Shown here: positions 1-51,166 of the stretch, one piece after another
Layout: the number at the start of each line of letters is the position of its first letter
Position numbering within the stretch: position 1 is the first letter of the stretch
Origin: Bacteroidales bacterium
GTDB taxonomy: Bacteria > Bacteroidota > Bacteroidia > Bacteroidales > UBA932
Assembly (NCBI GenBank): GCA_028686425.1
Contig: JAQUBZ010000016.1
Location: 1 to 51,166 of the forward strand
Direction of reading: 5' to 3'
Length of the DNA: 51,166 nucleotides
Notes under the pieces: generated by a model
Databases searched by the model: none
Seen by the model: only the letters and a program-made list of their open reading frames with translations
Told to the model about the DNA's origin: nothing
Position numbers and translations under genes: made by a program

Positions 1-1085
1 GCGTGAAAGGCCCCGCATTGTTGTTTGAGACGGGAAATAACAACTCCAAAGTGATGGACTTGTATGAATTTGCAAAACTTCCATACACTTATACATTCAC
101 ATCGGTTGTATATAAAATGATGCCTATATTTACCGATTACACCCCTTTGAAGGCCGAATATCCGGGGATGAATTTCTCTACGATTGTGGATATTAACACC
201 TATCACACCGATTTGGATAATTTCGGCAATATTTCATTGCCTTCAATACAGCATTATGGGGCACAGATTGAGCCTGTCGCAGGCGAATATCTTACCAATC
301 ACATATACAGAGATGTGAATTATCTCAAATCGGATAGCGACAATGTGTCGTTTACAATTCCCGTTTTGGGACTTTTCAACTTCACGAAAGGGCAATATCT
401 GCTTTTTAATGCCATTACGCTGGCGTTGTTCTGCCTTATATTCTGTTTTTCTATTATTACCGGGAGGATTCGCCCCGTCAAAACTTTGGCGACGGCAGGC
501 AGACTATTGCTCTATGCTTTGATTACCTTTGCCGCAGGGACACTTGTTGCATGGGGCATAGCTGCGATAGTGGGAGCCGAGTTTTCGTTTTTCGGTCTTG
601 TCAGGGGAATACAGTTTGACGAGTGGGAATATATAGGAGCCGTAGTCTTGACATTACTTATATTTGCCGGCTTCTATATCCGCAAGAGAAAAAGATCTTC
701 AGACAAGACATCTTCATCCGCCATTCGTAAAAGCGCCTCTTCATCCGGCGCCACGAAGTACTGTTTCAATATTCTGTACGGGATAATGCTCCTTTTGGTA
801 GTGCTTTCAGCTGCTGCATACTTCAGTGTGGGCGAGAATTTCTTTTTTGCAGTGCCGCTTGCCATTGCTTGTGCAAGTTTGTTGTTATGGAGGATTATTC
901 ATTGGCGTGGAATCATTCTGGTTGGAATTGTAACAATATTGTTACTTGTTATTTCTTTCTGTTATATAGTAGCAGTGGCTCTTACTACAGGGGCGATGGG
1001 GGCTGTGCTGATGCTTGTGTTCATCTATGCAGCTCTGCTTGTTCCGATGATTGATTTATATTGCAGAAAAGAGAAGACGATATAG
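1..1085 (+). CDS. M28-family zinc peptidase with C-terminal membrane domain, 5' partial
   Basis: The window opens inside this gene, and the reading frame is open from the first bases, so the N-terminal part of the peptidase domain lies outside. What remains first matches the end of an M28 (aminopeptidase Y-like) catalytic domain. It has the FETGN stretch, a TDYTPLK segment, GMNFSTI and the YHTDLDN motif whose His is a zinc ligand in the family. From about residue 135 of the visible part the protein becomes a membrane domain of about eight or nine hydrophobic segments, with a Lys/Arg/Ser-rich loop near residues 225-245. This is the arrangement of membrane-bound M28 peptidases related to vacuolar membrane proteases. 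The active site therefore faces away from the cytoplasm, probably the periplasm. The next gene follows after 53 bp on the same strand. Confidence 0.8.
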   Translation, partial: VKGPALLFETGNNNSKVMDLYEFAKLPYTYTFTSVVYKMMPIFTDYTPLKAEYPGMNFSTIVDINTYHTDLDNFGNISLPSIQHYGAQIEPVAGEYLTNHIYRDVNYLKSDSDNVSFTIPVLGLFNFTKGQYLLFNAITLALFCLIFCFSIITGRIRPVKTLATAGRLLLYALITFAAGTLVAWGIAAIVGAEFSFFGLVRGIQFDEWEYIGAVVLTLLIFAGFYIRKRKRSSDKTSSSAIRKSASSSGATKYCFNILYGIMLLLVVLSAAAYFSVGENFFFAVPLAIACASLLLWRIIHWRGIILVGIVTILLLVISFCYIVAVALTTGAMGAVLMLVFIYAALLVPMIDLYCRKEKTI

Positions 1086-1138
1086 TCGGTTTGGTATAGA
1101 AATTGACATTGTGAAGAACATAAAAAGTTTGAATTATA

Positions 1139-2308
1139 ATGTTTGACGACATAAGGCCCTATAACGATTCGGAGACAAGTATGGCCCTCAAGAGGGTGTC
1201 TGCTTCTCCGATAATAGACCCGATTTCGGAATTTATATTTCCGGGGAAGGATCCGGAATTGCTTAGAGAACAGCTTCGGTCGATAGAGGGCGTAAGCGAT
1301 TTTCAGATTAGAATAATGTCCGGAGTCATAGCAAGCATTATTTCTCAGACCACGGACGGTGTGGAGTGTGAAGGGTTGGAATATTTCAGGCGGAAATTGC
1401 TCCTCCTTTCCAATCATCGGGATATTGTGTTGGATCCGGCTATAATACAATTGCTTCTATATCAACACAATTTGCCGCAAAGCGAGATTGCCGTCGGCGA
1501 CAACCTTATGGTCAATTCGTTTGTGGAGGATCTTATCCGCTCCAACAGGATGATCAAAGTGGTCAGGAGCGATAATCCGAGAGAGGTCTATACCACCTCC
1601 AAAGTCCTTTCGGAGTATATTCGTACTAAAATTGCAAGCGGGGAGTCTTCCATCTGGCTTGCGCATCGCAACGGACGGACGAAAGACGGATACGATGAGA
1701 CCGAACAAGGCCTGCTCAAAATGCTTGATATGAGCGGTAAAGGCTCTTTTATGGACAATTTCGGGGAACTCGGCATAATGCCTGTTTCCATTTCATACGA
1801 ATATGAACCTTGCGGGGTACTGAAAGCGGTAGAGTTGTGGCACAAAATGGTCGATGGAGGATATAAAAAGGCCGAGAATGAGGATCTTACAAGTATGCTG
1901 ACAGGAATACGGCAGCCGAAAGGGAGGATTCATATCTCTTTCTGCCGGCCTGTTACGGAAGAAGAGCTTGCAGATGCCGACAGTTTCAGCAAAAACGACA
2001 AATTCCGCAGGCTTGCAGAAATCGTGGATTCGAGGATTGTTCCCGCTTTTAAACTCTGGCCCAACAACTATATTGCGGCCGAAATACTCTCGGAAGAGTC
2101 CGGATGCACGATGGAGCACGAAGCAGCAGGGAGCTCAAAAATAGATTTTTCGGAGTTTTATACTGACGGCCAGCGAAAAGATTTTGAGGAATATGCAGCC
2201 GAGTCTGTTGCCTCCGTATCGGAAAATATTGATGTTAAGCAAGTAAGGCATTTACTGCTGACAATGTACGCAAACCCCGTTTTTAGAAAAACAGGGAAGT
2301 GTCGATAA
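1139..2308 (+). CDS. Glycerol-3-phosphate/1-acylglycerol-3-phosphate acyltransferase-like protein
   Basis: A 389-residue protein of the PlsB/PlsC acyltransferase superfamily. Block I is the SNHRDIVLDP stretch near residues 91-100, containing the catalytic His and Asp. A glycerol-phosphate binding block appears as AHRNGRTKDG near residues 175-185, and a block IV-like segment as GIMPVSISYEYEP. The family transfers an acyl chain to glycerol phosphate or lysophosphatidate in membrane phospholipid synthesis. No clear membrane span is visible, so the protein is probably peripheral at the inner membrane. The substrate (glycerol-3-phosphate or lysophosphatidate) cannot be told from sequence alone. 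It lies between the M28 peptidase gene and the OmpA lipoprotein gene, with no functional link that I can see. Confidence 0.8.
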   Translation: MFDDIRPYNDSETSMALKRVSASPIIDPISEFIFPGKDPELLREQLRSIEGVSDFQIRIMSGVIASIISQTTDGVECEGLEYFRRKLLLLSNHRDIVLDPAIIQLLLYQHNLPQSEIAVGDNLMVNSFVEDLIRSNRMIKVVRSDNPREVYTTSKVLSEYIRTKIASGESSIWLAHRNGRTKDGYDETEQGLLKMLDMSGKGSFMDNFGELGIMPVSISYEYEPCGVLKAVELWHKMVDGGYKKAENEDLTSMLTGIRQPKGRIHISFCRPVTEEELADADSFSKNDKFRRLAEIVDSRIVPAFKLWPNNYIAAEILSEESGCTMEHEAAGSSKIDFSEFYTDGQRKDFEEYAAESVASVSENIDVKQVRHLLLTMYANPVFRKTGKCR

Positions 2309-2331
2309 ACCAAATTTATAATTTATAAACA

Positions 2332-3015
2332 ATGAAAAGAATTTTATCAGTAATTATTTGCGCATCTCTGCTATTGTCGGGATGCGGTTCGATGTCTAAT
2401 ACCGGAAAAGGCGCCGCAATCGGTGGCGGCAGTGGCGCTGCTGTCGGTGCAGGTCTTGGTGCTATCATCGGAAAGGATGGAAAAAGCACAGCAATAGGTG
2501 CTGCAATCGGGACTGCCGTAGGAGCAGGTGTAGGTGCCGTTATCGGTAATGTAATGGATAAGAAAGCAGCCGAAATGGCCGATCTTGAAGGTGCAAACAT
2601 TGAAACGGTAAAGGATGCCAATGGACTTGATGCAATCAAGGTTACCTTTGAGAGCGGAATCTTGTTCAATACCAACAGTAGTACTTTAAGTGATGCCTCT
2701 AAAGATGCTCTGTCTCAATTTGCAAAGAAGATGAAAGATCTTCCTGAAACTGATCTTACCATCTACGGACACACTGACAATACGGGGACTGCGGAGTATA
2801 ACGACAAACTTTCTGTTCAGCGTGCCAACTCCGTAGCTTCATATTTGAAGAGTTGCGGTATGGCATCAGGCCGTATGACTGTCGAAGGCAAATCATTCTC
2901 AATGCCTGTTGCAGACAATAGCACTATTGAAGGTCGTCTTCAGAACCGTCGCGTGGAGATTTATGTTACAGCCAATGAGACTATGATCAAACAGGCTCAG
3001 GAAGGTAAACTTTAA
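2332..3015 (+). CDS. OmpA-family outer-membrane lipoprotein with glycine-zipper domain (YiaD-like)
   Basis: A 227-residue protein. It begins with a lipoprotein signal peptide ending in LLLSGC (lipid-modified Cys at residue 18). A Gly/Ala-rich glycine-zipper segment (about residues 25-75) follows, of the kind that inserts in or packs against membranes. The C-terminal OmpA-like peptidoglycan-binding domain (about residues 105-220) contains the TIYGHTDNTG motif and a downstream NRRVEIYV end. The family tethers the outer membrane to peptidoglycan. The domain order matches YiaD-type proteins. The start is supported by the immediate signal peptide. The following lipoprotein gene begins 11 bp downstream and may be cotranscribed. 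Confidence 0.88.
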   Translation: MKRILSVIICASLLLSGCGSMSNTGKGAAIGGGSGAAVGAGLGAIIGKDGKSTAIGAAIGTAVGAGVGAVIGNVMDKKAAEMADLEGANIETVKDANGLDAIKVTFESGILFNTNSSTLSDASKDALSQFAKKMKDLPETDLTIYGHTDNTGTAEYNDKLSVQRANSVASYLKSCGMASGRMTVEGKSFSMPVADNSTIEGRLQNRRVEIYVTANETMIKQAQEGKL

Positions 3016-3025
3016 TAAGCCGGTT

Positions 3026-3793
3026 ATGATTGCCGACAGACAATTAACTGTAACGGTAGTTCCCGGAAGATTGATTTCGGGAATTGCCGTTATGTTGTTT
3101 TCGCTATTTGTTTTCTCTTCGTGTCATCGTACCATTACTCCGAGCGGGGAAATAGTTGCCAATCGATTGGAGCTTTCCGGCCCGTTTGACAAGGTGTGTG
3201 TTGAAGATGGCATTACAACCAGAGTAAACGTGGGAAGCAGTGAATCTTCCGCAGCAATAACCTGTAATAGTACCATATTTCGTTATCTTTATTATGATGT
3301 AAAAGATAAAGTACTGTATGTCAGGTATAAGACAGGATACACATTTGCCAATGGTCTTACTCTCGAACTTGAAGTCAATGTACCGGAGCTTGCCGGAATA
3401 GAGGCTTCCGGAGGAGCATCTGTCGGAATTTACAAAGAGGCGACAGGGGATATGAGCATTGTGCTTACCGGTGGAAGTATCGTTCGGGCCAACAATCTTA
3501 ATCTTGATAATCTGAACCTTACAATCAGCGGCGGTGGCGGAGCCTCTCTTAAGGGCTATGCTGAAAATGGTGTGCTCAATTGTTCGGGAGGATCCGGAGT
3601 GCGCGATTATGACCTTACAATAGATAATCTGACTATCTCAATGTCCGGTGGCGGAAACAGCTTCCTTACCATACGATATTCTATTCTCTCCGCTAATCTT
3701 TCGGGTGGTAGTATCTTGAATTACAAAGGTTCTCCCACCATCATCTCAACCAATGTTACAGGTGGTTCCAAAATACTGAAGACCGAGGATTGA
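3026..3793 (+). CDS. GIN-domain (DUF2807) putative lipoprotein
   Basis: A 255-residue protein with an N-terminal hydrophobic segment ending in VFSSC, so it is probably a lipoprotein with lipidated Cys near residue 33. The mature part fits the GIN domain (DUF2807, head domain of putative trimeric adhesins). It is a right-handed beta-helix-like run of short strands rich in Gly, Ser and Asn, with repeated SGGGSVxxxx-type turns. Members are common as surface lipoproteins in Bacteroidota, but no biochemical role is established. The annotated start gives a rather long n-region. An internal ATG at about 3092, just before the hydrophobic core, is an alternative. It is probably the last gene of a short unit with the OmpA lipoprotein, because a strong terminator follows. 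Confidence 0.75.
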   Translation: MIADRQLTVTVVPGRLISGIAVMLFSLFVFSSCHRTITPSGEIVANRLELSGPFDKVCVEDGITTRVNVGSSESSAAITCNSTIFRYLYYDVKDKVLYVRYKTGYTFANGLTLELEVNVPELAGIEASGGASVGIYKEATGDMSIVLTGGSIVRANNLNLDNLNLTISGGGGASLKGYAENGVLNCSGGSGVRDYDLTIDNLTISMSGGGNSFLTIRYSILSANLSGGSILNYKGSPTIISTNVTGGSKILKTED

Positions 3794-3831
3794 CAATGTT
3801 CTTGATTTTAGCTCAAAAAGCTTCTGAAATG

Positions 3832-3863
3832 GACGTTTTTATTTGCATAAAAACGTCTTTTTT
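3832..3863 (+). terminator. Rho-independent terminator after the GIN lipoprotein gene
   Basis: An 11-bp perfect stem (GACGTTTTTAT with ATAAAAACGTC) around a 4-nt TTGC loop is followed by six Ts. It separates the lipoprotein genes from the lysine operon. The TTTG that straddles the stem top and loop also fits a -33 element of the next promoter. Confidence 0.9.
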
Positions 3864-3873
3864 AGTATTTTTG
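3842..3873 (+). promoter_or_regulatory. Predicted promoter of the lysine fermentation operon
   Basis: A TTTG at 3842-3845 and a TATTTTTG at 3866-3873 are separated by 20 bp. This fits the Bacteroidota primary sigma consensus (TTTG, about 19-20 bp, TAnnTTTG). The first ATG of atoD is 38 bp after the -7 box. No riboswitch-sized leader is present. Confidence 0.75.
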
Positions 3874-3911
3874 CGAATTGCATATAGAAACAATAACATA
3901 AACTATCTAAT

Positions 3912-4565
3912 ATGATGAAAAAGAACATTTCTCTTCATGATGCTGTCTCTATGGTAAAAGACGGCGCAACGATTATGATTGGTGGTTTCCTTGGTACGGG
4001 TTCACCATATCAACTGGTTGATGCTCTCGCTGAAAGCGGAGTTAAAGATCTGACAATTATCTCGAATGATACCGTATTTGACGGTAAAGGCTGGGGTAAA
4101 TTGATTGATAACAAACAAGTCAGGAAAGTTATCGCTTCCTACATCGGCTCCAATTCCGCCTCAATCGAACAAATGAATAGTGGTGAGATGGAGATCGAAT
4201 TGGCCCCTCAAGGTACTTTGGCTGAACGTATTCGCGCAAAAGGCGCAGGTCTTGGAGGCGTTTTGACACCTACAGGCCTTAATACCGTCATAGAGAAGGG
4301 TAAACAAGTAATCAATGTAGATGGTAAGGATTATCTTCTCGAAAAGCCTCTTGGTGCCGATTTTGCTTTTATCGGTGGCAGTATAGTAGATGAATCAGGC
4401 AATATATTCTACAGAGGTACGACACGTAATTTCAATCCTACAATGGCTCAGGCAGCCGACGTTGTGATAGTAGAAGCAGAAAAGGTGGTTCCTGTGGGTG
4501 AGCTTGCTCCTGAAGCTATTCACACTCCGGCTTTGTTTGTTGATTATATCTATGTTAAGAAATAG
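3912..4565 (+). CDS. atoD: Butyryl-CoA:acetoacetate CoA-transferase, subunit A
   Basis: A 217-residue alpha subunit of a family I 3-oxoacid CoA-transferase. The N-terminal GATIMIGGFLGTGSPYQL segment is the typical glycine-rich CoA-binding region, and the length matches AtoD/CtfA. In the lysine pathway the heterotetramer moves CoA from butyryl-CoA to acetoacetate, giving butyrate and acetoacetyl-CoA. Its partner atoA lies about 8.4 kb downstream at the other side of the lysine module, so the two subunits are split within the same operon. It is the first gene after the operon promoter. Acetate CoA-transferase activity is an alternative, but the context favours acetoacetate. Confidence 0.9.
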   Translation: MMKKNISLHDAVSMVKDGATIMIGGFLGTGSPYQLVDALAESGVKDLTIISNDTVFDGKGWGKLIDNKQVRKVIASYIGSNSASIEQMNSGEMEIELAPQGTLAERIRAKGAGLGGVLTPTGLNTVIEKGKQVINVDGKDYLLEKPLGADFAFIGGSIVDESGNIFYRGTTRNFNPTMAQAADVVIVEAEKVVPVGELAPEAIHTPALFVDYIYVKK

Positions 4566-4583
4566 CAATTAAAATATCTATCT

Positions 4584-4970
4584 ATGACAAACAAATCAAT
4601 GATCAGAATGCGTATGAGCTGTCATGACGCTCATTACGGTGGAAATCTTGTTGAAGGTGCAAAGATGCTTCAACTATTCGGAGATGTGGCAACCGAACTT
4701 TTGATTCAGCGCGACGGCGATGAAGGACTTTTCAAAGCTTACGATATGGTTGAGTTTATTGCTCCCGTATATGCAGGCGACTTTATCGAAGCAGTTGGAG
4801 AGATTGTTTCAGAAGGCAACACTTCAAGAAAAATGGTATTCGAGGCTCGCAAAGTGATTGTCCCTCGTCCCGACATTTCGGATTCTGCGGCAGATGTACT
4901 TCCGGAACCGATTGTTGTATGTCGTGCCAGCGGTACTTGTGTTACTCCCAAATCATGCCAGAGAAAGTAA
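4584..4970 (+). CDS. kal: 3-aminobutyryl-CoA ammonia-lyase
   Basis: A 128-residue hotdog-fold protein, the usual length for Kal. It removes ammonia from L-3-aminobutyryl-CoA to give crotonyl-CoA, the step joining lysine breakdown to butyrate synthesis. The [19 protein letters not shown]-terminus and the [12 protein letters not shown] segment fit the family, which resembles acyl-CoA thioesterases. It lies 18 bp after atoD and almost touches kce, matching the conserved kal-kce adjacency in lysine-fermenting bacteria. The identification rests on family features plus this context. A thioesterase of the same fold is the main alternative and is unlikely here. Confidence 0.9.
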
Positions 4971-4972
4971 TT

Positions 4973-5800
4973 ATGGATAAACTGATTATTACAGCCGCTA
5001 TTTGCGGTGCTGAAGTTACCAAAGAACAGAATCCTGCAGTTCCTTATACTGTCGAGGAGATTGTTCGTGAGGCCAAATCGGCTGTCGATGCCGGTGCTGC
5101 GATAGTCCATCTTCATGTTCGTGAAGACGATGGTACTCCTACTCAGAGTAAAGACCGTTTCAAGGTCTGCCTTGATGCAATTTATAAGGTCTGCCCCGAT
5201 GTTATCGTGATTCCTTCCACCGGAGGAGCTGTCGGCATGACCGCAGAGGAACGTCTGCAACCTACAGAGTTGTTCCCTGAAATGGCAACCCTCGATTGCG
5301 GTACATGCAATTTCGGGGATGATGTGTTTGAAAATACAATGCCCGTGATGCGTGCTTTCGGCAAGAGGATGCTTGAAAACAAGATTAAACCCGAATACGA
5401 GTGCTTTGAAATGGGTCATCTCGACACTATTCTCACAATGGCGAGAAAGGGGCAGGTTCCGGGTGCTCCGATGCAGTTTAATTTTGTTCTCGGCGTTCCT
5501 GGGTGTACACCTGCAACCGTTCAGAATTTGAGCTGGCTTGTAAATGCCATCCCTGCAGATTCCACATGGACTGCAACAGGGATCGGACGTCACGCCTTTA
5601 CACTTGCGGCAGCTGCCATTGCAATGGGAGGTAATGTCAGAGTCGGTTTTGAGGACAATTTGAACCTTGAAAGGGGAGTCCCTGCCAAATCCAACGGAGA
5701 GCTTGTTGCAAAGGTTGTAAGGATTGCAAAAGAACTCGGGCGCGGTATTGCCACTTCGGCCGAGGCACGCGAAATACTCGGACTTGCTCCGAGAAAATAA
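4973..5800 (+). CDS. kce: 3-keto-5-aminohexanoate cleavage enzyme
   Basis: I chose the ATG at 4973, which gives a 275-residue protein starting MDKLIITAAICGAE. A longer frame from 4919 would overlap kal deeply and adds residues absent from the family. Kce condenses 3-keto-5-aminohexanoate with acetyl-CoA and cleaves it to acetoacetate and 3-aminobutyryl-CoA, using a metal ion. With this start, Glu14 and the HLH zinc pair His46/His48 fall at the numbers known for the characterised enzyme. The RVGFEDN motif (Arg223, Glu227, Asp228) supplies the third ligand and active-site residues. The start lies 2 bp after the kal stop, suggesting translational coupling. Confidence 0.93.
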   Translation: MDKLIITAAICGAEVTKEQNPAVPYTVEEIVREAKSAVDAGAAIVHLHVREDDGTPTQSKDRFKVCLDAIYKVCPDVIVIPSTGGAVGMTAEERLQPTELFPEMATLDCGTCNFGDDVFENTMPVMRAFGKRMLENKIKPEYECFEMGHLDTILTMARKGQVPGAPMQFNFVLGVPGCTPATVQNLSWLVNAIPADSTWTATGIGRHAFTLAAAAIAMGGNVRVGFEDNLNLERGVPAKSNGELVAKVVRIAKELGRGIATSAEAREILGLAPRK

Positions 5801-5803
5801 TAT

Positions 5804-5820
5804 AGACATACTATATGTCT
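5804..5820 (+). other. Intercistronic hairpin between kce and kdd
   Basis: A perfect 7-bp stem (AGACATA with TATGTCT) around a 3-nt loop lies just after the kce stop, with no T-run. It sits in the 89-bp gap before kdd, one of the larger gaps in the operon. It is more likely a processing or mRNA-stability element than a terminator. Two copies of AACTATCTTA follow at the end of the gap. Confidence 0.5.
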
Positions 5821-5889
5821 CATATACAGAGAGATAACGGTTTATAAATTGATTAATGAATTTTTTAACTATCTTAAAATAACTATCTT

Positions 5890-6933
5890 ATGATGAAAAA
5901 AGGAAATAAGTACGGCACTCACAGAGTGATTGAGCCAAAAGGGGTGTTACCACAGCCTGCCAACAAAATTGACAACAATATGGATGAAATCTATGATAAT
6001 GAGATCCTTATTGATGTTCAGACTTTGAATATAGACTCGGCTTCTTTCACCGATATTTCTAACAGGGCAGATCATAATCCTGAAAAGATTAAGGAAATCA
6101 TGCTTGATATCGTTGCCAAACAGGGCAAACACCGCAATCCTTGGACAGGTTCGGGCGGAATGCTGCTTGGTACAGTTGAAAAAATCGGTGATGCTCTCGT
6201 TGGCAAGACCGATTTGAAAGTCGGTGATAAGATTGCCACTTTGGTCTCTCTTTCACTTACTCCTCTTCGCATTGACAAGATCAAGGAAATCCGCGCCGAT
6301 GTCGATCAAGTCGATATAGATGGTAAAGCCATCTTGTTTGAAAGTGGCATTTATGCCAAAATCCCTACAGATATGCCTGAAAAGCTTGCACTTTCGGCTC
6401 TCGATGTTGCAGGTGCTCCTGCTCAGACTGCCAAACTTTGCAAACCGGGCGATATTGTATTGATTATCGGTGCAGGCGGCAAATCGGGCATGCTTTGCTG
6501 CTATGAAGCTAAAAAACGCGTTGGAGTGACCGGTAAGGTTATCGGTATGTGCCACAGCGAAAAGTCAACAAAACGCATGCAGGATCTCGGCTTCTGCGAC
6601 ATCGTATTTGCTGGTAATGCAAATGATCCCGTTGCAATGTCACAAAAGATTGAAGAATTGACCAACGGTCACATGGCTGATGTATGTATCAACAATGTAA
6701 ACGTTCCCGATACGGAAATGACATCGGTTCTTTGCACAAAGAATGACGGTGTGGTTTATTTCTTCTCTATGGCTACAAGCTTTACCAAAGCTGCACTCGG
6801 TGCAGAAGGTGTCGGCAGTGATGTTACCATGATTATAGGTAACGGTTACACTAAAGGACATGCCGAAATCACTCTGCAAGAGCTTCGCGAATGCGAAAAG
6901 CTGAGAAAAGTATTTACAGAACTTTATGCATAA
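5890..6933 (+). CDS. kdd: L-erythro-3,5-diaminohexanoate dehydrogenase
   Basis: A 347-residue NAD(P)-dependent oxidoreductase, the normal Kdd length. It deaminates 3,5-diaminohexanoate oxidatively to 3-keto-5-aminohexanoate. The N-terminus (KYGTHRVIEPKGVLPQPANK) is characteristic of Kdd. The middle carries a Rossmann nucleotide-binding turn, LIIGAGGKSGM, near residues 194-204, in a medium-chain dehydrogenase-like architecture. The MMKKGNKYG start has two adjacent Met codons. It sits between kce and kamA, as in other lysine-fermenting bacteria, and shows no damage. Confidence 0.93.
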   Translation: MMKKGNKYGTHRVIEPKGVLPQPANKIDNNMDEIYDNEILIDVQTLNIDSASFTDISNRADHNPEKIKEIMLDIVAKQGKHRNPWTGSGGMLLGTVEKIGDALVGKTDLKVGDKIATLVSLSLTPLRIDKIKEIRADVDQVDIDGKAILFESGIYAKIPTDMPEKLALSALDVAGAPAQTAKLCKPGDIVLIIGAGGKSGMLCCYEAKKRVGVTGKVIGMCHSEKSTKRMQDLGFCDIVFAGNANDPVAMSQKIEELTNGHMADVCINNVNVPDTEMTSVLCTKNDGVVYFFSMATSFTKAALGAEGVGSDVTMIIGNGYTKGHAEITLQELRECEKLRKVFTELYA

Positions 6934-6957
6934 TCAAACGTTTTAATTTTATATATC

Positions 6958-8211
6958 ATGAACGTTTCGAGAAGAAAAGAACTGTTTCCTGAGGTTACAG
7001 ACGCTCAGTGGAACGATTGGAAGTGGCAGGTAAAGAACAGGATTGAGACACTTGACGAACTCAAGAAGTATGTCAGGCTTACTCCTGACGAAGAAGAGGG
7101 TGTAAAAAAGTCCCTGGCTACATTGAGAATGGCCATTACTCCTTATTATATCTCTCTGATCAATCCTGACGACCCTTTTGACCCTGTTCGCAGGCAGGCA
7201 ATCCCTACTGCGGCAGAGACTCATCAGGCTGCCGCCGATTTGCTTGATCCTCTTCACGAGGATGAAGATTCACCTACTCCCGGTCTTACCCACAGATATC
7301 CGGACAGGGTATTGATGCTTGTAACAGATATGTGCTCAATGTATTGTCGTCACTGCACAAGAAGACGTTTTGCAGGACATAAAGATGCAGAGAGTCCGAG
7401 TGAAAGGATAGACAAGGCGATAGAATATATTGCACGTACACCTCAAGTTCGCGATGTATTGCTTTCAGGCGGTGACGTCCTGATGGTAAGCGATGAGAAA
7501 CTTGAAAGTATTATCAAGAGATTGAGGGCCATCCCTCATGTCGAGATAATTCGTCTCGGTTCAAGAACTCCTGTTGTATGCCCTCAGCGTATCACTGACG
7601 ATCTCGTCAATATGCTGAAAAAGTATCATCCGATCTGGCTCAATACTCACTTCAATCACCCTAACGAGGTGACAGCAGAGTCTATTGCAGCTTGTGAAAA
7701 GATGGCAGATGCAGGTATTCCGCTGGGAAACCAGTCAGTACTTCTACGCGGAGTGAACGATTGTGTCCATATTATGATGGATCTTGTACACGAGCTTGTC
7801 AAAATGCGTGTTCGTCCTTACTATATTTATCAATGCGACCTTTCTATGGGGTTGGAACATTTCCGTACACCTGTATCTAAGGGAATTGAGATTATCGAGG
7901 GGTTGAGAGGCCATACCTCCGGATATGCCGTTCCTACGTTTGTAGTGGATGCTCCGGGTGGCGGAGGCAAGACTCCGGTCATGCCTCAGTATGTTATTTC
8001 TCAGGCTCCTGGCAAAGTTGTATTGCGCAATTTTGAGGGTGTAATTACAACTTATACCGAACCTGTCGAATATCATCAGGATTGTCATTGTCCTGAATGT
8101 CAGGCAGAGAAGAAGAAAGACATTGAAGGTGTCGCTTCCCTTCTTGAAGGTCAGAGAATGGCGATAGAGCCTGCTCACCTATTGAGAAAAGAACGTTCTA
8201 AAAAGCATTAA
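6958..8211 (+). CDS. kamA: L-lysine 2,3-aminomutase
   Basis: A 417-residue radical-SAM/PLP enzyme that converts L-lysine to L-beta-lysine, the first committed step of the pathway. The radical-SAM cysteines are in CSMYCRHC (Cys126, Cys130, Cys133). The PLP lysine is Lys338 in PGGGGKTPV. Substrate-binding Asp294 and Asp331 fall one position from those of the clostridial enzyme (293, 330; PLP Lys337). A C-terminal Cys-containing segment (CHCPEC) is also typical of catabolic KamA and absent from EpmB-type homologues. It lies 24 bp after kdd and 1 bp before kamB. Confidence 0.96.
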   Translation: MNVSRRKELFPEVTDAQWNDWKWQVKNRIETLDELKKYVRLTPDEEEGVKKSLATLRMAITPYYISLINPDDPFDPVRRQAIPTAAETHQAAADLLDPLHEDEDSPTPGLTHRYPDRVLMLVTDMCSMYCRHCTRRRFAGHKDAESPSERIDKAIEYIARTPQVRDVLLSGGDVLMVSDEKLESIIKRLRAIPHVEIIRLGSRTPVVCPQRITDDLVNMLKKYHPIWLNTHFNHPNEVTAESIAACEKMADAGIPLGNQSVLLRGVNDCVHIMMDLVHELVKMRVRPYYIYQCDLSMGLEHFRTPVSKGIEIIEGLRGHTSGYAVPTFVVDAPGGGGKTPVMPQYVISQAPGKVVLRNFEGVITTYTEPVEYHQDCHCPECQAEKKKDIEGVASLLEGQRMAIEPAHLLRKERSKKH

Positions 8212-8212
8212 T

Positions 8213-9187
8213 ATGCCATTTATAGGGGAGATACTCAAATATCACAGTGTGTCGATAGTCGGTCTTGAGAAAAATACCGGCAAGACAGAGTGTCTCAACT
8301 ATATTATCAAAAGGTTACCGACAGACTATTTTAAGATTGCGGTAACTTCTATCGGGATTGACGGGGAGTCACTTGATCAGGTGACTTCCACCGCCAAGCC
8401 TGAAATAACACTCAGAGAGGGGATGTTTTTCGGAACAAGTGAAAAATATTACAGGCAGCGCAAAATCCTTTCGGAGTTGTATCAGATAAGCGAAGAGACC
8501 ACAGCTTTGGGGCGTGTGGTGACTGCCAAGGCACTCAATGAGAAGAAAGTACTTCTTTCCGGACCATCTTCCGGAAGTGCGCTCAAAAGATGGATTAGTT
8601 CTTTGGATGAAATTGGGATAGACCTTGTGTTGATTGACGGAGCATTGTCGCGGCTAAGTGCCGCTTCTCCGGCCATCAGCGATGCGATGATACTCTCCAC
8701 GGGAGCTGCATTTTCAGCCAATATCAAGGATTTGGTATCAAAGACGGCATTTGTGGTGGAGTTGATCAATTTACCTTTGTATATCAACAATTTGAGTAAG
8801 AATATAAATGAAGTGGATGCAACAGTATCCTCATTTGTGGATTTGGATAGCGATATTTTGAAGAACAGTACGACAATAGGGGTTGAAGGCGCTTTGACCG
8901 ACAGATTGCTTCAGGCTGTTAAAAATGAGCTTTCAAAAGGGGAGAAGGAGTTGGTTGTCAATGATTTTACAAGGATTTTTGTGTCACCGGACCTTTACAG
9001 GGCGTTTATACGCAGAGGGGGTAAGATTTCGGTTAGGACAAGGAGCAGGTTGCTGGCCGTATGTGTCAATCCTACGGCTCCAAACGGCATTGTTCTCGAC
9101 TCGGATACCCTTTGTTTCACCCTGTCGCAGACAATAGGTCTTCCCGTATATGATATAGTTAAAAATAATTACGACAATGAAATTTAG
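8213..9187 (+). CDS. kamB: KamB, probable accessory/reactivation protein of lysine 5,6-aminomutase
   Basis: A 324-residue protein found in lysine-fermentation clusters beside kamC. It has a P-loop-like GLEKNTGKT motif near residues 17-25, followed by segments reminiscent of nucleotide-dependent chaperones. No cofactor motif of the mutase itself is present. By position and gene name it is thought to work with KamC in removing inactivated cobalamin from KamDE. That role is inferred from family annotation and analogy with other B12-mutase reactivases, and I do not see it directly in the sequence. The start is 1 bp after the kamA stop, and the end overlaps kamC by 11 bp, a strong sign of coupled translation. 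Confidence 0.7.
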   Translation: MPFIGEILKYHSVSIVGLEKNTGKTECLNYIIKRLPTDYFKIAVTSIGIDGESLDQVTSTAKPEITLREGMFFGTSEKYYRQRKILSELYQISEETTALGRVVTAKALNEKKVLLSGPSSGSALKRWISSLDEIGIDLVLIDGALSRLSAASPAISDAMILSTGAAFSANIKDLVSKTAFVVELINLPLYINNLSKNINEVDATVSSFVDLDSDILKNSTTIGVEGALTDRLLQAVKNELSKGEKELVVNDFTRIFVSPDLYRAFIRRGGKISVRTRSRLLAVCVNPTAPNGIVLDSDTLCFTLSQTIGLPVYDIVKNNYDNEI

Positions 9188-10556
9188 AGAAATAGTAGAT
9201 TCACCTTGCGGTATCCGTTATTGTTTCGACTCTCTTGAGTTGCAGTCGGGATTTGCCCGTAAATCTCTCCTTGAATCGCCGATGTCGATTTCAAAGGATG
9301 AGATTGAGCAGAAATACGCTTCCCTTAAAGTATTTGTCGATTTGGTTGAAAATAATAAGTCTCTTGTACAGAACGTTCAGTTCAAGTTGCAGGGACTGCG
9401 CGATATACTCGGCACTTTGCAGAGTCTTGAGGACGGAAATCTTCTTGACGATATAGAGTTGTTTGAGATCAAGCACCTCGCCCTGCTTGGTGATGACATT
9501 AAACGGATGTTTGTGGCGGCGAGGGTAAATGAGGACGGAAGCGCCTGTCTCAATATCGAATGGGTGAAATACGATTTGGACCGCGTGATTCAGATTCTCG
9601 ATCCTGAGGGGCTGAGAATAGGTACTTTTTATGTCTATGACGCCTATTCGATGGAGTTGAGAAAGCTCCGTAAAGAGTATGAAGTGGATGGAGACAACGA
9701 TGAACTCCGTGAAAAGATAGAAAATGAAGAGGATCGCATAAAAACAGTCCTCTGCAATCTATTGCGCCCATATTCAGACAATTTAACAAAATTGTTACAT
9801 TCTCTTGCCCAGCTCGACATCATAATTGCAAAGGCTTTTCAGATGAAAAAAGGGGAATTTATCATCCCCGGTGTATCAGAGAAGACTATTTTGAAAGGGA
9901 TGTTCCATCCGCAGATTCAGTCTATCCTTGCCGAGACAGGAAAAGAGTTTCAGAAGGTCGATTTTTCGTATGAGATAGGGATTCCTTCTACTATCATAGG
10001 GGCCAATATGGGGGGCAAAACAGTTGTTCTGAAGACACTGACCTTGTGCCAATATCTGTTTCAGTTCGGATTCGCTATTCCGGCTTCAGAGGGTGAAATG
10101 ATGGTATTTGACGAGATTTATTTCTGCATCGGTGACGAGCAGAGCCAGAATAAGGGGCTATCTTCATTTGCGGCAGAGATGCTTAGAATCAATAATGTGC
10201 TTGAAAGGGTGGAACATGGGGGAAAAGTGCTCTCACTGATTGACGAGCCTGCACGTACCACCAATCCTATTGAGGGGAGGGCTTTGGTTTGTTCTCTCTT
10301 GAAAATGATTTACGGCAAAAGCAATCTTTCCCTTGTCCTCACAACTCACTACAATGTGGACAATGGAGGCCGCTGCTGGAGAGTGAAAGGACTTGTAGAG
10401 GGAGCAAAAGGCATTTCAGGTCTGAAAATGGATTACAGTCTGCTTCAGACCGAGAACAATGAAGTCCCACATGAGGCGATAAATATTGCTACAGAGCTGG
10501 GAATAAGTGAATTATGGCTTGAAGAAGCCAAAAAGTATTTGGATAAGACAAAATGA
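9177..10556 (+). CDS. kamC: KamC, MutS-like ATPase, probable reactivase of lysine 5,6-aminomutase
   Basis: A 459-residue protein whose C-terminal half is a MutS-type ABC ATPase. Walker A is GANMGGKTVVLKTL near residues 277-290. A signature-like QSQNKGLSSFAAEM segment follows, then Walker B with LIDEPARTTNP and the LTTHYN switch His. The N-terminal half has the helical lever/clamp character of MutS but no mismatch-recognition domain. Its fixed place between kamB and kamD, not near DNA-repair genes, argues that it serves KamDE. Ejecting damaged cobalamin is the likely job, by family annotation and inference. The reading frame overlaps kamB by 11 bp. Confidence 0.78.
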   Translation: MKFREIVDSPCGIRYCFDSLELQSGFARKSLLESPMSISKDEIEQKYASLKVFVDLVENNKSLVQNVQFKLQGLRDILGTLQSLEDGNLLDDIELFEIKHLALLGDDIKRMFVAARVNEDGSACLNIEWVKYDLDRVIQILDPEGLRIGTFYVYDAYSMELRKLRKEYEVDGDNDELREKIENEEDRIKTVLCNLLRPYSDNLTKLLHSLAQLDIIIAKAFQMKKGEFIIPGVSEKTILKGMFHPQIQSILAETGKEFQKVDFSYEIGIPSTIIGANMGGKTVVLKTLTLCQYLFQFGFAIPASEGEMMVFDEIYFCIGDEQSQNKGLSSFAAEMLRINNVLERVEHGGKVLSLIDEPARTTNPIEGRALVCSLLKMIYGKSNLSLVLTTHYNVDNGGRCWRVKGLVEGAKGISGLKMDYSLLQTENNEVPHEAINIATELGISELWLEEAKKYLDKTK

Positions 10557-10594
10557 CACTATTTTAATAATTATTATAAAACTACTCACTATTT

Positions 10595-12151
10595 ATGATG
10601 GAAAGCAAATTAGGACTGGACTTTAAGAAAGTGGCTTACGCGAGGTCTCTTGCAAAAAACATTGCAGATGACGTCCAGACTTTCGTTGAGTCCTACACCA
10701 CGGTTGCGGTGGAAAGGACTCTTTGTAGGCTTTTTGGTATTGACGGTGTCGATGAAAATCAGGTACCGCTCCCTAATGTTGTCGTTGATGAACTCAAAGG
10801 TAAGGGGGTTTTGAATCAGGGCGTATTATTCTATTTGGGTAATGCGATGGTTCAGACCGGATTGTCTCCCCAGCAGATTGCCGAGGGAGTGGCTGCCGGA
10901 ACTCTTGACCTTGTAAGAATCGAAGTGGTTGATAAGAAGAAGATAGAAAGTACGATTCAACCTGTTATAAATGATGCTGTTAATCGTATCCGTTCACGCC
11001 GTGAAAGACGTAATGAATACCTTAAGACCATAGGTGAAGGTCCAAAACCTTACATATATGTGATTGTGGCTACCGGTAATATCTATGAAGATGTAGTACA
11101 GGCCGAAGCTGCTGCACGTCAGGGAGCCGATATTATTGCGGTTATCCGCACCACGGGTCAGTCTCTGCTTGATTATGTTCCTTATGGTGCTACCACAGAG
11201 GGATTCGGCGGAACTTATGCTACTCAGGAGAATTTCAAGATCATGCGTTCCGCTCTCGACAAAGTAGGAGAGGAAGTAGGCCGTTATATCCGCTTATGTA
11301 ACTATTGTTCAGGGCTTTGTATGCCTGAAATAGCTATCATGGGCGCATTTGAGGGATTGGATGTGATGTTGAATGATGCTCTTTACGGAATTTTATTCAG
11401 AGATATAAACATGCAGCGTACCCTGATTGACCAATATTTTTCTCGTGTGATCAACGGTTTTGCAGGTGTGATAATAAACACGGGGGAAGATAACTATCTG
11501 ACCACTGCAGATGCTGTTGAAGCCGCTCATACGGTGCTGGCATCGGATATCATCAATGAACAATTGGCCTTGCTCGCCGGTCTTCCTGAAGAACAGATGG
11601 GGCTTGGACATGCGTTTGAGATGGATCCGGCTTTAGAGAACGGGTTCTTGTACGAGTTGGCACAGGCGCAGATGACAAGGGAGATATTTCCAAAGGCGAC
11701 ATTGAAATATATGCCTCCGACAAAATTTATGACGGGAAATATTTTCAGAGGTCATATTCAGGATGCTCTATTCAACATGATAGGAATTTGGACACATCAG
11801 GGTATTCAGCTGCTTGGAATGCCTACGGAGGCCATTCATACTCCATTTATGAGCGATCGCTATCTTTCCATCGAGAATGCCAGATATATCTTCTCCAACA
11901 TGAAGAATATCGGTGACGAGGTGGAATTCAAGGAGGGGGGCATGATCAGACAACGTGCAGCGACCGTGGTGGACAACGCCATTGAACTTTTGGAGAAGAT
12001 AGTTGCTGAAGGGTTGTTCAACGCCCTCGAAAAGGGTATTTTTGGAGATGTTAAACGTCCGAAGAACGGCGGTAAGGGGCTGGACGGCGTTTGCCAGAAA
12101 GGCGAAAATTATATGAATCCATTTATAAATTTAATGAAAGGAGCAAAATAA
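10595..12151 (+). CDS. kamD: Lysine 5,6-aminomutase, alpha subunit
   Basis: A 518-residue large subunit of the adenosylcobalamin- and PLP-dependent 5,6-aminomutase. It contains the TIM-barrel that holds substrate and the adenosyl group and turns L-beta-lysine into 3,5-diaminohexanoate. Typical KamD segments are present: GADIIAVIRTTGQSLLDYVP, the YCSGLCMPEIA stretch and a GNIFRGHIQDALFN region near the C-terminus. The length agrees with the family. It follows kamC by 38 bp and precedes kamE by 1 bp, so the two subunits are translated together. No cobalamin riboswitch fits in the short upstream gap. Confidence 0.95.
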   Translation: MMESKLGLDFKKVAYARSLAKNIADDVQTFVESYTTVAVERTLCRLFGIDGVDENQVPLPNVVVDELKGKGVLNQGVLFYLGNAMVQTGLSPQQIAEGVAAGTLDLVRIEVVDKKKIESTIQPVINDAVNRIRSRRERRNEYLKTIGEGPKPYIYVIVATGNIYEDVVQAEAAARQGADIIAVIRTTGQSLLDYVPYGATTEGFGGTYATQENFKIMRSALDKVGEEVGRYIRLCNYCSGLCMPEIAIMGAFEGLDVMLNDALYGILFRDINMQRTLIDQYFSRVINGFAGVIINTGEDNYLTTADAVEAAHTVLASDIINEQLALLAGLPEEQMGLGHAFEMDPALENGFLYELAQAQMTREIFPKATLKYMPPTKFMTGNIFRGHIQDALFNMIGIWTHQGIQLLGMPTEAIHTPFMSDRYLSIENARYIFSNMKNIGDEVEFKEGGMIRQRAATVVDNAIELLEKIVAEGLFNALEKGIFGDVKRPKNGGKGLDGVCQKGENYMNPFINLMKGAK

Positions 12152-12152
12152 T

Positions 12153-12950
12153 ATGAGTGGCGGACTATATTCAATGGCAGCCAAGGATTTTGACAAGACC
12201 TTGGATTTAACAAAAGTAAAGCCATACGGCGATACTATGAATGACGGTAAGGTACAATTGAGTTTCACTTTACCCGTTCCTGCAGGTGCAGAGGCTGTAG
12301 AAGCTGCCAAACAGCTGATTAAGGAGATGGGATTTGACAATCCGTTAGTAGTGTTCTATCGTGAACTGACACCCGGATATACTTTTTTCAATTGCTACGG
12401 CAGCAGTGTTCATACTGTCGATTTTACATCTATATATGTTCCTAAAGTCGAATCAACCGTAATGGACATGAAGGAAACTGACGATTATATTCGCGAAAAT
12501 ATCGGTCGCAAACTTGTGGTAATCGGAGCCTCTACAGGCACCGATGCCCATACTGTAGGTATTGATGCAATCATGAATATGAAAGGATATGCAGGACACT
12601 ACGGACTTGAAAGATACGATATGATTGACGCATACAATCTCGGAAGCCAGGTTCCGAATGAGGAATTTCTGGCAAAAGCAATCGAGCTGAATGCCGATGC
12701 ACTTCTCGTATCACAGACTGTAACTCAGAAAGATGTTCATATAAAGAACCTTACAGAGCTTGTAGAGCTTATGGAGGCAGAAGGTCTGCGCGATAAGATG
12801 ATTCTTATATGCGGCGGACCTCGTATTTCACATGAACTTGCCAAAGAGCTCGGATACGATGCGGGCTTCGGAATGAACACTTACGCTGATGACGTGGCTT
12901 CATATATTGCTCAGGAAGTGGTTAAAAGGGCATCCATAAATAAAAAATAA
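12153..12950 (+). CDS. kamE: Lysine 5,6-aminomutase, beta subunit
   Basis: A 265-residue cobalamin-binding subunit. The DAHTVG motif (131-136) contains His133, the lower ligand to cobalt. Lys144, the residue that forms the aldimine with PLP in the resting enzyme, is at exactly the expected number. A C-terminal Rossmann-like domain contains the ICGGPRIS turn that contacts the corrin tail. The chain starts 1 bp after the kamD stop. Every catalytic feature I can check is intact, so the KamDE pair should be active. Confidence 0.96.
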   Translation: MSGGLYSMAAKDFDKTLDLTKVKPYGDTMNDGKVQLSFTLPVPAGAEAVEAAKQLIKEMGFDNPLVVFYRELTPGYTFFNCYGSSVHTVDFTSIYVPKVESTVMDMKETDDYIRENIGRKLVVIGASTGTDAHTVGIDAIMNMKGYAGHYGLERYDMIDAYNLGSQVPNEEFLAKAIELNADALLVSQTVTQKDVHIKNLTELVELMEAEGLRDKMILICGGPRISHELAKELGYDAGFGMNTYADDVASYIAQEVVKRASINKK

Positions 12951-12977
12951 CGAAATTATCAATTGAAAACTAATAAT

Positions 12978-13640
12978 ATGATGGACAAGAATCAAATTAG
13001 AGAGGTGATTGCCAAGAGGGCAGCCCTCGAACTTCACGATGGTGATGTTGTAAATCTCGGTATTGGTATTCCTACGGCTATACCTAATTATCTGCCTGCA
13101 GGTATCAATGTTACTCTCCAATCGGAGAACGGACTACTCGGTATGGGACCCGCTCCGGAAGCAGGTAAAGAAGATCTTGATTATGTTAACGCAGGTGGCG
13201 GATTTATTACCTACCAGCCGGGCGCTTACGCATGTTCTTCAGCTGACTCGTTTTTGATAATCAGAGGCGGTCACGTGGACGCAACATTCCTTGGAGCTAT
13301 GCAGGTTGATGAAAAAGGCGACCTTGCAAACTGGATGATTCCGGGCAAAAAGACTCCCGGTATGGGTGGTGCGATGGACCTGATAGTTGGTGCAAAGCGT
13401 GTAATCCTGACTATGGAACATACTGCCAAAGGCAATCCTAAAATTTTAAAAGAATGTACATTGCCGTTGACGGCTGCCGGTCAGGTCAATATGATTATCA
13501 CCGAAATGGGTGTTATGAACATCACTCCGGAAGGAATCGTTCTGACTGAGATCAACCCTGAATTTACTGTTGAACAGGTTCAGGCTGCCACAGGTGCAAC
13601 ACTCATTATATCAAAAGATCTTAAACCGATGAGACAGTAA
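12978..13640 (+). CDS. atoA: Butyryl-CoA:acetoacetate CoA-transferase, subunit B
   Basis: The beta subunit, 220 residues from the double ATG at 12978. An in-frame TTG at 12963 would add five residues with no support. The catalytic glutamate that forms the CoA-thioester intermediate is Glu50 in the SENGLLGMGP motif. The GAMDLIVGAKR segment is also typical. It pairs with atoD at the operon start. Butyrate is released here and acetoacetyl-CoA regenerated, which the next two genes can reduce. The spacing to crt is 5 bp. Confidence 0.9.
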   Translation: MMDKNQIREVIAKRAALELHDGDVVNLGIGIPTAIPNYLPAGINVTLQSENGLLGMGPAPEAGKEDLDYVNAGGGFITYQPGAYACSSADSFLIIRGGHVDATFLGAMQVDEKGDLANWMIPGKKTPGMGGAMDLIVGAKRVILTMEHTAKGNPKILKECTLPLTAAGQVNMIITEMGVMNITPEGIVLTEINPEFTVEQVQAATGATLIISKDLKPMRQ

Positions 13641-13645
13641 TTGTC

Positions 13646-14425
13646 ATGAATTACAGATTTTTGAAATCAGACAGCAGCAGGAAGGGGATTGTGATTCTCA
13701 CAATCTCTTCTCCGGCTACTTTGAATGCCTTGAATACCACTATCCTTGGCGAAATAGACTCGTTTATCGACAATATAGACCTTTCTTCCGCCAGAGTCCT
13801 GATCATAACGGGAGAAGGAAAGTCCTTTGTTGCAGGCGCAGACATTGCTCAGATGAGTAAAATGACTGAAAATGAGGGATATGAATTTAGCAGATATGGC
13901 TCTAAGGTATTCAGGAAAATAGAAGAACTCGACATTCCTGTAATTGCGGCCATCAACGGATTTGCCCTTGGAGGAGGTTGCGAACTTGCCCTTGCGTGCG
14001 ATATCCGTATTGCATCTGAAAAGGCAAGCTTAGGTCAGCCTGAGGTTAATCTCGGTGTAATCCCGGGATTTTCAGGAACATACAGACTTACTAAGATAGT
14101 CGGGCAAAGCTTTGCCAAGGAGTTGATATTTACAGGAAAGAGGATTTTTGCAGACGATGCATTAAAAATCGGACTTGTAAATGCGGTTGTTCCTGCAGAT
14201 GTACTTATGGATGAGGCAGTCAAGATGGCTGAAAGTATATTGACGAGTGCTCCCATAGCTGTAAAATATGCAAAAAAGTGCATCAATGACAACTATGTTC
14301 TTTCTACCACGGATGCCATTTCACTTGAGAACAACTATTTCTCAAAATGTTTTGCGACCGAAGATCAGAAAGAGGGTATGACAGCTTTTCTTGAAAAGAA
14401 AAAAGCTGATTTTAAGAATAAATAA
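13646..14425 (+). CDS. crt: Enoyl-CoA hydratase/3-hydroxybutyryl-CoA dehydratase (crotonase)
   Basis: A 259-residue crotonase-fold protein. The oxyanion-hole segments AGADIAQM and NGFALGGGCELALACD are intact, and the PEVNLGVIPGFSGT motif carries the second catalytic Glu region. It interconverts 3-hydroxybutyryl-CoA and crotonyl-CoA. With hbd it can lead the acetoacetyl-CoA released by AtoDA into crotonyl-CoA, joining the flux from Kal. Length and motifs match short-chain Crt better than multifunctional FadB. It lies 5 bp after atoA and 25 bp before hbd. Confidence 0.88.
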   Translation: MNYRFLKSDSSRKGIVILTISSPATLNALNTTILGEIDSFIDNIDLSSARVLIITGEGKSFVAGADIAQMSKMTENEGYEFSRYGSKVFRKIEELDIPVIAAINGFALGGGCELALACDIRIASEKASLGQPEVNLGVIPGFSGTYRLTKIVGQSFAKELIFTGKRIFADDALKIGLVNAVVPADVLMDEAVKMAESILTSAPIAVKYAKKCINDNYVLSTTDAISLENNYFSKCFATEDQKEGMTAFLEKKKADFKNK

Positions 14426-14450
14426 GTATTAATCTAAATTATTAAATATC

Positions 14451-15290
14451 ATGAAAATATGTGTTATTGGAACCGGTACGATGGGTTCCGGAATCGTTCA
14501 ATCATTTGCACAGTCCGACATTCCCGTACTTATGAAGTCGAGAAGTCAGGCAAGTTGTGACAAGGCGGTAGCCAAGATTACCAAATCTCTTTCAAAACTT
14601 GTAGAGAAAGGTAAAGTTACTAAAGAATATATGGACGCTACACTTGCAAATATCTCTACTACAACAGAATATGAAGCATGTGCAGATTGCGACCTTATCA
14701 TAGAGGCAGCTGTCGAAACTATGGAGCTCAAAAAAGAACTCTTCAAGATGCTCGACACTATGTGCAAACCTGAAGCTATCCTTGCTTCAAACACATCTTC
14801 ACTATCTATTACCGAAATAGCTGCAAGCACTTCAAGACCTGACAAAGTGATAGGAATGCACTTCTTCAATCCTGCTCCCGTAATGAAGCTTGTTGAACTT
14901 ATCAAAGGCCAGAAGACCTCTGACGAAGTTGCTACTTCTATCTCAGACCTTGCCAAATCTATCGGAAAAGTACCTGTAATGGTCAATGAAGCTCCGGGAT
15001 TTGTTGTAAACAGAATCCTGATACCTCTTGTAAATGAGGGAATCGGCATCCTTGCGGACGGCGTTGCCACAAGAGACGAAATCGATGAAGCAATGAAACT
15101 TGGTGCAAACCATCCTATGGGTCCTCTTGCATTGGGCGATTTGATCGGCCTCGACGTATGTCTTGCCATCATGGAGGTTCTTCACAAAGAATTCGGAGAC
15201 GACAAATACAGACCTCATCCTCTATTGAGAAAGATGGTTCGCGCCAATCTCCTTGGAAGAAAGACAGGTGAAGGTTTCTACAAATATTAA
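14451..15290 (+). CDS. hbd: 3-hydroxybutyryl-CoA dehydrogenase
   Basis: A 279-residue two-domain dehydrogenase. The N-terminal Rossmann turn is GTGTMGSGI, the catalytic His lies in the [14 protein letters not shown] motif, and the C-terminal helical domain ends in [11 protein letters not shown]. It reduces acetoacetyl-CoA to 3-hydroxybutyryl-CoA with NAD(P)H. The size agrees with clostridial Hbd. Its presence in a lysine operon suggests that acetoacetyl-CoA formed by AtoDA is reduced onward rather than only cleaved. No thiolase gene is in the window. Confidence 0.93.
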
Positions 15291-15311
15291 TAGCTAATAA
15301 CGAAAGACAAT

Positions 15312-16454
15312 ATGGATTTTAATTTAAATAAAACACAGCAACTGTTCAGGCAGATGATTCGCGAATTTGCAGACAAAGAGGTTAAACCGCTCGCTGCAGA
15401 GATTGACGAACAGGAACGTTTCCCTGAAGAGACAGTAAGAAAAATGGCCAAATTGGGCCTTTTCGGAATCCCCGTACCAAAAGAATATGGCGGAGCAGGT
15501 GGAGACAATATTATGTATTCAATTGCAGTTGAAGAACTTTCACGCTGTTGTGCAACAACGGGTGTAGTGGTTTCGGCTCATACATCTTTGTGTGTTGCTC
15601 CTATTCTGGAACACGGCACAGAAGAACAGAAAATGAAATATGTGCCTAAACTTGCCTCAGGCGAATGGATTGGCGCTTTCGGTCTTACAGAACCAAATGC
15701 AGGTACCGACAGCTCGGCACAACAGACAACAGCCGTTCTCGAAGGTGACGAATGGGTATTGAACGGAAACAAGATATTTATCACAAATGCAGGACATGCA
15801 GATATTTATGTGATTATTGCCATGACTGACAAGTCTTTGGGCAACAAAGGCATCTCGGCATTCATAGTTGAAGCGACAACTCCAGGATTTTCAGTAGGTA
15901 AAAAAGAGTTGAAACTCGGTATCAGAGGCAGCTCTACAGCAGAACTGATATTCACCAACTGCCGCATCCCTAAAGAGAATCTTCTCGGCAAGGTGGGTGG
16001 CGGTTTCCCTGTCGCAATGAAGACCTTGGACGGTGGCCGTATCGGAATCGCCTCTCAGGCGCTCGGTATAGCTCAAGGTGCTATGGATGAGACAGTTAAA
16101 TATACCAAAGAGAGGAAACAGTTTGGTAAGGCTATCGCCGCATTCCAGAACACTCAATTCCAAATGGCTGATTTACAGACCAAAGTTGAAGCTTCAAGAC
16201 TACTTGTACGCTCTGCTGCATTTAAAAAAGACCAGCATGTTCCATACTCTGCCGATGCTGCCATGGCCAAACTGTTTGCAGCCGAAACAGCAATGGAAGT
16301 GACTACCAAGGCTGTCCAATTCCACGGAGGCTATGGTTATACTCGTGAATATCCTGTCGAAAGGATGATGCGTGATGCTAAAATTACCGAAATCTATGAA
16401 GGTACTTCAGAGGTACAACGTATGGTGATTGCCGGTAAATTGTTTGGTAAATAA
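15312..16454 (+). CDS. bcd: Butyryl-CoA dehydrogenase (short-chain acyl-CoA dehydrogenase)
   Basis: A 380-residue FAD enzyme of the acyl-CoA dehydrogenase family with the usual N-helical, beta-barrel and C-helical order. The AFGLTEPNAGTDSS signature lies in the middle and the catalytic Glu in EIYEGTSEVQ (about residue 363). It reduces crotonyl-CoA to butyryl-CoA. The immediately following etfB and etfA supply its flavoprotein partner, as in electron-bifurcating Bcd-EtfAB complexes. Whether this complex bifurcates to ferredoxin cannot be read from the sequence alone. It is 21 bp after hbd. Confidence 0.92.
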   Translation: MDFNLNKTQQLFRQMIREFADKEVKPLAAEIDEQERFPEETVRKMAKLGLFGIPVPKEYGGAGGDNIMYSIAVEELSRCCATTGVVVSAHTSLCVAPILEHGTEEQKMKYVPKLASGEWIGAFGLTEPNAGTDSSAQQTTAVLEGDEWVLNGNKIFITNAGHADIYVIIAMTDKSLGNKGISAFIVEATTPGFSVGKKELKLGIRGSSTAELIFTNCRIPKENLLGKVGGGFPVAMKTLDGGRIGIASQALGIAQGAMDETVKYTKERKQFGKAIAAFQNTQFQMADLQTKVEASRLLVRSAAFKKDQHVPYSADAAMAKLFAAETAMEVTTKAVQFHGGYGYTREYPVERMMRDAKITEIYEGTSEVQRMVIAGKLFGK

Positions 16455-16473
16455 TTATTAAAGAGTTGAATTT

Positions 16474-17253
16474 ATGAAAATATTAGTTTGTATAAAACAA
16501 GTTCCGGATACTACCGAAATTAAAATCGACCCGGTAACCAAAACCCTTGTACGTGAAGGTGTTCCATCCATAATGAACCCCGATGACAAAGGAGGTTTGG
16601 AAGTGGCTCTGCAACTTAAAGATCAGGTTGGAGCTGAAGTGACAGTAATAACAATGGGTCCTCCTCAGGCAGACCTTATCCTGCGCGAAGCTTTCGCCAT
16701 GGGTGCTGACAGGGCTATTTTGCTGACAGACAGAAAATTTGCAGGAGCTGATACTCTTGCCACATCCAATGCTCTTGCAGGTGCTGCAAGGACCATGGAT
16801 TGGGATTTGATCATCACAGGCCGTCAGGCTATCGATGGCGATACTGCACAGGTCGGTCCTGAAATGGCTGAACACCTTAATATTCCGCAGATTACATACG
16901 TTGCAGGTCTTGAATATGACGGTAAGAAATTTACAGTCAAGAAAGAGACGGAAGAGGGGTATCAACTACTCGAATTTGAAGGAAAATGCCTTCTTACAGT
17001 ACTTGCTTCTGCATATAAACCTCGTTATATGAGTGTCGGCGGTATTGTTGACGCATATAGCAGGGATGTTGAGATATGGACAGCCGAAAAAATAGATCTT
17101 GCCGAAGAAAAACTCGGTTTGAAAGGGTCTCCTACAAAAGTTATCAAATCATTTACCAAAGGTCTCAAACAGGCCGGTGAAGTATATGAAGTTGATACAG
17201 AGGAAGCTGTTGGTATCATTATCAGCAAATTGAAAGAGAAATATATTATCTAA
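16474..17253 (+). CDS. etfB: Electron transfer flavoprotein, beta subunit
   Basis: A 259-residue EtfB/FixA-family protein beginning MKILVCIKQVPDT. It has an AMP/FAD-binding alpha/beta fold, including the FAMGADRAILL segment and the GRQAIDGDTAQVGP motif. In bifurcating Etf proteins this subunit holds a second FAD. The GRQAIDGDTAQVGP stretch is compatible with that type, but I would not assert it on sequence reading alone. It lies 19 bp after bcd and 21 bp before etfA, and works with both. Confidence 0.92.
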   Translation: MKILVCIKQVPDTTEIKIDPVTKTLVREGVPSIMNPDDKGGLEVALQLKDQVGAEVTVITMGPPQADLILREAFAMGADRAILLTDRKFAGADTLATSNALAGAARTMDWDLIITGRQAIDGDTAQVGPEMAEHLNIPQITYVAGLEYDGKKFTVKKETEEGYQLLEFEGKCLLTVLASAYKPRYMSVGGIVDAYSRDVEIWTAEKIDLAEEKLGLKGSPTKVIKSFTKGLKQAGEVYEVDTEEAVGIIISKLKEKYII

Positions 17254-17274
17254 CCCGTCTAAAATTCGATTAAA

Positions 17275-18276
17275 ATGGATAAAACTCAATATAAAAACGT
17301 ATTCGTATTTGTAGAACAAAGAGACGGTGTTATTCAATCAGTCGCTTTGGAATTGCTTGGCAAGGCACGCACTCTGGCCGATGTACTTGGTGAAAAAGTG
17401 GTAGCTGTGTTTCTTGGAAGCAAAATCTCCGATTCATGCAATGCTCTGATAGAGTATGGTGCGGATGAGGTGATACTCGTCGATAATCCTAATCTTAAAG
17501 ATTATATCACAGAACAATACACACAAGCTGTATCTCAGGTAATCTTGAATTTCAAGCCGTCAATCATGCTTTTCGGAGCAACCACCATCGGTCGTGACCT
17601 CGGTCCTCGTCTGGCTGCACGTCTCGGTACCGGTCTTACCGCCGATTGTACCAAACTTGAGATTTCGGAAGATACAAAAGAGTTGATGATGACTCGTCCC
17701 GCATTCGGCGGTAACCTTATGGCTACCATCATGTGTACCAATCACAGACCTCAGATGTCAACAGTACGTCCAGGTGTAATGCAGAAAATGCCTCAGGATA
17801 AGTCACGTAAAGGGGTTGTAACTCCTTTTGCCCCCAAATTCGATACTTCCAAATTTATCGTCAAACTGATCAAGACCGTCAAAGAGGACAAAGGTCTTGT
17901 CGATATCGCTGATGCCAAAGTGCTTGTATCAGGCGGTAGAGGTGTCGGTTGCAGGGAAGGATTTGATAAGTTGAGAGCTTTGGCAGATGTGCTCGGTGCT
18001 GAAGTGTCGTCTTCTCGTGCCATGGTTGATGCAGGTGTCATGCCTCATGAACGTCAGGTTGGCCAGACAGGTAAGACTGTCCGTCCGGATCTCTATTTTG
18101 CCCTTGGTATTTCCGGAGCTATCCAGCACCTTGCAGGTATGGAGGAATCTGAATTTATCGTTGCTGTCAATAAGGATAAGTTTGCACCCATTTTCAAGGT
18201 TGCGGATCTCGGCATTGTAGGTGATGTAAATAAAGTGGTTCCACTTCTTACTGAGAGGCTGAAGAAAAAATTGTAG
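17275..18276 (+). CDS. etfA: Electron transfer flavoprotein, alpha subunit
   Basis: A 333-residue EtfA/FixB-family protein. Domain I has an alpha/beta fold like EtfB. The C-terminal FAD-binding domain carries the conserved SGGRGVG turn and the GQTGKTV...GISGAIQHLAGM signature. With EtfB it passes electrons to or from butyryl-CoA dehydrogenase. It is the last gene of the operon and is followed within 20 bp by a strong terminator. Confidence 0.94.
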   Translation: MDKTQYKNVFVFVEQRDGVIQSVALELLGKARTLADVLGEKVVAVFLGSKISDSCNALIEYGADEVILVDNPNLKDYITEQYTQAVSQVILNFKPSIMLFGATTIGRDLGPRLAARLGTGLTADCTKLEISEDTKELMMTRPAFGGNLMATIMCTNHRPQMSTVRPGVMQKMPQDKSRKGVVTPFAPKFDTSKFIVKLIKTVKEDKGLVDIADAKVLVSGGRGVGCREGFDKLRALADVLGAEVSSSRAMVDAGVMPHERQVGQTGKTVRPDLYFALGISGAIQHLAGMEESEFIVAVNKDKFAPIFKVADLGIVGDVNKVVPLLTERLKKKL

Positions 18277-18296
18277 AAATCACTCAACTAAAATAT

Positions 18297-18332
18297 AAAA
18301 GCCGGTGTCATCGTAGTGAGATACCGGCTTTT
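18297..18332 (+). terminator. Terminator of the lysine/butyrate operon
   Basis: A 10-bp perfect stem (AAAAGCCGGT with ACCGGCTTTT) encloses a 16-nt loop. The A-rich left arm and U-rich right arm let it act in both directions, serving the convergent serine hydrolase gene as well. Confidence 0.88.
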
Positions 18333-18398
18333 ATACTATTAAGGCCCGTATGGGGCATGTTCATAAAGGTCTGGTTTATGATGCCGTACTGTGTCAGG

Positions 18399-19508
18399 TC
18401 AGTTGTTGATCCAATCACTGATGGGCAGGGTCTCTCCGAAGAATTGCTGCAGAATAGGGGTGACAATGTCATGCCCTTTGGCACTGTCGGTGAAATAGAC
18501 TACAGAGCTCCTGTCCTCAGGTCTGAAAATAAATAATGCCTTAAAATTGCCATTATCCCCCCAATGCCAATAATATTTTGGAGCAGCGGCATCGGACGGC
18601 TTGACAGAACCTATACCAATACACCAGTAAATGGTTGAATCACAATCTCTATGCTCGTCTGCATATCTGATGGCATGTACCTGCGGCGTAAGCATCTCTT
18701 TGTGACTTTGTTTTGAAAGACCTTTTCCTTCCATCAGAGCCGTGACAAAGCGGGAGTATTCAACGGCATTGGTTCTTAGCGTGTATGCACAATTTTCACG
18801 CGGGTGACGTCCCGTGCCTCGATTTTCGCTGTCGCGGTTGAAACCGGGCAGAGCGAGGGTGTCATATTGTGGAAGCCATCTGTATGATGTTGTCGGCATA
18901 TCGAATGGCTCAAATACCTCCTTACGTGCAATCTCATCGAGTGTGGAATGTCTTATAGCCTCAACTGCACGCTGAAGAAAAGCATAACCTTCACCTGAAT
19001 ATGAAAAACATGAGTCTGCAGGATATTTGAAAGAGATGATACTTGTCGGCCATTCCTCGGAAGAAGGACCTGCAGCCCAATTTGGAAGTCCGCTCTTGTG
19101 TGAAAGCACCATTCTTGCCGTTAATTTGCACGCCTGCTCCTTATCTTCAAATCGGTCAATATCTGTATATTCCGCTATTGGTTTGTCGAGATCGATCTCT
19201 CCATTATCAACCATTTTCATGACAATGTAGGCAAACACCGGTTTGCTTAGAGATGCGGCCTGAAAGATGCTGTTTGCCGTAACGTCATTGTCCATAAATG
19301 ATGCACTGTCAGGTACGGATACTACACAGACGTCATTAAATTTTTCATGATAAACGAGTTGAAGTGCCGGAATGCCGCAATCATTAACAAGGCTGTCAAT
19401 GACTGAAATTTTGTTAATCATTTCCTGTTGGCTGATTTTCTGTGCATTATTGGTACAGCTAATAGCCAGGGCTGAAAATAAGAGTAAAAAAAGTAAAAAA
19501 TTTTTCAT
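18399..19508 (-). CDS. Serine hydrolase lipoprotein, class C beta-lactamase/DD-peptidase fold
   Basis: The start at 19508 is chosen because MKNFLLFLLLFSALAISC gives a complete lipoprotein signal (Cys18). The longer frame would run back into the tRNA region. The 369-residue protein has the SxxK nucleophile motif as SLSK (Ser86, Lys89), a YSG triad in place of the usual YxN near FSYSGEGYAF, and HWGDNG as the third box. These are the marks of the beta-lactamase-related serine hydrolase family (PF00144), which includes DD-peptidases, esterases and AmpC-like enzymes. The natural substrate is unknown. The substituted third residue of the YxN box makes true beta-lactamase activity less likely. Confidence 0.85.
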   Translation of the reverse strand: MKNFLLFLLLFSALAISCTNNAQKISQQEMINKISVIDSLVNDCGIPALQLVYHEKFNDVCVVSVPDSASFMDNDVTANSIFQAASLSKPVFAYIVMKMVDNGEIDLDKPIAEYTDIDRFEDKEQACKLTARMVLSHKSGLPNWAAGPSSEEWPTSIISFKYPADSCFSYSGEGYAFLQRAVEAIRHSTLDEIARKEVFEPFDMPTTSYRWLPQYDTLALPGFNRDSENRGTGRHPRENCAYTLRTNAVEYSRFVTALMEGKGLSKQSHKEMLTPQVHAIRYADEHRDCDSTIYWCIGIGSVKPSDAAAPKYYWHWGDNGNFKALFIFRPEDRSSVVYFTDSAKGHDIVTPILQQFFGETLPISDWINN

Positions 19509-19560
19509 TATTTTTTTGTAATTAAAAATATTTGCATACCTTTGCAATCCCAAAACGAAA

Positions 19561-19635
19561 GGGAGCATAGCTCAGTTGGTTTAGAGCATCTGCCTTACAA
19601 GCAGAGGGTCGGGGGTTCGACTCCCTCTACTCCCA
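19561..19635 (+). tRNA. tRNA-Val (UAC anticodon)
   Basis: A full cloverleaf is visible. It has a 7-bp acceptor stem (with one A-C mismatch), a D-arm with GGTTTAGAG, an anticodon stem TCTGC/GCAGA with loop CTTACAA (TAC at 19596-19598), and a T-arm around GGTTCGACT. The CCA end is not encoded, and the sequence after the discriminator A reads CGA. A terminator follows directly. Confidence 0.95.
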
Positions 19636-19638
19636 CGA

Positions 19639-19666
19639 AACAGTCGGATTTCCGACTGTTTTTTTT
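19639..19666 (+). terminator. Rho-independent terminator after tRNA-Val
   Basis: A 9-bp perfect stem (AACAGTCGG with CCGACTGTT), a 4-nt loop and a run of Ts sit three bases after the tRNA end. Confidence 0.93.
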
Positions 19667-19669
19667 ATG

Positions 19670-19966
19670 TCACAAGTATTGTACATTGTAGTAACTTGAT
19701 GAGATATTGTCTTCATAATCAATCGTTAAAGTCATAGTGTTCCATTCCCTTGTCTTGTCGTGAGTTATCAGACACGTTATGTCGATTGTGTCCCACATTT
19801 CGCATTTGTGAGTTGCTCCATTACGGTCGATATATTCAAGTTCGTAGGCTATCTTATCGTCCTTCAACCATAATTTGAATAAAATCTTCTGCCAATGTGG
19901 TACATCAACGGCATCTTTGATAATTTGAATAATGTTTGACTCGTAATCAGGTGCTTTATAATCCAT
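19670..19966 (-). CDS. Small hypothetical protein, possibly immunity-like
   Basis: A 98-residue acidic soluble protein that I do not recognise with certainty. The order is a short N-terminal helix, then alternating strands with charged turns (for example KLWLKDDKIAYELEYIDRNG), and a Tyr-rich end. This layout is reminiscent of small YezG-like or other immunity proteins, but that is only a resemblance. It stands alone between a tRNA terminator and the fimbrial locus with no toxin gene next to it. The ATG is followed by an open frame to a stop near the tRNA terminator, which supports a real gene. Confidence 0.5.
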   Translation of the reverse strand: MDYKAPDYESNIIQIIKDAVDVPHWQKILFKLWLKDDKIAYELEYIDRNGATHKCEMWDTIDITCLITHDKTREWNTMTLTIDYEDNISSSYYNVQYL

Positions 19967-20008
19967 ACTGTCGTAAATAATATTTAATTATCAAAGTTAA
20001 GAAAAAAA

Positions 20009-21073
20009 TCACAATCGGATATTATTTATTTTGACGATATTCCATCCATGCTCATGGATGTGGGACTTGGTGATGTCCGATGAATTGACATAATAAAGAG
20101 GAGGATCCGCAGATACATAATGTCCATTCGAAGTGAGATCGATACAATCGATTTCGTATGATGTGTTGGCTTCAAGGGTGTTGAATTGAATAGGGTAGAA
20201 CGTTGGCGTGTATTCAATCTGGCCCGACAATATCAATTTAGTCTTTACATCGGTCGATGATGTAGGGTAACAATAAAAATAGACGGGAGTGGAGTATGTC
20301 GCCCCTTTTTCCAAATATCCGATGTTACAGCCCAGATGAGTGTTGTATGTATAATTGCCACTTCCTAAAATGTAGTTGCCTAATTCCGTGCCTGCCAATG
20401 TAATGGAATACGAACTCCAAAGATTTGACGCATCGACATCAACTCCCGAGGGACGTATTGTGGCATATCCGCAGATTGAAGACATGTTTGCGGACAGATA
20501 TGCGATGCCTCTGTATGTCATCTTGATGGATTTGATGACGATACGCGACACGAGTTTGTTCAACTCTACGGATACATTTGTATTGCCGCTTACGCTTACT
20601 GTGGAAATCCCGTACATGGTATAGATTCCGGGATATTCCTTTTCGATATTGGAAACGCATGAAGAAGATTTGCCGCTGTAGAAATTATATATCTCCTGTT
20701 CCGTATGCTGTGAATTGGCGATAATGAGTATCGTCTTGATACCTTCATGAGAGTTTATTGAGATGGTTCTATCTGTAATCGAGGTTGTTACCGGATAACC
20801 GGTACTTCTGTTCCATGCATCTGAAATGCGCTGATGCTTTTCAAGCCTGCTATTGCTGTCGAATATCAGGATGTCGAGACTTCTGATAGTCGAACATAAT
20901 TCCGTATTTGTGAAATTACTCCCCGAAAGTTTGGTATCAGGCATCTGTACGGCATAGTTGTGTGAAACGGCCAGATTTATATTGAGTGTGGCGTCATCAT
21001 ATTTGGTGCATGCTTCCGTTAATATTCCAATAACAAGTAATAATATGATTGTTAGTGTATTATGTATTTTCAT
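20009..21073 (-). CDS. FimA/Mfa-type fimbrial protein, second (minor or accessory) subunit
   Basis: A 354-residue lipoprotein (signal ending GILTEAC, Cys22). It has the features of Bacteroidales fimbrilins: SLDILIFDSNSRLEKHQR early in the mature part, KTILIIANSQ and VSVELNKLVSRIVIKSIKM in the middle. These mark the N-terminal transthyretin-like domain exported as a lipoprotein and assembled by strand exchange. It lies downstream of a related gene in the same direction, so the pair probably encodes a major subunit and an accessory/tip or anchor subunit. Which is which is inferred from order only. Cysteines near positions 60 and 135 are unlike the upstream paralogue. Confidence 0.75.
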   Translation of the reverse strand: MKIHNTLTIILLLVIGILTEACTKYDDATLNINLAVSHNYAVQMPDTKLSGSNFTNTELCSTIRSLDILIFDSNSRLEKHQRISDAWNRSTGYPVTTSITDRTISINSHEGIKTILIIANSQHTEQEIYNFYSGKSSSCVSNIEKEYPGIYTMYGISTVSVSGNTNVSVELNKLVSRIVIKSIKMTYRGIAYLSANMSSICGYATIRPSGVDVDASNLWSSYSITLAGTELGNYILGSGNYTYNTHLGCNIGYLEKGATYSTPVYFYCYPTSSTDVKTKLILSGQIEYTPTFYPIQFNTLEANTSYEIDCIDLTSNGHYVSADPPLYYVNSSDITKSHIHEHGWNIVKINNIRL

Positions 21074-21090
21074 GACGATTAATATTAATA

Positions 21091-21116
21091 ATGCAGCACG
21101 ATTGCCCGTGCTGCAT
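21091..21116 (-). other. Hairpin between the two fimbrial genes
   Basis: A perfect 10-bp stem (ATGCAGCACG with CGTGCTGCAT) with a 6-nt loop lies in the 54-bp gap. Downstream on the minus strand the sequence is AT-rich without a clean T-run. It may act as a partial terminator or stabiliser so that the first gene is expressed more than the second. Confidence 0.6.
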
Positions 21117-21127
21117 ATTTAAAACGA

Positions 21128-22186
21128 TTAAATAGTGATAGTGGCATAAGACTTTTTAGTCCAATCCTTAACTGTCAAAGTCAGGGATACGGCACCTTTT
21201 TCTACTTCAATATCAGGCCTGTCGCTTCCCGGTCGTGTAATAATCATATTGGAAATCTCATAAGTCATGTTACGTGACAGCATATATGTCGCTCCCGGTG
21301 CATCGGTGATGACAATCGGATAGTAATATAGCTGAGAATTAAGCTTTCCTTCAATTACAAGCATAGTCTTGGCCGAAGCATCGGAATTGGCATAGCAGTA
21401 GAAGTAATTGGGAGTGGTGTATGCTGTTCCTGTAATGTTCGGTAATGATGTCCCCAACATTGAACTCATGGCACATCCAACTGTATCAGCCGGTACAAGT
21501 GCATTCTGATTAAGTTTGGTGCCGCTGCCAAGTCCCGTGGAAATGGATGTATTTGGGTTTACATTAATAAGGTAAACCTTGACATCCGTCAGAGGCAATC
21601 CTGCATAACCTCCCGTAAATGCCGTCTGTAATGAAAGCAGTTCAACTCTTGAAACAAGTCTGTTCAACTCGATATTGACGGTAATATCACTTGTAATATT
21701 CTGAGTAGCTTTGCCGAGCATGAAGAAGTTTCGGGCATTTTCGCTTTTAAGCGATGAAACTTTTGCTTCAAGCTCGCTTAAAGTCTTTATGCTTGCAAAT
21801 TGTGCAAGATCGTGGGAATTGGCAATTGCATAAATAGTCTTGCTTCCCTTTGATACAGTGATGTTGAAACTGACAGGAGTATTTCCCGATTTGAGTGCAA
21901 TAGGGGAGCCGCTCTGTGATGTGTAGGCATCAAGACTTCCATTGGAATTGAATGCAAAGATCTGCAATGTCTGAACTTCCGCATCAAATGTGGAGTTGCC
22001 GTGATTGGTGCCGGAAGCCTTGGTTGCAGGCTGAAGTCCCGGTGATGCTACAGAAGTTGAATTAATCGGTGCAAAAGCGATGTTTACGACCGCTTTGTTG
22101 GATACTTCAATGTTGCCCTTATTACACGATGTAACGGACACGAGTGCCATGATGGGCACGATGAGATTTAATACTCTTTTTACCAT
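21128..22186 (-). CDS. FimA/Mfa-type major fimbrial subunit
   Basis: A 352-residue fimbrilin precursor with a lipoprotein signal (ALVSVTSC, Cys21). A Ser/Ala/Gly-rich prosegment contains a TKAS site that could be cut by a trypsin-like protease during assembly. The fimbrilin core follows (VQTLQIFAFNSNGSLDAY, KTIYAIANSHDL, VNIELNRLVSRVELLSLQ). The C-terminus ends in a beta strand pattern (VKDWTKKSYATITI) like the donor strand of Mfa/FimA proteins. The upstream position, a good -7 box and a hairpin before the next gene suggest that it is the abundant subunit. Fimbriae of this class mediate adhesion and biofilm growth. Confidence 0.8.
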   Translation of the reverse strand: MVKRVLNLIVPIMALVSVTSCNKGNIEVSNKAVVNIAFAPINSTSVASPGLQPATKASGTNHGNSTFDAEVQTLQIFAFNSNGSLDAYTSQSGSPIALKSGNTPVSFNITVSKGSKTIYAIANSHDLAQFASIKTLSELEAKVSSLKSENARNFFMLGKATQNITSDITVNIELNRLVSRVELLSLQTAFTGGYAGLPLTDVKVYLINVNPNTSISTGLGSGTKLNQNALVPADTVGCAMSSMLGTSLPNITGTAYTTPNYFYCYANSDASAKTMLVIEGKLNSQLYYYPIVITDAPGATYMLSRNMTYEISNMIITRPGSDRPDIEVEKGAVSLTLTVKDWTKKSYATITI

Positions 22187-22231
22187 AATTTTTTGTTTTA
22201 AGTAAATAAAATGTGTTGTGTTTGTTCAGTG

Positions 22232-22239
22232 CAAAAGTA
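22232..22239 (-). promoter_or_regulatory. Predicted -7 box of the fimbrial operon
   Basis: The minus strand reads TACTTTTG, an exact TAnnTTTG match, 46 bp before the start codon. No clear -33 TTTG is seen at the standard distance, so strength may depend on an activator. Confidence 0.55.
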
Positions 22240-22441
22240 TAGGCTCTCAAATAGAATAAAAAGGGGTTTTGTCAACTTTTGTCCGGATTGAAAAATATAT
22301 TTGGATTCTCGAAAAATTGCGATTTTTGTTAAATAAAAAGAGACTTTAAATACTGACAAATTGTCCGTATTGCGCCGTTGGTATCTTTTTTGTTTTTTAG
22401 TCGGAACAAATCAACAAAATAAACATTTAAAATTATATAAT

Positions 22442-24304
22442 ATGGCACAAGGAAAAATTGGAGTTACGACCGAGAATATATTTCCGGTCATTAAGAAGTT
22501 CCTCTATTCGGATCATGACATTTTTGTAAGAGAATTGGTGGCAAATGCAGTTGATGCCTCCCAGAAGATGAAAGCGCTTGCAAGTTCGGGCGATTTTAAG
22601 GGAGAACTCGGAGATATGACTATCAGAGTGGCTTTGGATGAAAAGAAAAAGACACTGACCATTACCGACAGGGGTATCGGCATGACGGAAGAGGAGGTGG
22701 ACAAGTATATCAATCAGATTGCATTTTCAAGTGCAGGAGAGTTTTTGGAGAAGTATAAAGAGCAGATTGGCAGCATTATAGGACATTTCGGACTTGGTTT
22801 CTATTCTGCTTTTATGGTATCTGAAAAGGTTGAAATAGAGACTTTGTCGTGGAAAGAGGGATCAAAAGGGGTTAAGTGGGAGTGTTCCGGAGACCCGGAA
22901 TACAAGATGTCGGAGTGTGACAAGGAGGACAGAGGCACCGTAATTACTCTTTATCTTGATGAAGAATCTAAGGAATTTGCAGAAGAAGGCAAGATAAACA
23001 GCTTATTGACAAAGTATTGCAAGTTTATGCCAATTCCAATCTGTTTCGGAAAGAAAAAGGAGTGGAAAGATGGCAAATATGTCGATACCGATAATGATAA
23101 CATTATCAACAATACCGAACCTCTATGGGCGAAGAAGCCTGCCGATCTGAAAGATGAGGATTATATGAATTTCTACAAGGAGCTTTATCCTATGCAGGAT
23201 GCCCCTCTGTTCTATATTCATCTGAATGTGGATTATCCGTTTAATCTGACCGGTATTCTCTATTTCCCGAAGGTGAAAGATCAGATGGAATTAACGAGAA
23301 ATAAGATTCAACTATATTGTAATCAGATGTTTGTGACTGATTCTGTAGAGAATATAGTTCCGGAATTTCTTACATTGCTCCATGGCGTGATTGATTCTCC
23401 CGATATTCCGCTGAATGTGTCGAGAAGTTATCTGCAGTCTGATGCCAATGTAAAGAAGATTTCGGGTTATATAACGAAGAAAGTTGCCGACAGACTTGAA
23501 GATATAGCAAAGAATGATAAGGCCGAATTTGAATCGAAATGGGACAATTTGAAGTTGTTTATCGAATATGGTATGCTGACTGACGAAAAGTTCTGTGAGA
23601 GAGCTCAAAAGTTCGCTTTGCTGAAGAATACGGATGGAAAGTATTTCAATTATGAGGATTACCGCAAGGCAGTCGAGACTGAACAGACCAATAAGGATAA
23701 GAAAGTAGTGTTCCTTTATACCACAAATGCGGTTAATCAGTTTCAATATATTGAGGCTGCAAAGAACAAGGGTTATGATGTGTTGGTATTTGATTGTGGT
23801 CTCGATGCACATTTTGTGAATTTAATAGAGAACAAGTTGGAGAATGTATCTCTTGCCCGTGTAGATTCCGATTCGATTGATAAATTGATTGTCAAGGGAG
23901 ATGTAGCCAAGTTCGAGATTTCGGAGGAAGATCAGAAGAAATTGACAGAGGTGTTTGAATCAATTCTTCCGAAGGAGAACAACTATATCGTCACAGTTGA
24001 AAATCTTGGTGAAAATGCCCAGCCTATTCTGATTACACAGAGTGAGTTTATGAGGCGTTACAGGGATATGGCTGCTCTGGGCGGTGGTATGAACTTCTAT
24101 GGAGAAATGCCTGATTCATACAACATTACAGTTAATGCCGAAAATCCTGTCATAAAGAAGATCATGGGTGATGCCGGTGTGAGTGCGCTTACTGCCGATA
24201 ATACTCTTCTGAAACAGGTTTCGGACTTGGCTCTGTTGGCTAACAATATGCTGAAAGGCAAAGAGTTGAGCGACTTTATCAAGAGAAGCGAAAGTTTGCT
24301 TTAA
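22442..24304 (+). CDS. htpG: Molecular chaperone HtpG (Hsp90)
   Basis: A 620-residue Hsp90. I take the ATG at 22442 (MAQGKIGVTTENIF), since upstream in-frame codons encode nothing family-like. The N-terminal GHKL ATPase domain has the ATP-site motifs LVANAVDAS, TDRGIGMT and GHFGLGFYS. The middle domain contains the conserved NVSRSYLQ segment with the catalytic Arg, and the C-terminal dimerisation domain is present. It refolds or stabilises client proteins in the cytoplasm. It runs toward the amidase gene, and the two stop codons are 1 bp apart. Confidence 0.96.
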   Translation: MAQGKIGVTTENIFPVIKKFLYSDHDIFVRELVANAVDASQKMKALASSGDFKGELGDMTIRVALDEKKKTLTITDRGIGMTEEEVDKYINQIAFSSAGEFLEKYKEQIGSIIGHFGLGFYSAFMVSEKVEIETLSWKEGSKGVKWECSGDPEYKMSECDKEDRGTVITLYLDEESKEFAEEGKINSLLTKYCKFMPIPICFGKKKEWKDGKYVDTDNDNIINNTEPLWAKKPADLKDEDYMNFYKELYPMQDAPLFYIHLNVDYPFNLTGILYFPKVKDQMELTRNKIQLYCNQMFVTDSVENIVPEFLTLLHGVIDSPDIPLNVSRSYLQSDANVKKISGYITKKVADRLEDIAKNDKAEFESKWDNLKLFIEYGMLTDEKFCERAQKFALLKNTDGKYFNYEDYRKAVETEQTNKDKKVVFLYTTNAVNQFQYIEAAKNKGYDVLVFDCGLDAHFVNLIENKLENVSLARVDSDSIDKLIVKGDVAKFEISEEDQKKLTEVFESILPKENNYIVTVENLGENAQPILITQSEFMRRYRDMAALGGGMNFYGEMPDSYNITVNAENPVIKKIMGDAGVSALTADNTLLKQVSDLALLANNMLKGKELSDFIKRSESLL

Positions 24305-24305
24305 C

Positions 24306-27300
24306 TTATTTCTTTTGAAAGAAATTCAGTATGTCGTATATAATCTTGTCTATTTGAGCCTGACTCTCAAGGGCTTCTATCGGGAAGCCGAGTGATACGG
24401 CTTTGTAAACGTCTCCGTCATATACAACTCCGGCCGAAATATTGTTGTCATTGTACCTATATACAGTATAGGCTTTAGGATCGGTAGGAACGAGGGCATC
24501 AGGAGTTTCAACAGCGTAACGCTCAGTGTTGGGCTTTGTATTGAATCTGTAGAGTTCGTTTACATTGACAGTTGAAGAAGCAGGTATTCCGAGAGGATTT
24601 TGTACAGCCTTTATCTCGCCTGTCTTTGAGGCATAATTGGTCATCCATCTGTATTTCAGAATATTTGAAGCAAAGCTCATGGATGGTACGATAATATCGG
24701 CATTCATGGTGGAGTCTATATCGAAATCGTATATTTTGTCCCAGATGTCGCTTGCGATATTGGCTCCCGATATGAGCAAATTGCCTCCACTGAGAGCGTA
24801 ACTTTCGATTTTATGCTGAAAATCAAGAGGAAATACTCTGTATTTGAGATTTCCTGCACCCTTTCTTCCAATCATGGTGGTTACCTGTTTGCCGCAAATA
24901 ATATCGACTACAGGGTAGTTATCCATATTGATTCTTGAAGATGTGATAGCGTCACGACTTGTGGATACGAAGCTGTAACCTGCTTTCATCAAGGCTATTC
25001 CGTGAATATATGGGTAATCGAATGTGTTCCCGGCGACTACCGTCGTCTCGTAATCGGCCCAAGAGGCGCCAAATCCGGGTGCATCATCATCCATCCATGG
25101 AATTTCTCTGCGAAATTCGTGTTGTGCACCTATATATGATATGTCTCGCAGGTATGGAACTCCTGCATCTATTGCATCTTGAAAACCTGCCCGTGAGGAA
25201 TCTCTCGTGGCAAAGCTCGAAGGTGCCGAAATTCTGTCGAAATTGTTGACTACCAATACCGTTCGGGATTGGTCCGGAGTATCTGTCAGGCCTACGGAGA
25301 GTATCTCCGACGGGAAACTTTCACCACCGGCGTTGACAGCTGTTATCATGAAGCTGTATATTTTTCCCGGTTCGACGGCCATTCTCGCATTTTCTCCCCT
25401 GACAAGGAAGCCGTTGTCAAATCCTCCCTTGTCAACTCTTGTATAAACAATGTATCCGTCAGGGTAGGCGGTACTTTCGGTAGAGTCTTTGGTCGGAAGC
25501 CAATTAAGGTTAACACAGTGACCACCATTCGCATCTGTATCTATTTCTGCTGAAAATGTATTGATAGGCAGAGGTTGAACGGTGTATTCAAAATCGTTGA
25601 TATATGCTATATATTTCAGCATACCTTTGTATATGGCTCTTGATACGCAGAATCGGAATGACGGGTCAAGTCCGTAGCGCATGTCTGCAAAGTTCTGGTG
25701 AGAAAGCAGTTCAAGCAGCATGGCCGGCACTTCAGGGCTTCTCGATTCGGAATATGAGCGGTCCCAAAGTCCTCTTCTTGACCATATAGGCTCAAAATTG
25801 GCTCTGATGTCGGATACTATCTGTGTCTGTACGATGTCGGTGAGGTCCCTGGCTATGATTCTTTTTTCGCCGTTCGGATATTTGTCGGAAGAGTTGGAGA
25901 GGCGTGTATAAATTGCCAATGATCCGATGATGGAGTCGTTGAGTGTGGTACCTGCATCTGTATGGAATGCAAATGACAAGTCAAGAGGAATATTATAACC
26001 TTTCCTGCCCGGCTTCAGATAGGAGCCGTCGGATAGGGTATTGACCCATTGACCGCGTGATTGGTAATCGTCATTATAGTCGGTCATGTCTCTGTTGATA
26101 GAGTAAATCGTATCGTTGAATCCTGCCCATTGCAGCCAATATCTTGCCCCCTCTGTAAAGCGCGGATACCCCGAAATTTCAGGAGATACGGTGAAATCCG
26201 TCTCTATTGGTTTTCCTTCAGGGTCAACTTCGGCAGGTTTGCGGGCTATATTTCCCATACCACCTCCAAATTTAACTGCATCGGCTGTTGTAACAATTTT
26301 GTTACTTTCATTGTAGGTGTTCAGAAAGACTCCATGGTTGTTGTTTTTCCCTTTTTCAAAGTAAAATCTGCCAAGATATATCCATGTTCCGCCTCCCATT
26401 GTCTGATTGACTGAAAATGTAGTGATGCCGCCACTGTAGCGCACTTCATATCGGGCTTTCGGATTTCCGTTTTTGACGGTTTGGTATGAAACATATACTG
26501 CATATTCTCCCGCTTGAGGAATGTCCGGAATCCATGACGCCGAAGCATTTCCCGAAGCAGAGCGGGCTGTTCCCATTTTGAATGGATTCTCCTTATATAG
26601 ATAGAAATCTTTGGTATTTGCAAATCCCGAATCGGGTGCAGCATTCCATTTTCCGATTTCGGAGTAACCCGAATCGGGCGTGTCATTATCTACAACCACT
26701 TCATGACTTTGCCAGTCGCGTTCTCTCGGAAGCAGGACATTCGCACCTGCATTTTCAAGCATAGGTACTAAAAACGGCAGGACATAGCTCTGAGTATATA
26801 GGTCTTCTACCGTCTCGAATATGCGGGCACGCTGCCATTCCCATCTTTTCAACTTTGGTTCGTAGTAGTATCCGTGGCTCTGCCATATAGCTATATGTCT
26901 GTTCTGCAGGCCGCTTTCAATCCGATTGGATTTGGATTTGTTTGTCACGAGGGGAGCAGAGAGCTTTTTGTGGTATTTGCCGTTGAATTTTTTGTGCTCT
27001 TTTACAAAATCGTTATTGCGGTCGGAAGTGTAATAATTGGATTTAAGGTCTTCTAAAGGCTGTCCGTTGGTGTATATCTTCAGTTTACCTGAATATTTGA
27101 GATATTGTTCAGGCATAAAATGCCTTACAATAGCATAGATGTCTTCAATTTGTTTCTCTCTGAGCGGATATTCGCTCAATCCGGTCTTGAATCGGAGTGT
27201 CATTGTCTTCTTTCTGATCAGCAGAGTATCAATTCTGATGTATCCTGCAGAGGCATATTGAGATAGATAATTCTGAAGAGAATCAGTTGCCGGAGCGAAT

Positions 27301-27386
27301 TGTTGTGAGAGTGTCTGTGTTTGTGCAAAAACTGCTGTAGAAATGAACAGAGAGGCACAAATGATGGTTAATAAATATTTTTTCAT
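24306..27386 (-). CDS. Secreted N-acetylmuramoyl-L-alanine amidase with golvesin-like and Fn3-like domains
   Basis: A 1026-residue exported protein (signal peptide ending VFAQT). An Amidase_3-type zinc hydrolase appears to be split by an inserted domain. The first ligand region is IAIWQSHGYYYEP with the Glu of FETVEDL. The later parts of the same fold are LSFAFHTDAG and SPEVPAMLLELLSHQNF near residues 480 and 575. The insert (about residues 215-380) looks like the golvesin C-terminal-like domain often labelled xanthan lyase in Bacteroidota. An Fn3-like domain (about 640-720) and a C-terminal region with a catalase/glutamine-amidotransferase-like fold follow. It probably cleaves peptidoglycan. 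The xanthan lyase label is not supported by an identifiable lyase site. Confidence 0.75.
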   Translation of the reverse strand: MKKYLLTIICASLFISTAVFAQTQTLSQQFAPATDSLQNYLSQYASAGYIRIDTLLIRKKTMTLRFKTGLSEYPLREKQIEDIYAIVRHFMPEQYLKYSGKLKIYTNGQPLEDLKSNYYTSDRNNDFVKEHKKFNGKYHKKLSAPLVTNKSKSNRIESGLQNRHIAIWQSHGYYYEPKLKRWEWQRARIFETVEDLYTQSYVLPFLVPMLENAGANVLLPRERDWQSHEVVVDNDTPDSGYSEIGKWNAAPDSGFANTKDFYLYKENPFKMGTARSASGNASASWIPDIPQAGEYAVYVSYQTVKNGNPKARYEVRYSGGITTFSVNQTMGGGTWIYLGRFYFEKGKNNNHGVFLNTYNESNKIVTTADAVKFGGGMGNIARKPAEVDPEGKPIETDFTVSPEISGYPRFTEGARYWLQWAGFNDTIYSINRDMTDYNDDYQSRGQWVNTLSDGSYLKPGRKGYNIPLDLSFAFHTDAGTTLNDSIIGSLAIYTRLSNSSDKYPNGEKRIIARDLTDIVQTQIVSDIRANFEPIWSRRGLWDRSYSESRSPEVPAMLLELLSHQNFADMRYGLDPSFRFCVSRAIYKGMLKYIAYINDFEYTVQPLPINTFSAEIDTDANGGHCVNLNWLPTKDSTESTAYPDGYIVYTRVDKGGFDNGFLVRGENARMAVEPGKIYSFMITAVNAGGESFPSEILSVGLTDTPDQSRTVLVVNNFDRISAPSSFATRDSSRAGFQDAIDAGVPYLRDISYIGAQHEFRREIPWMDDDAPGFGASWADYETTVVAGNTFDYPYIHGIALMKAGYSFVSTSRDAITSSRINMDNYPVVDIICGKQVTTMIGRKGAGNLKYRVFPLDFQHKIESYALSGGNLLISGANIASDIWDKIYDFDIDSTMNADIIVPSMSFASNILKYRWMTNYASKTGEIKAVQNPLGIPASSTVNVNELYRFNTKPNTERYAVETPDALVPTDPKAYTVYRYNDNNISAGVVYDGDVYKAVSLGFPIEALESQAQIDKIIYDILNFFQKK

Positions 27387-27405
27387 AAGAATAATAAAAG
27401 ATTTG

Positions 27406-27424
27406 CAAAAATAGCTTATATTTG
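27406..27424. promoter_or_regulatory. Two back-to-back -7 boxes of the divergent amidase and desulfhydrase genes
   Basis: A minus-strand TATTTTTG (27406-27413) serves the amidase gene and a plus-strand TATATTTG (27417-27424) serves the next gene, only 3 bp apart. Each promoter's upstream region lies inside the other, so RNA polymerase can probably occupy only one at a time. Confidence 0.65.
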
Positions 27425-27454
27425 TGTAAAACGAAACAAGAAAAAATTAAATTT

Positions 27455-28468
27455 ATGAAGAAATTATCTTTAGCAAATCTTCCAACTAAGATTCAGAAAT
27501 TGAACCGCCTTTCTGCCGAAACAGGGGTTAACATTTACATTAAACGTGATGACCAGACAGGCAGTGAGTGGTCCGGGAACAAGATTCGCAAACTCGAATT
27601 TTCAGTACAGGAAGCTATTGAACAGGGAGCCGATATGCTGATTACTTGTGGCGGTATTCAAAGTAATCATTGTCGTGCAACGGTTTCGGTAGCAACTTAT
27701 TTAGGCATGAAATCGGCTGTATTGCTGCGTATTTCGGATGAACCGCCTGTTGAAGGTAATTATTTCTTGGACAAGCTGCTTGGAGCAGATGTAAAGTTCT
27801 GCAATAAAGATGAATACAGGGAGAGCAGGGGAGAGATTATGCAAAGAATGGCGGATGAATATGCTGCTCAAGGGTATAAACCTTACATTATACCTGAAGG
27901 AGCTTCCAACGGAGTAGGGACACTTGGGTATTATAATGCTTTAAATGAGATAGTTGAGCAGGAAAAGGAGATGGGGGTAGTATTTGATACCATAGTTATA
28001 GCCACCGGTTCTGGCGGAACATGCGCCGGTCTCAATATGGCCAATATCATCAAAGGCTGCGGCAAACGTATAGTGGCAATGGCCGTTTGCGATGATGTGG
28101 ATTATTTTCAGAAAGTGGCTTTGAGGATTTCAAGGGAAGCTTTGCACTATCTTGTAGAGCAGAAAGAAATCTCTCTCGAAAAAGCGGAAAGACTTGCAGA
28201 GAATCTGCAACAGACCGATTTTGAAGTTAATGACAAGTATGTCGGAATAGGTTATGCCCTGAGCCGTCCCGAAGAGCTTGAACATATCAAGAGGATTGCA
28301 CGTCTCGAGGGTGTGGTGTTTGATCCCGTTTATACGGGTAAGGCTACTTACGGTCTTGTAAATGAGCTTCTTCCGGGTGGCAATCTGACAAATTCCAAGA
28401 ATATATTGTACATACACACAGGTGGCATGTACGGATTGTTCCCTGTATCAAGGCAATTTGTCTGGTAA
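27455..28468 (+). CDS. D-cysteine desulfhydrase / ACC deaminase family PLP enzyme
   Basis: A 337-residue fold-type II PLP enzyme. The ATG at 27455 is chosen because an upstream in-frame ATG-like start at 27422 overlaps the -7 box. The PLP lysine is Lys43 in SGNKIRKLEF, followed by GGIQSNHCRATVSVA and a glycine-rich TGSGGTCAGL phosphate loop near the middle. The family splits D-cysteine into pyruvate, H2S and ammonia or opens 1-aminocyclopropane-1-carboxylate. D-cysteine desulfhydrase is the more usual role in gut bacteria, but the substrate cannot be assigned from the motifs alone. It converges on the VanZ gene with no spacer. Confidence 0.82.
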   Translation: MKKLSLANLPTKIQKLNRLSAETGVNIYIKRDDQTGSEWSGNKIRKLEFSVQEAIEQGADMLITCGGIQSNHCRATVSVATYLGMKSAVLLRISDEPPVEGNYFLDKLLGADVKFCNKDEYRESRGEIMQRMADEYAAQGYKPYIIPEGASNGVGTLGYYNALNEIVEQEKEMGVVFDTIVIATGSGGTCAGLNMANIIKGCGKRIVAMAVCDDVDYFQKVALRISREALHYLVEQKEISLEKAERLAENLQQTDFEVNDKYVGIGYALSRPEELEHIKRIARLEGVVFDPVYTGKATYGLVNELLPGGNLTNSKNILYIHTGGMYGLFPVSRQFVW

Positions 28469-28864
28469 TTAATCTTTGTTTCCGGAGAGCAGTTTGCAGA
28501 GAGCTATAATGACAGATCCGAGGGTAATGGCTGCGATATTGGCCACCAGATCCCAAGGGTCTGTTACTCTGTTGACAGTCAGTATGTTTTGGGACAATTC
28601 GACAATTGTGACTATTATCAGGCCTGAAAATAGGACGAAGTACAGGGTTCTCCAGAAATTCTTCCCTTTGAATGCAAAGAATGATATGACAGGATAGGGG
28701 AGAAACATGACAAAGTGGACACATTTGTCTATGGGGATGCCGAACATTTTGTCAGGTATCCAATTCTTATCCATTCCTGACACATTTCCGAGGCACAAGT
28801 ATAAAATTGATGCGATATACAAAAGGAATAGTATTACTGAAATAATTCGTTGACCTGCTTTCAC
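28469..28864 (-). CDS. VanZ-family membrane protein
   Basis: A 131-residue integral membrane protein with four hydrophobic segments. It bears the VanZ pattern: IDKCVHFVMFLPY after the first loop, then TIVELSQNIL and RVTDPWDLVANIAAITLGS, with the conserved Glu-x-x-Gln and Asp-x-x-x-Asn positions. VanZ proteins confer low-level teicoplanin resistance in one plasmid setting, but most chromosomal members have no known role. No glycopeptide-resistance genes are near. It ends against the desulfhydrase gene, and the stop codons abut. Confidence 0.82.
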   Translation of the reverse strand: MKAGQRIISVILFLLYIASILYLCLGNVSGMDKNWIPDKMFGIPIDKCVHFVMFLPYPVISFFAFKGKNFWRTLYFVLFSGLIIVTIVELSQNILTVNRVTDPWDLVANIAAITLGSVIIALCKLLSGNKD

Positions 28865-28902
28865 CCGATTAAGTTTAATGGTTTATAGTGTACAAAGATA
28901 TT

Positions 28903-29760
28903 CTAAATTGCTTTATTTTTGATTTTTCTTTGCAATTTGACAAATTCGTCTTCGGATTTGACTTTGTCTATGATGGTGGTGACAACTTTGTATATTTCAC
29001 CATTGATGGTGTAATCTGCTTTACAGATGAAGTTTACACGCTCTTGCCTGAGTAATTTGCGGGCTGTCTTAAATTTGCCGATGTCGGATTCCTGATATAC
29101 GGCGATTGAATTTCCCCCGAACATCTTGACAATCTTCATACATGGTATATCTGTCTCTCCGTCACCAAAATAGATCATGTTGTTGAATGGAATCGGCTTT
29201 TGGTCGTCTTTCTGACTTTCATTGACTTTGGTATTGTCGCTTATGTCGAGAATACCTTTGGTTATCTTGAAGAGAAACTGAGTTTTACCTGTGTAATCGA
29301 CAGCTACTGCGGGCCATACGGCAGCATTTGAAGAGTCGTAAAGAAATGAGCATGCAAATATTTTCTTAAATTCGTGAGCGATAACAGTCCCTTCAATCAT
29401 CTCAGTCAGTCCTGACGAATTGATATAATGCTCAATTGTAACGCCGTGTCTCTTTCCATAATCGTTAATCAGAGAAAACCACTCCTTAACTCCTTCAAAC
29501 AGCCTGATATGTTTGCCGAATGATACAAAAGTATCGCGTGTCAATGAAATTCCGGCCTCCTTTGCTTCGTCTATCATGAGTTTCATGTATGAAAGGATGT
29601 GACTCATATCCTGTCCCATGGAAATATCGTTGCTCATCTTCCAAAATTCTTCAGGAGTTTTGCCTATGGCCTGTATAAAGCCGAATTCCTGCATGTTGCC
29701 GGGAGAAAGGGTACCGTCAAAATCATAAATCAGTGCTACTATCGGTTTTTTTCTTGTCAT
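28903..29760 (-). CDS. HAD-superfamily phosphatase
   Basis: A 285-residue soluble protein. HAD motif I is YDFDGTLSPG with the nucleophile Asp13 and Asp15. The later motif is YFGDGETDIPCMK, supplying the acidic magnesium ligands. The motif II Ser/Thr is probably in YINSSGLTEM. The helical cap between motifs I and II contains EEFWKMSNDISMGQD. The substrate is unknown. The fold resembles phosphoserine phosphatase-like HADs more than sugar phosphatases. It is transcribed away from the acyl-CoA ligase gene across a 155-bp gap that holds tandem direct repeats. Confidence 0.8.
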   Translation of the reverse strand: MTRKKPIVALIYDFDGTLSPGNMQEFGFIQAIGKTPEEFWKMSNDISMGQDMSHILSYMKLMIDEAKEAGISLTRDTFVSFGKHIRLFEGVKEWFSLINDYGKRHGVTIEHYINSSGLTEMIEGTVIAHEFKKIFACSFLYDSSNAAVWPAVAVDYTGKTQFLFKITKGILDISDNTKVNESQKDDQKPIPFNNMIYFGDGETDIPCMKIVKMFGGNSIAVYQESDIGKFKTARKLLRQERVNFICKADYTINGEIYKVVTTIIDKVKSEDEFVKLQRKIKNKAI

Positions 29761-29803
29761 ATATGATATATTTAGTCTTATTATTTTATCCCTTATTTAA
29801 AAA

Positions 29804-29858
29804 TTTCGCCACATTTTTACTGAATTTCACCACATTTTGTCGGAGTTCGCCCCATTCG
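29804..29858. repeat. Three tandem operator-like direct repeats upstream of the acyl-CoA ligase gene
   Basis: TTTCGCCACATTTT (29804), TTTCACCACATTTT (29825) and a weaker GTTCGCCCCATTCG (29845) are spaced by 21 and 20 bp, about two helical turns, on one face of the DNA. They lie 25-80 bp upstream of the TACATTTG -7 box at 29883. This suggests binding of a regulator in tandem. Confidence 0.6.
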
Positions 29859-29882
29859 GATATGCAAATATACTCATTTTCC

Positions 29883-29890
29883 TACATTTG
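29883..29890 (+). promoter_or_regulatory. Predicted -7 box of the acyl-CoA ligase gene
   Basis: TACATTTG is an exact TAnnTTTG match, 25 bp before the ATG at 29916. No TTTG is at the expected -33 position. The repeats just upstream could recruit an activator. Confidence 0.6.
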
Positions 29891-29915
29891 CGAACCTTTG
29901 TAAAACAACATAAAA

Positions 29916-31562
29916 ATGATAACACACTATCTGACCTACATTCAAAACAGCATTAAGAATTATTGGTCTTCCGAAGCCTTGAGCAACATCAACGGTGACA
30001 CTTACACCTTTGGTCAAATGGCAGGGGAGATTGAACGAGTCCATATTTTGTTTGACAAGCTCGGTATCAAAAAAGGTGATAAAATTGCCATTTGTGCCAA
30101 AAATTCTGCACGTTGGGGGATTGCTTTTCTATCTTCCACGACATACGAAGCAACAACCGTTCCACTATTGAACGATTTTACGGAAGAAAGCATAATGCAC
30201 CTTACAGATCACTCCGACAGTAAGATTTTATTTACGGATGTGGATATATGGAAAAAACTTGACCCTGAAAAGATGCCGCAATTGCTTGCAGTATTCTGTG
30301 TTGCAGACTTCTCTCTGCTTTTCAACAGGGCGGGAGAGCAATTTTTGGAGAGTTACAACAAATGGGACGAACTGTTTAAGGAGAGATTTCCAAGTTTCGG
30401 ACCTGAAGATGTGGACTATCCTGTAAATAATTTTGAGGATCTTGCCCTGATCAATTATACGTCCGGTACCACAAGTGCCCCCAAAGGCGTTATGCTTACA
30501 TACAGGAGTATCAGTTCAAATATTCAGTTCGGTTTGACACTGATTCCGAACAAGCAGGGGTGGAAGATTGTCTCAATGCTGCCTATGGCCCACATGTATG
30601 GCCTTGCGTTTGAGTTTCTTTATCAATTGGCAGGCGGCTGCCACATCTATTTTCTGGGAAAAATACCTTCTCCCAAGGTGTTGTTGAATTCATTTGCAAT
30701 GGTAAAGCCTTATATGGTGGTCACCGTCCCTCTTGTTATTGAGAAAATTTTCAAAAATTCTGTATTTCCGACTATCAACAAGCCGTCAATCAAGAGATTG
30801 ATGAAGATTCCGTTCTTCTCTAATATCATCAAGAACAGAGTCAGAAGGAAGATTCTCGACGCGTTTGGCGGTCAACTTCAGCATCTGATTGTCGGTGGTG
30901 CCGCCATCAATAAGGAAGTTGAAGATTGTATGAAAGATATACACATGCCATACACAGTAGGTTACGGCATGACAGAGTGCGGCCCGATATTGGGTTATGA
31001 AGATTGGCACAAATTCAAGAAACAATCGTGCGGAAAAGCTGTTCACAGAGTGGAAGTACGTGTCGATTCTGAAGATCAGGAACATATCGTTGGTGAAATA
31101 CAGGTTCGCGGAGCCAATGTGATGGAGGGCTATTTTAAAAACCCTGAGGCAACAAAGGCTGCATTTACCGAAGACGGATGGATGAGAACCGGGGATCTCG
31201 GACTTATTGATGAAGAGGGAAATATATTTATCAAGGGGCGCAGCAAAAATATGATTTTGAGTGCTAACGGCCAGAATATTTATCCGGAAGAAATTGAGGA
31301 TCAGCTGAATAATCAGCCATACGTGGTGGAATCAGTTGTTGTAGAGCGAGATAAGAAGATTGTCGCCCTTGTATATCCCGACATGGACAGGGTTTCTCAA
31401 GAGTCTCTCGATGAAAACGATTTGTCCAAATTGATGGAAAACAACCGTATCAAACTCAATCTGATGTTGCCTCTGTACAGTCGTATCGCTAAAATAGAGT
31501 TACGAAAAAAAGAGTTTGAAAAGACCCCTAAAAGATCTATCAAGAGATTCCTGTATAAATAA
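29916..31562 (+). CDS. AMP-forming long-chain fatty acid-CoA ligase
   Basis: A 548-residue adenylate-forming enzyme. The AMP-binding P-loop is NYTSGTTSAPKGVMLT near residues 185-200. The YGMTECGP motif comes later, followed by the GWMRTGDLG hinge aspartate region and the NGQNIYPEEIE segment, and a C-terminal KTPKRSIKRF carries the catalytic Lys. It activates a carboxylic acid, most likely a long-chain fatty acid, to the acyl-AMP and then the CoA thioester. The family is broad, so chain length is uncertain. No signal peptide or membrane span is present. A bidirectional terminator follows. Confidence 0.87.
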   Translation: MITHYLTYIQNSIKNYWSSEALSNINGDTYTFGQMAGEIERVHILFDKLGIKKGDKIAICAKNSARWGIAFLSSTTYEATTVPLLNDFTEESIMHLTDHSDSKILFTDVDIWKKLDPEKMPQLLAVFCVADFSLLFNRAGEQFLESYNKWDELFKERFPSFGPEDVDYPVNNFEDLALINYTSGTTSAPKGVMLTYRSISSNIQFGLTLIPNKQGWKIVSMLPMAHMYGLAFEFLYQLAGGCHIYFLGKIPSPKVLLNSFAMVKPYMVVTVPLVIEKIFKNSVFPTINKPSIKRLMKIPFFSNIIKNRVRRKILDAFGGQLQHLIVGGAAINKEVEDCMKDIHMPYTVGYGMTECGPILGYEDWHKFKKQSCGKAVHRVEVRVDSEDQEHIVGEIQVRGANVMEGYFKNPEATKAAFTEDGWMRTGDLGLIDEEGNIFIKGRSKNMILSANGQNIYPEEIEDQLNNQPYVVESVVVERDKKIVALVYPDMDRVSQESLDENDLSKLMENNRIKLNLMLPLYSRIAKIELRKKEFEKTPKRSIKRFLYK

Positions 31563-31583
31563 AACAGAAGAATCGTAATATAA

Positions 31584-31627
31584 AAAACGACCTTGTAAAC
31601 GGAAAATCCGATTTGCAAGGTCGTTTT
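31584..31627. terminator. Bidirectional terminator between the ligase and NagB-like genes
   Basis: A 12-bp stem (AAAACGACCTTG with CAAGGTCGTTTT) continues inward through further pairing to a CGG/CCG top. A-rich and T-rich flanks let it serve both convergent genes. Confidence 0.88.
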
Positions 31628-31647
31628 GAAAAATTTAGTATGAAAAA

Positions 31648-33561
31648 TTAAAATTTCCTATCGAATTTGTATTTTACAAATAACTCGATAGCTTGGTATT
31701 CAGCCATTCCGAGTTTGTCGAACAATACTGCCGTATTGTGATTTCTCTCTTCGGCTCTCAGCCAAAATTCGCGTTTATCTGTTCCCGGGAATAATGGACG
31801 GTCTTTTTGAGACTGGTGACGGAAGATGGCTTCTCGTTTGATGGTAACCTCTTCCGGGCTCAATGGAACGGCCATTTCTTCTTCGGCTACATCCCATTCC
31901 TGCCATGCACCGCGGTACATCCATACTCTGCAATCCTTGAACCAAGGTTCATTTGACAACTGCTCAAGAGCCCCTACAACAGCTTCAAAACATACTCTGT
32001 GTGTGCCATGAGGGTCGGTAAGGTCTCCGGCGGCAAAGATCTGGTGAGGTTTGACATCCATGATAAGCTTCTTCACGATGTCAACATCGGCCTGTGACAG
32101 AGGCTTCTTCTTCACGCCACCCGTTTCGTAGAACGGAAGATTAAGAAAATGGATTCTCTCTTCAGGTATTCCGAGATAACGGCAGGCAAGAGATGCCTCT
32201 CCACGACGTATGGCCGATTTGATTTCTCTGACCTCTTTGGTATCCGGAACTCCAGGATGTTTGTGAGAGAGATCTTCAACTACTTTTTTGTATATTTTAT
32301 GAAGTTCAGCCTCTTTGTCGGCAAGTGAAGGATAAATTTTACAGGTATCTTCAAATGTATCGAGATATTTTATGACTTCGTGGTCAAATACCGCGATATT
32401 TCCTGAAGTTTCGTAAGCCATGTGCAGTTCGTGACCCTGTTCTGAAAGGCGGGCAACCGTACCTCCCATTGAAATTACATCATCGTCCGGGTGAGGGGAG
32501 AAGACAATAACTCTTTTAGGAAACGGTGTAGCTCTTTCGGGACGGGTTGAATCATCTGCATTGGGCTTTCCTCCCGGCCAACCTGAAATAGTATGCTGCA
32601 AATCATTGAATATTTTGATATTCAAGGCATTAGAGCCATTAGAGGAGGTTACGAGATCTCCAAGCTGATTATCGTTGTAGTCGCGATTGGTAAGCTTCAG
32701 AATAGGTTTGTCAAGCTTTTGGCAGAGCCAGAATACCGCTTTTTTCTTGAGGTAATCGGTCCATTCACATTCGCCTACAAGCCAAGGTGTCTTGATGCGG
32801 GTCAATTCTGCGGAAGCAGATGAGTCGATGTGAAGGCAGATATTGTTGTGATTTTGAAGAAACGATGATGGAATCTGGTCGGAAACAGCACCTTCCACCA
32901 TGTTTTTCACCCTTGTTGCACCACTTTCGCCCCATGCAAGGCAGATAATCTTCTTGGATTTGAGCATAGTCCCGATACCTATTGTCAAGGCATTCATGGG
33001 AACGTATTCGACTCCGAAGAAATCGCTTGCCGCAGACATCCTCGATGAGTGGTTAAGAGTAACGACACGTGTGAGAGAATTGGACTGGGTCCCCGGCTGA
33101 TTAAATGCCATGTTGCTTGTAATCAGCAAATCAATGCCGCCCGCATCAAAAATGGCTTTTTCGTAAGAGTCGCAATACTCTTTGATATTGTCTCTCCTGG
33201 TACTCTCAAGGCATTTGATATTTTCAGGAAGAATGTCCACCTGGTCGAAAATATACTCCTTCAAGAATCTGTAGTGACTCTGCAGTTCCTGCCTGTCGAG
33301 AGGATAATATTCGCTCATTGAGAAGGCTATAACATTTTTAAAGCTGACAAGATGATTGTTGTAAGCTTCAACAATCTTTTCATATACCGGAATTGATGCA
33401 GATGTGGCATCAAAACATATTGCACATTTGGATTTCTCCGGAGTGTAATTAATCAGATCGATAATCTCCTGAGCAATCACTTTGGCTGCTTCGGCTGAAT
33501 TCTTATAGATTTCAACCGGCATCTTTTCAAAGCGCTTTGAATAATCGGAATTTTGTATCAT
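31648..33561 (-). CDS. NagB-like domain with degenerate active site fused to PIG-L/LmbE deacetylase domain
   Basis: A 637-residue two-domain protein. I start at 33561 (MIQNSDYSKRFEK), because the longer frame extends to the rarA stop. The N-terminal half aligns with glucosamine-6-phosphate deaminase, but its catalytic signature is changed. The usual NMDEY is SMSEY (Asp to Ser83). The glycine loop and GHIxFNEPG are replaced by TSNMAFNQPG, losing the His (Asn150) and Glu (Gln155). The N-terminal phosphate loop TGSTP is also lost. The C-terminal half is a PIG-L deacetylase domain with an intact SPHPDDDVISMGG and a DPHGTHR zinc region. Usually annotated as a NagB, it is probably not a deaminase and may be a sugar N-deacetylase with a sensing domain. 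Confidence 0.8.
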   Translation of the reverse strand: MIQNSDYSKRFEKMPVEIYKNSAEAAKVIAQEIIDLINYTPEKSKCAICFDATSASIPVYEKIVEAYNNHLVSFKNVIAFSMSEYYPLDRQELQSHYRFLKEYIFDQVDILPENIKCLESTRRDNIKEYCDSYEKAIFDAGGIDLLITSNMAFNQPGTQSNSLTRVVTLNHSSRMSAASDFFGVEYVPMNALTIGIGTMLKSKKIICLAWGESGATRVKNMVEGAVSDQIPSSFLQNHNNICLHIDSSASAELTRIKTPWLVGECEWTDYLKKKAVFWLCQKLDKPILKLTNRDYNDNQLGDLVTSSNGSNALNIKIFNDLQHTISGWPGGKPNADDSTRPERATPFPKRVIVFSPHPDDDVISMGGTVARLSEQGHELHMAYETSGNIAVFDHEVIKYLDTFEDTCKIYPSLADKEAELHKIYKKVVEDLSHKHPGVPDTKEVREIKSAIRRGEASLACRYLGIPEERIHFLNLPFYETGGVKKKPLSQADVDIVKKLIMDVKPHQIFAAGDLTDPHGTHRVCFEAVVGALEQLSNEPWFKDCRVWMYRGAWQEWDVAEEEMAVPLSPEEVTIKREAIFRHQSQKDRPLFPGTDKREFWLRAEERNHNTAVLFDKLGMAEYQAIELFVKYKFDRKF

Positions 33562-33614
33562 TGGTTGAATAATTTTTTTAAGCTGCAAAGTTACTAAAAA
33601 TGGAGAAAAAGTTG

Positions 33615-34925
33615 TCAATAATCATACTTTTTCCACATATTTTGAAGTCTTTTACGAATGTCGTTCTCTTTGGAATTGTTGCCCGGATCGTAGAATCTGG
33701 TGTTTTTAAGGGTATCAGGCAAAAATTCGAGGTCCGTGAAGTTACCTTCGTAAGAGTGGGCATACTTATAATCTCTGGCATAACCGAGATCTTTCATCAA
33801 CTGAGTCGGGGCATTGCGCAGATGAAGCGGAACGGGTGGAGCATCATTTGTGCTGTTGACAGCGGCCAGAGCAGCATCTATGGCGGTTATCGCAGAATTG
33901 CTTTTTGGCGATGTGGCAAGATAAATGCACGTTTGAGCCAATACAATGCGCCCTTCAGGCATCCCTATCTTGTGCACAGCCTCAAAACAGGCTTGTGCGA
34001 GGAGAGCTGCATTAGGGTTGGCAAGTCCTATATCTTCCGAGGCTAAAATTATCATTCTTCTGGCTATGAAAAGGGGGTCTTCTCCACCGGCTATCATTCT
34101 GGCCATCCAATAGACAGCTCCATTAGGATCACTTCCACGCATGCTCTTGATGAATGCCGAAATGATGTCGTAGTGCTGCTCTCCGTTTTTGTCGTATAAT
34201 GCGATATTTTCCTGAAGCCTGTCGGTGACCACCTTATTGTCAATCTCTATTTTTGCATTTTCAGGGAACGAAGACACGATTATGTCTATGATATTAAGCA
34301 ATTTACGTGCATCTCCGCCGGAAAATCCGAATAGGGCTTCCTTCTCCTTGATTGTGATGTCCCGCTGCTTCAGGATGACATCCTCTGTCAGAGCTCGCTG
34401 TAAAAGTGCATCCAAGTCTTTGATTTCAAGACTTTTAAGTACATATACCTGACAGCGGGAGAGTAGGGGAGTGATTACCTCGAATGACGGATTCTCTGTA
34501 GTGGCGCCGATAAGAACGACAGTCCCGTTCTCTACAGCTCCGAGAAGTGCATCCTGCTGGGCCTTGTTGAATCGGTGTATTTCATCGATAAAGAGGATTG
34601 GAGAGCCTTTTGCAAACATTCTGTTGGATTTGGAGCGATCGATGATCTCCCTGATATCTTTTACTCCGGAGCTGATGGCCGACAAAGTGAAAAACTCTCT
34701 GTCAAGCTGATTGGCTATGATGCGTGCAAGAGTTGTTTTGCCGACACCCGGAGGTCCCCATAGTATAAATGATGAAATATTGCCGGTTTCAATCATTTTG
34801 CGGAGTATGGAGTTTTTGCCCACAAGATGTTCCTGACCGAAATATTCCTCAAGAGTTTTGGGTCTCAGGCGCTCAGGAAGCGGAATCGTGGTCTGCTGAT
34901 AATATTCGTCTTCGTTATGTGTCAT
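33615..34925 (-). CDS. rarA: Replication-associated recombination protein A (RarA/MgsA AAA+ ATPase)
   Basis: A 436-residue AAA+ ATPase related to clamp loaders. Walker A is GPPGVGKTT near residues 58-66, Walker [10 protein letters not shown], and sensor 1 GATTENPSF. The C-terminal tetramerisation region has the [16 protein letters not shown] and [15 protein letters not shown] motifs typical of MgsA/RarA. It acts at stalled replication forks. The reading frame has family-typical ends. The gene runs in the same direction as the NagB-like gene, with a 53-bp gap, and may share its transcript. Confidence 0.93.
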
Positions 34926-35179
34926 GATACTAATATTGTACTTCTTATATGTGTTTTATATGCAAGGCAGGGGGAAGTCAAAACATATTATTTAACATAA
35001 TATAAATTGTATATAATACGGCATATACGGCCGATTAGTGGCTTTCAGGCCAGGTTATTGCAGCTTTCCCCGGAATACGTGCATGTAATATTTTCAGTAA
35101 AATTAATAAAAAAACCGTAAATGTAATCTCATCTGCCAGATTTTAGTTTCTATTATATCTAAAACACATTTTTATTATG

Positions 35180-35187
35180 TATTTTTG
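35180..35187 (+). promoter_or_regulatory. Predicted -7 box for rlmD-mnmE
   Basis: TATTTTTG matches TAnnTTTG 13 bp before the ATG at 35201, implying a very short leader. The 255 bp upstream, back to rarA, is AT-rich with no other signal that I can identify. Confidence 0.6.
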
Positions 35188-35200
35188 CAAAAAATATAAT

Positions 35201-36649
35201 ATGGGAAGGAAAAATAAACCGTTTTTAGAAAATGTTGAAATAGAGACTGTTGCGGCGGAAGGAAACTCTTTGGCACATGTTGACGGAAAGGTGTTGTTCG
35301 TATCACAGGCAATTCCTGGCGATATTGTTGACGTTCAGGTAAATAAAGTCAGACGCGGATATATGGAAGGTTATATTGTCAACCTTGTAAAGCCATCTTC
35401 TTTCAGACTTGAACCTTTCTGCAGACATTATGGAGAGTGCGGAGGTTGCAAATGGCAGCCGCTCCCCTATCAGATGCAGCTCGAATTCAAGCAACAGCAG
35501 GTTTCAGATCAGCTTTTGAGAATCGGACATCTGAATATCCCTGAAATTTCTCCAATTTTGGGTTCACAAAAAACTCAAGAATATCGAAACAAACTCGAAT
35601 ATACCTTCTCTTCCCGCAGATGGATACTTAAAGGAGAAGATATAGATGCACTTACGGACGTTGACAGACTTGGTCTCGGGTTCCATATAGGTGGATTCTT
35701 CGATAAAGTGCTCGATATAGAAAAGTGCCATCTTCAGAGAGAGCCTTCCAATGCTATAAGGTTGTTTATCAAGCAGTACGCTATAGAACACGGATTGAGT
35801 TTCTATGATTTGAGGAACCAATACGGATGTTTGAGAACACTGATGATAAGGACCACATCCACAGGCGAGGTAATGATAGTCGTGTCGTTCGGGAAAGATG
35901 CCGCAGGGGATGATTCAAGCGCTGCCGGATTGATGAGAAACTCACTTCTGAGTGCAGTAAGAGACCATTTTCCGGAGATAACTTCACTGTATTATGTGGT
36001 CAATCCGAAAGGGAATGATACCTACAATGACCTTGAATGCGTATTATTTTCAGGAAAAGAGGCAGTTTACGAACAGATGGACAATCTTCGCTTCAAAATA
36101 GGTCCGAAATCGTTCTACCAGACCAATTCCGAACAGGCCTACAGACTTTATTCAATCGTAAAAGAGTGCGTTGCAGATGCCGTTTCACGCATTGGAGGCT
36201 CGAAAAGGCCGATTATCTATGACTTGTACACGGGAACAGGCACTATAGCTCTGTTTTTATCGAATATGGCCTCTAAAGTAGTTGGAATAGAATATGTTCC
36301 GGAGGCTGTTGAAGATGCATGGGTCAATGCTCGCGAAAACAATATCACTAATGCAACTTTTACTTCAGGTGACATGAAGGATGTACTTAACAATCAATTT
36401 ATTATAGAGAACGGACAACCCGACATAATCGTACTTGATCCGCCACGGGCAGGGATTCATCCCGATGTAGCCGAAGTAATAATGGAGGCCTCCCCTGCCT
36501 TTATGATTTATGTAAGCTGCAATCCGGCCACACAGGCACGAGATCTGGCTATATTTTCAGCGATGTACAATATAGTCAAAGTACAGCCTATAGACATGTT
36601 TCCACACACACAGCACGTCGAAAATGTAGTTTATCTCGTAAAAAAATAA
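35201..36649 (+). CDS. rlmD: 23S rRNA (uracil-C5)-methyltransferase RlmD-like
   Basis: A 482-residue RumA/TrmA-family methyltransferase, taking the ATG at 35201 because the longer frame starts inside the -7 box. An N-terminal TRAM domain comes first. The 4Fe-4S cysteines follow: CRHYGECGGC plus the Cys of EKCHLQ. The SAM-binding motif is DLYTGTGTIALFL, the DPPRAG motif comes later, and the catalytic Cys is in YVSCNPATQARDL. It methylates uridine in 23S rRNA (U1939-type) or a related site. The exact target within this family cannot be read from sequence. The mnmE gene starts 11 bp later and probably shares the transcript. Confidence 0.9.
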   Translation: MGRKNKPFLENVEIETVAAEGNSLAHVDGKVLFVSQAIPGDIVDVQVNKVRRGYMEGYIVNLVKPSSFRLEPFCRHYGECGGCKWQPLPYQMQLEFKQQQVSDQLLRIGHLNIPEISPILGSQKTQEYRNKLEYTFSSRRWILKGEDIDALTDVDRLGLGFHIGGFFDKVLDIEKCHLQREPSNAIRLFIKQYAIEHGLSFYDLRNQYGCLRTLMIRTTSTGEVMIVVSFGKDAAGDDSSAAGLMRNSLLSAVRDHFPEITSLYYVVNPKGNDTYNDLECVLFSGKEAVYEQMDNLRFKIGPKSFYQTNSEQAYRLYSIVKECVADAVSRIGGSKRPIIYDLYTGTGTIALFLSNMASKVVGIEYVPEAVEDAWVNARENNITNATFTSGDMKDVLNNQFIIENGQPDIIVLDPPRAGIHPDVAEVIMEASPAFMIYVSCNPATQARDLAIFSAMYNIVKVQPIDMFPHTQHVENVVYLVKK

Positions 36650-36660
36650 GAACTGAAGAT

Positions 36661-38103
36661 ATGAATAATCCATTATTTGACAAGACTATTTGCGCCCCTG
36701 CCACGGTACAGGGAACAGGAGCCATAGCGGTGATAAGAGTGAGCGGAAACAGGGCATTTGAGATTGTAGATAAGGTATTTGTCTCACGCAGAGGCGATTT
36801 GTTGACGGATGTTCCCGGATATTCCCTCCGCTACGGAAGTATTTTCAGAGGAAAAGAGCTGCTCGATGAGGTCATAGTTTCTGTCTTTAAGGCTCCTGCG
36901 TCATTTACGGGCGAAAATACAGTCGAAATCTCCTGCCACGGCTCTAACTATATTGTAAGTGAGATATTGGCTCTATTGCTCGAAAATGGGGCAAAAATGG
37001 CATCTCCCGGTGAATTTACCCAACGCGCTTTTATAAATGGTAAGATGGACCTTGCTCAAGCAGAAGCAGTTGCCGATTTGATTGCATCTCAGACTGCCAG
37101 CGCCCATAAATTGGCCATATCTCAGATGAAAGGCGGATTCTCGAAAGAACTTGCATCGATGAGAGAGCAGATGCTTCATATTGTATCTCTGATGGAGCTG
37201 GAGCTCGATTTCAGTGAAGAAGAAGTCGAATTTGCAGACAGAAAAGAGCTTAATGACTTGTTGGACAAAGTGCTCGTCCATATTGGCGAACTTACTTCAA
37301 GCTTTAAATTAGGTAATGTCATTAAAAATGGTGTTCCTGTGGCAATTGCAGGAGCAACAAATACTGGTAAAAGTACGCTTTTGAATGCTCTTTTGGGAGA
37401 AGAAAAAGCTATAGTCTCCCCGATTCACGGCACAACTCGTGATGCTATTGAGGATACAATCAATATTGACGGCATTTTATTCAGATTTATCGATACGGCC
37501 GGCATCAGAAGCACAAAAGGAACCATCGAAAGCATTGGAATCGAGCGATCATTCGAGAAAATCAGACAGGCTTCAGTGGTGCTGATGATGCTTGACGGCA
37601 AAAAACCTGACAGCTTCAATACAGCCATAAGCACCTTAAGTTCTAAAATAGATAATAAAGGACAAAAAGTTGTAATACTGATAAATAAATGTGATACAAT
37701 TAATGGACCTTCAACTACTGCGACCGACACTTTCAACATGTATTCCAAGATGGTCGGAGTATTTTCAAGCATAGTAGGCTTAACCCCACTTGCAGTTCTC
37801 AATATTTCTGCCAAACAAGGAGTGGGACTTGATAAACTCAAAGATGTGCTGATCAAATCTCAGCAGGATGCCAATATCTCTACCGACTCTGTACTTGTGA
37901 CCAATTTGCGTCATTATGAAGCTCTCGCCAATGCCTCTGCTGCTTTAATACGTGTCAGAGAAGGGCTATGTACCAAACTTCCTACAGATTTGCTGACCCA
38001 GGATTTACGTGAGGCGCTCTATCACATCGGCACAATAGTCGGCGAAATCTCCACCGAAGAAGTATTGGGGAATATCTTTAAGAACTTCTGCATAGGAAAG
38101 TAG
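36661..38103 (+). CDS. mnmE: tRNA uridine-5-carboxymethylaminomethyl(34) synthesis GTPase MnmE
   Basis: A 480-residue GTPase. It has an N-terminal tetrahydrofolate-binding domain, a helical domain, an inserted G domain with GATNTGKSTL (G1), DTAG (G3) and NKCD (G4), and the essential C-terminal FCIGK tail. With MnmG it modifies the wobble uridine of several tRNAs. Its last seven codons are reused downstream as att-like sequences, so integration leaves the gene whole. It is the boundary between core chromosome and accessory island. Confidence 0.96.
   Translation: MNNPLFDKTICAPATVQGTGAIAVIRVSGNRAFEIVDKVFVSRRGDLLTDVPGYSLRYGSIFRGKELLDEVIVSVFKAPASFTGENTVEISCHGSNYIVSEILALLLENGAKMASPGEFTQRAFINGKMDLAQAEAVADLIASQTASAHKLAISQMKGGFSKELASMREQMLHIVSLMELELDFSEEEVEFADRKELNDLLDKVLVHIGELTSSFKLGNVIKNGVPVAIAGATNTGKSTLLNALLGEEKAIVSPIHGTTRDAIEDTINIDGILFRFIDTAGIRSTKGTIESIGIERSFEKIRQASVVLMMLDGKKPDSFNTAISTLSSKIDNKGQKVVILINKCDTINGPSTTATDTFNMYSKMVGVFSSIVGLTPLAVLNISAKQGVGLDKLKDVLIKSQQDANISTDSVLVTNLRHYEALANASAALIRVREGLCTKLPTDLLTQDLREALYHIGTIVGEISTEEVLGNIFKNFCIGK
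38083..38103. other. att site 1 at the 3' end of mnmE
   Basis: The last seven mnmE codons (Asn-Phe-Cys-Ile-Gly-Lys-stop) form the left boundary of the island. The same codons recur at 40553 and 45813. The end of mnmE is the known attachment site of SGI1-type islands in proteobacteria, so the same tRNA-modification gene is targeted here. Confidence 0.75.
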
Positions 38104-38135
38104 GTTGTGGCTCTGGTTGGGCGGCGAAGAGGCAG

Positions 38136-38290
38136 GCATCTACCCCGTTTTCAGGGCTAAATTGATGTAGATGCTGATTATGTTGAGTTTGTCGCTGCGG
38201 TAAATGGTTGGAATTTAGTGATTTGCAAATCTGACAGTTCTTTGAAAAGAAACATCTCCATCATTATGGGCCTAAAACGAGGGAGATGTT
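38136..38290 (+). repeat. R element copy A
   Basis: Two hairpins are joined by a length-conserved linker. Hairpin 1 is GCATCTAC/GTAGATGC (38136-38174). Hairpin 2 is AACATCTCC/GGAGATGTT (38251-38290), preceded by the conserved GTTCTTTGAAAA. Copies C and D have GCATCTCC/GGAGATGC in hairpin 1, a paired base change that keeps the stem. Confidence 0.75.
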
Positions 38291-38543
38291 TGTTTCTATA
38301 GTCAGTAAAATTAGAGCTGTTTATCCAATAATATACCTTTCAGCATCGTTCCGACATATGTGTCTTTTTGTTCATTCTGGAAGAAGTGTCAACACAGCTA
38401 TCGCTCTCAAGACCGATTATGATGCCAAGTATGGCGCTCCAACCTCCGCCACTCCGAAAGTATTCGTAAAATGGTTCTACGTGAACTGCGCCACCGGAGA
38501 GAAATCCGGAGAAATGATGGGACTTGCTACTTTGACAGCCTAA
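38286..38543 (+). pseudogene. 85-codon frame, probable 3' remnant of an unknown gene
   Basis: The second half (from about residue 40, with TPKVFVKWFYVNCATGEKSG) reads like a real protein C-terminus. The first half starts inside the right arm of R hairpin 2 and looks non-coding. I infer that R inserted into, or replaced the 5' part of, an older gene whose terminator remains at 38668. I do not recognise the family. The frame is repeated unchanged at 40756-41013, but as part of the 548-bp duplication this is not independent evidence of coding. Confidence 0.35.
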
Positions 38544-38583
38544 GCTTTCTTCAACCTACTTAACCTAACCGACGACAAACCGG

Positions 38584-38629
38584 GAGCAATGTCAAGCTTG
38601 CTTGAACATTGCCGAGGTGCGAAGGAGGA
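38584..38629. repeat. REP-like hairpin copy 1
   Basis: The 27-nt hairpin at 38586-38612 has outer arms GCAATGT/ACATTGC, inner arms CAAG/CTTG, a CTTG loop and a single bulged A. It is followed by CCGAGGTGCGAAGGAGG. The 16-bp AACCTACTTAACCTAA occurs on both sides (about 38564 and 38644), looking like a target duplication around the insert. Confidence 0.7.
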
Positions 38630-38667
38630 AAAGCCGAAGGCTTAACCTACTTAACCTAAACTATTTT

Positions 38668-38705
38668 TCCCCACCTTACTGCGAAGTATGGTGGGGATTG
38701 TTTTT
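38668..38705 (+). terminator. Terminator after the first 548-bp repeat
   Basis: An 8-bp stem (TCCCCACC with GGTGGGGA) plus inner pairing is followed by TTGTTTTT. It would isolate the AbiE genes from upstream transcription. Confidence 0.85.
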
Positions 38706-38739
38706 GCCATGAAGTAATTATGAATTTCAAATCTTTTCG

Positions 38740-38747
38740 TATATTTG
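38740..38747 (+). promoter_or_regulatory. Predicted -7 box of the AbiE operon
   Basis: TATATTTG lies 50 bp before the AbiEi start, an exact TAnnTTTG match. The leader holds a repeated AAAATTATTAATTATTCCGAC-like AT-rich stretch that could be an operator for AbiEi. Confidence 0.6.
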
Positions 38748-38797
38748 TGGTCGGAAAAATTATTAATTATTCCGACTAAAATTTTAGCTTAATTAAT

Positions 38798-39400
38798 ATG
38801 AAAGATACTATAATTCAAAAGATTAGTAATAGAATCACTCGTAGCAGATACGGCTCTGTGTTCTTTGTGTCTTCGTTCTCTGATTTTGATGAGGAATACA
38901 TCACCAAACTGTTAAGCGAATTTGAGAAGCAGGGCCTTATTGTACGAATTTCTAAGGGCGTATATGTCAAGGCCAAAAAAACGAGATTTGGCTATGTGTA
39001 TCCTTCAGCATATGAGCTGGCCGGAGAAATAGCAAAACGTGACCACGCCAAAGTAATCCCGACCGGCGAAGCGGCTGCCAACCTCCTTGGTTTCTCGACA
39101 CAGGTCCCCATGAATACTACGTTCCTCACTACCGGCTCAGCGAGAAAGATTGCTTTGGGCAAAAGGACAATCACCATGAAACATGGCGCTCCTAAGAACT
39201 TTGCTTACCAAGGGACATTGGTGCCCCAGCTGGTTCAGGCCTTGCGCAGTATCGGTCAAGGCAATATTACCCCCGAAGTGGAAAAACGGATTTCAGTATT
39301 GCTGTCGAACACTCCTGAATGCAATACTATCGAGCATGATATATTGCTCGCACCGGTATGGATCAGAAACCTTATTAGAAAAAGCATAACATCAGAATAA
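38798..39400 (+). CDS. AbiEi-like antitoxin/transcriptional regulator (DUF6088 type)
   Basis: A 200-residue protein with an N-terminal winged-helix domain. It starts with a recognition segment SRYGSVFFVSSFSDF, then helices that read LLSEFEKQGLIVRISKGVYVK. The C-terminal domain matches the type IV antitoxin family (AbiEi/DUF6088), with VIPTGEAAANLLGFSTQVP and a beta-rich GSARKIALGKRTITMKHGA stretch. In characterised AbiE systems this protein represses the operon and counteracts the nucleotidyltransferase toxin without binding it. It lies one base before the toxin start. Role assigned by family and context. Confidence 0.82.
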   Translation: MKDTIIQKISNRITRSRYGSVFFVSSFSDFDEEYITKLLSEFEKQGLIVRISKGVYVKAKKTRFGYVYPSAYELAGEIAKRDHAKVIPTGEAAANLLGFSTQVPMNTTFLTTGSARKIALGKRTITMKHGAPKNFAYQGTLVPQLVQALRSIGQGNITPEVEKRISVLLSNTPECNTIEHDILLAPVWIRNLIRKSITSE

Positions 39401-39401
39401 T

Positions 39402-40448
39402 ATGAGCAGGTGGATTGATTTTAGCACAGATGAACGTCTTGCAATGATTCAGAAAGCAGCAGAGACCAACAACATTGATGAAACTGCAGCGGAGAAGGAT
39501 TGGTGGGTTACAGCCGTCCTCTATGCTTTGTTTCATACCAGCGTCGCTCCATATCTGCTGTTCAAAGGCGGCACAAGTCTCAGCAAAGGATGGAAGTTGA
39601 TTAACCGATTCAGTGAAGATGTCGACTTGGCCCTTGACAGGGAGTACTTTCTTGAGGTCAAGAAACTTAATTGTGCTAATTGCAGCAGTAACACTCAAAT
39701 TCACAATTTTAGGGAGAAGGCGCAGGATTTTCTTTTGGGTGAGTTCAAGAAAGAATTGGAGGCAGTTCTGCAAGACATGAATCTTGACGTTAAGGTAGTC
39801 GGAGAGAACGAATTCAAAGATGAGAATGATGATCATATCAAGATAGATCATGACAAAGACCCATCCCTTATTGTAGTCCGGTACCCTTCCCTTTTATCTG
39901 CTTCTGGCAGTTACGCAAGTTTGGAAGTCAAAATTGAGATAAGTGTACTGTCAATGAGCGAACCTTTTGAAAACAGAACTGTATCATCATTGATTTCTGA
40001 CGCATATAAGAAAGAAGAAATTGATCAGGATTACACTCAAGACATCAAAACAGTCAGACCGGAAAGAACGTTCTTAGAGAAATCATTTCTGCTGTGCGAA
40101 GAGTACCAGAAACCAGAGCCAAGAACCTTCAGAATGTCGAGACATCTTTATGACATTGAAAAACTGATGGACACCCAGTTCGCCAATAATGCTTTGGCTG
40201 ACACCAATCTATACAAAAAGATTGTTGAACATAGAAAGACATTCTACCATGTGGGTGCCGTTGACTATAATAAAGAACTCCCTACCTCTATCACATTGGT
40301 TCCTTACAATCAAATAATCAAAGATTTTGAATCAGATTATGCGAATATGCGCCGTTCTTTTATATATGGAGATTCGCTTGATTTTGACGCATTGATTGAC
40401 CGCATTTCCGAACTGCAGAGTCGCTTCCGCAACATTAATCTGCAATAA
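39402..40448 (+). CDS. AbiEii/AbiGii-family nucleotidyltransferase toxin
   Basis: A 348-residue nucleotidyltransferase-fold toxin. The catalytic GG-S motif is LFKGGTSLSKGWKLI, followed by the Asp pair in FSEDVDLALD. The rest is the helical AbiEii domain. Known family members transfer nucleotides to tRNA acceptor ends and block translation, giving abortive phage resistance in some hosts. All residues needed for activity appear intact. It starts one base after the antitoxin. It ends about 100 bp before att 2. Confidence 0.86.
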   Translation: MSRWIDFSTDERLAMIQKAAETNNIDETAAEKDWWVTAVLYALFHTSVAPYLLFKGGTSLSKGWKLINRFSEDVDLALDREYFLEVKKLNCANCSSNTQIHNFREKAQDFLLGEFKKELEAVLQDMNLDVKVVGENEFKDENDDHIKIDHDKDPSLIVVRYPSLLSASGSYASLEVKIEISVLSMSEPFENRTVSSLISDAYKKEEIDQDYTQDIKTVRPERTFLEKSFLLCEEYQKPEPRTFRMSRHLYDIEKLMDTQFANNALADTNLYKKIVEHRKTFYHVGAVDYNKELPTSITLVPYNQIIKDFESDYANMRRSFIYGDSLDFDALIDRISELQSRFRNINLQ

Positions 40449-40552
40449 TATTTTCAATTTTCTATACTTCGATTTATCTATAGTTGTTTATATCTGTCTT
40501 GTACCACATTTGTACCACGAAGAGCCTAATTTATTAATAATCAATCATTTAT

Positions 40553-40573
40553 AACTTCTGCATCGGGAAGTAG
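40553..40573. other. att site 2
   Basis: It reads Asn-Phe-Cys-Ile-Gly-Lys-stop like the mnmE end, differing from att 1 at only two positions (wobble bases of the Ile and Gly codons). It forms the right end of islet 1 and the left end of islet 2. The 43 bp to its left align without gaps to those left of att 3, with 32 matches by my count. Confidence 0.75.
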
Positions 40574-40605
40574 GTTGTGGCTCTGGTTGGGCGGCGAAGA
40601 GGCAG

Positions 40606-40760
40606 GCATCTACCCCGTTTTCAGGGCTAAATTGATGTAGATGCTGATTATGTTGAGTTTGTCGCTGCGGTAAATGGTTGGAATTTAGTGATTTGCAAAT
40701 CTGACAGTTCTTTGAAAAGAAACATCTCCATCATTATGGGCCTAAAACGAGGGAGATGTT
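40606..40760 (+). repeat. R element copy B
   Basis: Same sequence as copy A, with both hairpins and the linker, in the same orientation. Confidence 0.75.
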
Positions 40761-41053
40761 TGTTTCTATAGTCAGTAAAATTAGAGCTGTTTATCCAATA
40801 ATATACCTTTCAGCATCGTTCCGACATATGTGTCTTTTTGTTCATTCTGGAAGAAGTGTCAACACAGCTATCGCTCTCAAGACCGATTATGATGCCAAGT
40901 ATGGCGCTCCAACCTCCGCCACTCCGAAAGTATTCGTAAAATGGTTCTACGTGAACTGCGCCACCGGAGAGAAATCCGGAGAAATGATGGGACTTGCTAC
41001 TTTGACAGCCTAAGCTTTCTTCAACCTACTTAACCTAACCGACGACAAACCGG

Positions 41054-41099
41054 GAGCAATGTCAAGCTTGCTTGAACATTGCCGAGGTGCGAAGGAGGA
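41054..41099. repeat. REP-like hairpin copy 2
   Basis: Identical to the copy at 38584-38629. Here the right-hand AACCTACTTAACCTAA is absent, so the flank differs. Confidence 0.7.
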
Positions 41100-41126
41100 A
41101 AAGCCGAAGGCTTAAACTATGCACCG

Positions 41127-41159
41127 CTCCCGACCTTAGAAATGAGGCCGGGAGTTTTT
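41127..41159 (+). terminator. Terminator after the second 548-bp repeat
   Basis: CTCCCG pairs with CGGGAG, with an inner CCT/AGG pairing, followed by TTTTT. It corresponds in position, with different bases, to the terminator at 38668. Confidence 0.8.
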
Positions 41160-41184
41160 CTTTTGGGAATAAGGCATTATTTCA

Positions 41185-41192
41185 TATCTTTG
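41185..41192 (+). promoter_or_regulatory. Predicted -7 box of the KilA-N gene
   Basis: TATCTTTG is an exact TAnnTTTG match 25 bp before the ATG at 41217. The promoter looks intact although the gene is frameshifted. Confidence 0.55.
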
Positions 41193-41216
41193 AGGTGGAT
41201 ACTTAATCAATTAATA

Positions 41217-42021
41217 ATGGCAAAGATAATAGTTCAAAAAACTGAAATAACAGTCTTGAACGTGAATGAGCAGGACTATATATCTCTTACCGATATGGCA
41301 GGTGCTAAGGATGGTGATAGCAGAGCGGCTGATGTAATCAAAAATTGGATTCGCAACCGTTATACCATAGAGTTCTTGGGCACATGGGGGAAATCCCAAT
41401 TTTAAAGTGGTCGAATTTGACCACTTTAAAATGCAAGCAGGCTTACCAAGTTTTGTTTTAAGCGCGTCTGAATGGATTGATAAAACGAATGCCATTGGTA
41501 TTACTGTGAAGAAAGGTAGATATGGAGGTACTTATGCATATAAAGATATTGCTTTTGAATTTGGTACTGCCATAAGTGTCCCATTTAAACTTTACCTAAT
41601 TGAAGAGTTCCAACGACTAAAATCTGAAGAGCAGAAACTGATTGGCTGGACTGCGAAGCGTGAACTATCAAAAATCAATTATCACATTCATACAGATGCC
41701 ATCAAGAACAACCTGATACCTGCCGAAGTTACACCTAAGCAGGCAAGTATCATCTATGCCGATGAGGCTGATGTGCTAAATGTGGCTATGTTCGGTATGA
41801 CCGCGAAGAACTGGCGCGAACAAAACCCCGAATTGAAGGGAAATATACGTGATTATGCCTCAATCAATGAATTGATATGCCTATCCAATATGGAGAGTTT
41901 GAATGCCGTATTTATCGATCAGAGAATTCCTCAAGGAGAACGGCTCATCAAACTAAATCAGATAGCCATTCAGCAGATGAAGGTATTGGAAGATGGCGGT
42001 AATAGAAAATTATTGAAATAA
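41217..42021 (+). pseudogene. KilA-N domain protein, frameshifted
   Basis: Two adjacent frames make one KilA-N protein. The first (41217-41405) encodes MAKIIVQKTEITVLNVNEQD and on to IEFLGTWGKSQF-stop. The second, read from about 41395, resumes with NPNFKVVEFDHFKMQAGLP and runs to 42021. Homologues that I know read GTW followed by about four residues before NPNFK. The gap in a GGGGG/CCC region therefore looks like a small deletion (about 8 nt). KilA-N domains bind DNA and occur in phage and mobile-element regulators. The rest, including FEFGTAIS...LYLIEEFQRLKSEE, is intact, so the loss is recent or the frame is corrected by slippage. Confidence 0.75.
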
Positions 42022-42022
42022 C

Positions 42023-42075
42023 GCTTCCGAGGCGAGGAAATCATTGTGGACGGCGCAGCCGGGCAAAATGATCGG
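42023..42075. repeat. REP fragment and G hairpin between convergent genes
   Basis: The REP tail (TTCCGAGGCGAGGAAATC) continues into a G-module hairpin (42040-42072) with ATCATT/AATGAT outer pairs and a CGGC-GCA-GCCG top. It fills exactly the space between the KilA-N stop and the Crp stop, and may terminate both transcripts. Confidence 0.65.
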
Positions 42076-42639
42076 TTATTTCTTTCCGCGAATTCGACTG
42101 AGGGTGGGTTGTGTCATGCCGAGATATGAGGCGATAAAACCGAGATTAACGCGATTGCACACATCAGGAAAGTGGTTCCGGAAGGCTTCGTAACGATCGC
42201 TTGCAGGCAGGGTAAGAATCTCCTTATGGATGCGGTGCAGACGGCGATATTCGTTCTGGTGGATTATTCGGCACCAATTGCATATTTCGAGGTTTGTCTC
42301 AAACAAGTGACGAAGCAACGGGATGGCAATGCGATAGACCTCACATTCCTCAATCGTCTCGACAAACTCCTCACTTTCTTGGTCGTAATACAATTCATCC
42401 ATACTGAAAACCACGTATCCTTCGTATGCAAATGAGGTTGTGACTTCCTCTCCGTCGATGAGCCAGAATGAGCGGGTAATGCCCCGTTCAATGAAATATG
42501 CATAACCGTTGCGACAATCGGAACGGACGAGCAAGGTGCGCGGGGGAACTATTATTCGTGTAACGCTTTCTCGAAGCAGTTTTTCTGTATCCGCTGAAAG
42601 AGGATAATACCCATTGATGATTCGTAATACATTGTACAT
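42076..42639 (-). CDS. Crp/Fnr-family transcriptional regulator
   Basis: A 187-residue regulator. I start at 42639 (MYNVLRIINGYYPL), since the longer frame overlaps the -7 box. The N-terminal cyclic-nucleotide-binding-like beta-roll contains PPRTLLVRSDCRNGYAYFIERG. It lacks the cAMP-pocket signature, so it may sense something else. The C-terminal winged helix ends NLGFIASYLGMTQPTLSRIRGKK with the recognition helix at TQPTLSRIR. It faces the acyltransferase gene across a 111-bp gap and probably controls it. This domain pairing is common for small redox or stress regulators in Bacteroidota. Confidence 0.83.
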   Translation of the reverse strand: MYNVLRIINGYYPLSADTEKLLRESVTRIIVPPRTLLVRSDCRNGYAYFIERGITRSFWLIDGEEVTTSFAYEGYVVFSMDELYYDQESEEFVETIEECEVYRIAIPLLRHLFETNLEICNWCRIIHQNEYRRLHRIHKEILTLPASDRYEAFRNHFPDVCNRVNLGFIASYLGMTQPTLSRIRGKK

Positions 42640-42643
42640 TCTG

Positions 42644-42651
42644 CAAAAATA
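42644..42651 (-). promoter_or_regulatory. Predicted -7 box of the Crp-type regulator gene
   Basis: The minus strand reads TATTTTTG, ending 4 bp before the ATG. The transcript would therefore be leaderless or nearly so. Confidence 0.55.
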
Positions 42652-42750
42652 GTCATTTGAGTGCATTTTTTTGCTCTACGACAAAAATTAATGACCAATT
42701 TGTTGCCATCTTTGCAAAATATTTACGTTTTAATAAAGATCATATACATA

Positions 42751-43863
42751 ATGAATAGCATTGCTTCTCCAAAACCGCGTTACGAATTGCTTGACGGACT
42801 TCGCGGAGTAGCCGCTCTGATGGTGATTATCTATCACTGTTTTGAATGTTTCCCGATGGAGACATGGATTATCGGCCATGGCTATCTTGCGGTGGACTTT
42901 TTCTTTATCCTTTCCGGTTTCGTCATCGGGTATGCATACGACGACAGGTGGAAGAATAGTAGCATGACATTCTGGGGTTTTGCAAAGCGGCGACTTATCC
43001 GTCTCCATCCTATGGTCGTTTTCGGTGTAGTTATGGGTCTCGTATGTTTTCTCATCGGTGGTGCGAAGGGATGGGATGGAAGCAAGGCGACGACATCAGC
43101 TATCATGATTTCGACGCTGATGGCGCTATTCCTTATTCCAAGTACCAAAGGCGGTGTAGGTGAAGTCCGCGGCAACGGCGAAATGTTTCCGCTTAATGGG
43201 CCGCACTGGTCGCTGTTTTTCGAATATATCGGTAATATCGTGTATGCGTTGCTGATTCGTCGCCTTTCGACCAAGACTCTTGCTGTGTGGACCGGCGTGC
43301 TCGGAGTGTTGTTTGCATGGTTCTTTATCGGAGATAAGGTCGGTTATGGCAACATTGGCGTGGGCTGGACGATGGCGGACGGCAACTTCTGGGGCGGTCT
43401 GCTTCGCATGGGATTCTCATATAGTGTAGGATTGTTCATGAGTCGTGTATTCAAGCCTTTGAAAATAAGGGGCGCGTTCTGGATTTGCTCACTTATCATC
43501 ATCGCCTTCCTCAGCGTGCCATATATCAGCATCGGTGAGGGTGCAACTGCCAATTGCCTCTATGAGGTTCTCTGCGTGATGCTCGTTTTCCCTGTGGTCG
43601 TCTGGATGGCGGCATCCGGGGTGACGACTGGACGAACTTCCACGAAGATATGCGGCTTCTTAGGGGAAATTTCCTATCCGCTCTACGCTATTCATTACCC
43701 GACTATGTATCTTTTCTACGCATACATCGGCTTCCCTGAAACTTTCCGCACACCGGGAGAATGCTGGCCATGGATGCTCGCACTCATCTTCGGAAACATT
43801 CTCCTCTCCTATCTTATCCTCAAGTTCTATGATCTTCCTGTCCGCAGGTGGTTGGCAAAATGA
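42751..43863 (+). CDS. Membrane acyltransferase, acyltransferase-3 family (OafA/NodX-like)
   Basis: A 370-residue polytopic membrane protein with about ten spans. The start at 42751 (MNSIASPKPRYELLDGLRG) puts the conserved RYELLDGLRG first. The catalytic His is in IIYHCFE, followed by the FFFILSGFVIGY motif. The family O-acetylates surface polysaccharides or lipid-linked sugars. It is divergent from the Crp regulator. Its stop codon lies within the first bases of a REP copy (GCAAAATGATGACGA), so the repeat may have replaced the original 3' end or supplied the stop. Confidence 0.85.
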   Translation: MNSIASPKPRYELLDGLRGVAALMVIIYHCFECFPMETWIIGHGYLAVDFFFILSGFVIGYAYDDRWKNSSMTFWGFAKRRLIRLHPMVVFGVVMGLVCFLIGGAKGWDGSKATTSAIMISTLMALFLIPSTKGGVGEVRGNGEMFPLNGPHWSLFFEYIGNIVYALLIRRLSTKTLAVWTGVLGVLFAWFFIGDKVGYGNIGVGWTMADGNFWGGLLRMGFSYSVGLFMSRVFKPLKIRGAFWICSLIIIAFLSVPYISIGEGATANCLYEVLCVMLVFPVVVWMAASGVTTGRTSTKICGFLGEISYPLYAIHYPTMYLFYAYIGFPETFRTPGECWPWMLALIFGNILLSYLILKFYDLPVRRWLAK

Positions 43864-43920
43864 TGACGAGCCGAGCGCAAATGAGAGCTTGCTCTCAATT
43901 TGCCGAGGCGAGGAAATCAT
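43860..43920. repeat. REP-like hairpin copy 3
   Basis: The hairpin at 43877-43903 has outer arms GCAAAT/ATTTGC, inner arms GAGAGC/GCTCTC, a TT loop and the same single bulged A as copies 1 and 2. Arm sequences differ from copy 1 but pairing is preserved. The tail CCGAGGCGAGGAAATCATTG follows. Confidence 0.72.
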
Positions 43921-43946
43921 TGCGACATTGTCCGCAGACTTTCGCA

Positions 43947-43998
43947 GAAAGGCTGCATAGAGGTGCTCAGCACCGATGACAATGGCGAACAAAAGACG
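43947..43998. repeat. F module copy 1
   Basis: This ~50-bp module carries GGTGCTCAGCACC (palindromic except the centre) and continues CAATGGCGAACAAAA. It returns at 45430, on the far side of the RAYT gene, with one arm decayed. Confidence 0.6.
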
Positions 43999-44052
43999 CT
44001 GTGATTCAACTTGTGCAAGCACCCCTCAGCCGCCCTCACGAGCCTGAGGTTA

Positions 44053-44132
44053 TTGTGGACGGTGCAGCCGTGCAAAATGATGACGATTCTCACATCAAGC
44101 TTGCTCTCAATTTGCCGAGGCGAGGAAATCAT
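44053..44132. repeat. G hairpin and REP-like copy 4 (decayed)
   Basis: A G-module hairpin (ACGG/CCGT top, near 44058-44075) is followed by GCAAAATGATGACGA and a REP tail. The left REP arm is mutated, so only GCTCTCAATTTGCCGAGG and the conserved tail remain. Confidence 0.6.
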
Positions 44133-44246
44133 TGCTGCGGCGTATATGATGATGTGTGCTCTGCACAGTGTGGTTCACAAAAATTGAGAATCAGTAGATA
44201 TTTTTAGAAATTACTGATAATTTCATACATTTGGAGGATAATTAAG

Positions 44247-44400
44247 GCATCTCCTACGTTTTCAGGGATAAATGAGGGAGATGCTGAAAATGCTAAATTC
44301 GTTACTGCGCTAAGTAATTAAAATACAGCGATTTGTAAATTGAAAGGTTCTTTGAAAATAAACATCTCCCTCATTTTTAGGTAAAAATAAGAGAGATGAT
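44247..44400 (+). repeat. R element copy C
   Basis: Hairpin 1 is GCATCTCC/GGAGATGC (44247-44284). The conserved linker with GGTTCTTTGAAAATAAAC follows. Hairpin 2 is CATCTC/GAGATG (44363-44398). It lies directly upstream of the RAYT-like gene. Confidence 0.72.
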
Positions 44401-44414
44401 AGTTACTAACCAGC

Positions 44415-44451
44415 CGGATGAGCCGCAACAATAGTGATGAGCATCCGGCAC
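44415..44451. repeat. E module copy 1
   Basis: A perfect 8-bp hairpin stem, GCCGGATG with CATCCGGC, encloses a loop with TAGTGATG. Related modules at 45721 and 50147 keep the CGGAATG...ATCCGG frame. It is 14 bp before the RAYT start codon. Confidence 0.65.
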
Positions 44452-44464
44452 AAATTAATCAGTC

Positions 44465-45340
44465 ATGAAAAAAATGTATCATGTATTCAGTGAGGGAGAT
44501 AATGTGCTGTTCAGAGAGAATAGTGATTACATCTTCTTCAACAACAAATTGGCTTCGGCCAGCTATTCGAACCGCTTGCAGATGCTTGCGGAGTCGATAA
44601 TGTCCACACACTTTCATACTCTTCTCGAGTCAGGTGATGAAGAGGCTGTGAATCAATTCATTTTAAAACTTCGTAAATCTTATTCGCCATATTACTCAAA
44701 TAAATATGGCTTCTCCATTGGAGACTACTTAAAGATATCAAAGGTGGAGATATCTGGAAGAGAGTCCATTGTAAGGGAGTTGTGCTACATATTGAAGAAT
44801 CCGGTTCATCATTATGTGTCGCCGTTTCCATTTGCATATCCGTACTCAAGTGCGTCGTATATGTTTACTGAGTCATTTCTGAACTCGGATTTCAAAAGAG
44901 TCCTTGAAAAGTCAACGCATACATTTGCAGACATCAGCTGTCGGCAAAAAATAGTATTGGTTGGAAAAGATGATGTGCCGGAGCAATGGAAAATTAATGA
45001 AAATGGAATGATTCTCCCCTCCTCCTATGTCAATATCAATCGAGCTCAAGCTTTCTGGAACAACAATGTCAAGCAATTCATGTACGATATGAATAAAAGC
45101 CAGACAGATGCCCGCAAAGAAATCATCGATAGAGACATCCTTGACATCCGCAGCAGCGATATCTCCGACATTGAAATGTGCAAAATCATTGATGATTATT
45201 CCAAAGAATGCTCTCGCCATAGTTTCCATCATTTGCAACCTTCTGAACTTGACAATCTTTTGCAAATGCTTCATCAGCAGCAGAAAAGAAGAAACAATGA
45301 GCAGATACGAAGGTGTTCGTGGGGTGAAAATCCAAAATAG
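44465..45340 (+). CDS. REP-associated tyrosine transposase (RAYT)-like Y1 HUH protein
   Basis: A 291-residue protein with the layout of Y1_Tnp/RAYT proteins. The HUH motif is STHFHTLL (His49, His51), followed by a helix LRKSYSPYYSNKYG. Then comes ELCYILKNPVHHYVSPFPFAYPYSSASYMF, matching the family pattern of YI-x-NPV followed by an aromatic-Pro-aromatic-SS motif. Tyr108 of CYILKNPV is my candidate for the catalytic tyrosine. The C-terminal third (from about 180) is an unassigned helical region ending in a basic Gln-rich tail. Canonical RAYTs are about 150-200 residues, so this one is extended. It sits between R copies C and D, among REP, E and F repeats, which fits a protein that nicks hairpin repeats. 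Confidence 0.7.
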   Translation: MKKMYHVFSEGDNVLFRENSDYIFFNNKLASASYSNRLQMLAESIMSTHFHTLLESGDEEAVNQFILKLRKSYSPYYSNKYGFSIGDYLKISKVEISGRESIVRELCYILKNPVHHYVSPFPFAYPYSSASYMFTESFLNSDFKRVLEKSTHTFADISCRQKIVLVGKDDVPEQWKINENGMILPSSYVNINRAQAFWNNNVKQFMYDMNKSQTDARKEIIDRDILDIRSSDISDIEMCKIIDDYSKECSRHSFHHLQPSELDNLLQMLHQQQKRRNNEQIRRCSWGENPK

Positions 45341-45429
45341 TGTCAGAAATTGCAACAAGTGCTCGAAATCACATAATAGTGATGGTCATAAGCAGATTCC
45401 CATGACTATGCAATGTAGAGAATATAGTA

Positions 45430-45481
45430 GGAAGGCTACAAAGAGGTGCTCAGCATAGAGACAATGGCGAACAAAACGACG
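45430..45481. repeat. F module copy 2
   Basis: A copy of 43947-43998 with GGTGCTCAGCATAG, where one palindromic arm has decayed. F copies flank the RAYT gene region in the same orientation. Confidence 0.6.
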
Positions 45482-45552
45482 ATTGGAGCGCAAATAGCAG
45501 AAGCTGCAGATTGTTTTCAAAAAGTTGGAGCAGGAGTTGGAGTATGACTGAG

Positions 45553-45705
45553 GCATCTCCCCCATTTTGAGGCAAAAAATGATGGAGATGCTGAAAATGC
45601 TAAATTCGCTGCTCCGATAAATGATTGAAATTCAGCTGATTGCAAATTGAAGGGTTCTTTGAAAATAAACATCTCCTACGTTTTCAGCCCCAAACGTGGT
45701 AGATG
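45553..45705 (+). repeat. R element copy D
   Basis: Hairpin 1 is GCATCTCC/GGAGATGC (45553-45591) and hairpin 2 is CATCTCCTACG/CGTGGTAGATG with one mismatch and one G-T pair (45670-45705). It lies downstream of the RAYT-like gene in the same orientation as copy C. Confidence 0.72.
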
Positions 45706-45720
45706 ATATTAACTGACCAC

Positions 45721-45769
45721 ACGGAATGGTGACGTACAGATATCGATGGTCATCCGGTTCGTCAGAATT
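45721..45769. repeat. E module copy 2
   Basis: CGGAATGGTGACGTACAGAT is followed by CATCCGGTTCGTCAGAATT. It closely matches 50147-50196, which stands in the same place beside the fused XRE copy. Confidence 0.65.
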
Positions 45770-45812
45770 TTGCACCACTAAATATCTAATTAATTGATTA
45801 TCAATTATTCAT

Positions 45813-45833
45813 AACTTCCGTATAGGGAAATAA
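45813..45833. other. att site 3 (diverged)
   Basis: It reads Asn-Phe-Arg-Ile-Gly-Lys-stop, i.e. the mnmE tail with Cys changed to Arg. Its left flank matches that of att 2. It abuts the XRE stop codon directly, and the equivalent spot in the second XRE copy (50200) lacks it. Confidence 0.65.
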
Positions 45834-46034
45834 TCAGTCTGTATCTTCAATAAAGAAGATATCTTCAACTTTAACTCCGAAATGTCTTGCAATTTTTATT
45901 GCAAGTACTGCAGATGGGACATACTTTTCATTTTCTATTGCGTGAACAGATTGCCGTGTGATACCCACTGCATCAGCCAGGTTCTGTTGAGTTTCGCGCA
46001 GTTTTGCTCTCTCAACTCTAATACTATTTTTCAT
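45834..46034 (-). CDS. XRE-family HTH transcriptional regulator
   Basis: A 66-residue single-domain Cro/CI-type regulator, MKNSIRVERAKLRETQQNLADAVG followed by the recognition helix ITRQSVHAIENEKYVPS, and the usual tail AIKIARHFGVKVEDIFFIE. The family is small, soluble and usually autoregulatory. It overlaps the upstream membrane protein gene by 11 bp, so the two are translated together. A perfect palindrome in the promoter region (46540-46554) is the likely operator. Confidence 0.9.
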   Translation of the reverse strand: MKNSIRVERAKLRETQQNLADAVGITRQSVHAIENEKYVPSAVLAIKIARHFGVKVEDIFFIEDTD

Positions 46035-46506
46035 GACGCACCCTCCATCGATTAATTATCAGTCTTGATTTGAAGATAATGATGTATAATAGAAACGAGT
46101 ATAGCACTTGGGGATTATAATGAAGTCTGAACAATGCCCACTGTTCTGTTGACTGGAATACATCTATTCCCTTGCCAAATTGAGAAACCATTGAGTCGAA
46201 TATACTGTACACTACAAACCAAATAATTGTAATATAAGCGGTTATCGCAAGTGATGATGCTCGGATATTGCTGATATACTCATCTTCCTGCTTTTCTCTG
46301 GACAGACCTACTAATCCTGCTGCCAAAAAGAGAAAGGTGTACATAACGAATAGAAACCATTTATCTACAATGAAAAATTTGTTCAGATCAATATCTTGCC
46401 AAGTGGCCATGACAAACACTCCCCATAGTAATACTATAGTGAAAAGTATCCAACCTACAATCTGAAAATGATGTGGAAGTAAAAAAGATTTGTGCTTTGT
46501 GTTCAT
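46024..46506 (-). CDS. Small four-helix membrane protein partnered with an XRE regulator
   Basis: A 160-residue integral membrane protein with four hydrophobic segments (around residues 15-35, 48-66, 88-110 and 132-150), with charged loops, including REKQEDEYISNIRASS between the second and third. It resembles DUF2178/DUF3796-type proteins that are encoded beside small XRE regulators in many Firmicutes and Bacteroidota. No transport or enzyme motif is visible. Its gene comes first in the operon, overlapping the XRE gene by 11 bp. The role is unknown; membrane control of the regulator is a common guess. Confidence 0.75.
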   Translation of the reverse strand: MNTKHKSFLLPHHFQIVGWILFTIVLLWGVFVMATWQDIDLNKFFIVDKWFLFVMYTFLFLAAGLVGLSREKQEDEYISNIRASSLAITAYITIIWFVVYSIFDSMVSQFGKGIDVFQSTEQWALFRLHYNPQVLYSFLLYIIIFKSRLIINRWRVRHEK

Positions 46507-46539
46507 ACTTTTTAAATTAATTATTCGTCCGCAAATGTA

Positions 46540-46567
46540 ATGTAAACTTTACATAAATACAAATATA
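46540..46567 (-). promoter_or_regulatory. Promoter and palindromic operator of the XRE/membrane operon
   Basis: The minus-strand -7 box TATATTTG (46560-46567) is followed by the perfect palindrome ATGTAAACTTTACAT (46540-46554), which covers the expected start of transcription. Further TTACAT half-sites lie upstream (around 46569-46596). In the second copy the palindrome has decayed to GTGCATACTTTACAT. Confidence 0.65.
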
Positions 46568-46605
46568 AATTACATTATTTCAAATTTACATTACATTTTT
46601 ATTAT

Positions 46606-47499
46606 TCAACACGAGCGGCTGTTGATGAAGGTATTCCTGTTCTGCAACAAGACTGCGACAATGATGATTACTAATCCGACGTAGAAAGCGAAGGTCACTT
46701 CACGCGCTTCACCAAAAAAGATAAAAGCGATGAGAATACTGTAGATGGGTTCCAGGGTGTATGTTAAATTGACCGTAAATGCGGAAATATGGCGTAATAC
46801 CTGAATCTGAAACATAAATGGCAGAATGGTGCAGACAATCGCCAGTATTGAAAGGAAAAGAAAATCCATGTTGCCGGGAATAATTGCAATTTCCGGATTC
46901 ATCCGAAGGTAGATAGGTGAAAGCAGTGTCAGTAGCAGAAAACCGGTCCCCATCTGATAGAGAAGCATATTGGAAGATGAGCAGGTGCTCGAATATTTAC
47001 GATTCAGTATTGTAAATACAGATGCCAGTGCTGCAGAAACGGTCCCGTAGAGGATGCCTGTCCTGTATCTGTGGTCAAAAGAAAATATCAACCCAATCCC
47101 CACAATTACAATCATACTGAGCAGCAAATTGGTTAAAGAGAACTTCTTTTTTAGAAGTAAAGGCTCAGCCAAAGCAGAGAAAAAGCCACATAACGAGAAG
47201 CATACCACACCAATAGAGATATTGGAATGTGCTATGCTTCCATAGAATGTCACCCAGTGAATAGCTATGATGGAACCGATAAGCGCCATTTTTCCGAAAT
47301 CTTTCCAGGAAATCTTCTGGAGTTTCTTGGAAAACAAAAGAATAAAAAACAGGAAAAATGTTACCAATAACATCCTGTACCAAACTAATACAAAGGCATC
47401 CAAGTGTATCAGTTTCCCGAAAACGCCGGTAAAGCCGGCTAAGAACACAGCTATGTGAAGTTTGATAAATGAGTTATCAGCAATCGTTATCTTTGGCAT
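46606..47499 (-). CDS. EamA-family (DMT superfamily) transporter
   Basis: A 297-residue membrane protein with about ten spans arranged as two EamA repeats. The first repeat has AFVLVWYRMLLVTFFLFFILL and WVTFYGSIAHSNISIGVV; the second has ILNRKYSS and YTLEPIYSILIAFIFFGE. The family exports amino acids, metabolites or drugs. No substrate can be assigned. It runs in the same direction as the XRE pair, with a 100-bp gap that holds that operon's promoter. Confidence 0.87.
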   Translation of the reverse strand: MPKITIADNSFIKLHIAVFLAGFTGVFGKLIHLDAFVLVWYRMLLVTFFLFFILLFSKKLQKISWKDFGKMALIGSIIAIHWVTFYGSIAHSNISIGVVCFSLCGFFSALAEPLLLKKKFSLTNLLLSMIVIVGIGLIFSFDHRYRTGILYGTVSAALASVFTILNRKYSSTCSSSNMLLYQMGTGFLLLTLLSPIYLRMNPEIAIIPGNMDFLFLSILAIVCTILPFMFQIQVLRHISAFTVNLTYTLEPIYSILIAFIFFGEAREVTFAFYVGLVIIIVAVLLQNRNTFINSRSC

Positions 47500-47558
47500 A
47501 TCATTGTTTTATGACCTGATTCTGCAGAACAAAGATAATAATAATTACACTTCTCCCC

Positions 47559-48836
47559 TTATCTGATATCTGTCAGTGTGCCATTTTCTTCGTACATGAA
47601 TAGTTCTACGGTGTTCTTGTCACCGGTGGTGATGACGGCGAAGGTACGGGTGGTTTTGGCATCGGTGTTGTTGTCCACCCAGGTGCCGTCGTTCACGTAG
47701 TATTTGTTGTCTGCTACTTTCGTACATGCAGGAACATGGGTGTGTCCGAATACGACTACGTCTACACTCTCCTTGCTATTGAGCAGGTATTGGTTCTTGG
47801 CTTGATTGAAATAGTAATCCCAGTTGATGGTGCCCCTCACAGCTTCTTTGAAGGTGGTAGGCGTATTTACATGATTCTGCTGCTGCCGTTCGTTCCAGGT
47901 GCGTTGGATATTCTTGTAGAGTTTGGCGTAGATGGTGCCATCCGCTTGTTTTTGCGGATAAAAGTCCAGGTAGGTATAGTCGTCATTGAAACCGGCGATG
48001 TGCATCTTGAATATCTTTTCTTCCAGGGGCTCATTTGGGGTGAGTCTCTGGGATACATTGGCAATGGTAGCATAATAGAGGTATGCGTTGTACTGGTCGA
48101 TGTCAGTTGAATCGGGAGCCGGGGAGATTATCGGATACTGTTTAGACACTTTCGGGTAGTCTTCAGTTACCCAGGTGGCTGCATAGCGGGCATAAAAATA
48201 GCCGGCCGGAAGGATGGTACGGTCATTGCCGCACAATTCCCTATTGGTTATCTTGTCCGGGGCTGAAAATACATCATACCTGTGACAATGTTCTATGGCA
48301 ATTTCTTTGCGGTTTCCGGTATAATAGGTTCCCAGACCCTGTGCATCGCTTACCTGTACAATGCCGGGAATGGCTTCCTGAAGGGTTTGCTGAAGTAGTG
48401 TCATATCGTGGTTTCCCGGGACATACACCAGTTTGATGCCACTTTTCACCACCTGTTCGAGTTCGTCCATCACTTTACGGTTGTTCTCTATCACCCCTTT
48501 GTAGAAGGCTACTTCGTCAGTATATGAGGGATAGGATACGGGTAGGTACCATGCATCCAGAAAGTCACCGGCAATCACCAGTTCGCGTACGTCACTGGTT
48601 TGTTGCAGTCTCTGGAGAAATTCAACCATCATATCACGGTTACGCACTGTCTCTGAAAATGCATCATCGATGCCCAGATGGAGGTCGCTGATGGTAACTA
48701 TCTTGTTCCGCACGTTTGAGCCATCCCATAGTGGTTCCGGAAGGTCAATTTCCGCCTTGTTACAGCCCCATGTGAGGGACAGCAGGGTGATTGCAGCCAG
48801 AAAAAGCTGTTTTCCTGAAAATGATTTTCTGTTCAT
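47559..48836 (-). CDS. Calcineurin-like metallophosphoesterase lipoprotein
   Basis: A 425-residue exported lipoprotein (MNRKSFSGKQLFLAA...TWGC). The longer frame to 48971 would code through the operator region and has no signal peptide, so I use 48836. All dimetal phosphoesterase motifs are present: ISDLHLG, AGDFLDAW, PGNHDM, a His in EIAIEHCHRYD, and FGHTHVP. The family hydrolyses phosphomonoesters or diesters. UDP-diacylglucosamine hydrolase-like and nucleotide phosphodiesterase roles are both possible. It is divergent from a membrane-bound AraC-type regulator. Confidence 0.85.
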   Translation of the reverse strand: MNRKSFSGKQLFLAAITLLSLTWGCNKAEIDLPEPLWDGSNVRNKIVTISDLHLGIDDAFSETVRNRDMMVEFLQRLQQTSDVRELVIAGDFLDAWYLPVSYPSYTDEVAFYKGVIENNRKVMDELEQVVKSGIKLVYVPGNHDMTLLQQTLQEAIPGIVQVSDAQGLGTYYTGNRKEIAIEHCHRYDVFSAPDKITNRELCGNDRTILPAGYFYARYAATWVTEDYPKVSKQYPIISPAPDSTDIDQYNAYLYYATIANVSQRLTPNEPLEEKIFKMHIAGFNDDYTYLDFYPQKQADGTIYAKLYKNIQRTWNERQQQNHVNTPTTFKEAVRGTINWDYYFNQAKNQYLLNSKESVDVVVFGHTHVPACTKVADNKYYVNDGTWVDNNTDAKTTRTFAVITTGDKNTVELFMYEENGTLTDIR

Positions 48837-48882
48837 AATTACTTCTTTTTTAATTGTTTTTAACACTTTTTTTTGGTTGGTA

Positions 48883-48890
48883 CAAATGTA
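48883..48890 (-). promoter_or_regulatory. Predicted -7 box of the phosphoesterase gene
   Basis: The minus strand reads TACATTTG, 46 bp before the start codon. Its upstream side runs into the TGTTTCAT repeats shared with the divergent gene. Confidence 0.6.
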
Positions 48891-48911
48891 GGAACGTTTC
48901 TTTTGGATACC

Positions 48912-48971
48912 TGTTTCATGAAGTTTCATATTTACAATATTGTGTCTCATTTTTGAAATATCGTGTTTCAT
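48912..48971. repeat. Phased TGTTTCAT half-sites between divergent genes
   Basis: TGTTTCAT (48912), AGTTTCAT (48922), TGTCTCAT (48943) and TGTTTCAT (48964) are spaced 10, 21 and 21 bp apart, so all lie on one helical face. The last two extend to TGTYTCATTTTTG. The layout is that of direct-repeat sites of AraC-type regulators. Confidence 0.65.
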
Positions 48972-48985
48972 TTTTGGAAAGTTTG

Positions 48986-48993
48986 TACTTTTG
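48986..48993 (+). promoter_or_regulatory. Predicted -7 box of the AraC-type regulator gene
   Basis: TACTTTTG is an exact TAnnTTTG match, 22 bp before the ATG at 49015. The nearest TGTTTCAT half-site ends 15 bp upstream, where an activator would touch RNA polymerase or a repressor would block it. Confidence 0.6.
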
Positions 48994-49014
48994 GGTCGTT
49001 TAAACCGATACTAT

Positions 49015-50079
49015 ATGCTGGAAAACTTTTATATTGCTACTATATACACCGCCCTGGTTGTCATGTTTCTCTCATCGGCAATCCTGTTCGCTTTTCATAA
49101 AAGTGGCGATCGTTCCAGGATTATCCTGGCTGCGATTGTGGCATTTTCAGTTTTTAATTACATTCCGGTATTGTTTGATGCCCTTAACGGGACATTTCAG
49201 GTTCCCGTCATGAGTGTTCCCAGGTTGACTCTGGCGCTGTTCATGATTCTTTCGTACACTCTTTATCCAATTGAGGTAATTTCTCCAGGATGGCTGAATT
49301 TCAAACGATTGTTGCTGTGGTATGCTCCTATTGCGGTTATTTTGATTTTTTATCGTGTCACCCTCCTATTCGGTGTAGAGTATCCTGTTTATTCCAGCAT
49401 TGTGGAGATGCTGCCACATTATGCCGATTTCAATGTCGCCTTCCGGCTCTTGCTGTGTATCATTCTCTGCCTGCCTATCTTCTTTATCTTCTATATACCC
49501 TATACTCGCAAATACAACAACACTGACCGGACATGGATGAGGGTCTATGTCATCAGCGGTATCATTGACGTGCTGTCCTATCTGATGATTCTGGCATATC
49601 ATACCCCATCTGTTTCCATTCTGTATTTCCATTGCACAATGGCCATCACAGCTCTCCGTTTGTATATGGAACTTGTTTATCGTATTGTAGATAAGAATGT
49701 TACGAATGATGAACTTATATCGTCCAATAATATTCAACTTAGCCAGGAGCCCTCAAACGGGCTTTTCATACGGCTGGAACGATACATGCTTGACAATCAG
49801 ATCTGGCGCAATCCCGATCTTTCTGAAGGGATGCTTGTGCAGGCGCTTGGTACCAACCGGACCACTCTGGCAAAGGCAGTCCGCGAGCAGGGAGTGGATA
49901 GTATCTCCTCCTACATCAACAAATACCGCATCCAGGATTTCATCTCACTGCTGAAAGACCATCCCCGGATGAGTATAAAGGAAGCGTTCTATATCTGCGG
50001 CTACCGTTCCCGCGCCACTGCCCAGCGCAATTTCCGCTCAGTGACCGGCAAGACTCCGTCCGAGTATCTCGGGCGGTAA
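49015..50079 (+). CDS. Membrane-bound AraC-family transcriptional regulator
   Basis: A 354-residue protein. I start at 49015 (MLENFYIATIY); the longer frame overlaps the -7 box. The first about 230 residues contain six or seven hydrophobic spans. The C-terminal 110 residues are an AraC-type double helix-turn-helix. The first helix pair ends LVQALGTNRTTLAKAVREQG, and the second has SIKEAFYICGYRSRATAQRNFRSVTGKTPSEYL. It presumably senses something in the membrane or periplasm and binds DNA at the inner membrane. The divergent phosphoesterase gene and the phased repeats between them make that operon a likely target. Confidence 0.88.
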   Translation: MLENFYIATIYTALVVMFLSSAILFAFHKSGDRSRIILAAIVAFSVFNYIPVLFDALNGTFQVPVMSVPRLTLALFMILSYTLYPIEVISPGWLNFKRLLLWYAPIAVILIFYRVTLLFGVEYPVYSSIVEMLPHYADFNVAFRLLLCIILCLPIFFIFYIPYTRKYNNTDRTWMRVYVISGIIDVLSYLMILAYHTPSVSILYFHCTMAITALRLYMELVYRIVDKNVTNDELISSNNIQLSQEPSNGLFIRLERYMLDNQIWRNPDLSEGMLVQALGTNRTTLAKAVREQGVDSISSYINKYRIQDFISLLKDHPRMSIKEAFYICGYRSRATAQRNFRSVTGKTPSEYLGR

Positions 50080-50146
50080 GATCTCATCGGCAGATGATTG
50101 AGAGACAGCAAATATTTTCAGAAACTGCGGATATATTCGATAAAAT

Positions 50147-50196
50147 CGGAATGATGCCGTACAGATAGTGATGGGTATCCGGTTAGTCAGAATTCG
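50147..50196. repeat. E module copy 3
   Basis: CGGAATGATGCCGTACAGAT followed by TATCCGGTTAGTCAGAATT. It stands just downstream of the fused XRE/membrane remnant, as E copy 2 does for the intact pair. Confidence 0.65.
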
Positions 50197-50204
50197 AAAA
50201 ACTG

Positions 50205-50531
50205 TCAGTCGTTGTCGTCAATAAAGAAGATATCTTCAACTTTAACTCCGAAATGTCTTGCGATTTTTATTGCAAGGGATGATGCTCTGATGTTGCTGAT
50301 ATACTCATCTTCCTGCTTTTCTCTTGACAGACCTACCAATCCTGCTGCCAAAAAGAGAAACGTGTACATGACAAATATAAACCATTTATCTGCGATGAAA
50401 TATTTGTTCAGGTCAATAACTTTCCAAGTGGTCATGACAAACATTCCCCATAGTAATACTATAGTGAAAAGTATCCAACCTACAATCTGAAAATGGTGTG
50501 GAAGTAAAAAAGATTTGTGCTTTGTGTTCAT
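50205..50531 (-). pseudogene. In-frame deletion fusion of membrane protein and XRE tail (second copy of the pair)
   Basis: A 108-residue chimera. Residues 1-87 match the membrane protein at 46024 up to SNIRASSLA. The remainder, IKIARHFGVKVEDIFFI, is the XRE C-terminus. The junction falls at GCAAG, a short sequence present at both places in the intact copy (45901 and 46247). Deletion between them removes 346 bp, a length that exactly brings the two overlapping frames into register. Only two membrane spans remain and the HTH is lost, so DNA binding is gone. The promoter palindrome has also decayed. It may be a dead copy or a small membrane protein. Confidence 0.8.
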
Positions 50532-50778
50532 ACTTGTTATTAATATTAATTCGTCCGCACATGTAGTGCATACTTTACATAAATATAAATTACATTATTT
50601 CAAATTTACATTACATATTTTTTAGTTTTAGATGTATGTGTTATGACGAAATGTTCTCTCAAGGCAATAATTGCGACAAGATGCGAGGTTTGCCGTCAAT
50701 ATAGACCATATGTTCACAGAACATCTTTTTGTAGAGGATGCTTTCAAAACCGTGCAGCTGCTCACAGACGAATTCAAT

Positions 50779-51048
50779 TTATTCTTTTGATGTGGACATG
50801 TACATTTGATTAAATTTTTTTCCACAGGAGTTGCATCTATAATTTACATTCTTGTACTTGCATATAATCATAATTACTATACCGGCAACGGCCATTGCTA
50901 ATGACAAGTAGTCAAGCACGACAGATTTGATGCCCCATTTGTAAGGATTAAACACATAAACACATGGAGCGATTATAAAAAATATGGAGATTATACTCAG
51001 AAGTGTTACATATTTAAACTTTTTTATCTGTACCGTATCTGTCTTTCC
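50779..51048 (-). pseudogene. 5'-truncated small membrane protein with zinc-ribbon-like tail
   Basis: There is an open minus-strand frame of 89 codons with no start codon near its beginning. It opens just after a TAG at 51049. It reads GKTDTVQIKKFKYVTLL, then two hydrophobic segments (SIISIFFIIAPCVYVF and SLAMAVAGIVIMIICKY), then NYRCNSCGKKFNQMY and a stop. The CxxC near the end looks like half of a zinc ribbon. The 5' part was probably removed by whatever joined at about 51050, since base composition and content change there. Downstream (50659-50778) an open stretch of 39 codons in the same frame may be another remnant. Confidence 0.5.
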
Positions 51049-51080
51049 CTAGAAAAAGTTGACTCGCAAAGAATCAAGAA

Positions 51081-51166
51081 ATGGAAAAATTAGGAAAGTA
51101 CTATTCATCAAAAAGACAAAGATTACTCAATGAAGCACTAAAACTACATGAATCAGGATTGCCGGT
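51081..51166 (+). CDS. Unknown protein, 3' partial
   Basis: An ATG-started frame runs off the window end: MEKLGKYYSSKRQRLLNEAL and a few more residues. The basic, helical beginning is compatible with the N-terminus of a helix-turn-helix transposase or a recombinase-associated protein, but 28 residues are too few to assign. It starts 32 bp after the point where the neighbouring gene is truncated, which fits an insertion sequence beginning there. Confidence 0.35.
   Translation, partial: MEKLGKYYSSKRQRLLNEALKLHESGLP

Follow-up and report, generated by a model that had tools for sequence, protein, structure and literature searches.

The 291-residue protein P0001, encoded in the window analyzed here (the whole 51,166-nt stretch of a Bacteroidales bacterium contig), is very probably a single-strand endonuclease of the TnpA-REP/RAYT type that has the ~155-bp two-hairpin repeat R on both sides of its gene as cognate REPIN (Table 1). 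The catalytic residues are in place, the protein shows sequence kinship with RAYTs, R has a fixed geometry, each of the two RAYTs of this genome is paired with a repeat of its own, and repeat type is coupled to RAYT relatedness across the family; from these observations we infer cleavage and mobilization of R and a role for the tail of the protein. Weighing against this assignment are profile scores of P0001 alone below the Pfam and NCBIfam cut-offs, its long branch, the number of R doublets (eight) and the lack of a GT[AG]G foot at R and of the W motif, both of which published work links to REP recognition. Non-significant pairing within single R hairpins, the modest folding of copy A, a search for empty sites that found none and the loci that fail the flank tests also count against it. 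An earlier note on this DNA, made from the letters alone, had proposed a RAYT-type protein paired with hairpin repeats in Bacteroidales, and this core of its claim stands, with R as the likely cognate REPIN.

Table 1. Features of the P0001 locus and its surroundings, in window coordinates
Feature	Position	Strand	Remarks
RAYT-type Y1/HUH protein P0001, 291 aa	44465..45340	+	core (HUH H49/H51, Tyr108) and ~160-aa C-terminal domain ending in helix-turn-helix-like QIRR
R copy C (REPIN)	44248..44398	+	hairpin 44248-44283, 79-nt spacer, hairpin 44363-44398; 66 nt upstream of P0001 start codon
R copy D (REPIN)	45554..45705	+	hairpin 45554-45590, 79-nt spacer, hairpin 45670-45705; 213 nt past P0001 stop codon
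R copy A (REPIN)	38137..38288	+	downstream of mnmE-like gene; within left copy of ~0.5-kb duplication
R copy B	40607..40758	+	identical to R-A; within right copy of ~0.5-kb duplication
E copy 1	43946..43998	+	left of P0001 gene
E copy 2	45429..45481	+	right of P0001 gene
F copy 1 (CCGGATG...CATCCGG)	44414..44448	+	flanking block, after R-C
F copy 2	45722..45757	+	flanking block, after R-D
'REP' hairpin core (GCTTGCTCTCAATTTGCCGAG)	44099..44119	+	between E1 and R-C
Second 'REP' hairpin core	43887..43907	+	left of E1

The open reading frame of P0001 contains the STHFHTLL, YILKNPV and YPYSS motifs from which a Y1/HUH protein had been proposed, and H49, H51 and Y108 are all present. Taken alone, P0001 matches the relevant profiles weakly, at E 0.022 and 15.3 bits against a cut-off of 23 for Pfam Y1_Tnp and at E 5.5e-4 and 19.8 bits for the NCBIfam model of REP-associated tyrosine transposases, where the curated cut-off of 80 bits is not reached; the Pfam PXB model scored E 0.018, PHROG gave one weak match of unknown function (E 0.028) and PADLOC matched no family. 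For the family as a whole, the profile match on which the earlier note had made its reading depend is clear: in an alignment of P0001 with 25 relatives (A4, 26 members), 15 members match the NCBIfam RAYT model (best E 1.5e-11) and 6 match Pfam Y1_Tnp (best E 3.2e-6), and the single PDB chain matched by the 26-member profile is E. coli TnpA-REP 4ER8, weakly (E 0.23) and with HUH and Tyr in register. At the level of sequence, these profile and alignment comparisons confirm P0001 as an HUH/Y1 protein of the RAYT (TnpA-REP) type. In a tree of 27 proteins, P0001 forms a long branch of unsure placement. Its closest relative (L035), 41% identical over the core, is split over two reading frames, and that locus carries a doublet of CTACTCC...GGAGTAG hairpins with CTAC...GTAG near the foot, as in some R copies.

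Could P0001 be catalytically dead and domesticated for another job, with the R copies as relics? This alternative, which overlaps with the main reading, would fit the low copy number and divergence of R, the long branch of P0001 and the state of one family member (L049) that has lost the second HUH histidine (HLR) while keeping the tyrosine. We nevertheless consider it unlikely, given that P0001 keeps H49, H51 and Y108, that these residues are near-invariant over the family (H49 and Y108 in 26 of 26 and H51 in 25 of 26 A4 members) and that the REP of the other RAYT of this genome has 29 matches.

P0001 had been described as about 100 residues longer than usual, which is true in comparison with canonical RAYTs but normal within its own family, where proteins measure 287 to 337 aa. 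To judge from the alignment, the extra residues form a C-terminal domain that is conserved in a large protein family, with P172, G181 and D235 present in 26 of 26 A4 members and Q280 and R283 in 25; when this domain of six members was compared with Pfam, matches were weak at most, the best being to a helix-turn-helix (HTH) at E 0.033. Between HUH and the tyrosine, 22 of the 26 A4 members lack a W and the other four carry it at a different position, and FQ, the replacement of W in part of subclass 2.1, occurs in none of them. The YILKNP of P0001 fits the class 2 motif Y---NP, the N being found in 14 and a Q in 12 of the A4 members.

A search with P0001 itself matched 45 of 148 genomes at E<=1e-8. 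The A4 profile matched 125 of 297 genomes at E<=1e-10, comprising 102 from the window's own taxonomic family and 23 from other families of the order, with a best match outside the own taxonomic family of 8e-23; we do not count these outside matches as members because this value is close to what canonical RAYTs and other Y1 proteins reach. At E<=1e-30, 88 of the 297 genomes remain, by hand count none from outside the window's own taxonomic family. A closer subset of 11 sequences as query returned 66 loci in Bacteroidales/Bacteroidia MAGs, mostly from ruminant or horse gut where record titles give a source, two of them from Candidatus Cryptobacteroides caccocaballi and Candidatus Equibacterium intestinale.

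On the A4 profile, 20 family members from three genomes (G036, G069 and G011) scored 152 to 401 bits, and the remaining loci compared, including further long Y1 types from the own taxonomic family, reached at most 78 bits, one of them having no match. Scores above the NCBIfam RAYT cut-off occurred in 8 of 118 genomes, all from other families of the order, in open frames 165 to 226 aa long; the eight proteins extracted from there have a W before the Tyr, score 35 to 51 bits on the A4 profile and look like subclass 2.6. A further long Y1 type of ~315 aa, with DHIH...YLYNNP and a different C-terminal part, was seen in the same genus (L237, L239, L240, L243, L245, L246 and L249).

R consists of two ~36-nt hairpins. 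A search of its own genome with a double-palindrome pattern that allowed a spacing of 60 to 90 nt found eight doublets, each matched on both strands, and none with the reversed pattern as control; two more matches appeared on one strand each and lack the palindromic cores. Two of the eight doublets amount to one duplicate: R-A and R-B are not independent copies because they are identical and lie within the ~0.5-kb duplication. All eight have a spacer of 79 nt, with hairpin starts 115 to 116 nt apart, and their spacers differ by up to 47%, agreeing at 53 to 100% in the right orientation versus 28 to 38% in the wrong one. Copies on contigs C16 and C22 agree at 138 of 151 bases plus 8 to the left and about 20 to the right before they diverge, and an agreement confined to the unit and a total of about 28 flanking bases suggests that R was copied as a unit. 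Folded as DNA, the two hairpins of each copy had z scores against shuffles of -3.2 and -2.6 (C), -3.1 and -4.8 (D) and, modestly, -1.5 and -2.4 (A). Pairing inside single R hairpins was not significant against shuffled arms (p 0.10), and inspection of seven copies revealed no hairpin with GT[AG]G at its 5' foot. In its architecture, R looks like a REPIN, that is, two inverted REPs and a spacer dispersed as a unit.

The same geometry would also be expected of a regulatory or structural DNA or RNA element, either paired protein-binding sites ~11 helical turns apart or an RNA hairpin pair, next to which the HUH gene lies for unrelated reasons: the hairpin spacing is constant at 115 to 116 nt and no spacer has an indel despite the divergence. 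Such an element would explain neither why about half of the genes in the family are flanked on either side by a repeat of their own nor why the repeats follow RAYT relatedness, and we regard it as very unlikely. At gathering scores, tRNA was the sole Rfam match in the whole window. On contig C38, R lies just downstream of a tRNA-like gene (identified by eye) and adjoins a 'REP' copy (L007 1287-1372 and 1521-1671).

By a pattern search of 148 genomes, R is not a general Bacteroidales repeat. In the 147 other genomes, the search gave 13 isolated matches in 12 of them, which we judge to be chance because none occurs on both strands at one place and none has the TTTT...AAAA core of the first hairpin, and the reversed pattern matched once in each of two genomes across all 148. 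Genuine R was thereby found in 1 of 148 genomes with a pattern that would miss copies with other stem ends, and the abundance of R in genomes without a P0001 homologue that would have spoken against the earlier note was not seen.

The direct-orientation flanking of the P0001 gene by R-C and R-D, the E and F pairs beside it and the four REP-like hairpins with a fragment, all described before, were recovered. The flanking blocks of R and F (44232-44449 and 45537-45757) align with 75% identity over 221 nt, a higher score than that of any of the 812 cross-locus control pairs. F forms the right-hand part of this block, and its third copy, which starts at 50147 without R, is part of a separate duplication of the downstream region; two stretches covering F (a few bases off) folded no better than shuffles (z -0.6 and +1.3). 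A region coding for a regulator and a membrane protein is duplicated at 45834-46604 and 50205-50624, the second copy appearing shortened and fused. E is a two-copy local duplication; no further copy turned up genome-wide at E<=0.1. 'REP' has four copies in the window (cores at 38596, 41066, 43887 and 44099) and a fragment around 42020-42072; genome-wide, there are five clear copies and a doubtful one, with four in the window and one 30 nt from R on contig C38. F and 'REP' are thus low-copy. The idea that one protein serves a field of several repeat families had to be abandoned in view of these counts and of the separate REP of the second RAYT.

An AbiEi/AbiEii-type toxin-antitoxin pair at 38798-39400 and 39402-40448 (PADLOC E 3e-62 and 1e-94), within positions 38074-41115, is bracketed by two near-identical direct repeats of ~0.5 kb that include the last codons of the upstream gene, which we take to be mnmE-like. 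The arrangement looks as if a cassette had integrated at the 3' end of this gene, and it is these repeats around the pair that give rise to R-A and R-B.

Two RAYTs were found in this genome (92% complete), P0001 as a single copy and a paralog of 30% identity on contig C34. Two of the eight R doublets lie within 220 nt of the P0001 gene and none on contig C34. The second RAYT is accompanied by a different hairpin, REP-2 (CGTGGCTTTC...TGATTGCCAC), with 29 genome matches at up to two mismatches (control 0); five of these are no more than 360 nt away from its gene, and the contig of P0001 (C2) has none. R/P0001 and the second RAYT each show what characterizes a REPtron, namely an own repeat both beside the gene and elsewhere in the genome. 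REP-2 often occurs as direct pairs ~105 nt apart (L002 860-1125 and 2290-2440, contig C34), and its GTGGC...GCCAC stem is reminiscent of published double-foot REPs. At the R sites of contigs C16 and C22 (L028 and L030), a common ~165-bp repeat lies to the left, at 80 and 177 nt, and runs into a REP-2-like end, as if the repeats of both RAYT systems gathered at the same spots.

Beyond this genome, a CGCGACAGGA...TCCTGTCGCG hairpin occurs in 5 of 148 genomes at 1 to 40 copies each (reversed control 0), and each of these genomes has a RAYT from a single clade (L040, L041, L046, L055 and L057; support 100/100), though our listing of genomes with this clade is not exhaustive. In a sixth genome with a RAYT of the same clade (G034, L045), the stem is a variant one and this hairpin has no exact match.

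To compare the repeats of the family more broadly, we aligned the upstream and downstream flanks of the same gene and set the scores against those for flanks of different genes. Among 29 loci (31 minus L035 and L062 with split frames), 16 scored above 52.8, the 99th percentile of 812 cross pairs, and 11 scored above every one of these pairs. In G036, G069 and G011, where 20 of the 23 loci matched by the P0001 query were taken, 11 scored above all 118 cross pairs from the same genome, and 34 of 61 named loci (66 minus 5 truncated or short) exceeded the 99th percentile (45.1) of 3082 cross pairs, with 26 direct and 8 inverted arrangements. The loci that failed numbered 13 of 29, 9 of 20 and 27 of 61, and the three sets overlap and include sister MAGs so that they are not independent. 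Cross pairs above threshold increased with RAYT identity from 0.4% (below 50% identity) over 2% (50-60), 18% (60-70) and 22% (70-80) to 82% (above 80), a trend that may partly reflect shared synteny of close relatives. For the first 26 loci, RAYT identity and flank similarity were weakly correlated (Spearman 0.16, reached in 24 of 1000 permutations), with one unexplained high pair (L002/L063). Overall, ~55% of the genes in these three overlapping sets have similar repeats on both sides, far above the level of the cross-locus controls, and the repeats follow RAYT relatedness.

A compact layout of repeat, gene and repeat, direct in 26 of the 34 passing loci, and a repeat more numerous than the gene are also what one would see if the P0001 gene and its two direct R blocks moved together as one insertion sequence of the IS200/IS605 kind, R forming the ends and the solo copies being MITE-like remnants. 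We think this quite unlikely, since an element of this kind (class 1.1) should leave near-identical gene copies, and there are none: the own genome has one P0001 copy and the 30% identical paralog, and paralogs fetched from three genomes are at most 69% identical. Moreover, related MAGs keep several RAYT loci syntenic over up to ~5.9 kb, P0001 was unmatched in phage records and its relative L043 in plasmid records. The search for empty sites between sister MAGs found none, the three length differences that were aligned being two runs of N and an unclear case.

In part of the family, the hairpins themselves appear to follow a rule. Among the 34 loci that passed the flank test, picked without regard to loops, 21 have a GATTCATCYRTCTC-like loop with at least 10 of 14 stem positions paired, as compared with 0.65 in letter-shuffled sequence; in 12 of these 21, a second, CAAGCGGCGC-like loop is present at a constant distance, and the L212 hairpin with a GATTCATCYRTCTC-like loop is probably chance. 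As this filter favors paired stems and so biased a first covariation test, we repeated the test with the best loop match regardless of stem. In 22 loci with at most one loop mismatch, 241 of 308 stem cells were paired (mean 176.5 and maximum 212 in 5000 arm shuffles), and 113 of 154 when each stem group was represented by one locus (mean 80.2, maximum 107); the best loop matches of L165, L195, L212, L213 and L222 are not hairpins. These values indicate that, for part of the family, the stems vary from locus to locus with compensating changes; loop conservation is overstated by the use of the loop motif to find the hairpins. Two conserved loops (GATTCATCYRTCTC and CAAGCGGCGCC) are common to REPINs with different stems at L185, L186, L198, L203, L215 and others. 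R has no GATTCATCYRTCTC- or CAAGCGGCGC-like loops.

With RAYT/TnpA-REP proteins and their REPtrons (TnpA-Y1 class 2, such as E. coli TnpA-REP, 4ER8), P0001 and its family share the HUH core, the single tyrosine, diverged paralogs and a gene flanked by its own, gene-specific hairpin repeats. They differ by a C-terminal domain of ~155 to 210 residues, by the absence of the W motif, by a Y motif with N or Q that is not strictly Y---NP and, at R, by the lack of a GT[AG]G foot. Like other REPINs (REP doublets), R has two inverted hairpins with a short spacer and is scattered as a unit, but its 79-nt spacer is conserved and length-invariant, it has only eight copies and the GTAG tag is absent. REP-dimer spacers of similar length and different sequence are already known, according to the accessible part of one report (PMC3733652).

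The closest comparison is with the TnpA-Y1 classification of Quentin et al. 2018 (PMC6006769), to the extent of its accessible text. A W motif is listed there for the subclasses, with FQ instead in part of 2.1; subclasses 2.1 and 2.3 with long C-terminal domains are without REPs, and REP-associated subclasses, including 2.6 of Bacteroidetes, are short. The family described here shares with 2.6 its occurrence in Bacteroidetes and atypical hairpins without GT[AG]G, but 2.6 has a median of 179 aa, WQ and YIH[QN]NP, in contrast to 287 to 337 aa here. With 2.1 and 2.3 it shares long proteins and extra C-terminal domains, helix-turn-helix-like in 2.1, and with part of 2.1 also the missing W; those subclasses have medians of 238 and 325 aa and no REPs, whereas our family has repeats and neither FQ nor a W in the published place. 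By its motifs, it therefore fits no subclass in the accessible text of that classification. Subclass 2.1 is probably TIRYT, and the family, which we set apart from 2.1 by published description and not by sequences, could be a REP-associated offshoot of it. Our literature search on REPtrons and on RAYTs and REPINs in Bacteroides, Bacteroidetes, Bacteroidales and Cryptobacteroides, outside of which lay most subscription journals and Bertels et al. 2017, returned no paper on this family.

The suggestion that the system as such is undescribed thus fails, RAYT/REPIN systems being known, but the long protein subclass does appear undescribed. We consider it nearly an even bet that this is a new TnpA-Y1 subclass centred on one uncultured gut Bacteroidales family, in which the W/GTAG-reading motif was lost and a conserved C-terminal domain gained that replaces it in recognition, with several mutually insulated RAYT-REPIN pairs per genome and with the insulation residing, at least in part of the family, in private co-varying stems whose loops serve as a conserved handle. 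We stop just short of even because W is likewise missing from part of subclass 2.1, where a C-terminal HTH is found as well.

If P0001 acts on R as a TnpA-REP protein, the hairpins of single-stranded R, for example on the lagging-strand template, would be recognized by the Y1 core, and Y108 would cut beside a hairpin via a 5'-phosphotyrosine with a metal held by the HUH histidines; joining of the cut R elsewhere would then build up the population of R doublets. For TnpA-REP of E. coli, S. maltophilia and Marinomonas, the GTAG foot contributes to a varying extent to cleavage at CT (or also CA) (accessible part of PMC8266576), and the W adjoins residues that read this foot (accessible part of PMC6006769). 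Since a GT[AG]G foot is absent from R and W from the family, the target would have to be read differently from the GTAG scheme, for which we infer the C-terminal domain to be the obvious candidate; it probably adds DNA binding or partner contacts. The RAYT gene itself would be inherited as a resident gene and not copied as an insertion sequence, and RAYTs have been called domesticated single-copy genes (in the accessible part of PMC8049555).

Altogether, the system would be a REPIN-RAYT system whose protein is, by sequence, a variant with an extra tail domain outside the published classification as far as its accessible text goes (PMC6006769). A large C-terminal domain and REP repeats come together in this family, unlike in the subclasses described in that text of Quentin et al. 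2018 (PMC6006769). With so many natural protein-repeat pairs running in parallel within single small genomes, the discrimination of own from foreign REPINs by RAYTs becomes directly testable, and REPIN biology is extended to uncultured gut Bacteroidales.
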